Shown piece by piece: positions 1 to 63,572 of a DNA stretch of 63,572 bases. Both the position numbers and the translations under genes were made by a program. How positions within the stretch are numbered: the stretch's first letter is position 1; every line of letters begins with the position of its first letter. Source of the DNA: Candidatus Methanoperedens nitratireducens (GTDB taxonomy: Archaea; Halobacteriota; Methanosarcinia; Methanosarcinales; Methanoperedenaceae); NCBI RefSeq assembly GCF_900196725.1, contig NZ_FZMP01000178.1:1-63572 (forward strand). Reading direction: 5' to 3'. The notes beneath the pieces are model-generated. The model worked only from the letters and a program-made list of their open reading frames with translations. It ran no database searches and was not told the DNA's origin.

Positions 1-46
1 TCATAACCAAGGGTAAAACTTGGGTAAATTCCATTGTTGAAAAATG

Positions 47-136
47 TTTATAAACTATAAGAGACAACAGATATAACAAAGAACAAATTAGCACTATAAA
101 AACGGGGGTAAAACTCAGTGCAATATTTGGGAGGAA
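47..136 (+). promoter_or_regulatory. Promoter and ribosome-binding region of the haem-binding surface protein
   Basis: Two archaeal TATA-like boxes are visible, TTTATAAA at 47-54 and CTATAAAA at 94-101. A purine-rich Shine-Dalgarno-like GGGAGGA lies at 130-136 just before the ATG at 143. The decamer GGGTAAAACT occurs at 11-20 and again at 107-116, which could be a repeated regulator site or chance. Confidence 0.45.
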
Positions 137-142
137 GTCCAT

Positions 143-1297
143 ATGGAATTAGGGAAAGTTAATATCAATAATTCAATTGTAGCAGGATTAGTTATATGGC
201 TGTTGCTCGGCGCAGGAGCAGGGTCAGCAGGCACCCTTACTTCAGTTAAAGTGACAATAGCACCCGTTATAGATGGAACACCTGAAGCAGTGTGGGATCA
301 GGCTTCTGCGATGACCGTCAATGTTGCGGGCGGAGCAAATACAGGGTCGCATACAGTCACACTTAAAAGCGTTTATACTGACGATTCAGTATACTTCCTT
401 GCGCAATGGAACGACCCAACAGAAAGCCTGAGGCGCATGCCCTGGCAGAAACAGGCAAATGGAAGCTGGAATGTACTTCAAACGCCTGATGCCAAGGAGG
501 GCGGCGAAAACACATATTATGAAGATAAGTTCGCCCAGATCTGGAACATAAACATGCCCTCATTTGATGCACAGGGTTGTATTGCCACCTGTCATGTCGG
601 CGAGAACTCTGATGTCAAAGATTATGGAAATAAATATGCTCCGAATCCGGGCGAGACTGGAGATATCTGGCATATGAAGATTGTAAGAACCAACCCCACA
701 GGCTACATAGACGACCAATTTTTGGACTCTACAAGATACAATAAGACAAGCGCACCTGAGGCGGGAAGGCACAGCGATCCCGGGGTTGTGCCGTATTATA
801 ATAATATCAATGCTGCCAGGAATGCTCCAAACTATACTTCACCAACACAGCCAGCCCAGATAAACAAAACATACTGGATATTTGATGATCAGAAACAGCC
901 CTTCAATGATACCTACAGAGCCAACGATGAAATTGCAGCTATCATCGCAAGACCGCCTACAGGCGATAGGGCAGATATCCAGGGCAAGGCAGTTTATACG
1001 GACGGCAAATGGACGATGGAATACGGCAGAAAACTCACCACAGGCAGCCAGAATGATGTCCAGTTCTCAGACATGAAGAAGGAATATTCCTTCGGGACGG
1101 CGATCTTTGATAACGCGCAGGTAAGGCACAGCTATGAGAGCGGGGTAAGCAAGCTTGTTTTCACCGAAGCAACGCCCACGGCAACAACACCGGCAGCGAC
1201 AACTCCTGCGCCGACCCCGACAGAGGCACCTGCATTTGAGATAGCTTTCGCGATTGGGGCGCTGCTTGTAGCGCTGCTTGTCAGAAGAAGGTATTGA
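143..1297 (+). CDS. Secreted ethylbenzene-dehydrogenase-related haem-binding protein with PGF-CTERM-like tail
   Basis: The 384-residue product starts with a signal peptide (hydrophobic residues 12-29). The body resembles the EB_dh haem-binding domain (ethylbenzene dehydrogenase gamma-subunit type), with typical features such as the 'VYTDDSVYFLAQW' strand near 77-89. Residues 146-151 form a C-x3-C-H motif, a non-standard c-type haem site. The end has a Thr/Pro-rich linker, an 'APAFE' motif near 361, a hydrophobic helix and RRRY, like PGF-CTERM archaeosortase substrates. This suggests an exported, surface-anchored electron-transfer or sensor protein. A good RBS supports the start. It is monocistronic; the partner is unknown. 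Confidence 0.8.
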   Translation: MELGKVNINNSIVAGLVIWLLLGAGAGSAGTLTSVKVTIAPVIDGTPEAVWDQASAMTVNVAGGANTGSHTVTLKSVYTDDSVYFLAQWNDPTESLRRMPWQKQANGSWNVLQTPDAKEGGENTYYEDKFAQIWNINMPSFDAQGCIATCHVGENSDVKDYGNKYAPNPGETGDIWHMKIVRTNPTGYIDDQFLDSTRYNKTSAPEAGRHSDPGVVPYYNNINAARNAPNYTSPTQPAQINKTYWIFDDQKQPFNDTYRANDEIAAIIARPPTGDRADIQGKAVYTDGKWTMEYGRKLTTGSQNDVQFSDMKKEYSFGTAIFDNAQVRHSYESGVSKLVFTEATPTATTPAATTPAPTPTEAPAFEIAFAIGALLVALLVRRRY

Positions 1298-1316
1298 TTT
1301 TTACCTTCTTTTTAAC
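1285..1316 (+). terminator. Hairpin plus T tract at the end of the haem-binding protein gene
   Basis: AAGAAGGTA (1285-1293) pairs with TACCTTCTT (1302-1310), a 9-bp stem with an 8-base loop that overlaps the stop codon. T-rich sequence follows to about 1326. It lies between convergent genes, so it may serve transcripts from both sides. Confidence 0.6.
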
Positions 1317-1333
1317 ATTTTTTACTGATTTCA

Positions 1334-1903
1334 TCATGCTTTACCTGCAGATTCACCCAGCACAACACCCGTCGCTATAAGATGCGCAACCCTGAGCGGC
1401 TCGGGGATATTGCTGTGCATTGAAGTAATGCGGACTATCTCGATAGCGCTCTCTTTATCGATGCCGCAGAACTGGATATATACCGGGTTCTCCTGTATTA
1501 TCTTGTAAATTTTCCCTGCACGCCGGATTATCTCCCACCTCTCTTCCGACTCTGAGAGATGCTTGAGGGCGAGCCTGATGCTTTCAAAATCAGGGCATGA
1601 ACGCATGAAAACGATGACCGGGATTTTTGTCTCGTTAAAAAGTTCATTTATATCAACAGGATTAAATCCTGCATATGTGACCCCATCCAGCATGATGACC
1701 CTTATCTGGCTGTAATACTTTGAACCCCTGACCATCCGTACGATGGCGGCGGTGGCATCCATGCCGTCTTTTGTTATTTCCGAGCGAAGAATGCCATCAA
1801 GCTGCCTGCCTCCCCTGAAAAAAGCACCTATTATGGTGACCTCCTCTTTTATTAAAGGCGAATCATCGATGGCAAGGATACGTATCTGGGGTTTTATGTG
1901 CAC
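1334..1903 (-). CDS. DUF99 family protein (endonuclease V-like fold)
   Basis: The 189-residue protein matches the archaeal DUF99 family (COG1628): an N-terminal 'ILAIDDSP' strand, 'GAFFRGGRQLDGIL', the 'IRVIMLDGVTYAGFN' core strand around 108-122 and 'IPVIVFMR'. The family is related in fold to endonuclease V, but its biochemical role is not established. It is convergent with the haem-protein gene and divergent from the zinc-ribbon gene at 1979, with a short AT-rich shared promoter region. Length is normal for the family. Start context is weak but the frame is unambiguous. Confidence 0.85.
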   Translation of the reverse strand: MHIKPQIRILAIDDSPLIKEEVTIIGAFFRGGRQLDGILRSEITKDGMDATAAIVRMVRGSKYYSQIRVIMLDGVTYAGFNPVDINELFNETKIPVIVFMRSCPDFESIRLALKHLSESEERWEIIRRAGKIYKIIQENPVYIQFCGIDKESAIEIVRITSMHSNIPEPLRVAHLIATGVVLGESAGKA

Positions 1904-1978
1904 TATTTTTGCTAAGTTTTAAAGTTTTATATAGATTTCCGTTAATCTTAATATTGCCTGCATTAATATATACTGCCT

Positions 1979-2731
1979 ATGAAGTTTGTTGAAAGATGTC
2001 CCAAATGCGGAGGCGAGGTTCAGACAAAAAGTGTAAAAAAATCAATCGGGCTTGGATTTGTAGATATTCCCACGGCACAATTCTGCCTGAACCCGCAGTG
2101 CGACTGGTACCAGGATTTTTCCGAGACTAAAAAACCTGATGAGATAAAAGAGGATGTTCTCCAGATCAAGCTCCCTTCGATTAAGGATAAGATACCTGAA
2201 ATTAAAAAACCCCATACTGGGACTGAAGTTACTCAAAAATATCCTGCCCTGAAAGGAAGCCTGAGAAATGTCATCGTACTGGGTGGGGTTATCGTATTTA
2301 TCGTGATCCTGTCTTATTATCTGATACCGCAATTTATGCATCTCCCGGATACTTCCGATATTAATGCATCTGTGACGACTACACCAGCGGCAGATATTGT
2401 GCAGGGATATGTTCCGGTACAGGCATCAGCTCCGGCCATTGAGCCTGAACAAAGTGAATCATATTCGGTTAAAATGGATGTGGGGCATGGATTTAATCCT
2501 GCCGTTATAAACATAAACAGGTCAGACACTATCGTATGGAGCAATGAGGAACAGCAGCGCACACGCATTGTCCTGGTCAGTAAAGAGGGTTTATTTGAAA
2601 ACAAGACTACAGAGTACGCAAAAAGAACCTTTTATCAGTTTAACCGGTCAGGTACTTATAATTTTGTCCTGGCAGCGTATCCTTCTCTTAAAGAATACCC
2701 GAACGCTACAGGTAAAGTGATCGTAAAATAA
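1979..2731 (+). CDS. Zinc-ribbon, single-TM protein with extracytoplasmic cupredoxin-like domain
   Basis: The product has 250 residues. Residues 8-38 form an N-terminal zinc ribbon (CPKCGG and a later CLNPQCDW pair), followed by a charged linker. One transmembrane helix lies near 99-117, and a C-terminal beta domain spans about 160-250. That domain resembles a cupredoxin fold ('FNPAVININRSDTIVWSN'), but the usual Cys-His-Met copper set after 'GTYNFV' is not seen. A cytoplasmic zinc ribbon joined to an external domain suggests a sensor or tether. The function is unknown. The start follows a TATA-like region about 45 bases upstream. Confidence 0.7.
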   Translation: MKFVERCPKCGGEVQTKSVKKSIGLGFVDIPTAQFCLNPQCDWYQDFSETKKPDEIKEDVLQIKLPSIKDKIPEIKKPHTGTEVTQKYPALKGSLRNVIVLGGVIVFIVILSYYLIPQFMHLPDTSDINASVTTTPAADIVQGYVPVQASAPAIEPEQSESYSVKMDVGHGFNPAVININRSDTIVWSNEEQQRTRIVLVSKEGLFENKTTEYAKRTFYQFNRSGTYNFVLAAYPSLKEYPNATGKVIVK

Positions 2732-2760
2732 AGATCACGTTTATCTTTTTTTCATCCCGC

Positions 2761-3168
2761 TCATATTCTTTCGGACAACAGGGTTTTTTCAGGTACATCT
2801 GTTGCTTCCCTGTCAACAGAATGAACCTCAAAGCAGGAGACCATTCTTGACCCGATCTTTTTCCGCGTGTACATGAGCTGCCCTCCAGTTTTAAGGAACA
2901 TGCCGTACACTTCATCGAACCGCTGTTTCTCTTCATCTGTAAGCTCAATAGACGATACATTCCCGGACAGGTGGTTTATCGCGATCATTACATTTACTTC
3001 TCTGATTCTTTTTAGCTTTGAGCTGTCCTCGCCATTCTCGATGTACACGCTTCTTTTAAGTTCGGGCGACCAGCCCACACTCTTACGTTTGAACTCAATA
3101 AAGGTTACGGGTACATATTCCCCTTCTCCGGGTTTGGGAAATTGTCCAATTAAATGATACTCGTTCAT
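2761..3168 (-). CDS. Hypothetical protein, 135 residues
   Basis: I do not recognise this family. The reading frame stays open upstream into the tRNA-Tyr gene, but the start at 3168 (MNEYHLIGQF) is chosen because the longer version would cover the tRNA. The protein is soluble, mixed alpha/beta and charged, with a Lys/Arg-rich middle and no signal peptide or membrane segment. It is convergent with the zinc-ribbon gene; a T-rich stretch lies between them at 2740-2752. Confidence 0.6.
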   Translation of the reverse strand: MNEYHLIGQFPKPGEGEYVPVTFIEFKRKSVGWSPELKRSVYIENGEDSSKLKRIREVNVMIAINHLSGNVSSIELTDEEKQRFDEVYGMFLKTGGQLMYTRKKIGSRMVSCFEVHSVDREATDVPEKTLLSERI

Positions 3169-3220
3169 CTGATTAAATTCCGATTGCGAACATTTAAAAT
3201 TAATCCATATAAATAAAACA

Positions 3221-3332
3221 TCCCGCCTCCCAGACTCGAACCGGGGACTTCGCGGTGCCTGCGCGTTAATGTGTGCATATCGCACATGAATCATACTACA
3301 GCCGCGCACTCTGGCCACTGAGTTAAGGCGGG
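3221..3332 (-). tRNA. tRNA-Tyr (GTA) with a 39-base intron
   Basis: On the minus strand the acceptor arms CCCGCCT (3332-3326) and AGGCGGG (3228-3222) pair over 7 bp, with discriminator A at 3221 and no encoded CCA. The D arm (ACTC/GAGT) and T arm (CCCGG-TTCGAGT-CTGGG) are canonical. The anticodon stem CGCGG/CCGCG encloses loop bases C-T-G-T-A-G, giving anticodon GTA. It is interrupted after position 37 by an intron at 3295-3257, the standard archaeal site. The intron must be removed by the tRNA splicing endonuclease. Confidence 0.93.
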
Positions 3333-3359
3333 GTGGACTGTCAATATGCACGATTATAC

Positions 3360-6300
3360 TTAACCCTTTTCTTTCTTGGGCGGTACTTTCCCTCCCAGGT
3401 AATCGATCATCGGCTGCGTGACCAGCGGCACCACATCATCGATCATATGCGGCATCAGGTTATCCATCACCTTCGGCATAAGCTCTGGCATCTGTTCTGC
3501 CATGTAATCCGGCATGGGGATCCTCTGCTGTACCCTCTCCAGCGTTGCGGGCATGACTTTCGGCATCATCTTCGGGAGCAGGATGGGAAACAGCACCGGA
3601 AACATCGGCTTCATGAGCGAAAGCGCGCCCGGAACCCTGCCCATCGCACGCATCATCTTTCCCATCCCGAAGGGCATGGCGTCGATAAGCTCCGGGAACA
3701 TCGTGCCCATCAGGTCTGCAAAGCCCCGCGGGGTCATGAGAGCTATCATCGCCTCAAAGACAGCCCACTGTGCCTGGACTTCGGGGTTCGGGTCAGGGAA
3801 TTCATAGCCGATGGCAGCAGCCGCGAACCTCGCAAGGTCCACGACTTCAACCGGGACTTTCTTCTTATCTGTGCTCACCCTGAGCTGGAACTGGCAGCAC
3901 GGGCATAGTGCAAGCACCTTTTCAGCACCTGCCTCTACAGCCTCATCAAGGCGTATCCTGCCAATATCCGCAGCTACAGGCGGCTCTTTGATAAGGGTCA
4001 GTACCGAACCGCAGCAGTGGGCGTTTTCCCTGTTGTGGCTCATTTCAACAAATTTCACGTTCGGAATGGCTTTTATGACATCGCGCGGAGGTTCGTATAT
4101 GCCGGACGCCCTGCCGATGTGGCAGGAATCATGCCATGTGACCGTAACCGGTTTCGTGGCTTGAGCAGGGAATTTGAACTCTCCCGCTTTAATCTTCTCT
4201 GATACTATCTGGCTGTAATGCCTGGTCGAAATCCCATACTTTATTCCCAGTCTCTTAGCCCATTCAGGGTAAACCTGGCGCCACATCAGATCGCATGCAG
4301 GGCAGGAAGTAATGACAGTATCAGCGCCGGCAGCCTTAACCGCAGCAATGTTCCGTTTCATTGTCTCTGCGAACAGGTCCCATCTGCCAGCCACAAGCAT
4401 CGGTGTTGCGCAGCAACTTTCCTTCTCGCCAAGGTATGTAAAGTCCACGCCTGCCTTATCAAGCAGCCGTACGCTTGCCATGCCGATGTCCTTCTCAACA
4501 TAACTGGCTGTGCAGCCGGCGAAGTACACGTTCTTCGATCTGTGATGCGGACCGTGTTTCTCCTTTAAGTCTTCAGGGAACCAGGCAGAGCGGTCTTTTC
4601 TATACCCTGCCCAGATATCGCCTTGCGCGCGCAATGCTTCAGACATTATCACGAATGGAGGGAAGGTCATCTGTTTATCTTCGTTAATCAGCTTGCCCCT
4701 GAGTTTCATCCATGAGGGTTCGACAGGCAAAGAGGCGGAGCAGCGCCTGTTACATAGCTCGCATGTTGTGCATACAAGGAACGTATCAACCATCTTCTGA
4801 TTCCACTGAGCGCGACCTTCCATATACTCGCGCAGCCAGTACCATTTGCCCCTCGGGCTCTGGCTCTCCCAGCCGCGTCCGTAGAACTGGGCGCACTCAT
4901 CCATGCAGTATCCACACTGTGAGCAGCTATAGGCATACCAGGCTACATCAGCAGGGATATCGCGGATGTTGCCCTCAGGTCTCTCACCAATGCGTGTAGT
5001 TACCATGTTCCCCAGCGGGCGGATAAGCGGCTCGAAACTTCCGGCTACGTGCAGCGCAATACCCAGGAGCCCGTTGCCGATGACCTTATCGGGATTCATC
5101 AATCCGCGCGGGTCGGTTTCTTTTTTGAAAGTGCGAAGTCTTTTTGCCCGTTCTTTGCCCAGCACTTCATCGGTTTTCTTTGAGAAATATAATCCTGTCG
5201 CATAGGGTCTTCCGCCGTTCTTTTCGGCGATCTTCATGATCGTGAGGACAAGACCAAATACAAAGTTGTAGCTGAACTTTCTCTGGTCGCTCGGGATGAA
5301 ACCCAGAATAACGGCTTCAGGCTCGCCTTTTGAGCCGTTCCGGATAATGACGCCCTCCTTAACTATGGGCTGGTCTACCTTTCGTTCGATCTCTCCCATC
5401 ATGCTGCCCAGATTGGATAAAGGCACAATGACCTCGGCAGGCACAAGAGAAGGACCGAGGCGCTTTACGACCATTAGCTTGAACCGGTGTTCCCACTCAT
5501 GCCGTGCTATGCGGTCATCCAGGAGCTCAGCCTCGCAGGGTTTGACCAGTTCCGGCAGGGCAGAGCGGACCGTTCCGCTGTTCTTCATGCGAAAAGCCAG
5601 TGTCAGTACGTAAGCAGCGGGCAGGAGCACGCGCTCCTCCGCAGGATGCCCGTAGTGCTCCATCACTGGTGCGCGGTTCTTCATTTCAGCCATACGCGGG
5701 TTGATGAACACCATTGACCAGATGGGCAGTTTAGCTTCAATGATTGATTTCACAAGCTTCTGGAGGTCAAGGGCATCCGGACATGCTAAAGCAGCTACAT
5801 CCATGTCTTCTTTTGGCTGGACGCGTAGAGTTACACGGCTTATCAATCCCGTAATTCCCTCAGCCTCTGAAACAAGGTCAAGTTCTTCGCCTGAGAAGTC
5901 ACGAACCTCTCCTGCAGGTAATACAACCCTTGCTGAGACCACGTTCTCGCGGAAATAGCCGTATTCGTAGCTTCCGATACCTGCTCCGCCCTGAGCAAGC
6001 CAGCCTCCCACGGTCGAGGAAGGGTAGCTTGTGGGATAGAGCCTCAGGGTCAGATCAGAAGACGCAAGCTTGTTATCCAGTTGCTCCCATGAGATGCCAG
6101 GCTGCACGGTCACGGTCAGATTATCCTCATCAACAGCCAGTACTTCTTTCATCCGGTAAAAATCAACAACAACTCCTTTCTTGACCGGGATCGCTCCCCC
6201 GTATCCCGATGTTGCTTTGCCCCTCGGCGTAAGTGGAATCTTATGCTCGCCAGCCCACCTGACAAGTTCGATAAGTTCTTCCTCGCTTCTGGGCTGGACG

Positions 6301-6464
6301 ACAGCATCGGGCGTTGTATCCCCGATGAGAGGCTTGATTAGGGCAGGGATGGCGGCAATGTCGTGCCCGTAAAGTTTGCGTTCTACAGGGTCAAAGGTCA
6401 CACGGTCTTTGAATTTTTCTTCAAGATATGCTTGCTGGCTCGTATTCAGGGTCATTATTATCAT
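3360..6464 (-). CDS. GlcD-GlcF-type fused FAD/Fe-S dehydrogenase (D-lactate/glycolate dehydrogenase-like) with Met/Pro-rich tail
   Basis: The 1034-residue fusion begins with a PCMH-type FAD-binding domain (about 40-220; 'PLTPRGKATSGYGG', 'VGGWLAQGGAGIGSYEYG') and an FAD-linked oxidase C-terminal domain to about 480. A ferredoxin module follows, with CSQCGYCMDEC near 515 and CTTCELCNRRC near 570. Two CCG domains come next ('CCATP', 'DSCHIGR', 'HCCGS'), which in GlcF/HdrD-type proteins bind an Fe-S cluster. The last ~110 residues are an unusual Met/Pro-rich helical tail. It probably oxidises a 2-hydroxyacid and passes electrons to a membrane acceptor. The start may be at 6464 or 6455. Confidence 0.85.
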   Translation of the reverse strand: MIIMTLNTSQQAYLEEKFKDRVTFDPVERKLYGHDIAAIPALIKPLIGDTTPDAVVQPRSEEELIELVRWAGEHKIPLTPRGKATSGYGGAIPVKKGVVVDFYRMKEVLAVDEDNLTVTVQPGISWEQLDNKLASSDLTLRLYPTSYPSSTVGGWLAQGGAGIGSYEYGYFRENVVSARVVLPAGEVRDFSGEELDLVSEAEGITGLISRVTLRVQPKEDMDVAALACPDALDLQKLVKSIIEAKLPIWSMVFINPRMAEMKNRAPVMEHYGHPAEERVLLPAAYVLTLAFRMKNSGTVRSALPELVKPCEAELLDDRIARHEWEHRFKLMVVKRLGPSLVPAEVIVPLSNLGSMMGEIERKVDQPIVKEGVIIRNGSKGEPEAVILGFIPSDQRKFSYNFVFGLVLTIMKIAEKNGGRPYATGLYFSKKTDEVLGKERAKRLRTFKKETDPRGLMNPDKVIGNGLLGIALHVAGSFEPLIRPLGNMVTTRIGERPEGNIRDIPADVAWYAYSCSQCGYCMDECAQFYGRGWESQSPRGKWYWLREYMEGRAQWNQKMVDTFLVCTTCELCNRRCSASLPVEPSWMKLRGKLINEDKQMTFPPFVIMSEALRAQGDIWAGYRKDRSAWFPEDLKEKHGPHHRSKNVYFAGCTASYVEKDIGMASVRLLDKAGVDFTYLGEKESCCATPMLVAGRWDLFAETMKRNIAAVKAAGADTVITSCPACDLMWRQVYPEWAKRLGIKYGISTRHYSQIVSEKIKAGEFKFPAQATKPVTVTWHDSCHIGRASGIYEPPRDVIKAIPNVKFVEMSHNRENAHCCGSVLTLIKEPPVAADIGRIRLDEAVEAGAEKVLALCPCCQFQLRVSTDKKKVPVEVVDLARFAAAAIGYEFPDPNPEVQAQWAVFEAMIALMTPRGFADLMGTMFPELIDAMPFGMGKMMRAMGRVPGALSLMKPMFPVLFPILLPKMMPKVMPATLERVQQRIPMPDYMAEQMPELMPKVMDNLMPHMIDDVVPLVTQPMIDYLGGKVPPKKEKG

Positions 6465-6584
6465 CTTTTTATGGTTTTGACAATACTATACATAACCTCG
6501 ATGGGATTTATAGTTTATGTATGATCTTCAATTAACCATACAAAACGTAATGTTTAATTTTGTGCACAAAAAACATGCATAAAA

Positions 6585-6590
6585 TTTATA
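6585..6590 (+). promoter_or_regulatory. TATA box of the DUF4143-type ATPase gene
   Basis: TTTATA at 6585-6590 lies 26 bases before about 6614, so the predicted transcription start falls almost on the second in-frame ATG at 6616. This favours a leaderless message starting at 6616 over one starting at the ATG at 6607. Confidence 0.5.
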
Positions 6591-6606
6591 AACATGCTAT
6601 TACATC

Positions 6607-7929
6607 ATGTTAAGTATGGAAGAGAGACACAGGGTACTATTAATCAAACAAAATCCATGGTGGCAGGACAAAAAATTAAGCCTGCCTGAATTTGAGAGAG
6701 CCCTTCATGAAAGGATATTAAAATATGTTGGGTATAAACAAATAATAGCTATAGTAGGGCTTAGAAGGGTGGGAAAAACGGTACTGGTAAAGCAGATTCT
6801 GCAGAAACTTGATGCACCAAAAAATAACCTGTGCTACATATCTCTTGATGACATAGATTTTCAAAAATATAATACCGCTGAAGACTTAATAAATTACTTT
6901 CTGGAATTTTCAGACAAAAGTAAAGTAAGGTATCTTTTTATGGACGAAGTGCAGAAGTTGCCAAATTGGGCAGACCTGCTAAAAGTATATTATGATACTG
7001 AAGAGAACCTTAAAATCTTTATCTCGGGTTCAGCCAGTCTTGAGTTAAATCAATACAAAGAAACTCTTGCAGGGAGAATTCTTACTTTCTATCTGCCCAT
7101 ACTGACTTTTAAAGAATATGTGAGATATTTTGGATTGGAATATGAAATTTCAAGAAAAGAGTTGTTCAGGGAGTATGATCTGAAATTTGCCGAAAAAAAA
7201 GAAAGGTACAAAGCGTTATTTGAAAGCTACCTGATAAAAGGCGCGTTTCCTGAGTTGCTTGAAATAAAGGACGAAGAGTTTATAAAAAAATACATAAAAG
7301 AATCAGTAATAGAAAAAGCAATAACTGATATAGCCAGGCTCTCCGGGGAAGATGAAAAAATAATATATGAACTATTGAGATTACTGGCGAACAGCAATGC
7401 GCGATTGTTTGAAATTGTGAACCTATCGGGTATTTTAAAAGTCAATCGAAACCTAATATCTTATTACGTTAACCTGCTTGAGAAATCCTTTTTGATAAAT
7501 GTTGCTTACAATTTCACAGCGAGCGTTGCCAAGCAGGTCCGAGCGAGCAAGAAGCAATATTCTGCTCACAGTTCAATTGTTATAGCTTTGCTGGACTATC
7601 CTTTTGAAATTATAAATACTGAGGTTGTCGGGCATCTGGTTGAGGCGGCAGTAGCAGGCAATATTGATAAAACCGCCTTCTGGAGAACTCCGCAGAAAGA
7701 TGAAGTGGATATTGTAGTAAAGGAGAAGGAAAGAATTCTGCCGATAGAGGTAAAATATCAATCGTATATAACAAATAACGATGTGAGACCTGTGTTGAAA
7801 TTTTGCCAAAAGTTCGAAGTTAAAAAAGGGATAATTATCACAAAAGATCAGCTTGAGAAACGTGACATCGAGGGTACAGAGATTCTTTTTATACCTGCAT
7901 GGCTATTTTTGCTTTTATCCGGCATTTAG
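6607..7929 (+). CDS. AAA+ ATPase of the DUF4143/COG1373 family
   Basis: The protein has about 440 residues. Walker A is 'GLRRVGKT' (near 50-57) and Walker B is 'YLFMDEVQK' (near 113). An arginine-bearing 'ISGSASLEL' motif and a 'LAGRILTFYL' segment are followed by a winged-helix region. A DUF4143 domain closes the protein, with a restriction-endonuclease-like 'EVDIVVKEKERILPIEVKYQ' core (Glu, Asp and Lys residues). Such proteins are widespread in archaea and Bacteroidetes, often as lone, horizontally moving genes of unknown role. The G+C content looks lower than in its neighbours. The start could be 6607 or, by promoter position, 6616. Confidence 0.85.
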   Translation: MLSMEERHRVLLIKQNPWWQDKKLSLPEFERALHERILKYVGYKQIIAIVGLRRVGKTVLVKQILQKLDAPKNNLCYISLDDIDFQKYNTAEDLINYFLEFSDKSKVRYLFMDEVQKLPNWADLLKVYYDTEENLKIFISGSASLELNQYKETLAGRILTFYLPILTFKEYVRYFGLEYEISRKELFREYDLKFAEKKERYKALFESYLIKGAFPELLEIKDEEFIKKYIKESVIEKAITDIARLSGEDEKIIYELLRLLANSNARLFEIVNLSGILKVNRNLISYYVNLLEKSFLINVAYNFTASVAKQVRASKKQYSAHSSIVIALLDYPFEIINTEVVGHLVEAAVAGNIDKTAFWRTPQKDEVDIVVKEKERILPIEVKYQSYITNNDVRPVLKFCQKFEVKKGIIITKDQLEKRDIEGTEILFIPAWLFLLLSGI

Positions 7930-8069
7930 CTGTGTGATATTTATAAAGGGTCATGCCAATATTATATAGTTAGAAAGACAAATTTGATATTGTTTCTATG
8001 CATACGAAAAAATAGAAGAAAAAGCTACGAAGAAATAAAATTAAAGGCTGCAATCCTGATATTACCCTT

Positions 8070-9211
8070 ATGTTCTCCCAGAAATCCGCAAATCTCCCCC
8101 CGTTCCACGTCATGGAAGTGCTTGAGAGAGCGCAGGAGCTTGAGTGCGCAGGTAAAAACATAATCCATCTTGAGATAGGTGAGCCCGATTTCCCGACTGC
8201 GCCTCATATCTGTAATGCAGCTCTGGATGCTTTGAAAGCAGGTGAGACGAAGTACACCCACAGCCTGGGGCTGCCTCAGCTCAGGGAAGCGGTTGCGGAG
8301 TATTATAACCTGAGATTCGGTCTTGATATAAACCCGCAGCAAGTCGTTATTACATCAGGTACAAGCCCGGCGTTGCTGCTTCTTTTTATGTGTCTCCTTG
8401 AGCAGGGTGACGAAGTCGTCATGTCGAATCCATATTACGCCTGCTATCCGAACTTTGTGAAATACCTGGGCGGCAAGCCTGTATTTGAATATACTCATGA
8501 AGACGCGGGCTTTAGTTTGGAGCCTGAAGGGGTTGCTCGAAAAATCACTGATAGAACAAAAGCCATATTGATAAATTCCCCATCAATCCCACCGGCAGTG
8601 TGATGTATCCTGAAACCATGCGGGGGATTGCAGAGGCAGCAGGCAAAGTGCCGGTGATCTCTGATGAGATATACCAGGGTCTTATTTACAAAGGCAAAGA
8701 CCACTCCATACTGGAATTCACTGATAATGCCTTTATCCTGAACGGCTTTTCCAAGCTGTACGCCATGACCGGGTGGAGGCTGGGGTACCTGATCGCCCCG
8801 ACTGAGTACATCAGACCGCTTCAAAAACTACAACAGAATTTCTTCATCTGCACCAACAGCTTTGTCCAGCATGCAGGGGTGGCTGCACTCCGCGGCACGC
8901 AGGAGCATGTGAAAGAGATGGTAGCCACGTATGATAAACGGAGGCGTTATATTCTGAAGAGGCTAAAGGGGATTGGTTTCGGAATCAAAAGCGAGCCTGA
9001 GGGAGCATATTATGTTCTTGCCAATGCAGGTGAATTCGGTCCGGATTCGCTTGTACTCAGCAGGCACATCCTTGAAGAAGCGGGAGTGGCTGTAACGCCG
9101 GGTATTGATTTTGGCGACGGGGCTGAAGGTTATATCCGTTTCTCTTATGCGAACGGCATGGAAAATATCAGGAAGGGCATGGATAGAATAGAGAAGTATC
9201 TATTTGGTTAA
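8070..9211 (+). pseudogene. PLP-dependent class I/II aminotransferase, broken by a one-base frameshift
   Basis: The first reading frame (8070-8603) and the second (to 9211) together give a normal ~380-residue fold-type I aminotransferase. Features include 'GEPDFPTAPHI', 'GTSPALLL', 'NPYYACYPNF', the PLP lysine in 'GFSKLYAMTGWR' (second frame) and the C-terminal 'IRFSYANG'. The break falls in the conserved S-P-x-N-P-T-G motif: restoring one base near 8585 gives NSPSNPTGSVM. It is probably an alpha-amino-acid:2-oxoglutarate transaminase. The shift may be a real mutation or an assembly error, since both halves are well preserved and show no other damage. Confidence 0.85.
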
Positions 9212-9345
9212 ATACCAGATATTTGTCGAAATATTCCAGTTGGTGGAATATTCTGACTTAATTTTGTTACCTTAAGAAGAAGATGTTAGCATAGACGTTT
9301 TATACAGAAACATATTTTATAACGAAGCTCCATGTTAGAACCTCC

Positions 9346-11361
9346 ATGTCCAATTTCCCATCAGATAAACCGGTCGTTGTAACCTGCGGTCTTCCGTATG
9401 CTAACGGCAAATGCCACATCGGGCACCTGCGTACCTATGTACCCGGGGATATCTTTGTCAGGGCTCTCAGGAAGCAGGGTCAGGAAGCCGTATTTGTCTG
9501 CGGTTCCGATGCTCACGGGACTCCGATAGTGGTAAATGCGGAAGAACAGGGGATTGCCCCGAAAGAGCTTGTGAACAGGTACCATAAGCTTTTTGAAAGC
9601 GTCTTCAAAGCGATGGAAGTGGAATTCAGCATATTCGGGAATACGGATTCGCCCACAAACCATGCAAGGACGAACAGCATTGTGGAGGCACTCATACAGA
9701 ATAACTATGTGTACCCGCAGGTCATCAAACTGGCTTACTGTCCCAGGGATAAGCGTTTCCTTCCGGACAGGTACGTGGAAGGCATCTGTCCGTATTGCGA
9801 AGCGGTCGCGCGCGGCGATGAATGCGACCAGGGGTGTGGGAAGCATCTTGAACCGGGCGAGATAAAGAATGCGCGGTGCAGGATTTGCGGAAGCCCTGCC
9901 GAGTACAGGGAGCAGGAGCATTTCTTCTTCAAACTCTCAGCCTTCAGCGGATTTCTCTCAAAGTACCTAAATACGCTTTGGGGCACGTCGAATGCCATAA
10001 ATTACGCAAAAGAGTGGGCAAAGGACCTGAAGGACTGGTGCATCACAAGGAATCTTGAGTGGGGCGTGCGGTTCCCGGGTCATGATGACCTTGTAGTGTA
10101 CGTCTGGGTGGATGCGCCCATCGGCTATATCTCGTTCACCGAGGAATGGGCGAACAGGACAGGCAACGATTGGGAGAAATACTGGAAGGGCGATTCGCGC
10201 ATCATTCATTTCATAGGCGAGGATATCACCTACCACCACTGCATTTTCTGGCCTGCGATGCTGAAAGGCGCAGGTTATACCCAGCCCTGGGCTGTTGTTG
10301 CATCAGGCATGTTGAAGATCGACGATAAGAAGTTCTCAAAGAGCAGGGGATATGTTGTGTGGGTGGACGAGGATTACCTTGACCACGGTTTCCATCCCGA
10401 CCTTTTGCGGTATTATATCTCAAATTATACATCTCATACGAAGGAATTGAACTTTTCATGGAAGGTGTTCCAGGATAAGGTAAATAACGAGCTTGTAGGC
10501 GCGCTCGGAAATTTCCTGCACCGGACGCTGCATTTTGCTTACAAGAACTTCGGGAGAGTACCTGAGGGTGAGGTTGATAAGGAAATTTTCGAAAAAATAA
10601 AATCAACTACCAACAACGTAATATCAGCCCTTGACGAGTACGAGTTCAAAAAAGCCACCGATGAAATGATGGAGCTTGCGCAGTACGGGAACGCATATTT
10701 CCAGTCGAATGAACCCTGGCAGCTCATCAAAAAAGACAGGGAAGCGTGCGCCCGTGTTGTGAAGAACTGCCTCCAGATAGGAAAAGCACTTATACTGCTG
10801 TTTGAGCCTGTGCTTCCCGGAAATATGGAAAAGGCATGGAAACAGTTAGCACTTGCAGGGGATGTACATTCCGCACGGTTTGAGGACGGGCTTATCGAAT
10901 TACCATCTGTGGAGCTTGGTCCTCCTGAAATATTATTTTCAAAAATCGAGGATAAGAAGATAAAGGAAATGGAAGCGATACTTGATAAAAGGGTAAAGTT
11001 AGCAAAGTCAAAAGAGAAAAAGATAGAGGCAGAGGAGGTGAAGCCAGTGATAACATTTGAAGAGTTCCAGAATCTCGATATCAGGATAGGCACGGTGCTC
11101 GCAGCCGAGAATATCAAAGGCTCTGATAAATTGCTGAGACTGGAAGTGGATATAGGAGAGAAACGACAGATCGTTGCGGGAATAGCGAAATCCCATGATA
11201 CTTCACAACTTGTCGGGAAGCAGGTTGTAGTGCTGGCGAATATGAAGCCTGCAAAACTTTTCGGCGTGGAATCCTGCGGAATGGTGCTTGCGGCGGATGT
11301 TGAGGGCGCGGTACTGTTAATGCCTGAGAGAAAAGTCAGGGAAGGAACAAAGGTCAGGTAA
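9346..11361 (+). CDS. metG: Methionyl-tRNA synthetase with C-terminal tRNA-binding domain
   Basis: The 671-residue class I synthetase charges tRNA-Met. The 'CHIGH' signature is near residue 21 and 'KFSKS' near 328. Between them is the connective peptide with two zinc knuckles (Cys-x2-Cys pairs between 127 and 184). An alpha-helical anticodon-binding domain follows to about 530. After a Lys/Glu-rich linker, residues 570-671 form a Trbp111/EMAPII-like OB-fold ('[14 protein letters not shown]', '[21 protein letters not shown]') that strengthens tRNA binding. It is a monocistronic housekeeping gene of normal length. The second codon follows the ATG at 9346 immediately after AT-rich promoter sequence. 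Confidence 0.96.
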
Positions 11362-11402
11362 GCTGATATTAAAAATACTGATATAATTTATTATAACTAA
11401 GA

Positions 11403-11453
11403 GGGGCAGTAACGGAATCATCGGAGGGGATGGATACGATGCCGAAATGCCCC
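11403..11453 (+). other. Candidate structured RNA element between metG and the MBL hydrolase
   Basis: Three nested complementary blocks fold into one 51-base arm. GGGGCA (11403-11408) pairs with TGCCCC (11448-11453), CGG (11413-11415) with CCG (11442-11444), and CATCG (11419-11423) with CGATG (11437-11441). The terminal loop is a purine-rich 13 bases. A TATA-like TTTATTATA lies just upstream at about 11388. It may be a small RNA, a terminator of metG without a T tract, or a leader element. I do not recognise a known family. Confidence 0.4.
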
Positions 11454-11555
11454 CAAAGCATATATTCTCTTCTATACTTATAAATATTTCTCGTCATTAT
11501 GATTTTTTACCCGCGCCGCATATCTTTAAATCATCAGGCGGTATAGGAGATTTAT

Positions 11556-12182
11556 ATGCAGGTCATAAAACTGAGAACTTCTCTGTATGATGCCAACGCA
11601 TATCTTGTGGACGGGCATATACTTATTGACGTGGGCATGGACGCACGTTCGGTAATCGCTGAGCTTGGGAAATATATCAAGCCTGAGGATCTGGAGACGA
11701 TTATACTTACCCACTGCCACTATGACCATGCAGGCGGGGCTGGCGATGTTGCAGTGGCTTTTGGAGCAAAGATCGCCATACATAAAGATGATGCCCCTTT
11801 ACTTGGAAATGCCAGTGCAAGCGCATCTTCCATGTTCGGGGAAAAGGCACTATCCATTGTTCCTGATATCCTGCTAAAAGGCGGCGAATTTTTCGGGGAG
11901 CTTGAGGTCATCCATACTCCGGGGCACACTCCGGGTGGCATCTGCCTGTACAGTGCGCGTTCAAAGGTACTGTTTTCAGGAGATACGGTTTTCCAGGACG
12001 GGAGTTTCGGGCGCACAGACCTTTACGGCGGAAGCACGCAGCAGTTGGTCAGGTCCATAGAGAAGCTGAGCAACTTGGATGTGAGCACCATGTATCCCGG
12101 GCACGGGGATATTGTAAAAGAAGATGCAAGTGAACATGTTAAGCTTTCGTTAATGATGGCAAGGCAGTTTTCAGGTACATAG
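11556..12182 (+). CDS. Metallo-beta-lactamase-fold hydrolase (glyoxalase II-like)
   Basis: The 208-residue MBL-fold protein has the metal-binding motif 'THCHYDHAGG' (about 52-61), 'HTPGHTPGG' (about 123-131), 'FSGDTVF' and 'YPGHG', the full set of His/Asp ligands for a dinuclear zinc site. The family hydrolyses thioesters such as S-lactoylglutathione analogues or other small esters; the substrate here is unknown. A TATA-like 'CTTATAAATATTT' lies about 75 bases upstream. Length is normal for a short glyoxalase II-like member. Confidence 0.88.
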   Translation: MQVIKLRTSLYDANAYLVDGHILIDVGMDARSVIAELGKYIKPEDLETIILTHCHYDHAGGAGDVAVAFGAKIAIHKDDAPLLGNASASASSMFGEKALSIVPDILLKGGEFFGELEVIHTPGHTPGGICLYSARSKVLFSGDTVFQDGSFGRTDLYGGSTQQLVRSIEKLSNLDVSTMYPGHGDIVKEDASEHVKLSLMMARQFSGT

Positions 12183-12238
12183 GAATTATATAATATACAT
12201 TAAGTTCTAATCTATTTATTAGTCTAAGCAATATATAT

Positions 12239-12685
12239 ATGCTATTAGAAATATACTGCTGTTTCAAGAAGGTGATTAGAACGTATACGGTGGGTTTTAT
12301 TGAGGCTTTTATAGAAATATATAATGTTATCGCATCGCTTATACTAATATTCTTCATCGGACAGATTCTTTTCATAATGAGTAAAGTGGATAAGGACGTG
12401 TTGAAAGCCAGACTGTTCCTTGATGAAGCCGTAACGCAAAAAACATGGATGTATATCTCGATAGCAGGGGCATCGTTCGCTCTCAATGCTCTTATTAAGT
12501 TCACGATGAGATTATCGGATACAGGCGAGATTCCACAGATGAATTTCCTTGTTGAGTCTTCCCAGTTCATCTTCCTCTTATCGTTCATCCTGGCGGTCTA
12601 TAACTGGTACGTATTTGTAAGCAGCTTCGTCCGCCACAGGGATGATACGAACCAAAAAAACCGGGTTATACAAATGATACAATAA
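12239..12685 (+). CDS. Small membrane protein, unknown
   Basis: The 148-residue protein has about three to four hydrophobic helices: near 25-48 ('VIASLILIFFIGQILFIM'), 75-92 ('MYISIAGASFALNALI') and 110-132 ('FIFLLSFILAVYNWYVFV'). A short charged loop and a polar tail lie between and after them. I do not recognise the family. A TATA-like stretch around 12205-12220 precedes the ATG closely, consistent with a nearly leaderless message. A 149-residue frame on the opposite strand over the same region is its shadow. Confidence 0.6.
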   Translation: MLLEIYCCFKKVIRTYTVGFIEAFIEIYNVIASLILIFFIGQILFIMSKVDKDVLKARLFLDEAVTQKTWMYISIAGASFALNALIKFTMRLSDTGEIPQMNFLVESSQFIFLLSFILAVYNWYVFVSSFVRHRDDTNQKNRVIQMIQ

Positions 12686-12696
12686 TCCCGCAAGTA

Positions 12697-13050
12697 TTAT
12701 TTCTTCAGGCAATAGGTACAGGAGTCGTTTTTCTGGAGATGCTCCTTACACAGCCATCCTGAAGCCTGAATACCCCTGCATACAGAGCAGAGACTGCTTA
12801 CAGCATCATTCGCATTTAAGTCGCCGGCAAGGCTTTTTGCAAGTTCCCTGATTTTTTCCCCGGTATCGGAAGAGAAAGTTATGTCTTTTCCCCTCTTGGC
12901 ACTTACATACTGGGAAACCGCAGCTTTTGAGAGACCGAGCCTGTTCGCTATCTGTTGCTGGGGAAATCCTTCCTCAAGCATTATCCGCGCAAGTTCTGCG
13001 CGTATCGCAGGAAGGACTTTCTGCACCACTATTTCGCACGGAGGTCTCAT
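12697..13050 (-). CDS. XRE-like HTH regulator with C-terminal Cys cluster (COG2522 type)
   Basis: The 117-residue protein has a helix-turn-helix at about 30-52 ('QQQIANRLGLSKAAVSQYVS'). Its C-terminal tail carries C88, C91, C101, C111 and C114, with H104 between them, in a CxxC-x9-C-x9-CxxC layout. It resembles the archaeal COG2522 regulators. The start overlaps the iscU stop by 4 bases, making it the third gene of an iscS-iscU-HTH unit. The Cys cluster may bind zinc or an Fe-S cluster. Given its position it could be the archaeal counterpart, in role only, of IscR; this is inference. Confidence 0.8.
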   Translation of the reverse strand: MRPPCEIVVQKVLPAIRAELARIMLEEGFPQQQIANRLGLSKAAVSQYVSAKRGKDITFSSDTGEKIRELAKSLAGDLNANDAVSSLCSVCRGIQASGWLCKEHLQKNDSCTYCLKK

Positions 13051-13430
13051 TTTTTTCCCGATTTTTCAAGATAATCCTTTATAGCTGCATGAAGCCCGTC
13101 GGCTGCAAGGTTTGAGCAGTGCATCTTTACGGGCGGAAGACCATCAAGCGCCTCGGCAACATCATTCCTGGTAATCTTAAGAGCTTCCTCAAGGGTCTTG
13201 CCTTTAGCCATCTCGGTGACCATGCTGCTTGTGGCGATAGCGGCACCGCATCCGAAAGTCTTGAATTTGACATCTTCAAGCCGGTTGTCCTTTACTTTTA
13301 TGTATATCCACATAAGGTCGCCGCAGACCGGGTTACCTACCTTGCCGATGCCGTCCGCGTCCTTTATCTCGCCAACGTTCCTTGGGTTTGCAAAATGTTC
13401 CATTACTTTTTCACTGTATCCATCTGCCAT
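13047..13430 (-). CDS. iscU: Iron-sulfur cluster assembly scaffold IscU/NifU-like
   Basis: The 127-residue protein has the three conserved cluster-binding cysteines: C36 in 'NPVCGDL', C61 in 'TFGCGAA' and C105 in 'MHCSNLAADG'. The Asp after the first Cys-Gly is kept, which in IscU helps transfer of assembled clusters. It starts 4 bases after the iscS stop and overlaps the HTH gene by ATGA, so the three are surely one operon. It receives sulfur from IscS and builds [2Fe-2S] or [4Fe-4S] clusters in the cytoplasm. Confidence 0.95.
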   Translation of the reverse strand: MADGYSEKVMEHFANPRNVGEIKDADGIGKVGNPVCGDLMWIYIKVKDNRLEDVKFKTFGCGAAIATSSMVTEMAKGKTLEEALKITRNDVAEALDGLPPVKMHCSNLAADGLHAAIKDYLEKSGKK

Positions 13431-13434
13431 TCTT

Positions 13435-14589
13435 TCACCTCGCTAACGGCGAAATCATACGGAGTTTGTTCACTATCTCCGGTAATACCGATACAACGTA
13501 ATCCACATCTTCCTGTGTGTTCTCATGCCCGAGGGTCAGTCGAAGGGAACCGTGGGATTCTTCGGGTTTTAAGCCAATCGCCAGAAGAACATGTGACGGC
13601 TCAAGAGATGTTGAAGAACACGCTGAGCCTGTTGATGCTGCAATTCCTTTCATGTCAAGATTTAATATCATGGATTCGCCCTCTATATAGCTGAACCTGA
13701 AATTTGCATTGTTGGGGAGGCGTTTTGTCGGGTGCCCGTTGAGGTAAGATTCTTTGATCTCAAGAACGCCCCTGATAAGGGAATCCCTGAGCTTTGCCAG
13801 AGCTTCTTCCTGAGGAAGATGTTCCTTTGCAAGTCCGGCAGCTTTTCCAAAGCCCACTATGCCGGGGACATTCTCTGTACTTGATCTGAGATTTCTCTCA
13901 TGACCTCCTCCATGCAGCTGGGGCTCCACGAATGTCCCTTTCCTGATGTAAAGAGCGCCAACCCCTTTCGGTCCGTATATCTTGTGTGCGCTCATGGATA
14001 GCAGGTTCACGCCGAGGGCATCCACATTGAACGGGATTTTCCCGGCTGTCTGGACTGCATCGGTATGAAAAGGGATTTCTTTTTCTTTAGCTATCTTGCC
14101 GATCTCCTCTATCGGCTGGATCGTGCCTATCTCGTTATTGGCATGCATGACCGATATCAATATTGTCTTTGGCGTGATTGCGCTTTCGACATCAGCAGGA
14201 TTCACCAATCCTTCATGGTTTACGGGAAGGTACGTGACTTTAAAACCCTGTTTCTCAAGGTACTTGCAGGTGTTCAGGACGGCATGATGCTCGATCGAAC
14301 TTGTAATGATATGGTCTCCTTTTTTCCTGTTCCTGTAGACTGTTCCTTTTATTGCAAGGTTATCGGATTCCGTGCCGCTGCCTGTGAATATAATCTCTTC
14401 TTTTTTAGCGCCTATCAGGTCTGCCACTTTCTGCCGTGCCTCCTCAATGGCTCTCCTTGCTTCCCTTCCGATGGAATAAAGGCTTGAAGGATTGCCGAAC
14501 TTTTCGGAAAAATAAGGGAGCATGGCTTCCCTGACAGCAGGATCAACTGGTGTTGTAGCGCTGTGATCCATATATATTAAACGGGTCAT
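13435..14589 (-). CDS. iscS: Cysteine desulfurase, IscS/NifS family
   Basis: The 384-residue fold-type I PLP enzyme converts cysteine to alanine and a protein-bound persulfide. The N-terminal 'YMDHSATTPVDP', the PLP lysine K203 in 'SAHKIYGPKG' and the sulfur-accepting C324 in 'GSACSS' are all present. It is the first gene of the iscS-iscU-HTH operon. The strong pairing with IscU supports a role in Fe-S cluster assembly rather than tRNA thiolation, although both are possible. Length is normal. The upstream region (14600-14740) is shared with the divergent ribosomal operon. Confidence 0.96.
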   Translation of the reverse strand: MTRLIYMDHSATTPVDPAVREAMLPYFSEKFGNPSSLYSIGREARRAIEEARQKVADLIGAKKEEIIFTGSGTESDNLAIKGTVYRNRKKGDHIITSSIEHHAVLNTCKYLEKQGFKVTYLPVNHEGLVNPADVESAITPKTILISVMHANNEIGTIQPIEEIGKIAKEKEIPFHTDAVQTAGKIPFNVDALGVNLLSMSAHKIYGPKGVGALYIRKGTFVEPQLHGGGHERNLRSSTENVPGIVGFGKAAGLAKEHLPQEEALAKLRDSLIRGVLEIKESYLNGHPTKRLPNNANFRFSYIEGESMILNLDMKGIAASTGSACSSTSLEPSHVLLAIGLKPEESHGSLRLTLGHENTQEDVDYVVSVLPEIVNKLRMISPLAR

Positions 14590-14740
14590 AGCTTATGGTA
14601 TGTCACCTCAGAAGAATATACTTAACGATAGCGACAATATGGCTACATAAAATATAAATGCTATGTGCAAGTAGTATGACAGCCCGCAATGAATGGCTGC
14701 GCCGGCTAAGTTCCGGGGCTAAAGCCACAGGAGGAATAAG

Positions 14741-15469
14741 ATGGCTAAAAAAGAAGATCCTAAGGAAATAAAAGAGACGAAAGAACCTAAACAGGAACAG
14801 AAGAAGGAAGCGCCAAAGAAAGAGGCACCACAGGAAGCAAAGAAAGAGAGGAAAGAAGAAAAGAAACACGAGGGGAAAGGGGAAGCAAAGGAACAACCAA
14901 AGAAAGAGCGCAAAGGTGCTCCGAAAGAGGGGAAGAAAGAAGCTTTTAAGCCCAAGGAAGGGCAGCCTGAGATCAAACATATCGTGCGCATCGCCGATAC
15001 AGACCTTGACGGCAAAAGAAGCGTGCAGTATGCGCTCACAGGGATAAAGGGCATCAGCAGGCGCCTGGCGAAGATCGTAACAGTCAATTCAGGCATTGAC
15101 CCCATGGGCACTATCGGGTATCTCAACGATGCGGACATAGAAAAATTACAATCATCGATAGATGCTATAACCACTATCATACCCTACTGGATGACGAACA
15201 AACAGAACGATTTCATGACAGGTGAAGACAGGCACGTCATCGGAACTGATGTATTATTAAGCGTTAACGAAGATATTAACCTCATGAAGAAAATGCGCTC
15301 ATACAAGGGCGTGAGGCATGAGCGCGGTCTCCGCGTACGCGGCCAGCGCACAAGATCTACAGGCAGGAAAGGAAGGACCGTAGGTGTTACCAGGGCTACC
15401 CTGGCAGCGTCCAAAGCCGCGGCGAAAGAGGGAGAAAAGAAAGAAGAGAAAAAAGAGGAGGCTAAATAA
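14741..15469 (+). CDS. rps13: 30S ribosomal protein S13 with long Lys/Glu-rich N-terminal extension
   Basis: Residues from about 80 to the end are a normal archaeal S13 ('[22 protein letters not shown]', '[17 protein letters not shown]'), a protein of the small-subunit head that contacts tRNA and the inter-subunit bridge. The first ~78 residues are almost pure Lys/Glu/Pro/Ala repeats and not part of the S13 fold. The C-terminus is also Lys/Glu-rich. The ATG at 14741 follows a good Shine-Dalgarno (AGGAGGAA), so the extension is real rather than a wrong start. It is first in the rps13-rps4-rps11-rpoD operon. Confidence 0.94.
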
Positions 15470-16083
15470 TGGGATACCCGGGAAAGAATAGAAAGTCCTA
15501 TGATACGCCAAAACATCCCTGGCAGGCAGCCAGGATGGCTGGTGAAGTCGAACTTATAACCAGGTATGGCCTGAGGAATAAAAAGGAAGTCTGGAAAGCG
15601 CACAGTGGACTTAAAAATTACAGGGAACTTGCAAGAAAACTGCTGGCTGAAAGCGCAAAAGGAAAGCTTTCGGGTAATGTGAAAACTGATGCCGATAATA
15701 TCCTGAACCGGCTAAAACGGTACGGTCTGCTGAAAACAGACGCGGTGCTTGATGATATCCTCTCGCTGGAAGTTACTAATTTTCTTGACAGGAGGCTTCA
15801 GACACAGGTGCACAAACAGGGACTTGCCAATACTGTAAAACAGGCCCGGCAGTTCATCGTCCACGGCCATATTTCGGTTGAGGGCAGGAAGGTCACTGTT
15901 CCGGGTTACCTTGTTTCCATGGAAGAAGAGATGCAGTTGAGTTATTATGGCAGCTCACCATTATCAAGCGACGCCCATCCCTCAAGACCTGCACAGGTCG
16001 TCAAAGAGAAGGTAGCAGAAACAGTAAAACCAGTCCAGGTCGCAGATGAGGCAAAGGCAGCAGAGACCAGGATGGAGGCTTAA
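15469..16083 (+). CDS. rps4: 30S ribosomal protein S4
   Basis: The 204-residue protein has the archaeal S4 layout: '[14 protein letters not shown]' at the start and an S4 RNA-binding domain at about 105-160 ('[22 protein letters not shown]', shown in part). The tail of about 30 residues is low in complexity (Ala/Val/Lys). It initiates ribosome body assembly on 16S rRNA. Its ATG shares one base with the rps13 stop (TAATG), indicating translational coupling. Confidence 0.96.
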
Positions 16084-16085
16084 TT

Positions 16086-16466
16086 ATGGTATCAGAGAAA
16101 TGGGGCGTTGCCCACATATATTCATCGTTCAACAATACCCTGATAACCGTTACCGACCTGACAGGGTCTGAAACGATTGCTAAAATAAGCGGCGGTATGG
16201 TAACTAAGGCAGCAAGGGAAGAGAGTTCCCCGTACACAGCCATGCAGATGGCGACCCAGCTTGCTGACAAGCTCAGGGATAAAGGAGTTACAGGAATACA
16301 TATAAAGGTAAGAGCGCCTGGCGGCAACATGCAGCGCAGCCCCGGACCGGGAGCGCAGGCTGCAATACGGGCATTTGCCCGCGCCGGGATCAAGATAGGA
16401 CGTATCGAAGATGTGACGCCAATCCCGCACGACGGTACGAAAGCTAAGAAGGGAAGGCGAGTATAA
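16086..16466 (+). CDS. rps11: 30S ribosomal protein S11
   Basis: The 126-residue protein includes '[19 protein letters not shown]', '[10 protein letters not shown]', '[12 protein letters not shown]' and the basic C-terminus '[15 protein letters not shown]', all typical of archaeal S11 in the platform of the small subunit. It begins 2 bases after the rps4 stop and ends 2 bases before rpoD. Order and spacing match the conserved archaeal alpha-operon-like cluster. Confidence 0.97.
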
Positions 16467-16468
16467 GA

Positions 16469-17257
16469 ATGGATATTGACATAATAGAATTATCAGAACG
16501 CAAAGCCAGGTTCGTTCTATCAGGCGTTTCTGCGGCTTTTGCCAACGCATTGCGAAGAAGCATTATCTCGGAAGTGCCTGTACTGGCTATTGACGATGTG
16601 AATATCTACGATAATACATCCGTACTTTTTGATGAGCAGCTTGCTTTAAGAATGGGACTTATACCCCTGAAAGCCGATGCCGGGAAATTTGCGTTTCCCG
16701 GAGAATGCAAGTGCGAAGGCCAGGGATGCCCGTCGTGCCAGGTCTCGCTGACACTGAGCGCCGAAGGTCCCAGGGTAGTATATTCCGGGGATATGGTCTC
16801 CACAGATCCTGATACGCGCCCGGCGGAAACAACAGTACCGATAGTGGAACTTAAGGAAAAGCACAAAGTCGTGGTTGAGGCGATAGCGCGGCTTGGTACA
16901 GGCAGGAGCCACAGCAAATGGCAGGCCGGTATCGCAAGCGGATACAAGAATATGCCTGTTATAACGATCGGAGACTGCGATCTGTGCGAAGAGTGCATCA
17001 AGGTATGTCCTCGTGATATTTTGGAACTGAACGGGGACAAGATCAAGGTCGTTAATGTGATAGATTGTTCTATGTGCAAGTTATGCGAAAAAGCCTGCGA
17101 TATGAACTCTATTAAAGTAGGCGAGGATACAGAGTCCTTTGTGATGACATTTGAGACAAGCGGTTCCATGACTGCGGCTGAGCTTGCAGTTCAAGCGGCT
17201 GATAGTATTAGGAAAAGAGCTGAACAGTTAGGCGGGATACTTGAGACTCTTGGATAA
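16469..17257 (+). CDS. rpoD: DNA-directed RNA polymerase subunit D with two [4Fe-4S] ferredoxin sites
   Basis: The 262-residue protein is the archaeal homologue of the alpha/Rpb3 subunit that starts polymerase assembly by pairing with subunit L. The alpha-like motif 'FANALRRSIISEVPVLAID' is near 24-42. A ferredoxin-like insert holds C170, C173, C176, C180 and C200, C203, C206, C210, enough for two [4Fe-4S] clusters; methanogen-type subunits keep both. A second Cys-rich patch (C80, C82, C87, C90) may bind zinc. It is the last protein gene of this operon, with tRNA-Leu downstream. Confidence 0.97.
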   Translation: MDIDIIELSERKARFVLSGVSAAFANALRRSIISEVPVLAIDDVNIYDNTSVLFDEQLALRMGLIPLKADAGKFAFPGECKCEGQGCPSCQVSLTLSAEGPRVVYSGDMVSTDPDTRPAETTVPIVELKEKHKVVVEAIARLGTGRSHSKWQAGIASGYKNMPVITIGDCDLCEECIKVCPRDILELNGDKIKVVNVIDCSMCKLCEKACDMNSIKVGEDTESFVMTFETSGSMTAAELAVQAADSIRKRAEQLGGILETLG

Positions 17258-17380
17258 GGAGACCTTTATCTCTTTATCATTTTTTGTGTCCATTACAAAA
17301 ATATATCTTAGGGTTCTGCTATAAAGGACGTGCGCTCGCATATCAGGTAAACCGAAAATCGGTTTCATAAATACAGTTTT

Positions 17381-17465
17381 GCGGAGGTTGCCCAGACCGG
17401 TCAAAGGCGCCAGCTTGAGGGGCTGGTCTCGTAGGAGTTCGTGGGTTCAAATCCCATCCTCCGCA
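17381..17465 (+). tRNA. tRNA-Leu (GAG)
   Basis: The acceptor stem GCGGAGG/CCTCCGC is perfect, with discriminator A at 17465 and no encoded CCA. The anticodon stem CCAGC/GCTGG encloses loop TTGAGGG, giving anticodon GAG. The variable region TCTCGTAGGAGTT forms the long extra arm of a class II tRNA. The T arm GTGGG-TTCAAAT-CCCAT is canonical. It lies 123 bases after rpoD and has no intron. Confidence 0.95.
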
Positions 17466-17709
17466 TATCTTTTTGATTTATAAACTTCAAGCCTGGTTAT
17501 ATAGGTCATACATAACAATGCGGTTTTAGCAGTATTTATGTTGTTTTCTCTGATATTAGAGTTATTTAAAGTAGTCCGGACATTCTTGAACCTTCTGGTA
17601 GTTTTTGGAGGAAGACAGTACATTAGAATAATGTTAGATTATAAGAATATTTATAATTGTAAATGATTTTAATAAGTTTAACGGCAAAATGCCGCCTAAC
17701 TCGAGGTGA

Positions 17710-18189
17710 AATTATGAGATTGGAAAATATAACTCTGGCACATCAACTGTCAATGCAACGGCTGCCAGTACAGCAATTGCAGAATTAGCAGACGATGATA
17801 AGTCAGGTGGAGGTCTGATCGGCCCTGGAAATGCTTTATACGGATTACAGATAGCATTTGAGAACATCGGTGAGACCTTTACATTCAATGCGAGTGAAAA
17901 ACTCGGAAAACAGGTAGCCCATGCGAGAAAGAGGATAGCTGAGGCAAGAGCGGCCCTAAAAAGGAATGATACTGACGCTGCAGATAAAGCATTTGCTCAG
18001 TACAAAGCGAAAATGAACAGTGTAAATGAGTCAACGGCTAAACTTTCCGACAAAGACACTGGACTCATCAATGCACAGCAGATGATTGCAAAACATCAGG
18101 TAATTCTGGAACAGCTTCTTGCTTCACACCCCAACAGTACAGGACTTCAGAAAGCTTACAATAACAGCGTGGAACTTAAGAAAATTTGA
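17710..18189 (+). pseudogene. DUF5667 protein remnant lacking its start and signal peptide
   Basis: An open frame of about 159 codons (17710-18189) reads as a DUF5667-type helical domain: 'GPGNALYGLQIAFENIGETF', 'HARKRIAEARAALKRND' and 'LLASHPNSTGLQKAYNNSV'. DUF5667 proteins are normally exported, but this frame has no start codon and begins just after a TGA. An ATG with a strong RBS (GAGGTGA) sits at 17714 in another frame that stops after 24 codons. The simplest reading is an out-of-frame deletion that removed the signal peptide. A TATA-like 'TTTATAATTG' at about 17649 shows the old promoter. Confidence 0.65.
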
Positions 18190-18377
18190 ATTAAAGGTCG
18201 AGCAGAGACTTAATCTCAATACCACGAAAGGGGATCAAGAGATGCCTGAGTAATCTGGAAAAGTAAGACCTTTCAAGATATTTGTGTCCAGATAATAGAA
18301 AAATTTATTTTATAAGTACAGTAAAACTTTTAATCAATGACATTTAATTATATTTAAAAACGGAGGTAATAAAAACC

Positions 18378-18716
18378 ATGGAAGAAAAAAGAACAACCAC
18401 TGCCCTGGGCATAGACGAGAATATAGAAGGACTTCTATGCTATGTTCTGGGTTTCATAACCGGAATATTATTTTTGATATTGGAGAAAGAGAACAGGTTT
18501 GTCAGGTTCCATGCAATGCAGTCGACAGCGACATTTGTCATTATATTCGTTGTCTCAATTGTCTTTGGGATGATTCCACTTATCGGATGGGTAATATCGC
18601 CTCTTATAGGACTGTTATCTCTAATCCTGTGGCTGCTGTTGATGTATAAGGCATTTAAAGGTGAAAAATATAAGCTGCCGGTAGTTGGCGATTTTGCTGA
18701 GAACCAGGTAAAATAA
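18378..18716 (+). CDS. DUF4870-like small membrane protein
   Basis: The 112-residue protein has three hydrophobic segments (about 22-36, 50-65, 70-92). The motif 'VRFHAMQS' near 42 between the first two is typical of the DUF4870/Tic20-like family (COG3296), which is widespread in archaea and bacteria with unknown function. A good GGAGGT lies 12 bases before the ATG, and an AT-rich promoter lies at 18298-18360. It is monocistronic. Confidence 0.8.
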   Translation: MEEKRTTTALGIDENIEGLLCYVLGFITGILFLILEKENRFVRFHAMQSTATFVIIFVVSIVFGMIPLIGWVISPLIGLLSLILWLLLMYKAFKGEKYKLPVVGDFAENQVK

Positions 18717-18913
18717 CCTAAAATAACCCGAAAGCCTGCATCCATATCAGACGGCACTTTTCCGGATCATGAGCTAAGTTCCCGATGCGTATTACTCAGC
18801 AGTTGATCTCTACGCCGTATATTTTTTCGGGATTTTCCTTATTTATGTGTCTTCCAGAATACTTCTGAGCGATTTTTAAATTATACACTATTATCAAATG
18901 CCATACGGGAGAC

Positions 18914-18947
18914 TATAAATAAATAATACTCTTTTTAGAAAGTATTT
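18914..18947 (+). promoter_or_regulatory. NMD3 promoter: TATA box and inverted repeat over the start site
   Basis: TATAAATA at 18914-18921 places transcription start at about 18944, so the ATG at 18948 is essentially leaderless. AATACT (18925-18930) and AGTATT (18941-18946) form an inverted repeat across that region, a possible operator. The rest of the 230-base gap from 18717 shows no gene. Confidence 0.5.
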
Positions 18948-20009
18948 ATGGCTGAAAGACACACTCAAAAAACAGACAGGGATCTTAATGGCATGTCCTT
19001 CCCGGAATTCCTGGAGCATATAAAACAGGGAAAAACCAGCCTTATCGGAGATAAAAAACTTATTGAATGCCCGCTTGTTGTTTATACGCGGATATGCCCG
19101 ACGTGCGGCTCGGTCTTCAAGAAGGGAAAGTGGCAGTCCAGGCAGGATGAAAGCGATGTCATTATCGAGTGCGTAAAAGATAACCTGATTATAAATAAAC
19201 AGGCGCAGGATATCGAACTGGAAATAACCCCGAAGCAGCTTGATTACTCAAGGTATGCTGTGCATGTAAAAGCAAAAGCGAATATCGAAGGCGTGCAGAC
19301 AGAGGCTGCGCTGGATACGGAAGTGAGGATAAGCTGGGAGACATGCGATACATGCAGCAGGATATCGGGAGGTTATTTTGAAGGTATCGTGCAGATCCGC
19401 GCCGATAAAAGGCTCCCGACGCAGGAGGAACTTGACAGGTGCAGGGAAATTGCAAAGGATGTGGCTGCCCGCTCGCGGGAAAAAGGGGAGAGGCTTGCGT
19501 TCATTGCAAAGATCGTGGAACTTGATGAAGGCATTGATATTTATGTAGGACAAAGCAAGCTTGGAAAGCAGATATGCAGAGCAATAACCGATGCGTTCGG
19601 AGGCAGGTTCTCAGAATCGCCAAAACTTGTGGGACAGAAAAACGGCGAAGACCTTTATCGGATCACATTCGCTTTCCGGCTGCCTGAATTCGTGCGCGGG
19701 GATATTGTCAGCGTGGATGATACGGTGATAGAAGTACAGAGTTGCGGAAAGCATGTTAGCGGCATCGACCTTGAGACCGGCAGGAGGTTTATCGAGAACT
19801 TTAACGACCTGATGGATGTTAAGAAATTAGGCAGGCGCCAGGATGCAGTTCCTGCCGTGCTGGTCGCGGAGGAAGATAAAATTATCCAGGTGCTTGACCC
19901 TGAGACCTATGAAACAGTTACTGTTAAAAGACCTGAGTTCCTGAGCGCAGAGCCGGGGGATGAAATAAAGATAATAAAAACTGTAAAAGGAATTTATGTG
20001 CTGCGGTGA
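18948..20009 (+). CDS. NMD3 family protein (ribosome large-subunit factor)
   Basis: The 353-residue protein matches archaeal NMD3. The N-terminal zinc-binding part includes 'CPTCGSVFKKGKWQS' and a later 'CDTCSR'. It is followed by the middle domain ('DIYVGQSKLGKQICRAI') and an OB-like C-terminal region with 'GDEIKIIKTVKGIYVLR'. In eukaryotes NMD3 exports the 60S subunit; in archaea it probably acts in late 50S maturation. Length fits archaeal members. Transcription appears leaderless (see the promoter entry). Confidence 0.93.
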   Translation: MAERHTQKTDRDLNGMSFPEFLEHIKQGKTSLIGDKKLIECPLVVYTRICPTCGSVFKKGKWQSRQDESDVIIECVKDNLIINKQAQDIELEITPKQLDYSRYAVHVKAKANIEGVQTEAALDTEVRISWETCDTCSRISGGYFEGIVQIRADKRLPTQEELDRCREIAKDVAARSREKGERLAFIAKIVELDEGIDIYVGQSKLGKQICRAITDAFGGRFSESPKLVGQKNGEDLYRITFAFRLPEFVRGDIVSVDDTVIEVQSCGKHVSGIDLETGRRFIENFNDLMDVKKLGRRQDAVPAVLVAEEDKIIQVLDPETYETVTVKRPEFLSAEPGDEIKIIKTVKGIYVLR

Positions 20010-20042
20010 GCGGTTTTTAATTTTTTAACAGATGCCAATCGC

Positions 20043-21308
20043 TCAGCCCGACTGCCTGACTATCAGCACATGCCCATCTTTTCCTGTTATTACGACCTTC
20101 GTCTTCGGTTCTATCCTCTCCTCTGATCTTGCGCTCCAGTACTCTCCCTGGTACCTGACATAGCCCGTCGTGCCCGGGGTTAGCTCGTCGATTGTTTCAG
20201 CCGTATCCCCTACTATTCCTCCCATTACAGGTTTTCTCATTCGCACCTGCATCATTTTATATATCGCAAAAGCGAGGAACACTCCAAGAACGACAGCCGG
20301 CGCAAGCAGGCTTAATAACATGGTCGTCTGGAATTCCGGGGAGTACAGCCCGGGATAACCAACAGGTACAAGCAATATGCTTCCAAGGACTACGCATACG
20401 ATTCCTGCTATGCCGATGAGCCCGAAGGACGAGACATAGAGTTCGAACAGCAGCAGCGCCATACCGAGCCCGATCAGGAATATGGCAGCTATGTTCACCG
20501 AGAATCCCAGCCCTATAAGTCCGAGACTTATAGAGATCACCCCGAATATCTCAGCGCCGTAGCCCGGACTTGTAAGCCCGAACACGAGCGAATATATGCC
20601 CACGAGCAGCAGCAGGGATGCTAAAATCGGGTTGGTGAGCAAATCCAGAAGTAAAAGGCGCAGCGACGGCGTGTAAAACGTGTAATCAGCCCCTGATGTA
20701 TTGAGCACCCTGCCTTTTACCGTCATCCCGTCCACTTCCGTCAGCAGCTCCTCGATGCCCGGTGAGACCACTTCTATCACTTTCGCCTCTTTTGCCTGCT
20801 CTGCATTGAGGTTCAGGTTCTCAGTGATAAACTCCTTTGCAGCGGTCACGTTCCTGCCGTGCTGCTTTGCCTTTTCCTCGGCAAGCGCAACCACGGCGTT
20901 TACGATCTTCTCTTCCATAACAGGTCTGAGACCCTCCGAGGTCACTTCAACAGGCTGGGCAGAGCCGATTATCGTATTCGGTGCCATGGCTGCTACATCT
21001 GTTGCAAGGAGAATCAGCGTGCCTGCTGACCATGCGGTTGCGCCCTTCGGGTGCACGTAGCCTATAACAGGTACGGGAGAGCCGTCGATGTGCTGGATTA
21101 TCCTTTTGGTTTCTTCAAGCCCGCCTCCGGGAGTATCCAGCGTTATGACCAGCGCCTGCGCGTCCCCAAGCCTTGCTGCCTCAAGCGCCTCGCTCACAAT
21201 ATCATCGCTTGCAGGGGTTATGGTATTCTTAAGTTCGACCACCAGCACCTGTGCGCCTGCGGTCTGTGCAAATATGAAAAAAAATAAAAAAAAAGGCAGG
21301 AGCCTCAT
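20043..21308 (-). CDS. NfeD-type membrane-bound serine protease (stomatin-operon partner)
   Basis: The 421-residue long-form NfeD starts with a signal peptide. Next is a ClpP-like protease domain (about 20-230; 'ALVITLDTPGGGL' and 'GATAWSAGTLILLA' with the nucleophilic Ser). Four to five transmembrane helices follow (about 235-350), and a C-terminal OB-fold NfeD domain ('GTTGYVRYQGEYWSARS'). The partner stomatin gene overlaps by 4 bases. By analogy with Pyrococcus PH1510/PH1511 it probably cleaves the hydrophobic C-terminus of the stomatin. Confidence 0.92.
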   Translation of the reverse strand: MRLLPFFLFFFIFAQTAGAQVLVVELKNTITPASDDIVSEALEAARLGDAQALVITLDTPGGGLEETKRIIQHIDGSPVPVIGYVHPKGATAWSAGTLILLATDVAAMAPNTIIGSAQPVEVTSEGLRPVMEEKIVNAVVALAEEKAKQHGRNVTAAKEFITENLNLNAEQAKEAKVIEVVSPGIEELLTEVDGMTVKGRVLNTSGADYTFYTPSLRLLLLDLLTNPILASLLLLVGIYSLVFGLTSPGYGAEIFGVISISLGLIGLGFSVNIAAIFLIGLGMALLLFELYVSSFGLIGIAGIVCVVLGSILLVPVGYPGLYSPEFQTTMLLSLLAPAVVLGVFLAFAIYKMMQVRMRKPVMGGIVGDTAETIDELTPGTTGYVRYQGEYWSARSEERIEPKTKVVITGKDGHVLIVRQSG

Positions 21309-22096
21309 TTATGTTCAGCCTTCGATTTAGCCTCTGAGAACGCCCCTGTCAGGCCTGCTATATTGCTCACATCGCCTCCGGGCGCGCCTGATGTTACCAC
21401 TATCAGGTTCTTTTCCCGTGCAATCTCAGCGAGTGTCTGAAGTTCCCTGAGTTTCATGGCGATTGGCACTTTCTGGTATAATTCAGCAGCTTCCATCATC
21501 TTCTGGCTTGCCTGGAACTCTCCATCCGCAAGTATGATCCTTGACCTGCGTTCCCGCTCTGCCTCTGCCTGTTTAGCTATGGCTCGCATCATCGATTCGG
21601 GCAGGCTGACATCGCGTATTGTTACTGCGGTGATCTTAATTCCCCACGGGTCTGTCGCCTCATCCAGTGCTGCCTGGAGCTTCTTGTTCAGTTCTTCCCG
21701 CTTTGAGAGGAGGTCGTCAAGTTCTATCTGCCCCAGGATATCCCTGAGGGTTGTCTGCGCAAGCATACTCGTCGCTATCCTGTAATTCTCGACATTTGTT
21801 ATTGCGTTCGTCGGCGCGACGACGCGATAATAAATGACCGCATCAACGTCCACGCTCACGTTATCCCGCGTGATGATGGTCTGTTTCGGCACGTCGATCG
21901 TAATTACCCTTAGATCTACTTTTACAGTGCTGTCTATAATAGGGATTATCATGAATATCCCCGGACCTTTCGCCCCGAACAGCCTTCCCATCCTGAAAAT
22001 CACGACGCGTTCGTACTCTCTCACTACTTTTATTGACTGCGAGAGAATTATTACTATCAATATTATTACGATCAGTGTTGTTATTACATCTACCAT
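21305..22096 (-). CDS. Stomatin-like SPFH/band 7 protein (slipin)
   Basis: The 263-residue protein has one N-terminal membrane helix (about 4-22), an SPFH domain ('VVREYERVVIFRMGRLFGAKG', in part), 'PKQTIITRDNVSVDVDAVIYYRV' and an alpha-helical coiled segment rich in Ala/Glu/Arg. It forms membrane-bound oligomers. It is the first gene of the stomatin-nfeD pair, with ATGA overlap. The Lys/Glu tail beyond residue 250 is variable. Length is typical. Confidence 0.94.
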   Translation of the reverse strand: MVDVITTLIVIILIVIILSQSIKVVREYERVVIFRMGRLFGAKGPGIFMIIPIIDSTVKVDLRVITIDVPKQTIITRDNVSVDVDAVIYYRVVAPTNAITNVENYRIATSMLAQTTLRDILGQIELDDLLSKREELNKKLQAALDEATDPWGIKITAVTIRDVSLPESMMRAIAKQAEAERERRSRIILADGEFQASQKMMEAAELYQKVPIAMKLRELQTLAEIAREKNLIVVTSGAPGGDVSNIAGLTGAFSEAKSKAEHK

Positions 22097-22102
22097 TTAC
22101 TG

Positions 22103-22123
22103 CACCCACTTTTTTATTGGGTG
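22103..22123 (-). terminator. Hairpin between the methyltransferase and stomatin genes
   Basis: CACCCA (22103-22108) pairs with TGGGTG (22118-22123) around a loop holding a homopolymer run. The hairpin lies between the 3' end of the minus-strand methyltransferase gene and the start of stomatin, so it may end methyltransferase transcription. The stem is short and the T tract is on the wrong side for a classical terminator, so this is tentative. Confidence 0.3.
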
Positions 22124-22153
22124 AGGTTCTATAAATAGTTTGGTGAGTTCTGC

Positions 22154-23179
22154 TTATTTCTTTATCTTCTCCCCCACCAACACCTCATCCCCGAACCCGA
22201 AAGCATGCAGCGTCCTCTCCCCTCTTAATCCCTCCTCAAGCTTCTTCCTGACATCCCAGTATCTTTCAGGTTCGATATCAAAACGCAAAACGACTTTCCC
22301 TGCATTTTCTGACCCCAATATTTCTTTAATAGAACGAATATCCTTCCCAGTCGTTCCCAGAACCCTGTAACTATCTTTAAAAAAAGGCGACTCGATAAGC
22401 TCCGAGGACGTAAGAAGCGTGCGCCGCTCATCTCCCTTATAAAAGAAAATCCTGCCGCCAGCCTCTGAGCTCGTCTGAGCCAGTTCGTTCAGGAGCTCTG
22501 CCTTAACAACAGAAGGTTCAGGCTCGTAAACATACTCCCTCAGGTCGCCGGTTTTGATCGCAGGCGCACCTGAAGAGCAAAGCTGTGCTTCTCCCGGAAG
22601 AACGACCGCGCTTCTGTCGCACCGTTTGAGCGCGCCGAAATAAAGAGTGAGCCTGTTCAACTGCCCGTTCAGCGAAAGGTACTCGCGCTCGCAATCAAAG
22701 GCTATGCGTGAGGGCGGCATCTGGGGCGGCGCGTGGAATGCAAGCTCCTGTGTGGTGTCGGAGTATAGCTTTATTATTTCAGTGATCGGCGGCTCAAGAT
22801 TTTCCAGCGTCCTTTCCTTCTCCGCCAGCGGGCGTGCCGGGTCTGAGAAAATGATATCCGCATCACTCACTTTTTCCTTGATGTTTTCAGAAAGCACATC
22901 GCCAAGTATGAATTCCACGTTTTTAACATCGTAGAGTTCGCAGTTTTTCTTTGCGTATTCAAGCTTTTCCGGGTTCCTCTCGACCGCATATACCTTCTTA
23001 CCTTCCTTTGCAAAAAAAATCACCTGACCGCCAATGCCGCAGCCCAGGTCTGCGATTATACCGGTCTTCAATCGCTTTGCTATGTATCCTGCGACTATCT
23101 CAGGAGTGGCAAGCTGCAACCCCTCTTTATTTGAGAAAATCGGTTTTGTGAATTTAATCGTGCGTTTATCCCGGGTCAT
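22154..23179 (-). CDS. SAM-dependent methyltransferase with THUMP-like C-terminal domain
   Basis: The 341-residue protein has a class I Rossmann methyltransferase core: motif I 'IADLGCGIGGQVIFFA' (about 42-57), 'VYAVERNPEKL', 'EFILGDVLS' and motif IV 'IIFSDPARP'. The C-terminal ~110 residues match the THUMP-like domain found with such archaeal RNA methylases. It probably modifies RNA, but the substrate is not evident. The DPAR motif replaces the DPPW/NPPY of N-methyltransferases. It precedes a secreted-protein gene in the same direction, with 25 bases between. Confidence 0.8.
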   Translation of the reverse strand: MTRDKRTIKFTKPIFSNKEGLQLATPEIVAGYIAKRLKTGIIADLGCGIGGQVIFFAKEGKKVYAVERNPEKLEYAKKNCELYDVKNVEFILGDVLSENIKEKVSDADIIFSDPARPLAEKERTLENLEPPITEIIKLYSDTTQELAFHAPPQMPPSRIAFDCEREYLSLNGQLNRLTLYFGALKRCDRSAVVLPGEAQLCSSGAPAIKTGDLREYVYEPEPSVVKAELLNELAQTSSEAGGRIFFYKGDERRTLLTSSELIESPFFKDSYRVLGTTGKDIRSIKEILGSENAGKVVLRFDIEPERYWDVRKKLEEGLRGERTLHAFGFGDEVLVGEKIKK

Positions 23180-23204
23180 GTATAATTCTAAAATATCTTT
23201 CCGA

Positions 23205-24002
23205 CTATCTTCTCTTCACCTTAAAAACGTATATCAATACAATTATCACAAACGCAGCTATTATAATAGCCGCATTTCTTGCCTTTGATGCAACTTCCTT
23301 TGCGGATTTTGTAAAGTTCATTGTAAGGTTCTCTGTCGGCACGGGCGAAGTAAAATTTGATGATACGTTGATCTCAGGAACCCTGTACGAAGTATTTTTA
23401 GCAAGATACAGGGTGATCTCCCCCCTGTCCGTTGTCATCCCTTTAAAGAACCCTGTGATCTCTGAATGGTTAGCAACATTTTCCGAAACATTGTTCATTC
23501 CGCTGCTATTAACCACATCAACCCCCGGCGGCATAACTATGGTCACAGAGGAATTTGCCTGCCCGAGGAACCAGATGCTGCTCGCGTTAAGGATGTTCTC
23601 CTTAAACCTGTAAGTGACGTTGTACCTGTTCACGATCGCATCCATGGAATGTGTTTTTCCGATGGCATCGGGTGACAGCGTTGAGTCCACATCAAGCACC
23701 TCAACCCCGCCGCTATCGTTGTTTATCCTGATATCAAGCTCCGTATCTATCGCGCTTTTAAGGCTTTTGCGCGTCTGCCTGTCAGCGTTCAGGAGTTCCC
23801 ATGCGCTGATAAAACTGTCATTATTGCCAAGCCCCGAATCAATGCTCACTCTATATGCCACCGAATCCGCACCCGTAAAAGTCTCGATGTAGCTCCAGGT
23901 CATGTTGTATTCGTTCACTGTGATATTATTCATCCACAGATGCCCTGCCGAGCCTGCACCGGCGCTCATGGCTATGATAACAAGGGCAAGGAAAATTTTC
24001 AT
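23205..24002 (-). CDS. Secreted, C-terminally membrane-anchored protein, unknown
   Basis: The 265-residue protein has a signal peptide (first ~18 residues) and an extracellular Asn/Ser/Thr-rich beta domain with many N-glycosylation sequons. A C-terminal transmembrane helix (about 240-258) ends in KVKRR. I do not recognise a family. It overlaps the methionine aminopeptidase gene by 4 bases and is therefore third in the pepQ-like/map unit. No PGF-type motif is present; the helix alone seems to anchor it. Confidence 0.7.
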   Translation of the reverse strand: MKIFLALVIIAMSAGAGSAGHLWMNNITVNEYNMTWSYIETFTGADSVAYRVSIDSGLGNNDSFISAWELLNADRQTRKSLKSAIDTELDIRINNDSGGVEVLDVDSTLSPDAIGKTHSMDAIVNRYNVTYRFKENILNASSIWFLGQANSSVTIVMPPGVDVVNSSGMNNVSENVANHSEITGFFKGMTTDRGEITLYLAKNTSYRVPEINVSSNFTSPVPTENLTMNFTKSAKEVASKARNAAIIIAAFVIIVLIYVFKVKRR

Positions 24003-24874
24003 CTGGTGATGACCTCACAGCCGTCCTGTGTAACTATAACAGTATGTTCCGCCTGGGAGATAAGCCCGCCTTTGATTTCTTTAAGGATAGGGTATGGTCG
24101 GATTATATTCGCTTTAACGAGCTGTACCATCGCAAAATCAATATTTTCTCCCAGCCACCTCTTCGCGAACGGCAGTGTTTTATAAGTCCCAATCTTTTGC
24201 AGCAGTGCTCTGGCAGAGGGGTGGCGCACCGGTTTTTCGGAAACGATATGATATATCTCAGCATTCCCGGCATCGTGTATCTTCCCCGCGCCATCGGTTG
24301 CGAACGGTTCGATGGCTATTATATCCCCGTCTTCGATAGTCACGCCGTGCGGCATCCTCTTGTTGGGAATGGCAGGCGGGGCGTGCTGGATATATTGTTC
24401 AAGACCATGGCCTGTAAGATTGATTATCGGTTTATACCCGAACGATGTTATGGCATCTTCGATGGCTCCTCCGATGTCGGTGGTGTTCGCGCCTGCATGT
24501 ATTATTGCTATTGCGTCCGAGAGGGCTTTTTCAGCGGCTTTTACAAGTTCGGGATTGCCTGAGAGGTCAACAGTTACAGCCGTATCCGCTATGTAGCCGT
24601 CGATATGTACCCCGATGTCCAGCTTGACCATATCCTTCCCGAAAACAGCAGTATCGTTAACAGACGGGGTCGAGTGAGCTGCTTCATCATTTCTGGATAT
24701 GTTCACAGGGAAAGCGGGCTCCCCGCCTTTTTCGCGTATCAGGCTCTCTGCGAACTCAGCCACCGAAAGTAAGCTTGCGCCTTCTACTACCTTTTTAGCT
24801 GCTTCGGCGCGTACTTCGGAGAGGATTTTTCCAGCCTTCCGGTACTTTTCCAATACTTCTTCTGTTTCTTTCAT
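23999..24874 (-). CDS. map: Type II methionine aminopeptidase
   Basis: The 291-residue M24A metallopeptidase removes initiator Met from new proteins. Metal ligands are seen in 'VKLDIGVHIDGYIADTAVTV' (two Asp), 'LTGHGLEQY' (His) and 'IAIEPFATDG' (Glu), with the last Glu in 'QAEHTVIV'. The insert between 'EPFA' and the C-terminus marks the archaeal/eukaryotic type II form. The frame is open 43 codons further upstream into the previous gene, but the start at 24874 (MKETEEVLEK) gives the right N-terminus and a 4-base ATGA overlap with the M24B gene. Confidence 0.95.
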   Translation of the reverse strand: MKETEEVLEKYRKAGKILSEVRAEAAKKVVEGASLLSVAEFAESLIREKGGEPAFPVNISRNDEAAHSTPSVNDTAVFGKDMVKLDIGVHIDGYIADTAVTVDLSGNPELVKAAEKALSDAIAIIHAGANTTDIGGAIEDAITSFGYKPIINLTGHGLEQYIQHAPPAIPNKRMPHGVTIEDGDIIAIEPFATDGAGKIHDAGNAEIYHIVSEKPVRHPSARALLQKIGTYKTLPFAKRWLGENIDFAMVQLVKANIIRPYPILKEIKGGLISQAEHTVIVTQDGCEVITR

Positions 24875-26031
24875 TTCAGCACCAGATTCTTCTCGAACAT
24901 AGTTAAATTCTTGCATCCGCCCTGTGTTACCACCACAACATCCTCTATCCTTACACCACCTGTGTTTTTGTAATAAAGACCAGGCTCGACAGTGACCACG
25001 CATCCCGCTTTCAGTTCCCTGCCGCTCTCGCTCAGGTTCGGTCCTTCATGGATATCAAGCCCGACGCCGTGCCCCGTCGAATGTATGAAGCCCTCGGTGA
25101 ACTCCCCGTTTTTTCCTCTTGCGGTCTTGTATCCTCTCTCTTCCAGCACATCGCATACTATGTTATGGATTTCGCTGCCGCTAACGCCTGCTTTGATTTC
25201 ATTTATCGCCGCAACCTGCGAATCAAGCACAGCCGAATACATATCTTTCAGCTCATCCTTTGGCGTCCCGCGCACTACCGTGCGTGTCATATCCGAGTAA
25301 TATCTCTCCTTTTTCGAGCGCGGCACCATATCGATAACGATCGGTTCATCTGCAAGAATTTCTCCCTCTCCCTGCCAGTGCGGGTCGGAGCTGTCCTTTC
25401 CGCACGCGATAATGATATCCGGCGCTTCACACCCCTGCGAAAGAAGCGTCATCTCGATTATCGCCCTTATGTCCTCTGCTTTCAGCGGTGCGTTCTCCCG
25501 GTACAGGACCCCGTGCCTGACCGGGGCGCTCTTTATTGCGCTGGTGCCTTCAGCGAGCGCGCGCTCACCTGCCCTCTGCGCCTTTTTTATCGCAGCAATT
25601 TCCAGTTCACTTTTCACTTCGCGCATTTCGCGAAACGGGCTTTTTATGGGAATTACCTCAAGACCGTTCTTTCTCATGCAATCAGCAAGCTGCACAGAGA
25701 AATTGTAAGGTACTGCAATATGTCTTGCATTCTCAGAGCTCAGGAACTCAACGATCATTTCGCAATATGCGACATCTATATCCCCGAGCTTCCTGAGTTT
25801 TCCCATAAGCCCGTACCTGGAAGCCGGGATCACATCCTTTACCCTGGATTCTTTTTTTGCCCTGCCAAGTTCCATATCGGAGACAAGAAGCCTCTCGTTT
25901 TTGGAGTTAAAATATATGAAAGAATCTACGGCAAGGAACTTTGTGGCGTAGTACATGTCAGCATTGTGCTCGCTTTCACTGACCATCAGGAAAGCATCTG
26001 CATCCGGAAGATTCAGTTTCATTCTATCCAC
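24871..26031 (-). CDS. M24B family peptidase (Xaa-Pro dipeptidase/aminopeptidase-like)
   Basis: The 386-residue protein has an N-terminal creatinase-like domain (about 1-140) and a pita-bread catalytic domain. Metal ligands occur in 'IVIDMVPRSKKERYYSDMTRTV' (shown in part; the usual first Asp is met by the DM pair), 'STGHGVGLDIHEGP', 'VTVEPGLY' and 'GGVRIEDVVVV'. It likely cleaves X-Pro peptides. It heads a three-gene operon with map and a secreted protein. The promoter is a TATA-like stretch near 26105-26118 on the minus strand. Confidence 0.88.
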   Translation of the reverse strand: MDRMKLNLPDADAFLMVSESEHNADMYYATKFLAVDSFIYFNSKNERLLVSDMELGRAKKESRVKDVIPASRYGLMGKLRKLGDIDVAYCEMIVEFLSSENARHIAVPYNFSVQLADCMRKNGLEVIPIKSPFREMREVKSELEIAAIKKAQRAGERALAEGTSAIKSAPVRHGVLYRENAPLKAEDIRAIIEMTLLSQGCEAPDIIIACGKDSSDPHWQGEGEILADEPIVIDMVPRSKKERYYSDMTRTVVRGTPKDELKDMYSAVLDSQVAAINEIKAGVSGSEIHNIVCDVLEERGYKTARGKNGEFTEGFIHSTGHGVGLDIHEGPNLSESGRELKAGCVVTVEPGLYYKNTGGVRIEDVVVVTQGGCKNLTMFEKNLVLK

Positions 26032-26148
26032 ACACAGCGAGGGGAACGATTAAACCTTCGATTACCTGATTCTCGGCAGCACTTTGGGTATAGTTTGGGA
26101 AAATCAATATAAATATTAAAAACATACGCATCATCGTGGAAAAGAGAC

Positions 26149-26208
26149 CCTTGCAGAAAAGATAAAAAGAGGATAAGGTGGTGGTGGTTTTTTTCCTTTC
26201 TGCAAAGG
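26149..26208 (-). terminator. Long hairpin downstream of the PAS regulator gene
   Basis: CCTTGCAGAAA (26149-26159) pairs with TTTCTGCAAAGG (26197-26208), leaving one bulged A, with a ~37-base loop that contains repeated GGT units. On the minus strand the loop reads CCACCACCACC followed by T-rich sequence. It is placed to end transcription of the gene at 26270-27979. The rest of the gap 26032-26269 holds the M24B promoter. Confidence 0.4.
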
Positions 26209-26269
26209 TTACCTACGATTCTAGGTTATTTATATAAAAGCTTTTTCAATTTAAATTCGAAAGAATTTA

Positions 26270-27979
26270 TTAAAATATCTTTACCAGATTCACCTGATTT
26301 TTACGCTGCCTGACCTCACGATTGAACTCATTTAAATTCACTTTCATGTTCTTTGAAAGAAAATATATTGTGTTATATCCGTTGATTTCCTTTGTGACTA
26401 TTCCGTTTTTTACTAAAACACCAAGATGATGCCTGGCAGTTTTATAATCTATATTCAGGGCTTGCGCTATTTGATTTGCGTTATGGGGTTTATCGACGAG
26501 CTGTTTCAGGATTAATGCACGGGTAGCCCCTCCGCGTGTTCCCCCTATCAAATACCATAATAGTTTCAGTTGTTTATTAGATTCTTTTAATTCATTCTTC
26601 AGTCTCTTAGTTTCAGTTATGTCCCTGGCTATCCCATGGATTTCACCATCCTTGATATCCCTGATATTTATCTCAACCCACCGGTGTTCACCGTTTTTGC
26701 ACACCATCTCAAGGATATCTATCGGTTCCACGATCTCCCCAGCGCGGTGTTTCTTCCGGTTTTCCTGAATGATTTCTCTACCCTCCGGTGTAAGCCATTT
26801 TAATATGTTACTGCCAATGACTTCCTCTTTCGGACAACCGAGTATTCGAAGTCCCATCCGGTTCATTTTCAAAACAATACCTTCTGTGTCGATTACAAAC
26901 ATAATGTCCTGGGCGTTTTCAAAGAGCTCCCGGTATTTTGCCTCGGATTTTTCGAGTTCTTCATAAGATTTTTCTAATTTTCTACGATATTCATCAAGCT
27001 CTTGCTCCATCTTCCTTTTTTCAGTTATATCCCTTCCTATGCCATGAACTGCTGTTACCTTATCATCGTCTTTGATTAAACGCCTTTTTATCTCCATCCA
27101 TCGGTGTTCGCCGTTCTTGCAGATCACATCAAGGATAATTGGCTGTTCTACGAGTTCTCCTGATATTTGTTTCTTCAGAGTCTCCCGGGTGGTCCTAAGG
27201 CTCTCCGGTGTGATCCATTTCGATATATGGGTGCCGATTATCTCTTCCTTCGTGCATCCAAGCAGCTTGAGCGCCGTGGTGTTTACTTCCTTAAAGTAAC
27301 CTTCAGAATCATAGATGTATATCGAATCATTTGCATTCTCGAAAAAGTCCCTGTATCTTTCTTCGGATTCGTATAACTCCTTATAAGCATTTTTTACTTT
27401 CTCTTCAAGGTGCTCCTTATATTCATTAAGTTCCATAATATTATTTTTAAGTTTGCCGCAAATCCTGCCGTTCTGGACCACAGACGATGCCTGGGAGGCA
27501 GCGATTGATACAAAATCGATCTCTTCATCCGTAAATTGATGCACCTGCGCCATATAAATGTTCAACATGCCGATGACTCTCAATCCTTTTTTCATGGGGG
27601 CAAAGATTATGGATGAAAATCCAAGCTCTTTTGTCAGATGCAGCCAGGGCTTACCTTTAGGTTCTTCAAATACGTTCGGAACGATGTAGTATTTCCCGGT
27701 CCTTAGCACAATGCCGGAAGGGCTATATGTTAGAGATACGCCCGCTTCTTTTGCTGCTTCGTGTACCCTTTCGGGATAATCCTGTCCTAATCCATACGAA
27801 GCTACCATTTTGAGTTCACCGGCAGTTTCATCGACCAGTATAATGGTACCTGAGTGCGCCTTCATAGTTTCGCAGGTGATTTCCAGGATATTTTGCAGGA
27901 TCTTATCAAATTCCTGGTCAATGTTTATTGATGCGATGTCCGACAGTGCTTTTAATTTTGGTTTTTCATTTTCTGGCAT
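26270..27979 (-). CDS. GAF-PAS-PAS one-component regulator with C-terminal winged-helix domain
   Basis: The 569-residue cytoplasmic protein has a GAF domain at about 12-175 and a short coiled coil. PAS/PAC domains follow at about 215-330 ('ANDSIYIYDSEGYFKEVN') and 350-465 ('AQDIMFVIDTEGIVLKMN'), each ending in a PAC 'HRWxEI' segment. The winged helix is at about 483-550 ('NANQIAQALNIDYKTARHHLGVLVKNGIV'; shorter pieces are conserved). No kinase or receiver domain is present, so ligand sensing probably feeds directly into DNA binding. Similar regulators are common in Methanosarcinales. The signal is unknown. Confidence 0.88.
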   Translation of the reverse strand: MPENEKPKLKALSDIASINIDQEFDKILQNILEITCETMKAHSGTIILVDETAGELKMVASYGLGQDYPERVHEAAKEAGVSLTYSPSGIVLRTGKYYIVPNVFEEPKGKPWLHLTKELGFSSIIFAPMKKGLRVIGMLNIYMAQVHQFTDEEIDFVSIAASQASSVVQNGRICGKLKNNIMELNEYKEHLEEKVKNAYKELYESEERYRDFFENANDSIYIYDSEGYFKEVNTTALKLLGCTKEEIIGTHISKWITPESLRTTRETLKKQISGELVEQPIILDVICKNGEHRWMEIKRRLIKDDDKVTAVHGIGRDITEKRKMEQELDEYRRKLEKSYEELEKSEAKYRELFENAQDIMFVIDTEGIVLKMNRMGLRILGCPKEEVIGSNILKWLTPEGREIIQENRKKHRAGEIVEPIDILEMVCKNGEHRWVEINIRDIKDGEIHGIARDITETKRLKNELKESNKQLKLLWYLIGGTRGGATRALILKQLVDKPHNANQIAQALNIDYKTARHHLGVLVKNGIVTKEINGYNTIYFLSKNMKVNLNEFNREVRQRKNQVNLVKIF

Positions 27980-28317
27980 ACTCCAAAGCTCCGGTTTCAG
28001 AGTACTATTATGACTGTATCTAACTAACGAAACGTTTAAATGGTATAAAAGCTTTCTTTTTTAACGCTGCGATTCAGCTATTTCATATTTCTATGTACCC
28101 GGTGTCTCAGTAAAATAGAGGGTGAGGGGCAGGGGTGAGGATTTGGTAGTGTCCATACGGTTAAAAAATTCCAACACATTCCGGATACACGCCTGCCCGC
28201 AATATCTTATTTTAGTTTGTTTATATTTAAAAACATATGTAGCTTTGGTATATACTCAGCGCATGTACGCTTAGTACAGTCGGAAGTTGTGACCTTTGCG
28301 AAAGAAGAAGGCGAAGG
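27980..28317. other. Intergenic region, no gene seen
   Basis: This 338-base gap holds AT-rich promoter-like sequence near 28030-28055 (for the regulator, minus strand) and 28212-28232, plus a G-rich stretch at 28120-28145. Short open frames, including one that ends at 28320, lack starts and recognisable content. I see no tRNA, repeat or clear hairpin. Confidence 0.6.
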
Positions 28318-28875
28318 CTAAGCTAACAGGTATAAAACCAGCTCCATTGCCACCAGCGCCGCATAAGGCACGAAGATGTTATCCTGCTTATTGACCGCGC
28401 CTGCCAGCATCCCGAAGAAACTCCCGATGAGCGCTATGGCGCCGGCGAAATAAAACCCGGCGATCGAAGCGGCGATAAAGCCTGATATTGAGCCTTCCCA
28501 GGACTTGTTTTTATTGAACGGGAATCTGTGTTTCCCATATCTTCTGCCTATGACGCCTGCAAACCCGTCGCCGGCTGCAAGGATTGCAATGGCTGCGAAG
28601 CAGATCTTCTCATCGATGAAGAATGAGAGAAAGAGGAGCGAAAGGACTGAAAATATATACGATAAGGGCTCGGTCGAAAAACCTTTTAATTCATTTTCCC
28701 TGTAAACAAGGGAAAGAACATCCACGCTTATTTTTGGTTTTAAGGTCTCGATGATAAGATAAACAAAAAGACCCAAAAATATCAGGGCTATCGTCAGGTT
28801 TTTCCCGAGAATGTCGGCTCTGGCTAAGACCGGTATTAAGACGCCTGAGATATGGATTACTTTCCGGAATTGCAC
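28318..28875 (-). CDS. Dolichol/polyprenol kinase-like CTP transferase membrane protein
   Basis: The 185-residue integral membrane protein has about six hydrophobic helices. It carries the conserved motif 'AAGDGFAGVIGRRYGKHRFPF' region (about 101-121), followed by 'KSWEGSISGF', characteristic of the SEC59/VTE5/phosphatidate cytidylyltransferase-like family (COG0170). These enzymes use CTP to phosphorylate prenols or transfer CMP. In archaea a role in polyprenol or archaeal lipid salvage is likely but unproven. It is divergent from purD, with a 70-base shared promoter. Confidence 0.85.
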   Translation of the reverse strand: MQFRKVIHISGVLIPVLARADILGKNLTIALIFLGLFVYLIIETLKPKISVDVLSLVYRENELKGFSTEPLSYIFSVLSLLFLSFFIDEKICFAAIAILAAGDGFAGVIGRRYGKHRFPFNKNKSWEGSISGFIAASIAGFYFAGAIALIGSFFGMLAGAVNKQDNIFVPYAALVAMELVLYLLA

Positions 28876-28945
28876 ACTACTACTTTGACCTTCTGGTTAT
28901 TAAAACCAGAACATATTTATCCCCGCAAACATTGTGAGATAAATT

Positions 28946-30250
28946 ATGAAAGTCCTGTTAGTCGGAGGCGGCGGACGGGAGCACGCCATTGCTGAGGCTA
29001 TAGCCCGCAGCAAGAAAGACCCGCAGCTTTACGCAGCCATGAGCAAGAAAAACCCCGGCATAGCGCGCTTATGCAAAGATTATCTGCTCGTAAAGGAAAC
29101 AGACCCCGAGCTTGTTGGTTTTGCAGTCAGGAACGGGATCGAGCTTGCGGTCATGGGTCCTGAGGCGCCGCTTGCGGCAGGCATTCCCGACCTTCTCTGG
29201 GATGCCGGGATTCCTGTTGTTGGACCTCGGAAGCTTGCTGCACAGATCGAATTCGATAAAGCATGGACGCGCAACTTCATGAAGAAATACAGTATAGCAG
29301 GGCTTCCCCAATTCAAAGTGTTCAGGAAAGGCGAGAGCGGTACGGACGAATACATCAAAGAGCTTGGGGACGTTGTTATAAAACCCGCAGGTCTGACGGG
29401 CGGGAAAGGCGTACGTGTTATGGGAGATCATTTTGACCTTGAGGGTGCTGCGACTTATGCAAAGGAAGTCCTGAAAAACGACGACCTTGTGGTCGAAGAG
29501 CGTTTGGTCGGCGAGGAATTCACGGTACAGGCTTTCGTGGACGGCAAAACCCTTGCGTTCGCCCCGGCTGTCCAGGACCATAAAAGAGCGTACGACGGGG
29601 ATAAAGGACCGAACACAGGTGGAATGGGCTCTTACAACGATTCAAAAGATATACTGCCTTTTATGGAAGAATCGGATTATAATGGCGCGAAAAAGATAAT
29701 GTCGGACACAGTCCAGGCTATCAAAAAAGAGACCGGAGTCCCCTACCAGGGTATCCTGTACGGCCAGTTCATGGCAACAGGAAGCGGCATCTTGGTCATC
29801 GAATTCAATGCACGGTTCGGAGACCCCGAAGCCATGAACGTGCTTCCTCTTCTTAATAGCGACTTCCTTGAAATATGCCTCGGCATTGTGAACCGTACCC
29901 TGGACAGTGTAAATGTCAAATTCAAAAAGAAAGCTACCGTGTGCAAATACGCGGTTCCAGAAGGCTATCCCGATAACCCGGTCCGGGATTCGGCAGTGGA
30001 GGTAGGAGATACCGGGGATGCGCTACTTTTCTATTCCAGCGTATATGAAAAAGACAATAAAATATATACCACAGGTTCAAGGGCTCTTGCAGTACTGGGC
30101 ATGGCGGACACGATCAAAAAAGCAGAAGAGAAAGCCGGGGCAGGTCTTTCAGGTCTAAAAGGCAGGCTCTATAGCAGGCATGATATAGGAACCGAAGCTC
30201 TTATCAGGAAAAGGATACGGCACATGGAAGAGTTAAGAGGGAACTCTTAA
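28946..30250 (+). CDS. purD: Phosphoribosylamine-glycine ligase
   Basis: The 434-residue ATP-grasp enzyme makes glycinamide ribonucleotide in purine synthesis. The N-terminal '[18 protein letters not shown]', '[12 protein letters not shown]', the ATP-grasp loop '[16 protein letters not shown]', '[10 protein letters not shown]' and '[15 protein letters not shown]' (metal ligands) are all present. Length is normal. It is convergent with the Sec61-beta gene. Confidence 0.96.
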
Positions 30251-30277
30251 CACCTGATAATTAACTATTCCGCCGAA

Positions 30278-30454
30278 CTATTTCACCGGCCAGATGCCGT
30301 AATATGCATTCAATATAAGTACAAGTATTCCTGCAACCACTGATACTGAGATTACTGTTTTCGGGTCTATCGATATGGCGGTCTCCTCTGCATCGTAGTA
30401 TCTCATCAAACCTGCCGAGGACATCAGACCGCTGCCTTCATTCTTCTTTGCCAT
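30278..30454 (-). CDS. secG: Preprotein translocase Sec61-beta subunit
   Basis: The 58-residue protein begins 'MAKKNEGSGLMSSAGLMRYY', the signature N-terminus of archaeal Sec61-beta. Next comes an acidic patch, the 'IDPKTV' motif and one transmembrane helix (about 34-52) near the C-terminus ('YYGIWPVK'). It is the small non-essential subunit of the SecYEG-type channel. An AT-rich promoter with TATA-like sequence lies at about 30530-30550 on the minus strand. Confidence 0.94.
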   Translation of the reverse strand: MAKKNEGSGLMSSAGLMRYYDAEETAISIDPKTVISVSVVAGILVLILNAYYGIWPVK

Positions 30455-30625
30455 ATTTTTCCTCTACGTTTTCATAGCATTTGAATGTATCGCAGTTTCA
30501 CAGTATTTGTATGTATTTGAAGTGTTTCATATAAATACAAACATTATTATACCATGAGCCATAAATTGATTATCTGGATGATGAACTATTAAAATATTAC
30601 AATACAAAATATTACAATACCATCA

Positions 30626-32404
30626 ATGTCATATATAAGAGATTTCCACACACAAAACAAAAACATTCGCCGCAATGTTAGTATAGGGAATAAATATTAC
30701 GGTCTTATAAAAGCGGTCGTCGTGTTGCTTATAATATCGGGGTTTATTGGTCTTGTTTCTGCCTATGAGGAAACCGATCTCCAGTGGGCTTCGGGCATAT
30801 CAAAAACGCTCCACCGCAATGATATAATCGCATATAACGGATATACTGTAAAAGCTATCAGTTATCCTGACCCCGTGGAGTCAGACAGATACAGTGAAAT
30901 CCCCAGCGAACCGATCGACCCGTTCGTGGGATTAAACGTCTCAAAGAACGGCAGTTTTGCTAATAATACTGCTCTCGGACTTGAGAATTCTTATATCACA
31001 CCTGATGGTGAGTTAAGAGTCATAGTAAGAAAACTGCCATCTAAGAACTCGACAGACTGGCTCCTGGAAAGTTACAATCCATGGGCGACAGTAGAACTGA
31101 ACCCGAGAGGTAAGCCAAAACTTGTTGTATCGGTAGAAACCGATAAGGATGAATACTCATCAGCAGACGATACTGAGATTATTGCGTCAGTGACTGTAAA
31201 GAACTCAGGTTCGGCTGACGCCGTTAACGTTGATCTGAACATCGATGCACCGTTCCCAACGAAAAACGGCGGTTTAAAGTATCACTACGAGAGGATAAAA
31301 AAAGGTGAATCAGTAACGGAAGATATCATTTTTATATCACCGATTCCCACGGGAGATCAGATGTACAGCATACTTGCAAACGCTAGCGCATTCGATGTTA
31401 AGGACCTGCCTTACCCGGCTAATTCATCAAAGCAGCTCTCTGTAGTTGTCAATCCTGAATGGAGCATGTCTCTTCGGAAGACCACACTTGAGAAGATATA
31501 CTTAAAAGATTCTGCGATGGTCTCGATCACCTTAAAAAATAACGGGAAGATCGATATTAAGAACGTGACCATTGAGGATTCTGTTCCCAGGGGCTTTAAA
31601 CTGGTAAGCAACACTTCACTGAACTGGGTAGCCGATATCTCCGCCGGTGGAGAATGGAATTATCGCTATCTGGTAACGCCTGAAGAGCCAAACGCCAGGG
31701 GCGTGGTGTTCCCGGTGGCAACAGCAGAGTTCAAAGTAAAGAAGGAACTGTTCGGCATCCGGTCAAACCAGCCGAAAATAATCGTTCATGGACCGCTGGT
31801 TACGCTCGAAAAGCATACTGATGTTTCTGCGCTCAACCCGGGTGATACGGTGACTGTGACGGTGAGCGCGAAAAACAACGGAAGCACTCCCACAAGGATC
31901 TTTATAAAAGACCAGCTGCCTAACGGTACTACTTTAGTCGGCGGTACCACATCCTTTGAGGAATTCCTGGAAGCAGGGAAAGACGTGATGTTCAGCTATA
32001 CTATTAAAATAGATTCAACAGAGCCCGTCAAGCTCCAGCCTGCAACTGCCCAGTACTATAAGCTCGGCAATACTGGCGGTAAGATCAGTATAGAGAGTAA
32101 AGGTGTAGAAATAAGGATCAAATCTCCGGATGAAGATAACCGGGTCGCAGAGGCAACTCAAAATATAACACCGCCTCCGCCGCCTGAGACTCCTGCACCC
32201 TCTGAGCCGCTTGACACGGAGCCCGTCACTTCAGGCAATAACGGGATAAACGAACCCGGCCAAGACAAACTTCCTGTAATTGAGCCTCCAATGCAGGTCG
32301 GTGCCATCCTCGGCTTTATGCTTGGCTGCAATGATACCAGCGCTGATAACAAAACTACCCAGGCATATAATGCCTGCAGCTATTTTAAGCTGAATACTCC
32401 TTAG
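30626..32404 (+). CDS. COG1361-type surface protein with repeated beta domains; C-terminal membrane anchor possibly frameshifted
   Basis: The 592-residue protein has a signal peptide/TM at about 27-46 ('AVVVLLIISGFIGLVSAYEE'). Three or more NEW3/DUF11-like beta-sandwich repeats follow (about 160-280, 290-390, 400-510), with phrases such as 'TVKNSGSADAVNV', 'TLKNNGKIDIKNVTIEDSVP' and 'SAKNNGSTPTRIFIKDQLPNG'. A Pro/Thr/Glu linker comes next. The usual C-terminal helix is missing: after 'VGAILGFMLG' the frame turns polar, whereas the +1 frame from about 32322 continues as hydrophobic 'LAAMIPALITKLPR'. It is likely an S-layer-associated protein. Confidence 0.8.
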   Translation: MSYIRDFHTQNKNIRRNVSIGNKYYGLIKAVVVLLIISGFIGLVSAYEETDLQWASGISKTLHRNDIIAYNGYTVKAISYPDPVESDRYSEIPSEPIDPFVGLNVSKNGSFANNTALGLENSYITPDGELRVIVRKLPSKNSTDWLLESYNPWATVELNPRGKPKLVVSVETDKDEYSSADDTEIIASVTVKNSGSADAVNVDLNIDAPFPTKNGGLKYHYERIKKGESVTEDIIFISPIPTGDQMYSILANASAFDVKDLPYPANSSKQLSVVVNPEWSMSLRKTTLEKIYLKDSAMVSITLKNNGKIDIKNVTIEDSVPRGFKLVSNTSLNWVADISAGGEWNYRYLVTPEEPNARGVVFPVATAEFKVKKELFGIRSNQPKIIVHGPLVTLEKHTDVSALNPGDTVTVTVSAKNNGSTPTRIFIKDQLPNGTTLVGGTTSFEEFLEAGKDVMFSYTIKIDSTEPVKLQPATAQYYKLGNTGGKISIESKGVEIRIKSPDEDNRVAEATQNITPPPPPETPAPSEPLDTEPVTSGNNGINEPGQDKLPVIEPPMQVGAILGFMLGCNDTSADNKTTQAYNACSYFKLNTP

Positions 32405-32475
32405 TTTTTCAGTCAATTTTTTTGCCCATACAAAACTTTAAATCCATTACCTGCCTAACATTGGGCGGTGATTCG

Positions 32476-32634
32476 ATGAAAGTATATATCTGTAATAAGA
32501 GTTGCTGCCCTGCAGTTGAGACAGTCGGCGATGAAGTATTGATCGGAGAGGGCGCGAACACTGTGCGGTTAAAAAAGAACGAATGGAATAACCTGGTACA
32601 GAAGATCCAATCCGGCGAGCTTCACTCTATCTAA
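32476..32634 (+). CDS. Small Cys-containing protein, 52 residues
   Basis: The product starts '[15 protein letters not shown]' and ends in a basic/acidic helix ('[19 protein letters not shown]'). The GGCGGTGA just before the ATG at 32476 supports this start over an upstream one. Three cysteines near the N-terminus (C6, C10, C11) may bind metal or form disulfides. I do not know the family, but the codon pattern and the RBS look real. It overlaps the pcm stop by 4 bases, tail to tail. Confidence 0.6.
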
Positions 32635-33266
32635 GCCGGGAAACCTTTTTTACCTACAAGGGGCACAAATACGACCCCCCCTTTTGCTTCCTTTTTTAGC
32701 CCGTCGACCTTGGTCACAAGATAGAGTTCCTGGAAATACCTGCCTACGGGAATGACCAGCTTGCCGCCGCTCTTGAGCTGGTCGGTCAGGGTATCAAGAA
32801 TATCAGGCGCCGCGCATGCAACATTGATGCGGTCATAAGGAGCATATTCAGGGAGCCCCAGGGAACCGTCTCCTGAAACTACGGTTACGTTTGTGATGCC
32901 TGCTTTTTTGAGGTTCCGGCGGGCAAATTCCGCAAGGCCTTCTATAACCTCAACAGCATAGACATGACCGCTTCCTGCAAGCATAGCCATCACAGCAGCG
33001 TGATAACCTGAGCCCGCCCCGATTTCCAGCGTCTTCATGCCGTCCCGGATATCAAGCAGGTCGCACATTATCGCGACCATGTGAGGGGCTGAGATGGTCT
33101 GCCCCCATCCGATCGGTAATGGATAATCGGCGTAAGCATATTTCCACTCGCTCTCCGGGACAAAGAGATGCCTTGGAACGCGGCGCATCGCATCCAGCAC
33201 ACACTCGCTTATACCCAGAAGCCTCAGTTCCTCTATCAGCCCGTCCCTTTGTGCCTCAAACTCCAT
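32631..33266 (-). CDS. pcm: Protein-L-isoaspartate O-methyltransferase
   Basis: The 211-residue enzyme methylates isoaspartyl residues as the first step of repair. The PIMT signatures are present: '[25 protein letters not shown]' region (about 31-55, quoted in fragments), motif I '[15 protein letters not shown]', '[12 protein letters not shown]', '[16 protein letters not shown]' and '[12 protein letters not shown]'. Its start overlaps the end of the upstream HVO_0476-type gene by 31 bases. Length is normal for archaeal Pcm. Confidence 0.95.
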
Positions 33267-33817
33267 ACCGACTCCCTTTTCCTGATAACGACCCGCTCGC
33301 CTTTTGAAAATCTCTTTGGTTCCACGATACCGGGATCGGCATATATCCGCCTGATATCTTTTGCAGCAACCGCCGTACCTCTCCTGCTTTTAAAACCGCC
33401 GTCCCGTATCTTTATCTTTTTGATCTCAAGCTCGCGGTTATCCGGTTTGACTTTTTCCCCGATGATGAATTCCCTTTCCCCGGGTACCCGCATCTCTATG
33501 GATTCTGTCGTTTCCCTGTGGCTCACAGCTATTTTCACTATTACCTCGTCGATGGCCCGCGCCCATATTGTCTTTATATCTTCCGCCCGGGCGCTGTTTC
33601 TCCTTTTATCCCCGACCTCGATAGATGTGATCCGCACAATGTTCGCTTCACCTGTTGCCTCATCATCTATCAAAAGCTCGTCTCCCGTCCTTATTACATC
33701 TGAAAGCAGGGCTTTCCTGTGTACCGACTCTTCTCCTTTACTGACTATTACCCTTACCTGCACATTACGGGGTTTCGGGGCTTCATGCATCTTGCCGCAG
33801 TTCTCGCAATTTTCCAT
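33236..33817 (-). CDS. HVO_0476 family zinc-finger protein
   Basis: The 193-residue protein starts with a short zinc-finger piece ('CENCGKMHE'). Beta-rich domains follow ('[25 protein letters not shown]', in part) and a conserved C-terminal '[14 protein letters not shown]', matching the archaeal HVO_0476 family. Function is unknown, possibly RNA binding. It is the first gene of a pair with pcm, a neighbourhood seen in other archaea. Confidence 0.82.
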
Positions 33818-33903
33818 ACTTCAAGATTGAGGGGCGGGGTAGATATAAATATCTAATAGAGGCACACGGCGTCAGGTGCTTGATCGATTTAAATAGATTT
33901 TCC

Positions 33904-33988
33904 ATAATGTATATAAACATTATATAGATGGATGAATTTATATTTTTTCAACTCCAATTTTGCGATACTTATCATAATAATGATGATA
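33904..33988 (+). promoter_or_regulatory. Upstream inverted repeats, including a 20-base element shared with the purM upstream region
   Basis: ATAATGT (33904-33910) and ACATTAT (33917-33923) flank a TATA-like core. Further on, TTATCATAATAATGATGATA at 33969-33988 is a near-palindrome that recurs identically at 51831-51850. Both copies lie 60-106 bases before start codons. They may be binding sites of one regulator. Confidence 0.4.
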
Positions 33989-34048
33989 AAACATCCTATC
34001 CTTGGGATTGTTAAGTATCAAATCTTTCGCAAAAAATGGTGAAATCAA

Positions 34049-34558
34049 ATGACGTACACCCAAAAACAGGCTGAACCTGAAATATTCGAGATATTAAGGC
34101 TTCTTTTTAGATACGCCCTCCGCAGGATCAATATTCAGCATATACTCTTTTTCCTGGTGTTAGTAACTTTCGATATAGGAGATGCAGTAACAGGCGCAAT
34201 AATGATGGACGCAAAAGGCATCGGAGCCGAGTACAATTTTATTATAAGGTATGTATATGAAAACCACGGGCTTGCCGGGCTTATCGCTGTTAAGCTCTGG
34301 TTCATAGTTATTCCTCTGATGATCGCCTCTATAGTCAATAAACAGAGCTACTGGCTGATAAACGGGATTCTGGCATCCCTCATCATCGCCGGGACTGCGG
34401 CTATCCAGGCGAACGTCCAGGCACTGATGGGTGTCCCTTTTATGGATCCCAGGGATATCACTTTACTTTATATTAAAATGCTGGTTATCCTTGGAACCGC
34501 CGGCAGCATCATCGACGATCATATAGCCAAAAATGCCACCAGCGCCGTTAATACCTGA
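34049..34558 (+). CDS. Membrane protein, unknown (DUF5658-like)
   Basis: The 169-residue protein has about four transmembrane helices (28-45, 78-98, 105-122, 133-150). A polar 'FDIGDAVTGAIMMDAKG' segment with conserved-looking acidic residues follows helix 1. The overall size and 'D...A...E.N' pattern are reminiscent of DUF5658 proteins, but I am not certain. It overlaps the tail of the acylphosphatase gene by 11 bases, convergently. Confidence 0.6.
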   Translation: MTYTQKQAEPEIFEILRLLFRYALRRINIQHILFFLVLVTFDIGDAVTGAIMMDAKGIGAEYNFIIRYVYENHGLAGLIAVKLWFIVIPLMIASIVNKQSYWLINGILASLIIAGTAAIQANVQALMGVPFMDPRDITLLYIKMLVILGTAGSIIDDHIAKNATSAVNT

Positions 34559-34823
34559 TTATAAAACCCGGGAACTCCCCTTTATAATTTTCAGGTATGA
34601 CCTCCACGCTGTCCACGACTGCATACTGGGGTCCTTTTCTGCACCAGCGTACCAGTTCTTCAACTTTTTCCTGCTCGCCTTCAAAAACAGCCTCGACACG
34701 CCCGTCAGCAAGGTTCCTCACCCAGCCTGTAACACCGGTTTCCTGTGCTTTTTCCTCAGTGCTTGACCGGAAAAATACGCCCTGCACCTTTCCTGAAACA
34801 AAGATACGCGTCCTGGTTTTCAT
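34548..34823 (-). CDS. Acylphosphatase
   Basis: The 91-residue protein has the full acylphosphatase fold. The catalytic loop is 'GKVQGVFFR' with its Arg, followed by 'GVTGWVRNLADGRVEAVFEG' with the catalytic Asn. It hydrolyses carboxyl-phosphate bonds such as acetyl phosphate. The start at 34823 lies 1 base after the upstream stop and gives the normal N-terminus (MKTRTRIF); an ATG 4 codons upstream at 34835 is possible. It is probably co-transcribed with the phosphoribosyltransferase. Confidence 0.94.
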   Translation of the reverse strand: MKTRTRIFVSGKVQGVFFRSSTEEKAQETGVTGWVRNLADGRVEAVFEGEQEKVEELVRWCRKGPQYAVVDSVEVIPENYKGEFPGFIIRY

Positions 34824-34824
34824 T

Positions 34825-35514
34825 TTAGCGCCCATATTTGATTCCGGCGTATTCCCAGAAAACCTTTCTGTTATTACCTGTCTTCTTCAGCTCCCCGTCC
34901 AGGTGCATCTCATCCAGTATCTCAAGCAGTTCTTTTCCCTGTATTTTTATATCAAAAGTATGATGGAGCGCTTTCCTGATATCATTTTGAGTCATTGGCT
35001 GCACCAGTAATTTCCCGATAAACCCCGCTACATCCTCATATACAGCCCATGGATAGATTATCCACTGCCATGAGTCCTGCTTTTCACCCCAGTAATCAGG
35101 GATAAAAGAGGAGCAGGTCTTGTAATGCAGGGACGCCGTTCTAATCTCAGCCGGAGCTTTCCCCTTCATGTAATCCAGGATGGCAGCGTAAGTACCCCCG
35201 CTATCTGCGACATCATCCACTATCAGTATCCTTTTCCCCGCGATGTCCGCCTCTTCCGGAAGGGGATACTTTATTTTCGCGTTCCCGAGCTTTGATGCAA
35301 TCCCCCAGTGCTCTACTCTGATAGATGTAAGGTCTTTTTGAAGAAGAATATCGCATACTATGCGTGCAGGTACAAATCCTCCTCTTGCGACGCCTATGAC
35401 CATATCAGGCTTGAAACCTGAGCGTTTTATTTTATTCGCAAGGCTCTTTGCCAGCTGGTATGCCTCATCCCAGCTTACCATGTAGCATTTAAACGAATTT
35501 ACAGGCCTTTCCAT
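34825..35514 (-). CDS. Phosphoribosyltransferase (COG2236 type)
   Basis: The 229-residue type I PRTase has 'DMVIGVARGGFVPARIVCDIL' (PPi loop region) and the PRPP-binding signature 'ILIVDDVADSGGTYAAI' (about 107-123). The C-terminal ~80 residues form an extra helical domain that sits outside the PRTase fold. Such archaeal enzymes are predicted to salvage hypoxanthine or xanthine, but the base is unproven. The start may be 35514 or the internal Met 11 codons later (MVSWDEAYQL), which is the more usual N-terminus. Confidence 0.85.
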   Translation of the reverse strand: MERPVNSFKCYMVSWDEAYQLAKSLANKIKRSGFKPDMVIGVARGGFVPARIVCDILLQKDLTSIRVEHWGIASKLGNAKIKYPLPEEADIAGKRILIVDDVADSGGTYAAILDYMKGKAPAEIRTASLHYKTCSSFIPDYWGEKQDSWQWIIYPWAVYEDVAGFIGKLLVQPMTQNDIRKALHHTFDIKIQGKELLEILDEMHLDGELKKTGNNRKVFWEYAGIKYGR

Positions 35515-35599
35515 TGGATTTAGATGATCTACCGTAAAGATATTCTTTCCTGTGGAAAGTAGAAAAACGGTAAAGTCCGGTAAATAAAAGAATATCGGT

Positions 35600-36541
35600 T
35601 TACAGAAGTCCCGATCTCTGGAGTAACATCAGATCTTCAGTATTCAACTTTTCGCCAAGCTTGAACTGGTTATAAACCTCTTCAGCTTCCTTCTTGGTCT
35701 TTTCTCTGATAGATTCTTCCTTACTCTCTTTTGTCTTTCTCTTTAACCCGATTATTACTTTATTAAGTTCCCGGATTTCCTTCTGGGATTGTATGAATAA
35801 CCTGTGCTGCTCATCCGCAGCTTCCTGGGCTTTGACAAATTCCTTATGCGCCTCATCCGACTCAGCCCTTACCTTATCAGCATCCTTGAAGATCACTATC
35901 ATCTTATCATGATACTGCTGTGCAGCCTCAGCATATTCTTTTACCTTGTTATGGTGGACTGCCGCTTCATCACGAAGAGATTGGGCTTTCTCAAGTAGCG
36001 ATTTCAGTTCGCTTGAGCCCTCAAGCTGCTGTTTCCGGCGCTTGAGTTCATCGGTCATTTTGGCTATGCTGTCAACAAGCTCCCGCTCCGAGGTAGGTGT
36101 CAATACCTCTGTCTGCTGTTTGAATTCCAGCCTGTCTATTTCCCTTTTTAACTCTTTCAGGGACGGACCATCGCCGAGATTTAAGTCCTTCCGGATTTTA
36201 TCGATTTCGGCGTACACCTTATTAGCCTGCTCGTTCAACTCATCGCGTTTGAGCTTTGCCTCGCTTACCTGCTGGTTATTCTCATCGCGCTGTTTTTTGA
36301 GCTGCTGTGCCTCATCGATCAGATCTTTTGTGCGTTTGTTTAAATCGTTTCTTTTAGTTGCACATTTACTTGCTTCCAAGTTGAGCTCGTTCCTCTTGTT
36401 CTTGTATTCTTCCGACTTGTTCTTTAAGTCGGTCTTTCTGTTCGTTAATTCATTTAACAATCTATATGTCCTCCTTTTCCAACAAACGTTGGGGTTATGC
36501 ATTTCTAATGCACGATTCATATCCCGGATCATCCGGGACAC
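35600..36541 (-). CDS. Archaeal coiled-coil protein (COG1340 type)
   Basis: The 313-residue protein is almost entirely coiled coil from about 25 to 280, rich in Lys, Glu, Asn and Gln with clear heptads ('RDELNEQANKVYAEIDKIRKDL', in part). The C-terminal 'KLGEKLNTEDLMLLQRSGL' is the most conserved part of this archaeal family, which is sometimes misnamed phosphoserine phosphatase. The function is unknown; it may interact with the ribosome or cytoskeleton. The true start may be Met 8 or later; I keep the first. Confidence 0.82.
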   Translation of the reverse strand: MSRMIRDMNRALEMHNPNVCWKRRTYRLLNELTNRKTDLKNKSEEYKNKRNELNLEASKCATKRNDLNKRTKDLIDEAQQLKKQRDENNQQVSEAKLKRDELNEQANKVYAEIDKIRKDLNLGDGPSLKELKREIDRLEFKQQTEVLTPTSERELVDSIAKMTDELKRRKQQLEGSSELKSLLEKAQSLRDEAAVHHNKVKEYAEAAQQYHDKMIVIFKDADKVRAESDEAHKEFVKAQEAADEQHRLFIQSQKEIRELNKVIIGLKRKTKESKEESIREKTKKEAEEVYNQFKLGEKLNTEDLMLLQRSGLL

Positions 36542-36762
36542 CTTTACACATCTTCACATTTTTATATTTATACACTGATTAAGATAGCCTCAATTGTCCG
36601 GTTTATAGTTGAATTTTCAAAACAACCTGGAACTGTATCTTGACGTACTCCGAATCACTGCATAACGAGTGAATGACTTCTCCTCATAATATCACATACC
36701 TTTTAACCTTTTCGGAAGGAGAAAATATTTTATCCTGTCTAAAAAAAATGCCGTTACTATGA

Positions 36763-37557
36763 TTATTTGATCCCCAGCACATCCGCCATTTCATATACAC
36801 CCGGCCGGGCAGAGCATACCCATTCCGCGGCTGTTACTGCGCCCTTCGCGAACGCCTGCCTGCTGTGCGCCTGGTGCTTTATCTCGATCCTTTCCCCGTC
36901 GCCCGCGAAAAGGACCGTGTGGTCTCCCACAATGTCGCCTCCCCGGACCGCGTGGATGCCTATCTCCTTTTGCCGCGGGGAAATGCCATGCCTGCCGTAC
37001 ACCATCTCCTTCCCTCCCAGCGTCTTTGAGATAACCTCGGCAGCTTTCAAAGCAGTCCCGCTGGGCGCATCCTTCTTCTGGTTATGATGCGCTTCTATTA
37101 TCTCTATGTCAAAATCCGAAAGACGCTTTGCAGCCTCAGCCAGCAAGCCCCAGAACACGTTCACGCCTATGGAGAAATTAGGTGCGATGACCGCAGCTAC
37201 GCCACTGCTCTTTATGGCGTCCTCCATCAGCTTGCGCTGCTCCTGAGTGAAACCCGTAGTCCCGACAACCAGGTTGACCTTATTCCTGGCGCTTGCTGTT
37301 ACGTTTTTCACAGCAGCCCCGGCTATAGTGAAATCAATAAGCACGTCGGGTTTTGACATCTTCAGGATATTATCTATATCCTTTGCATCCCCGACCGGGA
37401 CATCCAGTTTGCCCTGCCTCATCACCTCGCCTATATCCTTGCCTGTATTGGTGACATCTATGGCAGTAACGAGCTTCATATCCCCTGATCTCAGTATATT
37501 CTCGATAATAAGCATGCCCATCCTGCCGCATGCGCCGGTGACTGCTACTTTTATCAT
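36763..37557 (-). CDS. dapB: 4-hydroxy-tetrahydrodipicolinate reductase
   Basis: The 264-residue lysine-pathway enzyme has the NAD(P)-binding 'VAVTGACGRMGMLIIENI', 'VVGTTGFTQEQ', the substrate loop 'EAHHNQKKDAPSGTALK' and 'GIHAVRGGDIVGDHTVLFAG'. It acts after DapA. It starts 7 bases after the dapA stop and shares the operon rps17e-dapA-dapB. Length is normal. Confidence 0.96.
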   Translation of the reverse strand: MIKVAVTGACGRMGMLIIENILRSGDMKLVTAIDVTNTGKDIGEVMRQGKLDVPVGDAKDIDNILKMSKPDVLIDFTIAGAAVKNVTASARNKVNLVVGTTGFTQEQRKLMEDAIKSSGVAAVIAPNFSIGVNVFWGLLAEAAKRLSDFDIEIIEAHHNQKKDAPSGTALKAAEVISKTLGGKEMVYGRHGISPRQKEIGIHAVRGGDIVGDHTVLFAGDGERIEIKHQAHSRQAFAKGAVTAAEWVCSARPGVYEMADVLGIK

Positions 37558-37564
37558 AGGTCGC

Positions 37565-38443
37565 TCACATTTTTATGAGATGCAGGTCATTCAGGGCGGC
37601 TTTCAGCTTCTTTTCGTTCTCCTCGCTCATGGGCGCAAGAGGAAGCCGCAGGTTCCCTGCAGGAAGCCCGATAATCTCGACCGCCTTCTTTACAGGTATG
37701 GGATTTGTCTCTAAAAAGACAGCGCGTATCAGGGGAGCAAGTGAAAGGTGCAGTTCCCTTGCCCTGTCCATATCTCCCTTCCGGAATGCCTCTACCATGG
37801 AGACCATAAGCTTAGGGGCTACATTAGCCACGACTGAAATTACACCCGCGCCTCCCAGCGAAAGAATGGGTAGTGTGAGACCGTCATCCCCTGAAAGAAC
37901 AACAAAATCCTCATCTTTTGTAAGTTCAAGTATCCGTGTGATCTGATCAAGGCTGCCGCTTGCTTCTTTTATCCCCACGATGTTGCTAACTTTTGCAAGC
38001 TCTGCAACGACCTCGGGCTTCATGTTTATCCCGGTGCGTGAGGGGACGTTGTATAAAATGATAGGTACATCGACGGCGTTCGCAACAGTCTTGAAATGGG
38101 CGACCATTCCGCGGTCATTGGGTTTGTTATAGTAGGGCGTTATCAGAAGAACGCCATCTGCACCAGCATCCGCCGCGAAATTCGTAAGCTCAAGCGCTTC
38201 TGTCGTGTTATTGGAGCCAGTGCCTGCTATGACAGGAACATTGGAGCATTCGACAGCATACTCAATAACCTTCTCATGCTCCTCTATAGAAAGGGTCGCA
38301 GCCTCACCAGTCGTCCCGCAGGGAACGATGCCGGAAACCCCATTCTCTATTAAAAACTCGATATTCTGCGCTAGACCTTCTTTATCTATCTTATTATCCT
38401 CTGTGAAAGGGGTAATAAGGGCAGGCAGAACACCTTCGATCAT
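37565..38443 (-). CDS. dapA: 4-hydroxy-tetrahydrodipicolinate synthase
   Basis: The 292-residue aldolase condenses pyruvate with aspartate semialdehyde. Present are 'GVLPALITPFT', 'VPCGTTGEAATLS', 'ADGVLLITPYYNKPND', the catalytic Tyr in 'ILYNVPSRTG' and the Schiff-base Lys in 'IVGIKEASGSLDQ'. It starts 6 bases after the rps17e stop. Confidence 0.97.
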   Translation of the reverse strand: MIEGVLPALITPFTEDNKIDKEGLAQNIEFLIENGVSGIVPCGTTGEAATLSIEEHEKVIEYAVECSNVPVIAGTGSNNTTEALELTNFAADAGADGVLLITPYYNKPNDRGMVAHFKTVANAVDVPIILYNVPSRTGINMKPEVVAELAKVSNIVGIKEASGSLDQITRILELTKDEDFVVLSGDDGLTLPILSLGGAGVISVVANVAPKLMVSMVEAFRKGDMDRARELHLSLAPLIRAVFLETNPIPVKKAVEIIGLPAGNLRLPLAPMSEENEKKLKAALNDLHLIKM

Positions 38444-38449
38444 AGAGAT

Positions 38450-38650
38450 CTACTTCTTTCGTATGGCTTTTACTCTCAGCGCACGTACAATATAACCGGC
38501 TACACGGTTCCTGATAACCTTGCTCTCGATATTGGTGTATTTAGTGACGTTCTCTTTGTTAGCAGTGAAGTCGGTTGTAAAAGTATCGCCGTGCTCTTCA
38601 AGTAACTGGTTTGCCATTGATTTGATATAATTAGGTCTGATATTTCCCAT
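38450..38650 (-). CDS. rps17e: 30S ribosomal protein S17e
   Basis: The 66-residue protein includes '[20 protein letters not shown]', '[16 protein letters not shown]' and the basic '[13 protein letters not shown]', the complete archaeal S17e. It is the first gene of the operon with dapA and dapB, an arrangement I recall from Methanosarcina. The ATG follows GGAGAT closely. Confidence 0.96.
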
Positions 38651-38714
38651 GGTCTATCTCCATTGGCTTCGCATACAACTTTATTACTCATATAGGTTTT
38701 GGGGAGAGAATGGT

Positions 38715-39482
38715 TCACTTTCCTTTCTTTTTCTCCTTCCCCTTGCCCTCCGATGCCTGCATTTTTGTGACCTTATCTACATATGTTTCCACTTCGGACG
38801 GAGCAAGAACCCTGAATTTCCTGGTCGAAAACTCAATTACACCTATCTCAATGGTGGCTGCATTGAACAGTCCCTCCGAGATGCCGTGAAGCGCTTCAAG
38901 ACCGAGAAGTACCGCATCCTCAAGTTTGATATTATCGGCGTACTTCTTTTCAAAGATCTCCATGGTATCATCCCTTCCCGAGCCTATGGCTGTGGCTTTG
39001 TACTCCAGAAGAGCGCCGCTGGGGTCTGTCTCGAACAGCCGGGCGCGGCTGTCATCAACCCCTGCTATAAGAAGTGATGTACCGAACGGTCTTACGCCGC
39101 CTGACTGGGTATATGCATATTTGAAGTCGCATATTTTCTTGGCTAATTCCTCGATGCCGATAGGTTCATCGTAGGTGATCCTGTTGATCTGCGCCTCTAC
39201 CCTTGCATGGTCTATGAGGACCCTTGCGTCTGCCACAAGACCTGAAGTAGCTGCACCGATATGGTCATCTATCTGGAATATCTTCTCTATGGACTCAGGT
39301 TCAAGGAGTTTAGTTGTGACCCGCTTGTCCACGAGCAGGGCAACCCCGTCGATCGCTCTGATCCCTACCGCGGTCGTCCCTCTCTTTACTGCTTCTCGTG
39401 CGTACTCTACCTGGAACAACCGTCCATCAGGGCTGAATACCGTTATCGCCCTGTCATATCCCATCTGGGCTGGCGCTTGCAT
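38715..39482 (-). CDS. psmA: Proteasome subunit alpha
   Basis: The 255-residue protein has the alpha-type N-terminus '[20 protein letters not shown]', which gates the 20S pore, then '[16 protein letters not shown]' and '[13 protein letters not shown]'. The Lys-rich tail ('KGKEKKKGK') is typical of archaeal alpha subunits near the PAN-docking end. It is monocistronic. The partner beta subunit and PAN are not in this window. Confidence 0.97.
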
Positions 39483-39622
39483 TATAACATCTCCGTTAGC
39501 CTAATAATCTCCACACTATATTGAAACTATCTTTATGTTAAGAGGATTGTCTGGGAATATATCAATTTCTATTCTTGAACAAAAAAGCAATATTTTTAAA
39601 TGTTTGCTGTATTGTGGCGGCT

Positions 39623-40381
39623 ATGATACGTGTCTCGGAAATTACTACTTATCTCAAATGCCCCAGGATGTGCTACTATACAAATAAAGGGCACAAGCTT
39701 TTAACAGATGCTTCACCCGGCTATCCGGAGCGTATTATATTAAAAGAACTGGCTCTGATGTATGGACTTGCTTCTGGTAGAGAAGATATATTATCTATCC
39801 TGAATAACGAGCTTGACCGTATTTCAAAGGAGGTCCGTATTATTTACAGGGCAGAACTGGAAGGCGTTGAAGATGATGCTCTTCTGGATGCCGTGTCCGC
39901 TGTTCGTACCTCTCTTGAAAACATATGTTCCAACCTTTCTTCAAATGCCGATTATTATGCCAATAGCCAGGTCGATATCGAGCCTCTGCTGCACTCGGAA
40001 AAATTCGGACTGAGCGGCAGCCCGGATAAGCTTATAAATATCGATGAGACTCCTGTTCCCTCTATAATAAAAACCGGTGCCATGCCTGAGAACGGCGTAT
40101 GGCAGGGCGACAGGCTCCAGTTGACCGCTTATGCGATACTGGTCGAAGATAAGTACAACTCAATTGTGGAGCGGGGTTTTGTTGAATACGCGCGCTGGGG
40201 TACGGTCAGGGAAGTAACGATAAAGAGGCATGAGCGGCGCAAAGTCCTCCAGCTAAGGGACAGGATCAAGAAAATCCAGGACGGTCTCATGCCTGAAAGA
40301 CCGCAGGATGCGCCGTGCGAGCGCTGCGGGTTTGCGGGCTTATGTGAGGTCAAGTCAACCCTCGCATCCAGGTTTTTCTGA
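39623..40381 (+). CDS. Solitary Cas4-like RecB-family nuclease
   Basis: The start at 39623 (MIRVSEITTYL) is preferred over an upstream ATG because a TATA-like TTTTTAAATG sits about 30 bases before it. The 252-residue protein has the Cas4 Fe-S cysteines: 'CPRMCYY' at the N-terminus and 'CERCGFAGLC' at the C-terminus. It also has 'GSPDKL' (metal Asp) and 'DRLQLTAYAIL' (QxxxY motif). The ExK element appears as 'SIIKTG', so the usual acid two residues before Lys is missing. No other cas gene or repeat array is nearby. It may be a non-CRISPR Cas4 or an inactive one. Confidence 0.8.
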   Translation: MIRVSEITTYLKCPRMCYYTNKGHKLLTDASPGYPERIILKELALMYGLASGREDILSILNNELDRISKEVRIIYRAELEGVEDDALLDAVSAVRTSLENICSNLSSNADYYANSQVDIEPLLHSEKFGLSGSPDKLINIDETPVPSIIKTGAMPENGVWQGDRLQLTAYAILVEDKYNSIVERGFVEYARWGTVREVTIKRHERRKVLQLRDRIKKIQDGLMPERPQDAPCERCGFAGLCEVKSTLASRFF

Positions 40382-40467
40382 TGACAGGCACAGATTTGTT
40401 CTTATGGCGCAACAGCCAATCTCCTGTAACAATCGGTAGCCCTAAAACGTGAATCTATGGCTGTAAA

Positions 40468-41178
40468 TCAAAGACTGGTGGAAGAAGCTGTAGAAATACC
40501 AGAATATTTTTGCTTCTCCCCTAACTCCGCCTTTATCACTTTCAAAACCCCGTGATCCCGCATCCACACATTCTCCGTCTTGATCAGGTTAATCCTCTTC
40601 TTATAATACGGCGCATCGAGCACAAGCGTTTCATACTCGCCGCCCTCTCCCATAATATGTATCCTGTACTTCCTGTTAAGAGCTTTCAGGTCTTCGATCA
40701 ATTTCTCGTCAAAGCGCCTGCCGAGCCACAGTTCATCCATGCCTCCAGCCGCCACCTTAACCATCCTGATATCCATACATTTGATCATTTCGCGAAGAAG
40801 AGGTTCAGGCTCCTTATGCCACAGCGGCGCATACATCTTAAGTCCAAGCTCATCGCAGATTCGTATCACCCGTGAAGCCTGGTATTGCGATTCGATGGCC
40901 CCAACCGCGACGCCATCCACCTTTACGGAACGCAGCGCATTCCTCAGATCGTCAAGTTCCTTTTCTTTCTCTCCCGATGAAGTTTTTGAGGTGAGAGGAA
41001 TCCCGCACGCCCGGGAGATGAGCTCAGTAAGATGGATATTCGCCGAATGGAACATATAGGAATCCTCACTCTGCGGTTTTATTGTGACAAGATCTGTCAC
41101 GATATGCCCCTCCTGTAAAGCCCTGTATATCGCGAAAGACGAATCCTTACCACCTGAGATGAGAGCCGCAAGCTTCAT
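40468..41178 (-). CDS. dph6: Diphthine-ammonia ligase
   Basis: The 236-residue adenine-nucleotide alpha hydrolase-like protein has the PP-loop '[14 protein letters not shown]' and '[15 protein letters not shown]', a signature of the Dph6/MJ0570 family. It amidates diphthine on elongation factor 2. The extra C-terminal residues ('STASSTSL') look like a weak extension. Its start overlaps the DUF555 stop by 4 bases. Confidence 0.93.
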
Positions 41179-41564
41179 TTATGTTTTTCCTTCGGCTTTT
41201 CCTGCTTCTTTTTCTCTTTCCCGCCTTCGAATTCCTCAACTTCCACAACATCCAGGGGAGTACTTTTCAATGCCTTGCCGATAGTGGATTTTGCTATCCT
41301 TGCGGCGTGCTCCTCACTCTCTGCGTCATACACTTTCATCTCAAGCAGTACGCCGACAAGCGCTGTGCCTGCAGCCATGAACACGCTGTCAAAAGCCTCA
41401 CCGCATGCCGGGCAGCTTGTAGCACCCACCTCTATCTCCACAAAGTTCAGGTCGGGATTGAGCAGTTTTCCTATCTCGGATATTGCGATGTTCATCGCGT
41501 CATCGACGCTGTCCACATCCTTCACAAGCCATGCAGCCTCAAGCGTAACTATGTAATTTGTCAT
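41175..41564 (-). CDS. UPF0212/DUF555 family protein
   Basis: The 129-residue protein has the conserved archaeal '[14 protein letters not shown]', '[12 protein letters not shown]' and '[24 protein letters not shown]' features. The Lys/Glu tail is variable. The family is confined to archaea, mainly methanogens, and its function is unknown. It sits between DUF357 and dph6 in one operon, a conserved trio. Confidence 0.9.
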
Positions 41565-41575
41565 TTGTTCCTCTT

Positions 41576-41863
41576 TTAAATCGTAAACAGATTCTCATCA
41601 CTCACTTTGAACACGCCGAGCTTCACGCCCGCATCCAGCCAGGCATGCCCGTAGCTGAAGCACGCAAGCGCATTCACCTTGTCCCCCTGTTCAAGGAAAT
41701 ACTTACCGTCTTCATAATAAGAGTTCGCCATGTTGGAATAATCATCTGCGACTTTTCTCAGGTGGGAATTTTCCTGCGGAGCGACCTCAAAAGCCGACAG
41801 TGCTTTACTCAGCAGGTTCTCATATCTTTTAACTTTTTCTTCAAGAACGGCAGGTTTTGTCAT
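41576..41863 (-). CDS. DUF357 family protein
   Basis: The 95-residue all-helical protein has '[24 protein letters not shown]' (fragment) and '[20 protein letters not shown]', the hallmark of archaeal DUF357. It heads the DUF357-DUF555-dph6 operon, with 11 bases to DUF555. Function is unknown. Confidence 0.92.
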
Positions 41864-41939
41864 TGGTCATATTATTTTAGCGAAGATATGTAAAGATTGT
41901 TGTTATAACCATTTCCTGCCGGATTAATAAGTAGAAAAG

Positions 41940-41999
41940 GTAGAGGAAAATAAGATTATATGGATAGGATAGGAAGTATAAGCGTTATTTATCCTCTAC
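41940..41999. terminator. Strong intergenic hairpin
   Basis: GTAGAGGAAAATAA (41940-41953) pairs with TTATTTATCCTCTAC (41985-41999) over about 14 bp with one bulge, closing a 31-base loop. It lies between the 3' end of the Lrp-like gene and the DUF357 promoter, so it may end the queC/Lrp transcripts. The rest of the gap 41864-42114 shows only AT-rich promoter-like sequence. Confidence 0.45.
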
Positions 42000-42114
42000 G
42001 ACTGCCTGTTTTCTTTTAGTATATAATAGTATTTTCCCAAAATTATACCCAAATTGGTTCCGAACTGAAGCGGAATTAACCCAAAAAGTGTAGCAGCAGC
42101 TTCTCGCAGGATGT

Positions 42115-42348
42115 TTAGAATTTCGCCCCCGTCAGCGTTTTTGTCTCGGTTACCCCTTTTATAGTCCTTATTTTATTGACAACGATGTCGCTTAAAGCCT
42201 CATAATCAGGCGCCTGGACTTTCGCGATAAGATCATAGTCCCCGAACAGTGGATGCAGCTCCTGTATCTCATCCCACTTAATCATGGTATCAAAAACCTT
42301 TTTCTCAGAGCCAGGTGCGACGTTTATTAACACAAAACCAACTGCCAT
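42115..42348 (-). CDS. Lrp/AsnC-type ligand-binding (RAM) domain protein
   Basis: The 77-residue stand-alone regulator domain starts at 42348 ('MAVGFVLINVAPGSEKKVFD'). The frame is open upstream but runs into queC. The beta-alpha-beta fold ends in 'VTETKTLTGAKF' with no DNA-binding half. Such proteins (SraA/stand-alone RAM) bind amino acids and may modulate full-length Lrp proteins. It lies 61 bases downstream of queC in the same direction. Confidence 0.85.
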   Translation of the reverse strand: MAVGFVLINVAPGSEKKVFDTMIKWDEIQELHPLFGDYDLIAKVQAPDYEALSDIVVNKIRTIKGVTETKTLTGAKF

Positions 42349-42409
42349 AGTATTCACCCGACTACTAATATATACTGGGGGAATATAATGTTTTCTTGTA
42401 TAAAGGCTA

Positions 42410-43084
42410 TCAGAGCCTCTCAAGAAGCGGGTCCTCTGTGCCGGCAGCAGCAAAAGCCCTCTTGCGCCGCAGACACGACTCGCATGCACCACACGGTCTC
42501 TCCTCTCCTTTATAGCATGACCATGACCACTCAAGAGGCGCTCCTATCTTAAGACCCCGTTTTACTATCTCTGTTTTGCTCATGGAAATAAGAGGGACAT
42601 AAATTTCAGGGTGAGTCAGAGTGCCGGATTTTAGCATCCCGTTAAAACTTTCAACGAACCCGGACGTATTATCCGGGAACGTTGCCGCCTCTTCGGCATC
42701 GAATCCGGTAACTATCAGGTCGTACCTGTAATTCTCAGCAAGCGCTGCTGCAATAGCAAGAAAGACCACATTGCGTGCGGGTACCCAGACCGCCTCTGCC
42801 GTTTTCTGTGTAATCTCCCTGTTATCGAGGTCTCTACCTGAAATTTCAGGAAGCTCCTCTCTTCCGGTGAGTGCACCGCGGAATGTCCTGTACCAGGGAA
42901 GGTCGATTATTGTATGCTTTACCCCGAACTTTTTGCAGATGGCTTTTGCGAACTCTATCTCTTTTTTCCTGGCACGCTGCCCGTAATCAAAGGTAACGCA
43001 CATCACTTCATCGCATTTATCGTACGCTTCCTTGAAAGCAACCGTGGAATCAAGACCTGATGAAAGCAAGACGATGGATTTCAT
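42410..43084 (-). CDS. queC: 7-cyano-7-deazaguanine synthase
   Basis: The 224-residue PP-loop enzyme ('LLSSGLDSTVAFKEA') makes preQ0 for archaeosine in tRNA. The zinc site is clear in 'SCYKGEERPCGACESCLRRK'. 'VTFDYGQRARKKEIEFA' and 'PARNVVFLAIAAALAE' are also present. The promoter is a TATA-like stretch near 43135-43150 on the minus strand. Length is normal. Confidence 0.96.
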   Translation of the reverse strand: MKSIVLLSSGLDSTVAFKEAYDKCDEVMCVTFDYGQRARKKEIEFAKAICKKFGVKHTIIDLPWYRTFRGALTGREELPEISGRDLDNREITQKTAEAVWVPARNVVFLAIAAALAENYRYDLIVTGFDAEEAATFPDNTSGFVESFNGMLKSGTLTHPEIYVPLISMSKTEIVKRGLKIGAPLEWSWSCYKGEERPCGACESCLRRKRAFAAAGTEDPLLERL

Positions 43085-43249
43085 AAGCCGAATAATGGTT
43101 TAACAGATATTAAAACCTGAGTTTCTGTCTCGTTTTATAATATAATCGCCCCGATCATTTTAGTATAGAAATTTTTTAATTTCAAGCCCGAACTGGAATA
43201 ACTTCTCCACGAATGCTGCAATAGAAAGAATAAAGGAAATTGAGAATGG

Positions 43250-44296
43250 TTAGGTAATGAATCCTCTTATTGTTTCAATTAAAGTAACTGTTGGAATTAA
43301 AAATGAACTGATGAAAGTTGCTATCGCCGAGAGATCGTATCTTTTAGGACTTATTTGCTTTATTCTAATTTTCTCTTTTTCAAGCGTATCTAAGATAAAT
43401 GATAGCTTTTCAAGCTCGTCTTTATTAAATTTATTATTAGCAATAATATTAATTAATTTATTATATGTTTTCTTATATTCTCCATTGATTTTGCCTAGTT
43501 CAAATTCTATACCCTTATTTATCAAGTTTCTAATTGTTTTTTGAGTTATTATGAAAAAAATAACTCCTAGAAAAAGTATACTAATTAGGAAAACCGTCTC
43601 ATACGAGATAACAGCTATAGGAGAAATATAGGAAATTATAGCTAATGTTATGGTAATAAAATAGTTGCTTACAACAATTATAACAAAATTTCGCAGTGGT
43701 CTAAGTCCGCCCATCTCGTCGGTATGAAAAATATCAATGTTGATTAAAGGATTGCTATTAAGTTCATTTATGATGACAATTAAGTTGATGATTATTCCAA
43801 CAATAATTGCTAACAAGAAGAGCATCAAATACCCAAACATATGATTAATTATATCAAGTATAATTGTCCACTTGCTAAACGGCCAAATTAATGAAAAATA
43901 AGGTGGGGGAGATTCGATAGTAATCCTCCATCTCCAATATCTGATAATTTCTAATAATACAAATGGAATAATTACCAATAATATCGCGAAATAATATATT
44001 TTAGATTTCTGGATTTTTTTATCCAAATAATCAAAATAAGTTCTAAAATAATCTTCTTTAAAAATTATATTTAGCTTGATGAATGTTAATTTTATATTAG
44101 AGTAAAAATATTTAATTTCTGCAAATTGGTATCCAATAAGGATACTTAATGAAATTGTTACATAAAATATATATAAATTAAGTGGACGAACTTTAGCTGC
44201 AACGAATATAAAAATAGTTGCAGATATTATTAAAAAAGAAATTAGATAATTTAAGGATAATCTATTGAAAAGTTTCTCAATCCGCATATTTATCAA
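43250..44296 (-). CDS. AT-rich multi-pass membrane protein, unknown
   Basis: The 348-residue protein has six or more hydrophobic segments (about 14-36, 42-58, 99-120, 148-175, 205-230, 240-258) and one at the C-terminus. A charged helical region lies between about 265 and 320. Ile, Asn, Lys and Phe are strongly over-used and codons end in A/T, unlike neighbouring genes. I do not recognise a family. With the surface-protein gene at 44320-45495 it forms an AT-rich island that may be foreign. Confidence 0.6.
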   Translation of the reverse strand: MINMRIEKLFNRLSLNYLISFLIISATIFIFVAAKVRPLNLYIFYVTISLSILIGYQFAEIKYFYSNIKLTFIKLNIIFKEDYFRTYFDYLDKKIQKSKIYYFAILLVIIPFVLLEIIRYWRWRITIESPPPYFSLIWPFSKWTIILDIINHMFGYLMLFLLAIIVGIIINLIVIINELNSNPLINIDIFHTDEMGGLRPLRNFVIIVVSNYFITITLAIISYISPIAVISYETVFLISILFLGVIFFIITQKTIRNLINKGIEFELGKINGEYKKTYNKLINIIANNKFNKDELEKLSFILDTLEKEKIRIKQISPKRYDLSAIATFISSFLIPTVTLIETIRGFIT

Positions 44297-44319
44297 AATT
44301 AGTTATGAAAATTTTAAAA

Positions 44320-45495
44320 TTATCTATGCCGATTTTTTTTAAAAATAAAATATCCCCAAAGAATTGCTAATATAAATGTTAATGCAAAAAAACCAGGGGC
44401 CTGTGTGGGTTTAGAAGTAATAGGAGTTATTAATGTTGGTGCTGGTGTGTTGGCTGTCTCTACTGATATTCCAGTTGGTGTTGTTGCATTGGTTAATATT
44501 CCGTCTGATATTACAATTGTTCCGGTTGTAGTGGGTTGAATATTTCTCAAGGTTCTTTGTATTTCTTTCTTCCCCTCATTTTGTTGAAATTTAAAAGTTA
44601 TTTCCTCGTCATAGTATCCATTTAGATTCAGACTGAGTGAATGCTCTTCTAGATCTCCTATAGGAATGGTTTTTTTGGTTTTACCTTTATATTCCTTATC
44701 GATTGATATATTTGCCCCTTGTGGATCCGTAGAAATAATTAAATCGAAATAAGCAGCTAAGGGAGGAACTATTTGTAAAATAGCATAATCCCCAGTGGTA
44801 TCATTAGATACATCTACCCAAGTGACAATATATTTGCTGGGTTTATAATCTTGGGGATTTTGATCTTCGCTATTGCTTTGGTTCAATATTTTATCATCAA
44901 TTGTACGGTCATTTAATTGTAACTCTGTCCAAACATTGCCACTATTTGAATCAATTTCTTTTATTAATAATGTGTACCCCCCATCTTCAAAATAAATACT
45001 ATCTCCTACCCTCCTTATTGTTTCATCGATTTGTGAGTTTGCTTGTAGCTCTTGGGCGGCCGCCATGTTTTCTACATTTACAATATATTTCTCATCACTC
45101 ATTGAATCAGCTTCAAAATTATGATAATAAACATAAATTTTGTTTTCAGGAGGAACAGAAGGAATTTTTACCCATAACTTAGTAGAATTAGTATTGCAGC
45201 CAGATTCTAACCGATAGTTGAATTGTGTAGAACCACTAGAATCAGCAAACCTTATATCTGCGCAATCTGAACGCATTTTTCTAGCTGAAATCAGGTATGC
45301 AGTATCCATAGTAACAGGATAATCTGTCAGATTAGAATCTGAGTTGGAGATATCAGAAGTTTTTTGTCTATATAACCACCCGCCGGCAATTGGATTTGAT
45401 GATATCTGGCCCATTGCCGTTCCTATCAACACCAGTATAGCAGCCATACCTATTACAAGAATGCATGCCATTAAAGGTAATTTTTTACTACCCAT
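44320..45495 (-). CDS. DUF2341/PEGA surface protein with PGF-CTERM-like tail
   Basis: The 391-residue protein has a signal peptide (about 8-28) and a DUF2341 domain at about 38-135 ('NLTDYPVTMDT', 'DIRFADSSGSTQFNYRLE', 'KIYVYYHN'). A beta domain resembling S-layer duplication repeats spans about 160-250. A PEGA domain lies at about 255-315 ('TDPQGANISIDKEYKGKT'). The tail has 'APGFF', a hydrophobic helix and basic end, matching a PGF-CTERM sorting signal. It is likely anchored to the cell surface. Codon use is AT-rich. Confidence 0.8.
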   Translation of the reverse strand: MGSKKLPLMACILVIGMAAILVLIGTAMGQISSNPIAGGWLYRQKTSDISNSDSNLTDYPVTMDTAYLISARKMRSDCADIRFADSSGSTQFNYRLESGCNTNSTKLWVKIPSVPPENKIYVYYHNFEADSMSDEKYIVNVENMAAAQELQANSQIDETIRRVGDSIYFEDGGYTLLIKEIDSNSGNVWTELQLNDRTIDDKILNQSNSEDQNPQDYKPSKYIVTWVDVSNDTTGDYAILQIVPPLAAYFDLIISTDPQGANISIDKEYKGKTKKTIPIGDLEEHSLSLNLNGYYDEEITFKFQQNEGKKEIQRTLRNIQPTTTGTIVISDGILTNATTPTGISVETANTPAPTLITPITSKPTQAPGFFALTFILAILWGYFIFKKNRHR

Positions 45496-45712
45496 GACCC
45501 CACCTAATTATTTATGATATTAAGATTGCGTTAACTAATGATAAAAGTAGTGGGTCGTGAACATTTGGTTTTTACACCGATCTGATCCACATGGTTGGTT
45601 ATAAACGAGTCTTCAGATACGATGAACTATGAGAAGTTCTTCTATCCAAACCCGGGAACAAAATCTTTAAAAATAAAAGTAACATACGTGTTGTAAAGGG
45701 GGTCAGTAAATT

Positions 45713-46690
45713 ATGGTGATTAAAGAAACAAATGGAAAAAAGCAAGTTGCTATAGCGTGCCAGGGCGGCGGGAGCCATACAGCTTTCACTGCAGGCGTAT
45801 TGAAAGGAATTCTTAAAGAACAGGATGGAAAGTATGAAATCGCAGGTCTGAGCGGTACTTCTGGCGGCGCGATCTGCGCCCTGCTTACATGGTACGGTTT
45901 GTTAACGAATGATAAGGATAAGGCAATCAAGCTTCTGGATTCTTTCTGGAGAGATATTTCAGCCTGGTCATTTGACGATATGCTATTGAACGAATGGGTT
46001 GTATGGATATCCCGGTTGCGTGGTATAACACCTACGCTTGATATAAGCCCATACAATTATCCTCCCGTGGCACAGGAGCGCATGAGGGGCATCCTGAATA
46101 AGCTGGTTGATTTTGATAAACTCAAAACACTTATAAATGATTCAAGTCCTGATTTACTTGTTGGGGCTGCTGATGTTCTTTCTGGTGAATTCAAAATCTT
46201 TTGGAATCCTGAGATCAATGCTGATGCGATTCTTGCTTCAGCCGCGGTACCGACACTCTTAAGGGCAATTCGCACGGATGGAAAGGTGTACTGGGATGGC
46301 TTGTTTTCACAGAATCCTCCTATAAGGAGTTTTATAGAGGATGCGAATATACACGAAAAACCCGATGAGATATGGATAATACATATAAACCCGCAAAAAC
46401 GGCATTATGAGCCGAAATCAATAAGAGAAATAGAGGACAGGCGCAACGAACTTTCAGGCAACCTTTCGCTATACCAGGAAATAGATTTCATGGAAAACGT
46501 TAATAAATGGGTAGATGCTGGATATCTTCCTGGTGACAAATATAAGCACATCAAAGTAAGATGGATCGAAATGCTGTTTAAAGAGGACCTCGATGTTGCA
46601 TCAAAGCTGGATCGCAACCCACAGTTCATAGATGGATTGATGAAACACGGTGAAGAGCAGGCTGTGAAGTTTTTGAAGCAGCTGGCATAA
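45713..46690 (+). CDS. Patatin-like phospholipase
   Basis: The 325-residue protein has the oxyanion motif 'CQGGGSHTAF' (16-25), the nucleophile S50 in 'GLSGTSGGAI' and the second catalytic residue in 'YWDGLFSQNPPI' (Asp-Gly). A helical C-terminal part covers residues 240-325. It would release fatty acids or act on an esterified lipid; archaeal lipids are ethers, so the substrate is unclear. A TATA-like 'CTTTAAAAATAAAAG' precedes it by about 45 bases. It is monocistronic. Confidence 0.88.
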   Translation: MVIKETNGKKQVAIACQGGGSHTAFTAGVLKGILKEQDGKYEIAGLSGTSGGAICALLTWYGLLTNDKDKAIKLLDSFWRDISAWSFDDMLLNEWVVWISRLRGITPTLDISPYNYPPVAQERMRGILNKLVDFDKLKTLINDSSPDLLVGAADVLSGEFKIFWNPEINADAILASAAVPTLLRAIRTDGKVYWDGLFSQNPPIRSFIEDANIHEKPDEIWIIHINPQKRHYEPKSIREIEDRRNELSGNLSLYQEIDFMENVNKWVDAGYLPGDKYKHIKVRWIEMLFKEDLDVASKLDRNPQFIDGLMKHGEEQAVKFLKQLA

Positions 46691-46745
46691 ACTTTATTGC
46701 CCCTAATCATAACATTTATCCATTAAAAAATCAATCCCCCACATC

Positions 46746-47203
46746 ATGCCTACAGTGATGGAGCTTTACCAGCTCTTACCGAGAACCAACTGCAAGAAAT
46801 GCGGTGAATCCACATGCATGGCTTTTGCGGTTGCGTTGCTATCAAGAAAAAAAATATATCAGAATGTACGCCGATCCTTGAAGTGAACTTCAAAAAGCAG
46901 AAAGAGAAGCTGGAATCGCTTCTTTTGCCGACCGCAGGAGCAGAGGAAACGGGAATGATCGTCCATCCCGATCTGTGCACAGGCTGCGGCAACTGCGTTG
47001 TTGCATGCCCTGTGGACGTTGCCAACGACCCGAAGGGTGCGGCTATCGGATGTGCGCCTACCAGCGATAAAGTGATATTCAGGGTCGTGGACGGGAAAGT
47101 CGTGGCTTCAAACATCAAGGAATGCCGCCGCTTCGGGAAGAATCGGGTACTCTGCTATGCCTGCATCGACCCATGCCCGACCGGGGCTATCGAGTTCGTT
47201 TAG
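46746..47203 (+). pseudogene. CFeSP-type plus ferredoxin protein linked to fwdBD, broken at a poly-A run
   Basis: The frame from ATG 46746 gives 'MPTVMELYQLLPRTNCKKCG' and the CxxC-x4-C-x2-FA start of a small [4Fe-4S] domain. At eight A residues (46847-46854) the coding frame shifts by one base; the other frame continues with the fourth Cys ('NISECTPIL') and a ferredoxin part with 'CTGCGNCVVACP' and 'CYACIDPCPTGAIEF'. One missing or extra A would restore a ~152-residue protein like the FwdG electron-transfer subunit. fwdB starts 9 bases later. The shift may be an assembly error, phase variation or decay. Confidence 0.75.
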
Positions 47204-47212
47204 GAGAACCAT

Positions 47213-48424
47213 ATGGTTACCTGCACAGGATGCGCGCTGTTATGCGAAGACATTGATGCCGTCGTAGAGAACAACAGGATAAAAGAGACAAGAAACGCAT
47301 GCAGACGGGGCTCTGCAAAGTTCAGGGGCTGTAAAAACAGGCTTATATCTTCCGTTAATAAAAAGCAAACCGATATTGATGCAGCCATAAAAAGAGCATC
47401 AGAGATCCTGAAAACCGCAAAATCGCCCATGCTCTTCGGGTGGAGCAACTCGACATGCGAGGCTCAAGCAAAAGGTATCCAGGCGGCTAAAAAATTAAAC
47501 GCCACCATAGACGATACCTCCTCTTTTTGCCAGGGGATACTTATTGAAAAAGTCCTCCAGAAAAAGTTCAGGACATGTTCGCTTGAGGAGATAAGGAACC
47601 AGGCTGATGTGCTGGTTTACTGGGGCTCGGACGCGCAGGATTCGGAGCCGCGCCATCTTTCGAGGTTCTCGTACTTTCCCCGCGGAGAAGCCCGCCAGCG
47701 CGGATACGAAGAAGACCGCACCGCCATAGCAATAGATGTGCGCGAATCCAATACCGCAAAGATATGCAAAGGACATTTTTACAGGATACCCCTGAAAGGC
47801 GACAGGGATTTTATTCTTGCTCTGTCGGATGCGCTCTCCGGGAAAGTGCCCGCTTACGATACAAAAAGGATACTGGAACTTGCGAACATATTGAAAAAGG
47901 CTGAGTTCGGGGTGATTTTCGCCGGCATAGGGCTTACCTACTCTATAAAAGATGAGCTTGATATCCTTGTAGCCCTGGCTGACCGGCTTCCGAATTTCCA
48001 CATACTGCCGATGGTAGGGCATTACAACATGCGCGGTTTTAATGAGATCCTGTTCAAAGAAACCGGTTTCGTGAACCGGGTCAAGTTCGATGGCAAAGCG
48101 GTACACGATAACAAATACGCAATTGTGGAAGCGCTGCGGCAGAAAGCTATCGATGCGCTGCTCGTTGTTGGTTCTGACCCGTTATCAAGCCTTCCCCACC
48201 CGGTATTGCCCCACCTTGCAGCCATACCCGTGATATGCATCGACCCTTGTGTTACTCTTACCTCGAAAATCGCAACCGTAACTATCCCGGCTGCGGTCTC
48301 AGGCGTAGAATCGGGCGGCAGTGCTGTGAGGATGGATGGCAGGGTGATAGAGTTATCAAAGGTCGTTGAAAATAATTATTTGTCCGATACTGAAATCCTG
48401 GCAAGGATAATGGAGGGAGCCTGA
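47213..48424 (+). CDS. fwdB: Formylmethanofuran dehydrogenase subunit B
   Basis: The 403-residue protein is the catalytic Mo/W-bis-pterin and [4Fe-4S] subunit of the enzyme that interconverts formylmethanofuran with CO2. The N-terminal cluster ligands (C4, C7, C11, C40) and the metal-ligand candidate C106 in 'DTSSFCQGI' are present, so this is a Cys, not Sec, form. 'VYWGSDAQDSEPRHLSRFSYFPRGE' (quoted in part) and 'IDVRESNTAKICKG' are also typical. It couples to fwdD by a TGATG overlap. FwdA and FwdC are not in the window. Confidence 0.95.
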   Translation: MVTCTGCALLCEDIDAVVENNRIKETRNACRRGSAKFRGCKNRLISSVNKKQTDIDAAIKRASEILKTAKSPMLFGWSNSTCEAQAKGIQAAKKLNATIDDTSSFCQGILIEKVLQKKFRTCSLEEIRNQADVLVYWGSDAQDSEPRHLSRFSYFPRGEARQRGYEEDRTAIAIDVRESNTAKICKGHFYRIPLKGDRDFILALSDALSGKVPAYDTKRILELANILKKAEFGVIFAGIGLTYSIKDELDILVALADRLPNFHILPMVGHYNMRGFNEILFKETGFVNRVKFDGKAVHDNKYAIVEALRQKAIDALLVVGSDPLSSLPHPVLPHLAAIPVICIDPCVTLTSKIATVTIPAAVSGVESGGSAVRMDGRVIELSKVVENNYLSDTEILARIMEGA

Positions 48425-48834
48425 TGGGAATAGATGTAGGGAAGTTCCTTAAAGCTCCGGAATATGATATCAGGATCACCACTTACCGGGATATCTTCCA
48501 GGTAGAGGCGCTTGAGCAGGACAGGTTTGGCGAGGAATATAAAAAGCTCTCAGCAGCCGTAATGATGGGTAAAAGCGATATGGAAAAAATGGGGTTCAAG
48601 GCAGGGGACAGGGTCAGGTTGACCAACAATAACGGCAGCATCGTGGTTGAGGTCCGCGCAACCAGAAGAGATGAACCCGGCGGCATTGCATTCATGGTGA
48701 ACAGCCCCTGGTCAAACTTGCTCGTTTCAAGCGACGCCGGGGATAATGGGATACCTGAGTTCAAGAATATAATCGCCCGCATATCATTGACAAAAGAGGA
48801 AATCACCCCGCTTGAAAAGCTGATGGGACTTTAA
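48424..48834 (+). CDS. fwdD: Formylmethanofuran dehydrogenase subunit D
   Basis: The 136-residue protein is the molybdopterin-dinucleotide-binding beta-barrel domain that completes the FwdB active site. Motifs are 'AAVMMGKSDMEKMGFKAGDRVRL' (part) and 'GIAFMVNSPWSNLLVSSDA', like the C-terminal domain of formate dehydrogenase. The ATG overlaps the fwdB stop. Length is normal for FwdD. Confidence 0.94.
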   Translation: MGIDVGKFLKAPEYDIRITTYRDIFQVEALEQDRFGEEYKKLSAAVMMGKSDMEKMGFKAGDRVRLTNNNGSIVVEVRATRRDEPGGIAFMVNSPWSNLLVSSDAGDNGIPEFKNIIARISLTKEEITPLEKLMGL

Positions 48835-48884
48835 CGCATTGCTTTAATAGACTGAAAGTCTAAAACTATTAGTGGGGTTTATCT

Positions 48885-49808
48885 ATGGACAGTCTATCTT
48901 TCGATCTCAAGCCGCTGCCGCCCTTTCGCCTTGACCTTACAGTCTGGGCATTGCGCCGCAGGCGGGATAACACCGTGGACAGGTGGGATGGTACGACCTA
49001 TCGGCGGGTGCTGGTATTGGACGGCAAACCGGTTGAAACGGCTGTTGTACTGCAAGGCAAGCCTGATGAGCCTGAACTCTCTATCACAGCCACCGGTTTG
49101 CAGCTTTCATCAGGAACAGGCCCAGCCCTGGCTGCACTCCTGGAGCGTATGCTTGGCATCCGGGTGGACGTGAGCGGGTTTTACCGGCTTGCACAAAATG
49201 ACACGCAGCTTGAGTATCTTGCCTCGCAGTTTCGCGGGCTCAAGCCGCCCCGCTTCCCCACGTTGTTCGATGCCATAGTAAACGGGATCGCCTGCCAGCA
49301 GGTTTCACTCACTCAGGGCATCCGCCTGCTCAACAAGCTGGTAACGGCATGCGGCAAAACTGTTGAGGGGCGGGACTCGATAGCATATGCTTTTCCGCAG
49401 CCTGAGGATATAGCGGGACTGGAACCGGAAGCATTTCGAAATTTGGGGTTCAGCCGCCAGAAAGCACGCGCGCTGCTGGAACTGTCTCACAAGGTTATTG
49501 ATGAACATGTTGATATTGAAGAGATGATAACCCTGACTGATGAAGATGCCCTGAGCCGCCTGTGTGAATTGCGCGGCGTGGGGCGCTGGACCGCCGAGTA
49601 TGTTCTGCTGCGAGGTATGGGGCGGCTGCACGTCTTTCCTGGGGATGATTCAGGCGCCAGGAACAAGCTGCAAAGCTGGCTTGGCGTGGAAGAAAAGCTG
49701 GATTATAAAAGTGTTAAAAGCACCCTTGCCCGCTGGAGCCCCTATGGAGGATTTATCTATTTTCACCTGCTGCTGAACGACCTTGCTCATAAAGGTGAGC
49801 TGCCATGA
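48885..49808 (+). CDS. alkA: DNA-3-methyladenine glycosylase (AlkA type)
   Basis: The 307-residue protein has an AlkA N-terminal beta domain and an HhH-GPD domain: 'FDAIVNGIACQQVSL', 'ELRGVGRWTAEYVLLRGMG' and the catalytic Asp in 'VFPGDDSGARN'. It excises alkylated purines. It is G+C-richer than its surroundings and bacterial in style, suggesting transfer. A truncated DUF488 gene overlaps its end by 4 bases, a pairing common in bacteria. Confidence 0.93.
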   Translation: MDSLSFDLKPLPPFRLDLTVWALRRRRDNTVDRWDGTTYRRVLVLDGKPVETAVVLQGKPDEPELSITATGLQLSSGTGPALAALLERMLGIRVDVSGFYRLAQNDTQLEYLASQFRGLKPPRFPTLFDAIVNGIACQQVSLTQGIRLLNKLVTACGKTVEGRDSIAYAFPQPEDIAGLEPEAFRNLGFSRQKARALLELSHKVIDEHVDIEEMITLTDEDALSRLCELRGVGRWTAEYVLLRGMGRLHVFPGDDSGARNKLQSWLGVEEKLDYKSVKSTLARWSPYGGFIYFHLLLNDLAHKGELP

Positions 49809-50038
49809 CCGGAAGCCTATCTCAAACAGCGTCCCCGGTGATGACAATCGGGCATTCCACGCGAGCACTTGAATTTTTCATCCGTATGCTGAAGGTGCAT
49901 GAAGTTACAATTATTGTAGATATACGCACCGTCCCGCGCTCAAGGCATAACCCCCAGTTCAACAAAGAGACGCTGCCCGACAAACTTAAAGCTGCCGGCA
50001 TACACACTTTTATCACACCCATATTAATTAAAATGTGA
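49805..50038 (+). pseudogene. Truncated DUF488 protein
   Basis: The 77-residue product has the DUF488 start ('MTIGHSTRALEFFIRMLKVH', 'VDIRTVPRSRHNPQFN', 'LPDKLKAAGI'), but after 'GIHT' it ends in unrelated residues. The family normally continues for ~50-100 more residues with Cys and Gly-rich motifs, which are absent. The break lies near 49998. It overlaps alkA by ATGA, so it was co-transferred and then truncated. Confidence 0.8.
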
Positions 50039-50111
50039 AACTAAAATTGTAACTGTGCCCAGGTCAGGGTCATAAAGGAGACTGAAGGCTAAAAACAGAC
50101 CGGATGAGAAC

Positions 50112-50237
50112 ATGAAATGTAAACATACAAACACCAACTGCGTGACACGCATAATCAACCAGGCATGCGAAGAGCTACGGGCATGCGAATATGGCGTATC
50201 ATGCAACTACGAAAATAAACGTTCATTGAGTACGTAA
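50112..50237 (+). CDS. Possible small Cys-rich protein, 41 residues
   Basis: ATG 50112 opens a 41-residue frame beginning 'MKCKHTNTNCVTRIINQACE' with five cysteines and two near-regular spacings. There is no strong RBS and the frame lies in otherwise decayed sequence, so it could be a chance frame. If real it may bind zinc. Confidence 0.3.
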   Translation: MKCKHTNTNCVTRIINQACEELRACEYGVSCNYENKRSLST

Positions 50238-50253
50238 AATCGAGTACGTAAAA
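50228..50253. repeat. Short tandem repeat
   Basis: GAGTACGTAAAA occurs at 50228-50239 and again at 50242-50253, a 14-base tandem period. It probably reflects a small duplication in the decayed region after DUF488. Confidence 0.6.
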
Positions 50254-50277
50254 CTGCCATAGAATCAATCCGTAGAA

Positions 50278-50321
50278 GCAGGCGTGCAGAGGTGATAGTA
50301 TCTCTTCACACCTGCATTTTT
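50278..50321 (+). terminator. Terminator-like hairpin before fae
   Basis: GCAGGCGTGCAGAG (50278-50291) pairs with CTCTTCACACCTGC (50302-50315), 12 of 14 bp with two mismatches and a 10-base loop. ATTTTT (50316-50321) follows. It would end transcription from the alkA side. The fae promoter (TAATATATA, 50348-50356) and RBS (AGGTGGT before the ATG at 50389) come after it. Confidence 0.65.
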
Positions 50322-50388
50322 AACTTAACTTTTTTTCAAAAGCTAACTAATATATACAATCAGTGCTCAGGAGAATCTAGGTGGTCAA

Positions 50389-50892
50389 ATGGCACACATA
50401 GTAAAAAGCATGGTCGGCGAGGCGCTTGTTGGCGATGGAGCCGAGATAGCCCACATTGACCTGGTAATAGGCACAAAAGGAACCGCTGTTGAAACAGCTT
50501 TTATGAATTCGCTTGCAATGCCGAGGGAAGGACACACACCTCTCCTGGCAGTGCTTGAGCCGAACCTGCAGCCAAAGCCTTCAACACTGATAGTGAACAA
50601 GGTCAGTATTAAAAATGCAGACCAGGCGTTGCTTATGTTCGGCCCGGGGCAGGCATCTGTCGCAAAGGCCGTAATGGATTGCGTCGAGGAAGGAACGATA
50701 AATAAGGACGATGCCGAAGACCTGCTGATAATAGTCTCGGTATTCATACACTGGGAGGCAAAAGACAAGCAAAAGATATATGATTACAACTACGAGGCTA
50801 CAAAGCTTGCTATCGAGAGAGCGATGAAGAGAGAGCCATCCGTAGATGAGGCACTTGCCCGGAAGGAGAAAGCCAAACATCCGTTCGCCTGA
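50389..50892 (+). CDS. fae: Formaldehyde-activating enzyme
   Basis: The 167-residue protein condenses formaldehyde with tetrahydromethanopterin to methylene-H4MPT. The conserved His is H22 in 'EIAHIDLVIG'. 'FMNSLAMPREGHTPLLAVLEPN' (part), 'PSTLIVNKVSI' and 'FGPGQASVAKAVMDCV' are all as in methylotroph and methanogen Fae. It is a stand-alone form, not the Fae-Hps fusion. It starts with its own promoter, downstream of a terminator hairpin, and is convergent with hisF. Confidence 0.96.
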   Translation: MAHIVKSMVGEALVGDGAEIAHIDLVIGTKGTAVETAFMNSLAMPREGHTPLLAVLEPNLQPKPSTLIVNKVSIKNADQALLMFGPGQASVAKAVMDCVEEGTINKDDAEDLLIIVSVFIHWEAKDKQKIYDYNYEATKLAIERAMKREPSVDEALARKEKAKHPFA

Positions 50893-50923
50893 ACACAGCA
50901 GGCTTGATTATTTTTTAAAATAT

Positions 50924-51745
50924 TTATAACCTGACCGCTACGCCTTTTTTCCCCAGATATTCCTTAGCTTCTTCTATCGTGTACTCCCCGAAATGGAAAA
51001 TGCTCGCCGCAAGCGCAGCATCAGCCCTGCCTTCGGTGAACGCCTCATACATGTGCCCTATATTCCCGGCGCCGCCTGAGGCTATGATGGGGATGTCCAG
51101 CAGCTCTGAAAGCGTCCTGGTCACAGGAAGGTCGTAGCCGTCCTTTGTGCCGTCTTTATCCATGCTGGTAAGAAGTATCTCGCCTGAGCCCAGTTCCTCC
51201 ACTTTTTGCGCCCACTGCACCGTGTCTATGCCGGTAGGAGTCCTGCCACCGTAGATAACAACCTCGTACCAGGCTTCAGTCCCGTCCTCAAGCTCGATAA
51301 TGGTCTTATCCTTATTATTCTTGATATCGGGATTGCGTTTGCAGTCGATGGCTGTAACGATACACTGGGAACCGAATATCTCCGAGGATTCCTTTACAAA
51401 CGCGGGATTTTTCACAGCTGCCGTGTTAATAGAAACCTTATCTGCGCCTGCCCGCAGGATATTCCTTATGGCTTCCGTGCTGCTTATCCCGCCCCCGACC
51501 GTGAGAGGTATAAATACCTCGTCTGCCGTTCTCTCGATCACGTCTATCATCGTTCCCCTGCGCTCGTGCGATGCCGTAATATCCAGGAAAACAAGCTCAT
51601 CCGCCCCCTGCTCATTGTACATCTTCGCAAGCTGCACAGGGTCGCCCGCTTCTTTTAAGTTCACGAACTCGATACCTTTGACAACGCAGCCTCCTTTTTT
51701 ATCAAGCGTCACGTCAAGGCACGGGATGATACGTTTGGTGAGCAT
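50924..51745 (-). CDS. hisF: Imidazole glycerol phosphate synthase subunit HisF
   Basis: The 273-residue (beta/alpha)8 barrel makes the imidazole ring using ammonia from HisH. Asp residues in '[12 protein letters not shown]' and '[10 protein letters not shown]' are the acid-base pair, and '[13 protein letters not shown]' and '[17 protein letters not shown]' are phosphate and ring elements. It is monocistronic; HisH is not in the window. Length is slightly above the bacterial norm. Confidence 0.95.
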
Positions 51746-51827
51746 CGCCCTCCAGTAGTTATTATGAAATGAAATAGTTTTGGGAAAAGTACAAATCCTG
51801 AGGTTTTTAAACCGATAACTATATTTA

Positions 51828-51909
51828 CTATTATCATAATAATGATGATAGTGAGCAGGCGATAATATTTCTTTTAGACGTCACTCCCACCTCCTATCCA
51901 TGCCTGCTC
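51828..51909 (+). promoter_or_regulatory. purM upstream region: shared 20-mer and second hairpin
   Basis: CTATTATCAT-AATA-ATGATGATAG (51828-51851) is a near-perfect hairpin or operator containing the 20-mer also found at 33969-33988. Directly after it, GAGCAGGC (51853-51860) and GCCTGCTC (51902-51909) are perfect complements around a 41-base loop. They could form a 5' leader structure of purM or a small RNA. Confidence 0.4.
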
Positions 51910-51956
51910 TATCCTAATCATAAAGTCTTTATCTGTTCGTCCTCATTAAGTGGCGC

Positions 51957-52949
51957 ATGGCTCTAACGTATGCAAAATCCGGGGTTGACATCGAGAAGGA
52001 GAACAAGGCTATCGCTGCTCTTGCGCGGCAGCTTACTTATAAGCGCAGCGGCATGGGCGCGCCGCTGACAGATGTGGGCCATTACGCAGGTCTTATCGAT
52101 TTTGGCGAGTACGCACTCGCTCTTACCACCGACGGCGTTGGTTCAAAAGTGCTGATAGCGAACGAGATGAAGAGGTGGAACACTGTCGGTATTGATTGCA
52201 TAGCCATGAACGTGAACGACCTGCTGGCAATGGGCGTAGAGCCTCTTGCGTTCGTGGATTACATCGCAATAAGCGAACCCAGCGATGAGATCATGAGGCA
52301 GATAGGGGAAGGGCTGGCAAAAGGAGCCGAGATGTCCAGGATAACAATAGTGGGCGGCGAAACCGCCTCTCTCCCGGATATCATCCGGGGCTTTGACCTT
52401 GCAGGCACATGCCTCGGCATGGTAAAAAAAGACCGTATAATCACAGGCGAGCGTATTGAAATTGGCGACGCTATCGTGGGACTTCCTTCAGCAGGCGTGC
52501 ACAGCAATGGATATTCCCTTGTGCGCAGGATAATAAAAAGCGCCGGGTACCGGTACGGTAATCCGTTCCCCTGCAATACTGATACCACCATCGGGGATGA
52601 ACTGCTCATCCCCACAAGGATCTATATGGAAATACTGGATGCAGCGAGCCGCTTCGATCTCCACGGTCTTGCGCATATAACTGGCAGCGGGCTTATGAAG
52701 CTTCACCGCATCACAAAGTACGGGTTCAATATTACCGACCCGCTGGAACCGCAGCCCGTTTTCAGGTTCCTGCAGGAAGAAGGGGGTGTGGAAGACCTTG
52801 AGATGTACAAGACCTTTAACATGGGCATGGGTTTTGTTGTCGTGCTGCCCCGGGGAGAAGCCATGGAAGCAGCAAAAATGCTTGGAGGGAAGATAGTGGG
52901 AGAAATCATAGATAAGGGTATCTATGTCAGAGACCTGGAAATAAAATAA
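51957..52949 (+). CDS. purM: Phosphoribosylformylglycinamidine cyclo-ligase
   Basis: The 330-residue enzyme makes aminoimidazole ribonucleotide. The PurM signatures are 'YAKSGVDIEKENKAI', 'LTTDGVGSKVLIANEM', 'AMNVNDLLAMGVEPLAFVDY' and 'GGETASLPDI'. The C-terminal 'HITGSGLMKLHRI' and 'TFNMGMGFVVVLP' are also present. The start GCGC ATG is near-leaderless after AT-rich sequence. Length is normal. Confidence 0.96.
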   Translation: MALTYAKSGVDIEKENKAIAALARQLTYKRSGMGAPLTDVGHYAGLIDFGEYALALTTDGVGSKVLIANEMKRWNTVGIDCIAMNVNDLLAMGVEPLAFVDYIAISEPSDEIMRQIGEGLAKGAEMSRITIVGGETASLPDIIRGFDLAGTCLGMVKKDRIITGERIEIGDAIVGLPSAGVHSNGYSLVRRIIKSAGYRYGNPFPCNTDTTIGDELLIPTRIYMEILDAASRFDLHGLAHITGSGLMKLHRITKYGFNITDPLEPQPVFRFLQEEGGVEDLEMYKTFNMGMGFVVVLPRGEAMEAAKMLGGKIVGEIIDKGIYVRDLEIK

Positions 52950-53046
52950 GCAGGCGTAAAATGGGGTGGCAAACGCCTCTCTATATAGTTGAGAAAAACT
53001 TAAGTACACATATAACATATATTTGATGGGAGGAAGAGGTTATATT

Positions 53047-53292
53047 ATGCAAGAAGTTGAAGTAGCAGAGACATTAAAGACGTTGAGTGCAAGGATAGAT
53101 GAGCTGTCTAATGCGCTTATTGAGAAGAAAGAAAATATATCAAGCGGGATTTCAGATGCGCTTACCGAGAAGAAAACCAGGGCTATAAAGACGATCCAGG
53201 GGAAGCCTTTCACTTACCTGGGTGGGGCATTTGTCGGGGGTCTGGCTCTTGGTTTTCTTATGTCGAGAAGGGGCAAGAGTAAGACAAGATAA
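53047..53292 (+). CDS. Small membrane-tail protein, DUF883/YqjD-like (first of two)
   Basis: The 81-residue protein starts at 53047 behind a strong GGAGGAAGAGG RBS (an upstream in-frame ATG would place the RBS inside the gene). An amphipathic helix with 'LSARIDELSNALIEKK' is followed by a C-terminal membrane segment 'YLGGAFVGGLALGFLMSRR'. This is the shape of DUF883/ElaB/YqjD proteins. It is a paralogue of the next gene. Confidence 0.75.
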   Translation: MQEVEVAETLKTLSARIDELSNALIEKKENISSGISDALTEKKTRAIKTIQGKPFTYLGGAFVGGLALGFLMSRRGKSKTR

Positions 53293-53345
53293 GATCCTGT
53301 CTATATTCCTGATTGGTTATTTTTCAAAGGGAGGAACGGTTTAGT

Positions 53346-53564
53346 ATGGATGAAGTGGACGTAGCAGAGTCACTAAAGACCCTGAGTGCCAGGATAGATG
53401 AGCTATCCGATGCACTCCTTGGGAAGCAGGGGAGCATATCCAAAGCATTTATCGAAGGAAAAACCAGAGCTGAAGAAAGTATAAAGGAAAAACCTTTCAC
53501 CTGCCTGAGCGGGGCTTTCATCGGGGGTCTTATCCTTGGTTACCTGGTATCGAGGAAGAGTTAG
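53346..53564 (+). CDS. Small membrane-tail protein, DUF883/YqjD-like (second of two)
   Basis: The 72-residue protein is a clear duplicate of the previous one ('VAESLKTLSARIDELSDALL', 'KPFTCLSGAFIGGLILGYLVSRK'). It begins at 53346 after GGGAGGAACGG. Its stop overlaps the GTG start of the next gene by one base. The pair probably arose by tandem duplication. Confidence 0.75.
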   Translation: MDEVDVAESLKTLSARIDELSDALLGKQGSISKAFIEGKTRAEESIKEKPFTCLSGAFIGGLILGYLVSRKS

Positions 53565-53863
53565 TGTCAGGCGTATTGGAATCTCTTGGTGAGACTTCAA
53601 AATTAATCATTCAATGGATTTCCCAGGAAACAGAAAAGGTTGTAATCAGTGCAATCGGTACTGGTGTAGCAGAGGGCTTACATAAATTCAGTGAGAAACT
53701 GTATTATATAACAATTGCGGCAGCATTAATTGCGACCGGGTTCTTCCTGACTCTCTGGGGTATTTCAACCGTTATCGATACGTACTTTGGCATGAAAGGC
53801 TTTGGATATGTGCTGATAGGCATACTGGCGTCGGTAACCGGGGCGCTTGTGTATAAGAAATGA
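53564..53863 (+). CDS. Small two-helix membrane protein, YqjE/holin-like
   Basis: The 99-residue protein starts at a GTG overlapping the previous stop. It has an amphipathic N-terminus (to ~40), then two transmembrane helices (about 45-66 and 78-96) with 'LYYITIAAALIATGFFLTLW' and 'GFGYVLIGILASVTGALVY'. Size and layout match phage-holin-superfamily III proteins such as YqjE, which in enterobacteria sit beside yqjD. The function is unknown. Confidence 0.7.
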   Translation: MSGVLESLGETSKLIIQWISQETEKVVISAIGTGVAEGLHKFSEKLYYITIAAALIATGFFLTLWGISTVIDTYFGMKGFGYVLIGILASVTGALVYKK

Positions 53864-53914
53864 TACTCACCGCTACCTTAAGTGTTATATATTGATTTTT
53901 ACATTTTATTTACG

Positions 53915-54460
53915 ATGGAACGAACGCTGGCTAAAACAAAGCTATGGCTGGTAAACAACAGAGATAAGCCGATAATAGGTGAAGGTAAGGCTGCTCTTCT
54001 GGAAAGTATCAGGGATGAAGGGTCGCTGAACAAAGCATGTAAGAAAGTAAAAATCTCATACAAGCATGCGTGGCTGCTTTTAAAAGAGATAGAAGAAAGC
54101 GTGGGAGAACCTGTTATAATAAAAAAACGGGGTGGAAAAGCCCAGGGCACGTTCCTGACCGAAAAGGCAATAAGCTTACTTGATGCATATAATACATATC
54201 AAAGCATACTTGCGCAAACCATTTATGATGCTACATTCTGGGAGGTGATCGGGTTGAAAATTTCTGCAAGGAACCAGATTAAGGGTAAGGTAATCGAGGT
54301 CGAGAAAGAGGGTCTTATCGCAAAGGTTAAGATATCCATAGAGCCGACCACGATAACTGCCGTCATCACAAAAGAGGCTGCCGATGCCCTGGATATCAAA
54401 AAAGACGATAAAGTGGTGGCTGTGGTAAAGGCAACTGAAGTAATGATAGGGAAAGAATGA
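53915..54460 (+). CDS. modE: ModE-type molybdate-responsive regulator with TOBE domain
   Basis: The 181-residue protein starts at 53915 ('MERTLAKTKLWLVNNRD'). The N-terminal winged helix has the ModE pattern 'GEGKAALLESIRDEGSLNKA' and 'SYKHAWLLLKEIEESVGEPVI' (fragments) and the 'RGGKAQGTFLTEKAISLLDAY' wing. Residues ~115-181 are a Mop/TOBE domain ('ISARNQIKGKVIEVEKEG') that binds molybdate or tungstate. It may set Mo/W uptake, which fwdB needs. No mod transporter is adjacent. Confidence 0.9.
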   Translation: MERTLAKTKLWLVNNRDKPIIGEGKAALLESIRDEGSLNKACKKVKISYKHAWLLLKEIEESVGEPVIIKKRGGKAQGTFLTEKAISLLDAYNTYQSILAQTIYDATFWEVIGLKISARNQIKGKVIEVEKEGLIAKVKISIEPTTITAVITKEAADALDIKKDDKVVAVVKATEVMIGKE

Positions 54461-54556
54461 TTACAGCCATCTCTGAGTTTATTATCTAATCAAAGTATAA
54501 TTTTCAGTCTGTAGTAAGTTGTCTTCTTTTTTAAACTTCAAGGACGTATCTGGTAC

Positions 54557-55051
54557 CTATTTTCTCTTTATCCTTACCCCGTTCTTCAGCCACTCCTGCT
54601 CCCGGATATACTGTGCAAACATGCGCTGGAATGACATGAACTCTTCAACTTTATCAGGATACATCACACGTTTGCAACCCACAGCATAGCTTAAGGCAGC
54701 ATACCCGAGAATACGCTCAATTCCAATAGGATGCCACACCCTGTTGATACATTCAATAGTCAGCACGGGATCGCACATGTGGTCGCCATTCAGGTCATAA
54801 TACAGCCCTATTCTCATGTACCTGTCAAGCTTCCTAATAAATAACACCAAGCCTCCATCAGGTTCATAATAGTGCCCGACTGATGCATAGCTGTCCGCAT
54901 TATTAATAACCAGGCGGCTTGGCATTCTGAGCCTGAGATCGTACTTATAGTGCCCGAACATGTCAAGACGGTGCCTGGTAAGTAGCTCTTCGATCACATC
55001 CTGGAGTTCGAGTTTAGCCTTCGCTATCTCGTTTCCGGGTTTCCTTCTCAT
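54557..55051 (-). CDS. Hypothetical protein, 164 residues
   Basis: I do not recognise the family. The protein is soluble, Tyr- and Arg-rich, with beta-rich segments such as 'GHYYEPDGGLVLFIRKL' and 'RIGLYYDLNGDHMCDPVLTIECINR' (fragment), and a helical start. It lies next to transposon debris; the frame itself is intact and well formed. It may be a mobile-element cargo gene. Confidence 0.6.
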   Translation of the reverse strand: MRRKPGNEIAKAKLELQDVIEELLTRHRLDMFGHYKYDLRLRMPSRLVINNADSYASVGHYYEPDGGLVLFIRKLDRYMRIGLYYDLNGDHMCDPVLTIECINRVWHPIGIERILGYAALSYAVGCKRVMYPDKVEEFMSFQRMFAQYIREQEWLKNGVRIKRK

Positions 55052-55081
55052 AATTCTGTATCGTTTTATAATTCTACAGTA

Positions 55082-55625
55082 TCATGCAGATGCCTCAATC
55101 AGTTTCAGGAAAACTCTCTGCAAATCCATTCTCTCTTCCTCGAACATGGATATGGTTCCACCCATGGATTTTACTGCCGCGGCTATTCCAAGGCGTGCGT
55201 CCGGATCAGTCAGTAACGAGATATGACCGTTTACTGGTTCGACAGAACGCACGCCTTTTACTCCCTTCAACCCCTCTATAACCCTCTGTACCGGCAAGTC
55301 CTGGACTTCAAGTACATATCTTGCTCCTTCTTTTTCTCGTACCTTATTCCTGAGTTCTTCTACAGTACCTACAGCCAGCAGCTTACCGCGAGCAATTACG
55401 CCTATCCTGTCGCATATCTCCTCAACCTCAGCCATGCTGTGACTGCTCAGAAACACGGTTAAGACCCACTAATTCTAATAAGTCAACGATACGCTTCTCT
55501 CTTGTCTTTTCATCGATATCATAGAGTTTGGCATAGAACCTGAGATTCTGCCTTGCAGTGAGATTATCGTAATAGCCAGCAGGCTCAGGCAAAACACCTG
55601 TTGCTTCCCTTATCTTAATGACTTC
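55082..55625 (-). pseudogene. ABC transporter ATP-binding subunit, decayed
   Basis: Minus-strand 55625 to ~55462 reads 'TGVLPEPAGYYDNLTARQNL' and 'LELVGLN', the middle of an ABC ATPase. Directly after, in another frame, 55456-55082 reads 'VFLSSHSMAEVEEICDRIGV' to the C-terminus. The signature motif, Walker B and D-loop between 'VGL' and 'VFLSSH' are deleted and the junction is out of frame. The 5' end with Walker A is lost where the transposase remnant begins. The gene cannot be functional. Confidence 0.88.
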
Positions 55626-55639
55626 TCATTGGTCATCGG

Positions 55640-56254
55640 TTAAGCCCACCAATCATCCCTGAATCGATATCTGTTGACATGAGGATCAAGTGCCTGACTC
55701 GAATAAACATTCATAACGGTCTCGATATCCCATCTTGCCCCATAGAGTTTCGCAACATCTTCAGCCTCCAAAACATCTTTTGAAATATTAGTGAGATAAA
55801 CATGGTACTTTTCCTCATCTTCATTGAAAACCGCTACCAATCGGAACTGTTCAGTATCCAATCTTTCCTTGCCATTGTATTTTCGTCTCTTGAAAGAGAC
55901 CTCAACTTCAACATCGAGTACCTGTCGTTTTAACTTTGGTAGAATTTCACTGATATATTTTCCTTTCACATCGATACTGTTACCCCGGCAAGTATTATGC
56001 ACATCCACAATGAGAGGATCAGCGTTTCCCTTCAACCTGGACACAAAGTAGCAGCCGTTCTCTTTGATCCTTGCAAAAAGCTGATGTTTATAAAAACCAA
56101 GATCGATAAGAAGAATTCTATCTTTTATCCATGGACCTATTCGCAACGTCTTCAATTCATTTGTACTTTCAGCATGGATACTGATGCTTTTTGGGCTATT
56201 TGCTACCGCACTTACCAATAAGCTTACTTTAACGCCTGCTGCTACAGTTCTCTC
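55640..56254 (-). mobile_element. Truncated IS4-type transposase remnant
   Basis: The frame is open from 56254, with no start of its own before a TGA at 56255. It gives 'LLVSAVANSPKS', 'ILLIDLGFYKHQLFARIKEN' and 'YLTNISKDVLEAEDVAKLYGARWDIE', the DDE core of IS4-family transposases. The N-terminal domain is missing, and after 'WDIET' the end (YREKMN-type region with the last Glu) is replaced by unrelated residues. No clear terminal inverted repeats were found. It interrupts the ABC ATPase gene. Confidence 0.8.
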
Positions 56255-56401
56255 TCATAGCGATAATTTTATCCAATATTAAACGTAATGTATTCTTGAC
56301 ATACATCGCTGAAATCCTTCTATATAAGGATTCCTAAAGTGGAAGTGGGATCAGGTCAGTTTGATGTAGCATGATTTGAACAAAAAAGGAGGATAAAAAA
56401 A

Positions 56402-57019
56402 ATGGCAATTCCAAAAATGCTTTATGTATCAGAGCAAACTCCACATGGTCCGCATACGCTGGATATTTATTCCCGCCTGCTGGATGATCAGATAGTATTT
56501 CTCACAGGTGAAATCAATGAAGATACTGCAGAAAGTATCATCGCACAACTTCTTTATTTAGAAGCAAAAGACTTCGAAGGTGATATCCGTTTATATATAG
56601 ACAGCCCCGGAGGACTGGTCACTGCTGGCCTTGCTATCTACGACGCAATGCAATGCACCAAATGCGGTATCGAAACCATCTGTATCGGGCAGGCTGCCTC
56701 TATGGCTGCGGTTTTACTGGCAGCGGGAGCCAAGGGAAAAAGGATGGCATTTCCTAATGCACGGGTGATGATACACCAGCCACTTGGTGGAGCACAGGGA
56801 CAGGCATCGGATATCGCTATTCAGGCAAAAGAGATGGCAAGGATTAAAAAGCATCTTAACGAAATCTTGGTCCATCACACAGGGCAGCCCATTGAGGTCA
56901 TTGAGAAAGATACGGACAGGGATTTCTTCCTGACAGCAGAGGAAGCGATGGAATATGGGCTAATAGATGATGTAATGAGGGCTGGTGAAGGAGTAATTAA
57001 AGCGAACAAAGGGATATGA
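56402..57019 (+). CDS. clpP: ATP-dependent Clp protease proteolytic subunit
   Basis: The 205-residue protein is a full-length ClpP. The triad is S100 in '[12 protein letters not shown]', H125 in '[11 protein letters not shown]' and D174 in 'DTDRDFF'. It also has '[20 protein letters not shown]' and '[10 protein letters not shown]'. ClpP needs a ClpX/ClpA-type unfoldase, and none is in the window. ClpP is rare in archaea, and the strong bacterial-style RBS (AAGGAGGA) suggests transfer from bacteria. The last four bases overlap acnA. It lies 150 bases after the transposon debris. Confidence 0.95.
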
Positions 57020-59787
57020 ACGCAGACATGAATCCATTTGGGTCTAAAGATGTTATCGATACAGGCAAGGGTCGCGTGAATATCTATCGCATTAGCAGAC
57101 TTGAGGAGATAGGCTTAGGAAACATCTCTCATTTTCCGTACTCCATCAAGATATTACTTGAAGCTCTCCTTCGACATGTGGATGGATTGCTTGTAACGGA
57201 GGAAGATGTCGAATCATTAGCTAGGTGGAATCCAAAAAAGATGCCAGAGCGCGAGATACCTTTTATTCCTGCAAGGGTGCTTCTGCAGGATTTCACAGGA
57301 GTTCCCGCAGTGGTTGACCTGGCTGCCATGAGGTCGGCTGTTGAAAGGCTGGGAGGCGACCCGGCAAAGATTAATCCCGTTATACCCGCAGACCTTGTTA
57401 TTGACCATTCCATCCAAGTGGATTATTACGGCACCTCATACGCCAGAGCTTATAATGAGAAAAAGGAATTTGAACGGAACCACGAGAGGTATACTGTTCT
57501 TAGATGGGGTCAAAATGCTTTTGATAATTTTCGCATTATTCCACCGGGCAGAGGAATAGTCCATCAGGTAAATCTTGAATATCTCGCGTCGGTAGTTCAG
57601 GTCAAAAAAGTGAACGGCGAGCCTGTCGCCTTTCCGGATACCCTTGTCGGGATGGACTCTCATACCACAATGATAAATAGCCTGGGAGTGCTGGGATGGG
57701 GTGTTGGAGGGATAGAAGCAGAAGCTGTCATGCTCGGCCAGCCCTATCACATGCCGGTTCCTAAAGTTGTAGGATTCAGGCTTTACGGTGATTTGAAGGA
57801 GGGAGTAACAGCCACAGATCTTGTTCTCACCATTACCCAGATCTTAAGGAAACATAACGTTGTGGGTAAATTCGTTGAATTCTATGGGCAGGGTTTGAAC
57901 ACATTAAGCCTGCCCGACCGGGCGACCATATCCAACATGGCTCCTGAATACGGAGCAACTGTGGGATTCTTTCCCATCGACGAGGAAACATTGAATTATC
58001 TCCTGATGACAGGAAGGAAAAGGGAGCACGTTAATCTGGTTAAGTTATATGCAATGGAGCAGGGTCTCTTCCGCACAGATGAAAGTCCAGAACCCCTGTT
58101 CAGCGAGACTCTGGAACTTGACATGAGCAACGTTGAACCAAGCCTCGCAGGGCCGAGACGACCCCAGGATCGTATACCTCTTGATGAAATGGAAGCAAGT
58201 TTCCACAAAGCCATGGAGGAGACGTTTCTGCGGAAAAAAACTGAAGTGGAAGCTGATCATGAATTTCACCGCTGGCTTGGAGAGGGCGGAAGCTTCAGGG
58301 TCGAGCATAAACATATCGGCGGGGAACAGCCCAGCGCAAAATATGAGATGAAAGTCCCGGTAAAAAGCGGTTCGATAGTAATTGCAGCCATAACCTCATG
58401 CACCAACACTTCAAACCCCTCTGTGATTATCGGAGCAGGTCTCCTGGCAAAGAATGCAGTCGAGCGCGGACTCAAGGTCAAGCCTTATGTTAAAACTAGC
58501 CTTGCTCCAGGTTCGCGTGTTGTGAGTGAATACCTTGCGAACTCGGGACTCATGCCCTATCTTGAGGCTCTGGGATTCCACCTTGTGGGATACGGATGCA
58601 CGACATGCATAGGCAATAGCGGTCCGATCCCGGAGAACGTTGCCAGGGCGGTGAAAGAGAATAACCTTATAGTCGCTTCGGTATTAAGTGGAAACCGCAA
58701 TTTTGAGGGCAGGATTAACCCGCTCGTCAAAGCAAATTACCTTGCCTCGCCTCCATTAGTGGTAGCATACGCCATATCTGGTACAGTGGATATTGATCTT
58801 AAAACGGAACCTGTCGGATACGATCCGAATGGAAAACCGGTATATCTAAAAGATATCTGGCCTGATCAAGAGGAAATCCGGCAGGTTATAAAAAATATAA
58901 TCAAACCAATGTTGTTTGAAAAACAGTATTCAGAGATATCAGACGGCACAGAGCTATGGGAGAACCTCAAAGTCCCTTCTGGCAAACTCTATGAATGGGA
59001 CAACGAATCGACCTATATCCAGGAACCTCCCTTCTTCAGGGATTTCCCGGTAAAGCTTCCTGAAAAGGGTGATTTGATGGGTCTCAGGGTACTTGCATAC
59101 CTGGGAGACAGCATCACGACGGATCACATTTCCCCGGCGGGGGAATTTTCTCAAGACGCTCTTGCGGGACAGTATCTGATATCCTGTGGAGTGGCACCGG
59201 AAGATTTCAATTCCTTCGGATCAAGAAGAGGAAATCATGATGTCATGATGCGGGGAACATTTGCAAACATAAATCTCAGGAACAGACTTGTTCCTGATAA
59301 AGAAGGAGGATGGACTCTATATTTACCCACCAGAGAAAAAATGACAATTTACGATGCAGCGATGCTTTACAAAAAGAACGGCATCCCTCTTGCTATCATA
59401 GCAGGGAAAGAATACGGCACAGGCAGTTCCCGCGATTGGGCTGCCAAGGGCACATGTCTTCTTGGGGTCAGAGCAGTAATAGCTGAATCGTTTGAGCGCA
59501 TCCACAGGAGCAACCTCGTGGGAATGGGCGTTCTGCCGCTGCAGTTCATGAAAGGGGAGAGCGCAGATACGCTGGGCATTAATGGGGATGAGGTACTGGA
59601 TATCCTTGGTATAAGTAACATAGAGCCTGGGGGAGAACTGCGCGTGGTTGCAAGAGATGAAAATGGAAAAGAAAAGACATTTAACGTCATGGCAAGACTG
59701 GACTCGCTGATTGAGGTGGAATTTTATAGAAATGGCGGCATACTGCATACATTCCTCAGAAATATATTAAGTAATAAAAGGAGTTGA
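57016..59787 (+). CDS. acnA: Aconitate hydratase A (bacterial type)
   Basis: The 923-residue enzyme isomerises citrate and isocitrate. Motifs are '[16 protein letters not shown]', '[22 protein letters not shown]', the cluster cysteines in '[11 protein letters not shown]' and '[13 protein letters not shown]', '[13 protein letters not shown]' and the swivel-domain '[15 protein letters not shown]'. The order of domains and length match AcnA/IRP-type proteins. It overlaps clpP by ATGA and is followed by the dehydrogenase gene. Most methanogens use other aconitase types, so this suggests import. Confidence 0.96.
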
Positions 59788-59792
59788 AAACC

Positions 59793-61160
59793 ATGAAAAA
59801 GATGATCTCTATTAACTCCGCTACGGGGGAGATAAATAGGGAATTTGAACTTTATTCACAAGAAAGGATAAACGAAGCGATTAGAAAGTCCAGGACTGCC
59901 TTTTCAGAATGGAAGAATCTGGATATCTCTGACAGGGCAGAATATCTTACGAATGCTGCGAAGGTGTTGCGAAGACGGAAGAAGGAACTTGGTGAAATTA
60001 TCACATTGGAAATGGGTAAACCTGTAAAAGAGTCCATACCCGAGGTTGAAAAATGCGCATGGGCTCTTGAGTACTTCGCGGAGAATGCTGAGCGATTTTT
60101 GGAACCTGAGATCGTGGAAACAGATGCCAGGAAGTCGTACGTTTCATTTGAACCGCGTGGAGCGATACTCTGCATCATGCCCTGGAACTTTCCATTCTGG
60201 CAGGCTTTGCGTTTCGCTTCCCCGGCTTTATCTGGCGGGAACGTTGTATTGCTCAAACATTCAAGCTACGTCCCCTTATGCGCATTGGAACTTGAAAAGG
60301 TTTTTTTAGAGGCAGGTTTTCCCGAAGGGGTCTTCCAGACGCTACTGATAGATGGATCAACTGCATCAGCACTTATAAAGAGAAAGGAGATAGATGCAGT
60401 ATCCTTAACAGGCAGCGTTTCTGCAGGACAGAAGGTGGCAGAGGTCTGTGGGCAGAACATGAAAAAGTTTGTCCTCGAACTTGGTGGAAGTGATCCTTTC
60501 ATCGTACTTGCAGATGCTGATATAGAAAAGGCTGCAAAGATTGGAGTTGCCAGCAGGTTTCTCGATGCTGGTCAGAGCTGTATCGCTGCGAAACGTTTCA
60601 TCGTCGAAGAAAGTATAGCAGAGGTGTTTACCTCAAAATTTGTTGAGTATGCTTCTAACCTCAAAGTAGGGGACCCGATGGACCCGGATACTGATATAGG
60701 CCCACTTGTAAGGGAGGAGCAGATAGAACTCCTTGAAGAACAGGTGAAGGATGCTTTATCCAGAGGAGCAAGAGTTCTACTTGAAGGAGGAAGACTTCAA
60801 AGGAGAGGGTTCTTCTATTCTCCTGTCGTACTTTCCGATGTCACATGGGAAATGAAGGTGTTAAAGGAAGAGACGTTCGGTCCTGTGGCGCCTGTAGTTC
60901 CAGTAAAAGATGAGTCTGAAGCGATAAAAGTAGCCAATGACTCCGAGCTTGGGCTCGGGGCGAGTATATGGAGCAAGGACAGGGACAAGGCACTTCGTCT
61001 TGCAAAAGAGATTGAAGCAGGCGTTGTGGTTGTAAATTCGCTTGTTAAGTCCGACCCTCGCCTGCCTTTCGGAGGAGTAAAGAAGAGCGGCATTGGAAGA
61101 GAGCTCTCAAAATTCGGGCTCTACGAATTCATGAATATCAAATCCATATCGGTGTACTGA
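59793..61160 (+). CDS. gabD: Succinate-semialdehyde dehydrogenase (GabD1-like aldehyde dehydrogenase)
   Basis: The 455-residue protein starts at ATG 59793 behind GGAG; an in-frame TTG at 59784 is less likely. The ALDH motifs are 'MPWNFPFWQALRFA', 'SLTGSVSAGQKVAE', 'LELGGSDPFIVLADADIE', the nucleophile Cys in 'DAGQSCIAAKRFI' and 'EETFGPVAPVV'. The short form and 'GGSDPF' match the SSADH type near GabD1. It lies between acnA and the ThDP enzyme, with 1 base to the latter. It would oxidise succinate semialdehyde to succinate. Confidence 0.9.
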   Translation: MKKMISINSATGEINREFELYSQERINEAIRKSRTAFSEWKNLDISDRAEYLTNAAKVLRRRKKELGEIITLEMGKPVKESIPEVEKCAWALEYFAENAERFLEPEIVETDARKSYVSFEPRGAILCIMPWNFPFWQALRFASPALSGGNVVLLKHSSYVPLCALELEKVFLEAGFPEGVFQTLLIDGSTASALIKRKEIDAVSLTGSVSAGQKVAEVCGQNMKKFVLELGGSDPFIVLADADIEKAAKIGVASRFLDAGQSCIAAKRFIVEESIAEVFTSKFVEYASNLKVGDPMDPDTDIGPLVREEQIELLEEQVKDALSRGARVLLEGGRLQRRGFFYSPVVLSDVTWEMKVLKEETFGPVAPVVPVKDESEAIKVANDSELGLGASIWSKDRDKALRLAKEIEAGVVVVNSLVKSDPRLPFGGVKKSGIGRELSKFGLYEFMNIKSISVY

Positions 61161-61161
61161 A

Positions 61162-62799
61162 ATGAAAGGTAGCGACCTCTTTGTAAGATGCCTTGAGAAT
61201 GAGGGTGTGGAGTACATATTTGGCGTCCCTGGAGAGGAGGTCCTTGATTTATTGGATTCCCTTTCAAGGTCAAAGATAAAATTTATTGTTACAAGGCACG
61301 AGCATGGAGCAGCCTTTATGGCTGATGTCTATGGGAGGGTTACGCACACTCCGGGTGTTTGCCTTTCTACGCTCGGTCCAGGGGCGACGAACCTTATTAC
61401 AGGCGTGGCAGATGCGTATCTTGACAAGGCGCCCCTGGTAGCGATAACAGGGCAGGCAGACCAGGAAAAAACTCACAAGGAAGCACATCAATACATCGAC
61501 ATCGTGGGTTCTTTCAAGTACATCACAAACTGGAACACGATCATCAAACGTGCTGACTTTATACCTGAGATCGTAAGGAAGGCATTTGATATAGCCGCTG
61601 ACGCGCCTGGAGCGGTGCATATAGAGCTTCCAGAGGATGTGGCAGAGGAAGAGACAGGTAAAGTACCTCTTCAGAGAAAAGGTAAAGGCCATATCAGTTC
61701 GCCGGGAGAAGATGAATTGAATAGAGTGGCTGCTTTTCTAAAAAATGCTTCAATGCCCATAATACTGGCAGGCAATGGAATTCTAAGGGAGGAAGCTTTC
61801 CCGGAGCTTAAAGAGTTCGTAGACAGAACAGGTATACCGGTTGCCACAACTTTCATGGGGAAAGGGGCGATACCTGCGGACAGCCACCTCTACTTAGGCT
61901 CTGTGGGCATTCAGGAAAAGGATTATATCATCTGCGGCATTGACGTTGCAGACCTTGTGATATGTATTGGATTTGATCCGGTAGAGTACAGCCCGCGATT
62001 CTGGAATCCAGAGGCTTCAAAAAATATAATCCACATCCATTCTAACCATCCAGTAGTGGATTCCAGCTACTTGCCCGAGTTCATTCTAATCGGAAGCATC
62101 AAGGAAACACTGAAGCATTTAGTAACTTATTGCGACTTTAAAAAAGAAATACCAGAATACTTCAGAAAGCTTAAGGGAATAATCGAAGGCGAACTTGAAT
62201 CCTTCGGGGATGACATGAGTTTTCCGATGAAGCCCCAGAAGATATTATATGATATAAGGAAGTGTCTTTCCAGAGGTGACATCCTTATCAGCGACGTAGG
62301 CGCGCACAAGCTCTGGATAGGAAGGCTCTTTCCGGCTTACGAACCTAACACGGTTATAATCTCCAATGGCTTAGCTTCCATGGGTTTTGCTTTACCGGGC
62401 GCCATTGCGGCAAACCTTGTTCTCCCAGAGAAGAAAGTGATTGCTGCAGTGGGCGACGGCGGTTTTATGATGAATCTCCAGGAGCTTGAAACCGCCAGGA
62501 GGCTTGGCTGCAGCTTTGCCGTGGTTATCTTTAACGACTCAAAATACGGGTCTATAGACTGGAAGGCAAGAATAAAATTCAATAGGAGCTTTGGGGTTGA
62601 ATTTTCCAACCCTGACTTTGTCAAACTTGCGGAAAGTTTTGGAGCAAAAGGGGTCAGGATAGATAGGGCGGAGGAGTTTGCCCCTCTGCTAAAAAAGGCA
62701 CTTGAAGATGGAGGAATATGGGTTTTTGATGTTGAGGTTGATTACTCTGAGAATATGAAGCTTTCTCAGAAGTTGAAGGGGGATGTATGTAAGTTTTAG
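61162..62799 (+). CDS. Acetolactate-synthase-like ThDP enzyme, possibly 2-oxoglutarate decarboxylase
   Basis: The 545-residue three-domain ThDP enzyme has the catalytic Glu in 'TRHEHGAAFMADVYGR' (about 45-61), 'LSTLGPGATNLITGVADAYL' and the ThDP motif 'VGDGGFMMNLQELETARR' with 'IFNDSKYGSI'. It looks like the catabolic ALS/IlvB family. No small regulatory subunit is near. Its direct pairing with SSADH mirrors the cyanobacterial 2-oxoglutarate decarboxylase gene, which is usually annotated as acetolactate synthase. The function is inferred: 2-oxoglutarate to succinate semialdehyde, or acetolactate from pyruvate. Confidence 0.85.
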   Translation: MKGSDLFVRCLENEGVEYIFGVPGEEVLDLLDSLSRSKIKFIVTRHEHGAAFMADVYGRVTHTPGVCLSTLGPGATNLITGVADAYLDKAPLVAITGQADQEKTHKEAHQYIDIVGSFKYITNWNTIIKRADFIPEIVRKAFDIAADAPGAVHIELPEDVAEEETGKVPLQRKGKGHISSPGEDELNRVAAFLKNASMPIILAGNGILREEAFPELKEFVDRTGIPVATTFMGKGAIPADSHLYLGSVGIQEKDYIICGIDVADLVICIGFDPVEYSPRFWNPEASKNIIHIHSNHPVVDSSYLPEFILIGSIKETLKHLVTYCDFKKEIPEYFRKLKGIIEGELESFGDDMSFPMKPQKILYDIRKCLSRGDILISDVGAHKLWIGRLFPAYEPNTVIISNGLASMGFALPGAIAANLVLPEKKVIAAVGDGGFMMNLQELETARRLGCSFAVVIFNDSKYGSIDWKARIKFNRSFGVEFSNPDFVKLAESFGAKGVRIDRAEEFAPLLKKALEDGGIWVFDVEVDYSENMKLSQKLKGDVCKF

Positions 62800-62860
62800 G
62801 CGTATTCCCGTTCCCCCACTGGCACGTACTTACATCCTTCTTTGAGTGCATATACAAATG

Positions 62861-63487
62861 CTAACTTCCCTTGATAAGAATAGTCTCATTAATATCTTTG
62901 AGGGTATTGCAGGAAGTCATAATCATTGCGATTTTAAAATCTGTTTTCAAATATTCCAAAATTCTCTTGACTCCTTCTACCCCGCTAGAAACTGCCTCTC
63001 TTGCCAGCGGTCTTCCCACCAGGACAAAATCAGCTCCAAGAGCAAACATTTTGACAGCATCAAACCCTGTTCTTACTCCCCCGTCTGCCGTGATCACAAC
63101 CCTTTTACCTTTTTTAGTTCCTCTCACGGCTTTCACAATTTCAGGGAGAACATCCGCAACCCCTGGAGTTGAGTCTAGAACCCTGCCGCCGTGATTGGAA
63201 ATTCCTATCACATCAGCCCCGGCTTCGACCGCAGCAAGTGCATCCTCCTCGCACATGATACCTTTGACAATAAAAGGAAGCGCGGTTGATTTTTTGAGTT
63301 CCTTCAGTTCATCGATCGTTTTCCTGAAAACAGGTTTTCCGGAAAGTGCGAAGTTTACAGAACCTGCGCCGTCGATATCCACGCCCACAGCAACTGCTTT
63401 TTCTTTCTCGGATTGCTTTATCAGCTCTAAAAGGACTTCCTGCGACTGCGGCTTGAAAATGTTTACCCCGTGCCCTTTGACTCTTTT
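62861..63487 (-). pseudogene. 3' half of an FMN-dependent alpha-hydroxyacid dehydrogenase gene
   Basis: The frame runs from just inside a TGA at 63488 to 62861, about 209 codons. It reads as the C-terminal half of a lactate/glycolate-oxidase-type barrel: 'VNIFKPQSQEVLLELI', 'VGVDIDGAG', 'LPFIVKGIMCEEDAL', 'GISNHGGRVLD', 'ITADGGVRTGFDAVKMFALGADFVLVGR' (fragments). The N-terminal ~130 residues are absent, and the upstream sequence to the window end does not supply them. An ATG at 63477 lies in another frame, suggesting a deletion junction. It is probably a remnant. Confidence 0.75.
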
Positions 63488-63572
63488 TCATTTTAACACA
63501 CCCATTGTTATACACTATTTCTTTAATCCATATACATTTCTGTAGGTGGTTACCAATTCATAGGTTCTCGAT

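Follow-up and report, generated by a model that had tools for sequence, protein, structure and literature searches.

The cyanobacterial 2-oxoglutarate-to-succinate bypass, represented by SYNPCC7002_A2770/A2771, Microcystis MaKGD and Synechocystis sll1981, pairs an IlvB-like 2-oxoglutarate decarboxylase (KGD; about 550 aa) with a GabD1-type succinic semialdehyde dehydrogenase (SSADH). The cyanobacterial KGDs have kcat/KM values of roughly 10^3 to 10^4 M-1 s-1, and a chaperone plasmid was required to express MaKGD. The KGDs of Euglena and Mycobacterium also decarboxylate 2-oxoglutarate, and an excerpt of PMC4224347 places them apart from the cyanobacterial enzyme in phylogeny. Methanogens and ANME archaea are generally credited with only partial TCA cycles, as stated in a passage of PMC9012536 that does not single out Methanoperedens. 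Here, we analyzed a gene run from Candidatus Methanoperedens whose ThDP enzyme and aldehyde dehydrogenase (ALDH), judged from their sequences, quite probably form a 2-oxoglutarate-to-succinate bypass. The pair would be part of the oxidative TCA arm, beside a route through 2-oxoacid:ferredoxin oxidoreductase (OFOR). The first-pass annotation had proposed a bypass of the cyanobacterial type in an archaeon. The predicted pair is indeed present, but its archaeal occurrence is not new as such, because, according to an excerpt of PMC12214013, Zhang and Bryant (2011) had reported closely related genes from certain methanogens. The Methanoperedens pair therefore adds to a known kind.

Host and layout of the gene run

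The window, i.e., the whole stretch of DNA analyzed, is one entire contig (C112) of 63,572 bases. The source genome (3.52 Mb, 250 contigs) has a completeness of 100 and a contamination of 5.18. The host is Candidatus Methanoperedens (ANME-2d), and its ThDP protein shares 94% identity with the counterpart in Candidatus Methanoperedens nitroreducens (NZ_JMIY01000005.1). Five genes were checked at the locus:

56402-57019, + strand: clpP, bacterial-type Clp protease subunit, 205 aa (PF00574, 271 bits)
57016-59787, + strand: acnA, aconitate hydratase, 923 aa (TIGR01341, 1379.5 bits, cut-off 945)
59784-61160, + strand: ALDH, predicted SSADH (Aldedh PF00171, 490.7 bits)
61162-62799, + strand: ThDP enzyme, predicted KGD, 545 aa, three TPP-enzyme domains
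62861-63487, - strand: FMN-dependent 2-hydroxyacid dehydrogenase, rubredoxin-fused, C-terminal part (PF01070, 169.6 bits)

The coordinates and the unambiguous family matches confirmed the tight acnA-ALDH-ThDP unit noticed at first pass, with the correction that the run begins one gene earlier, with clpP, which overlaps acnA by 4 bases and is counted as the first gene for that reason. The ALDH can start either at a TTG, giving 458 aa and a 4-base overlap with acnA, or at an ATG (59793), giving 455 aa and lying 5 bases past acnA; the ThDP gene begins 1 base past the ALDH stop. The genes of this unit are presumably co-transcribed. In three relatives (G014, G030 and G028), but not in G013, clpP is also found directly 5' of acnA, and a full-length or nearly full-length AcnA occurs in 5 of the 31 genomes of the genus. 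No IlvN-like small subunit was found among the five genes, in agreement with the earlier remark that the ThDP protein has no IlvN partner.

The FMN dehydrogenase gene is convergent with the acnA-SSADH-ThDP unit. Roughly the N-terminal half is absent from its frame short of the contig edge. Four relatives have stop-to-stop frames of 415-429 aa with a rubredoxin-like N-terminus, as judged by eye. The gene was located within a few kb of sdhAB in G022, G011 and G018, and in G022 also of aconitase and citrate synthase genes.

Family and active site of the two enzymes

The ThDP protein passed the cut-off of NCBIfam NF006187 (PRK08322; 721 bits versus 509). It is IlvB-like and full-length, and it carries the KGD-type motif set (catalytic Glu E47, GDGG at 431, D459). 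NF006187 is titled 'acetolactate synthase large subunit', the closest solved structures are acetolactate synthases, and in an excerpt of PMC4224347 the Synechococcus gene itself is described as 'actually the acetolactate synthase gene', all of which would suit a catabolic or anabolic acetolactate synthase with a coincidental ALDH neighbor. However, the protein scored below the equivalog cut-offs of both AlsS (TIGR02418, 444.5 versus 551.1) and biosynthetic IlvB (TIGR00118, 397.3 versus 538.35), and a separate biosynthetic IlvB is encoded in the genome (NF004710, 1049.7 versus 976).

A comparison with the assayed Microcystis MaKGD revealed that 14 of the 15 active-site residues checked (taken from PMC10418658) are conserved, namely E50, Q254, V382, A384, H385, K386, A408, M410, G434, D435, D462, Y465, K471 and Y531. 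The sole change is L467, which is replaced by Ser (S464); in MaKGD, the L467A mutation lowered kcat 2.9-fold (PMC10418658). The polar 2-oxoglutarate contacts of MaKGD, Q254, K386 and K471, which were obtained by docking into a predicted model and not from a crystal structure (PMC10418658), correspond to Q251, K383 and K468 here at a constant offset of -3. Among the hydrophobic contacts (V382, A408 and L467), the Val and Ala are retained. At the three polar positions, B. subtilis AlsS has F/A/Q, Klebsiella AlsS has F/H/Q, and the genome's own IlvB has H/Q/W; these substrate-contact residues thus differ from those of AlsS and IlvB. A Methanoperedens relative with a truncated gene (G030) has His at the Q254 position. 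In bacterial PRK08322 members, K386 is conserved and K471 often so, suggesting that these two lysines mark the wider family. Furthermore, both AlsS rows formed their own starred pair in a tree lacking cyanobacterial KGDs. Considering also the ALDH and TCA neighbors described below, an acetolactate synthase is very improbable, and the catabolic version that the first-pass annotation had kept as its alternative is disfavored by the TIGR02418 score and by contact residues unlike those of AlsS.

The best solved relatives of the ALDH are 3vz1 and 4it9 (459 bits), and it is 48% identical to 3vz1, an SSADH chain of Synechococcus PCC 7002. All 10 scored SSADH residues are conserved: the catalytic N131, E228 and C262 together with W130 and S207, the semialdehyde-carboxylate site W135, R139 and S419, and the NADP determinants K154 and S157. 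The site list was taken from PMC7510979, which reports 11 mutated sites; E360 was left unscored; position 360 of 3vz1 is Leu (Thr here), in a part where the numbering is off by one. Of the 44 NCBIfam matches, the 25 best include no curated SSADH model whose cut-off was reached, the top SSADH model among them being NF006915 (532.1 versus 730).

A pair of lysines could accommodate any distal carboxylate, and S464 differs from L467 of MaKGD. The enzyme might thus decarboxylate another dicarboxylic or polar 2-oxoacid (e.g., 2-oxoadipate or 2-oxosuberate), with the ALDH producing the matching dicarboxylate, and the varied neighborhoods of bacterial and haloarchaeal family members would fit this. 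However, the SSADH retains the semialdehyde-binding residue set and the Methanoperedens neighbors are TCA genes, which makes such a substrate unlikely. Coenzyme B synthesis, the pathway of 2-oxosuberate, would need the aldehyde itself and is expected in all methanogens. A role in it was rejected on this pathway logic and on the patchy distribution of the gene (over the cut-off in 39 of 119 relatives' genomes). A carboligase joining a 2-oxoglutarate-derived carbanion to another aldehyde, with no release of succinic semialdehyde, has a precedent in mycobacterial Rv1248c acting with glyoxylate (in an excerpt of PMC10418658). However, the cyanobacterial enzymes release the aldehyde, and SSADH as the usual neighbor suggests that free semialdehyde is made, so that a carboligase appears most unlikely. 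2-Oxoglutarate is the most probable substrate of the ThDP enzyme.

Genomic neighborhoods and probable parallel TCA routes

Of the 39 genomes with a ThDP protein above the NF006187 cut-off, this one included, 37 have an ALDH gene adjoining the ThDP gene; as a control, 2 of 14 named genomes exceeded that cut-off. A TCA gene was found within 7 kb of the ThDP/ALDH pair at 6/6 loci of other Methanoperedens (4/6 if AcnA is uncounted), whereas the identical test at the ilvB loci of these genomes gave 0/6. The TCA genes within 7 kb are as follows:

G014: sdhAB, citrate synthase and acnA
G003: OFOR, aconitase and citrate synthase
G008: sucCD
G020: sdhAB
G030 and G000: acnA only

In wider regions from other families of the order, a TCA-linked gene was nearby in only 3 of 14. 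Cyanobacterial ThDP relatives were absent among the 15 loci from one scan of genome contigs, and no cyanobacteria were among the plasmid records listed (40 of 1701; 60 of 1672). Of two viral contig scans for relatives, one returned none and the other seven loci. The active-site residues of both enzymes and the TCA-gene islands in the genus support the predicted KGD/SSADH bypass and its TCA link.

Several other TCA genes of this genome lie on contigs apart from the acnA-SSADH-ThDP contig. They are a two-subunit archaeal OFOR on C44 (NF041170, 826 versus 800; NF041171, 449.1 versus 423), SucCD on C35 (SucC, 441.5 versus 375.55; SucD, 418.1 versus 353.2), SdhA on C178, and citrate synthase on C107, which passed only TIGR01800 (451.5 versus 421.3), a subfamily to which 2-methylcitrate synthases belong as well. 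Three Iso_dh genes were found on C186, C88 and C122; the first passed a LeuB model and the second passed none. All 6 ThDP-bearing genomes of the genus have SucC as well as a homologue of OFOR alpha (identity 37-100%). The first-pass annotation had suggested that the pair replaces 2-oxoglutarate oxidation and had asked whether a 2-oxoglutarate oxidoreductase is missing. The OFOR, whose use of 2-oxoglutarate is putative, and SucCD do not bear this out, and a bypass standing in for a missing oxidoreductase is rejected on their presence. The predicted bypass would then be a branch of patchy occurrence that runs in parallel, dispensable on paper, and not a replacement.

The unit would encode three steps of the oxidative TCA arm. 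AcnA would interconvert citrate and isocitrate, and an isocitrate dehydrogenase encoded elsewhere would yield 2-oxoglutarate. The ThDP enzyme would decarboxylate this non-oxidatively to succinic semialdehyde and CO2, the SSADH would then oxidize this aldehyde to succinate, with NADP+ as the probable oxidant, and succinate dehydrogenase would produce fumarate. Alongside a probable ferredoxin-linked OFOR and SucCD route, this branch would probably act as a shortcut that works in one direction and yields NAD(P)H. A KGD/SSADH branch set in TCA gene islands would allow some Methanoperedens to oxidize 2-oxoglutarate to succinate in a CoA- and ferredoxin-independent way. Annotation-based metabolic models would miss it, since NCBIfam labels NF006187 'acetolactate synthase'. 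We tentatively suggest, as a possibility less likely than not, that in some Methanoperedens 2-oxoglutarate reaches succinate along two routes side by side. The one through OFOR and SucCD would be reversible, linked to ferredoxin and energy-conserving, and could work in the reductive direction for biosynthesis; the other, through KGD and SSADH and encoded together with aconitase, would be irreversible and yield NADPH. A switch from one to the other would determine the TCA direction. Such a switch would act in a methane-oxidizing archaeon capable of methane metabolism and possibly of stored-carbon oxidation.

Comparison with known systems

The AlsS/IlvB acetolactate synthases share the ThDP fold and domains with the ThDP protein, but their substrate-site residues differ and their curated cut-offs are not reached. 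Among methanogen relatives (family f5 of the order), a PRK08322-type ThDP gene with an ALDH neighbor occurs as in Methanoperedens. In one f5 group, with 65-69% identity, the Q254 position of the members in the residue table is occupied by K or R, except in G045 and G107, which have Q, and K471 is replaced by H, N or Q. A second group, with 43-46% identity, differs in its pocket, with H, N, I and Y at positions 254, 382, 384 and 385 and F at 467, and keeps K386 and K471; the 58-61% relatives G099, G101 and G102 lie outside the table. SdhAB and an aspartase-family gene stand beside the f5 pair in G093 and G118, in the order SSADH-ThDP-SdhA-SdhB-aspartase/fumarase family, and no acnA was seen in the f5 regions read. 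Unlike the cyanobacterial bypass, the Methanoperedens pair belongs to an archaeal anaerobe, has aconitase and clpP in its packed run, and is accompanied by OFOR and SucCD genes. Like it, the pair combines an IlvB-like KGD with a GabD1-type SSADH, and the scored residues are identical at 14 of 15 positions in the KGD and at all 10 in the SSADH.

The packed gene run

The window corresponds to contig C112 of the 3.52 Mb archaeal genome (G000) and encodes the ThDP enzyme in the following arrangement.

56402-57019, plus strand, clpP, first of four packed genes
57016-59787, plus strand, acnA, within the packed run
59784-61160, plus strand, ALDH (predicted SSADH), within the packed run, start TTG with an alternative ATG at 59793
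61162-62799, plus strand, ThDP enzyme (predicted 2-oxoglutarate decarboxylase, KGD), last of the four
62861-63487, minus strand, FMN dehydrogenase piece, convergent, after the ThDP gene

The first-pass annotation had described an aconitase-SSADH-ThDP unit, and gene calls on the window confirmed the three genes, their lengths and their spacing; the run has a fourth member, clpP. This bacterial-type gene shares 4 bases with acnA, and clpP also immediately precedes acnA in the genomes G014 (M. nitroreducens), G030 and G028. Just upstream of clpP, a transposase-like frame was read by eye (55640-56218, minus strand). The FMN dehydrogenase piece is the C-terminal part, alone left before the contig end, of a rubredoxin-FMN_dh fusion whose frames of 415-429 aa are repeatedly found beside TCA genes in Methanoperedens (loci L018, L113, L115 and L117).

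Predicted substrates of the ThDP enzyme and ALDH

The ThDP protein shares 94% identity with its Candidatus Methanoperedens nitroreducens counterpart. It scored 721 bits against NF006187 (PRK08322; cut-off 509) and stayed under the cut-offs of the AlsS (444.5 bits, cut-off 551.1) and biosynthetic IlvB models (397.3 bits, cut-off 538.35). The NCBIfam label of PRK08322, 'acetolactate synthase large subunit', is not assay-based proof. A residue-level study of this enzyme type is available for Microcystis MaKGD (Li et al. 2023, PMC10418658). MaKGD residues map onto the window protein with a constant offset of 3, and 14 of the 15 compared positions are identical, with L467 replaced by Ser. The polar 2-oxoglutarate contacts Q254, K386 and K471 are all present; the residues at these sites are F, A and Q in B. 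subtilis AlsS, F, H and Q in Klebsiella AlsS, and H, Q and W in the IlvB of G000 itself. Because the contacts were derived by docking into a predicted model, as described in PMC10418658, their retention is suggestive of 2-oxoglutarate use and not proof of it.

Among six distinct Methanoperedens sequences, Q/K/K was found in the five full-length ones. The sixth, from G030, has H at the first site and K at the second and ends before the third, its gene being cut after 409 aa. This frame ends inside its contig (G030:C154; L013/L082), and the corresponding 3' part is located on a different contig of this MAG (L017); the split reflects either genuine breakage of the gene or faulty assembly. In relatives of 65-69% identity the first contact is K or R, except for Q in G045 and G107, and the third is H, N or Q. 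The pocket of the 43-46% group within the same order differs visibly but retains both lysines. In a tree of 27 rows without cyanobacteria, a nine-row group (100/99) united the window protein with the Methanoperedens sequences and the 65-69% relatives; both AlsS rows paired elsewhere (100/100), and IlvB formed a very long branch. A search of 392 genomes sampled evenly across the phylum gave 34 with matches at E <= 1e-150, every one from the same order. Two large f5-family genomes in that order, G401 and G450, carry a homologue of 47% identity whose score against the window protein exceeds that of the 43-46% copies typical of that genus.

The closest solved structures to the ALDH are 3vz1 and 4it9 (459 bits), which we take to be the same protein as 3VZ3, consistent with the near-equal scores of both; 8qmq ('Sad', 407.5 bits) is next best, and 3jz4 ('SSADH [NADP+]') scored 316. 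Identity with 3vz1 is 48% (216/448), and all 10 scored residues of the SSADH set are identical. The ALDH retains W135, R139 and S419, which surround the carboxylate of the semialdehyde, as well as K154 and S157, which set NADP preference. E360, the eleventh site listed in PMC7510979, falls where the numbering is offset by one residue and was left out of the score; 3vz1 has Leu at position 360 and the ALDH has Thr. Counting against the SSADH reading, the ALDH reached no SSADH model cut-off among the best 25 of 44 NCBIfam matches listed. According to PMC7510979, 3VZ3 is a Synechococcus PCC 7002 SSADH (a2771), which partners the KGD that was the first of this type to become known.

TCA genes around the ThDP locus

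The genus sample comprised 31 of the 119 genomes compared. The ThDP gene scored above the family cut-off in five of them (G000, G003, G008, G014 and G020), and the truncated G030 copy fell just under it (507.1 vs 509).

Gene order around the ThDP gene in Methanoperedens
G014 (M. nitroreducens): sdhA-sdhB-DUF2769-citrate synthase, convergent with ThDP-SSADH-acnA-clpP
G003: OFOR (2-oxoacid:ferredoxin oxidoreductase) alpha-beta, then SSADH-ThDP-FAD oxidoreductase, IPMI-type aconitase pair, citrate synthase
G008: sucC-sucD-SSADH-ThDP
G020: SSADH-ThDP, convergent with sdhB-sdhA
G030 and G000: clpP-acnA-SSADH-ThDP

Neighbourhoods were searched by tblastn with one reference set at E 1e-12, over 7 kb per side or up to the contig end. 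A TCA gene was found near the ThDP locus in 6/6 Methanoperedens loci, and in 4/6 when acnA, which had drawn attention to the locus, is left out; G000, whose contig stops 773 bases past the ThDP gene, and G030, whose stretch stops just past its gene, were both handicapped. As a control, the ilvB loci of these six genomes were searched in the same way, and a TCA gene was found in 0/6 at E 1e-12 and again in 0/6 at E 1e-20. Because the association takes several different arrangements, it is not one inherited accident. Other TCA genes of G000 sit on other contigs (C107, C178, C35 and C44). One SdhA type occurs in 6/6 ThDP-bearing genus genomes vs 8/25 without the gene (Fisher p = 0.004, relatedness uncorrected, G030 counted as a bearer), and AcnA in 5/31, three of these with the ThDP gene (p = 0.038). 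A DAO-family FAD oxidoreductase recurs in the same neighbourhoods (L081:13929-15164, L085:7894-9105 and L114:15618-16829; family assigned by search for L081 and L085), directly following the ThDP gene in L085.

Within and beyond the genus together, 37 of the 39 genomes above the NF006187 cut-off have an ALDH gene next to the ThDP gene (30/30 in one scan, plus G000, G014, G020, G099, G101, G109 and G106); one of the 30, at L036, is only a 41% match across 147 residues. No adjacent ALDH was found in G037 and G102, where a glutamine-synthetase-like gene was read by eye near the ThDP gene (L096, L097). Several relatives of the same order have two closely spaced SSADH-like genes ahead of the ThDP gene (L089, L090, L091, L092, L098 and L012). 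A TCA-linked gene was present in 3/14 wider regions of relatives in the same order, and 11/14 contained none of the genes searched for. The order SSADH-ThDP-SdhA-SdhB-aspartase/fumarase family was found in G093 and G118, and an aspartase-family gene lies near the ThDP gene in G081; these aspartase-family genes scored 608.5, 615.2 and 577.6, respectively, against NF008909 (cut-off 510) and missed the aspA and fumC equivalog cut-offs. In G098, one of the 11, a malate-dehydrogenase-like frame was read by eye about 7 kb away. Among plasmid relatives of 43-52% identity, for which the gene table is incomplete, an ALDH adjoins in 4/8 regions read (Leisingera, Haloarcula, Vibrio and Aurantiacibacter); the neighbour is a glutamate dehydrogenase gene in Sulfitobacter and a divergent succinate dehydrogenase subunit gene in Haladaptatus, and the Streptomyces and Pectobacterium regions showed neither an ALDH nor such a neighbour.

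A proposed branch beside the 2-oxoacid:ferredoxin oxidoreductase

The proposal that a cyanobacterial-type bypass replaces 2-oxoglutarate oxidation was not borne out, as G000 has an OFOR on C44 and succinyl-CoA synthetase (SucCD) on C35. The C44 enzyme is a two-subunit archaeal OFOR (NF041170, 826 bits, cut-off 800; NF041171, 449.1, cut-off 423). Because G000 also encodes a separate PorA that passes its model cut-off and another Por-like alpha subunit that falls short (504 vs 550), 2-oxoglutarate is a plausible substrate of the C44 OFOR. SucC occurs in 29/31 genus genomes and OFOR alpha (at least 37% identity to C44) in 28/31, a count that takes in two partial genes and one in fragments; both include all six genomes with the ThDP gene. 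C107 carries a citrate synthase/2-methylcitrate synthase family gene, and the C178 SdhA has 77% identity to SdhA of the M. nitroreducens island. Three Iso_dh genes are present, on C186, C88 and C122; the C186 gene passes a 3-isopropylmalate dehydrogenase model, and the C88 gene passed no named model cut-off. L023 (G000:C66, 3036-7311) encodes a pyruvate synthase of four subunits beside an isopropylmalate/homocitrate-synthase-like gene, which passed no named cut-off and which we guess could be a Re-citrate synthase.

In the proposed pathway, citrate synthase and AcnA would form isocitrate, which a putative isocitrate/homoisocitrate-type dehydrogenase would convert to 2-oxoglutarate. KGD would then yield succinic semialdehyde and CO2, SSADH would produce succinate, probably with NADPH, and SDH would take succinate into fumarate formation. 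KGD-type decarboxylation is effectively one-way, unlike OFOR; this suggests that KGD/SSADH is a committed oxidative branch beside the reversible OFOR one.

In the open-licence PMC literature, we found no description of the KGD/SSADH pair in Methanoperedens, which is weak evidence of absence, and the sole match for Methanosarcina with 2-oxoglutarate decarboxylase concerns Prochlorococcus. The KGD/SSADH kind is already known from cyanobacteria, and a 2011 report, as retold in PMC12214013, mentioned related genes in some methanogens.
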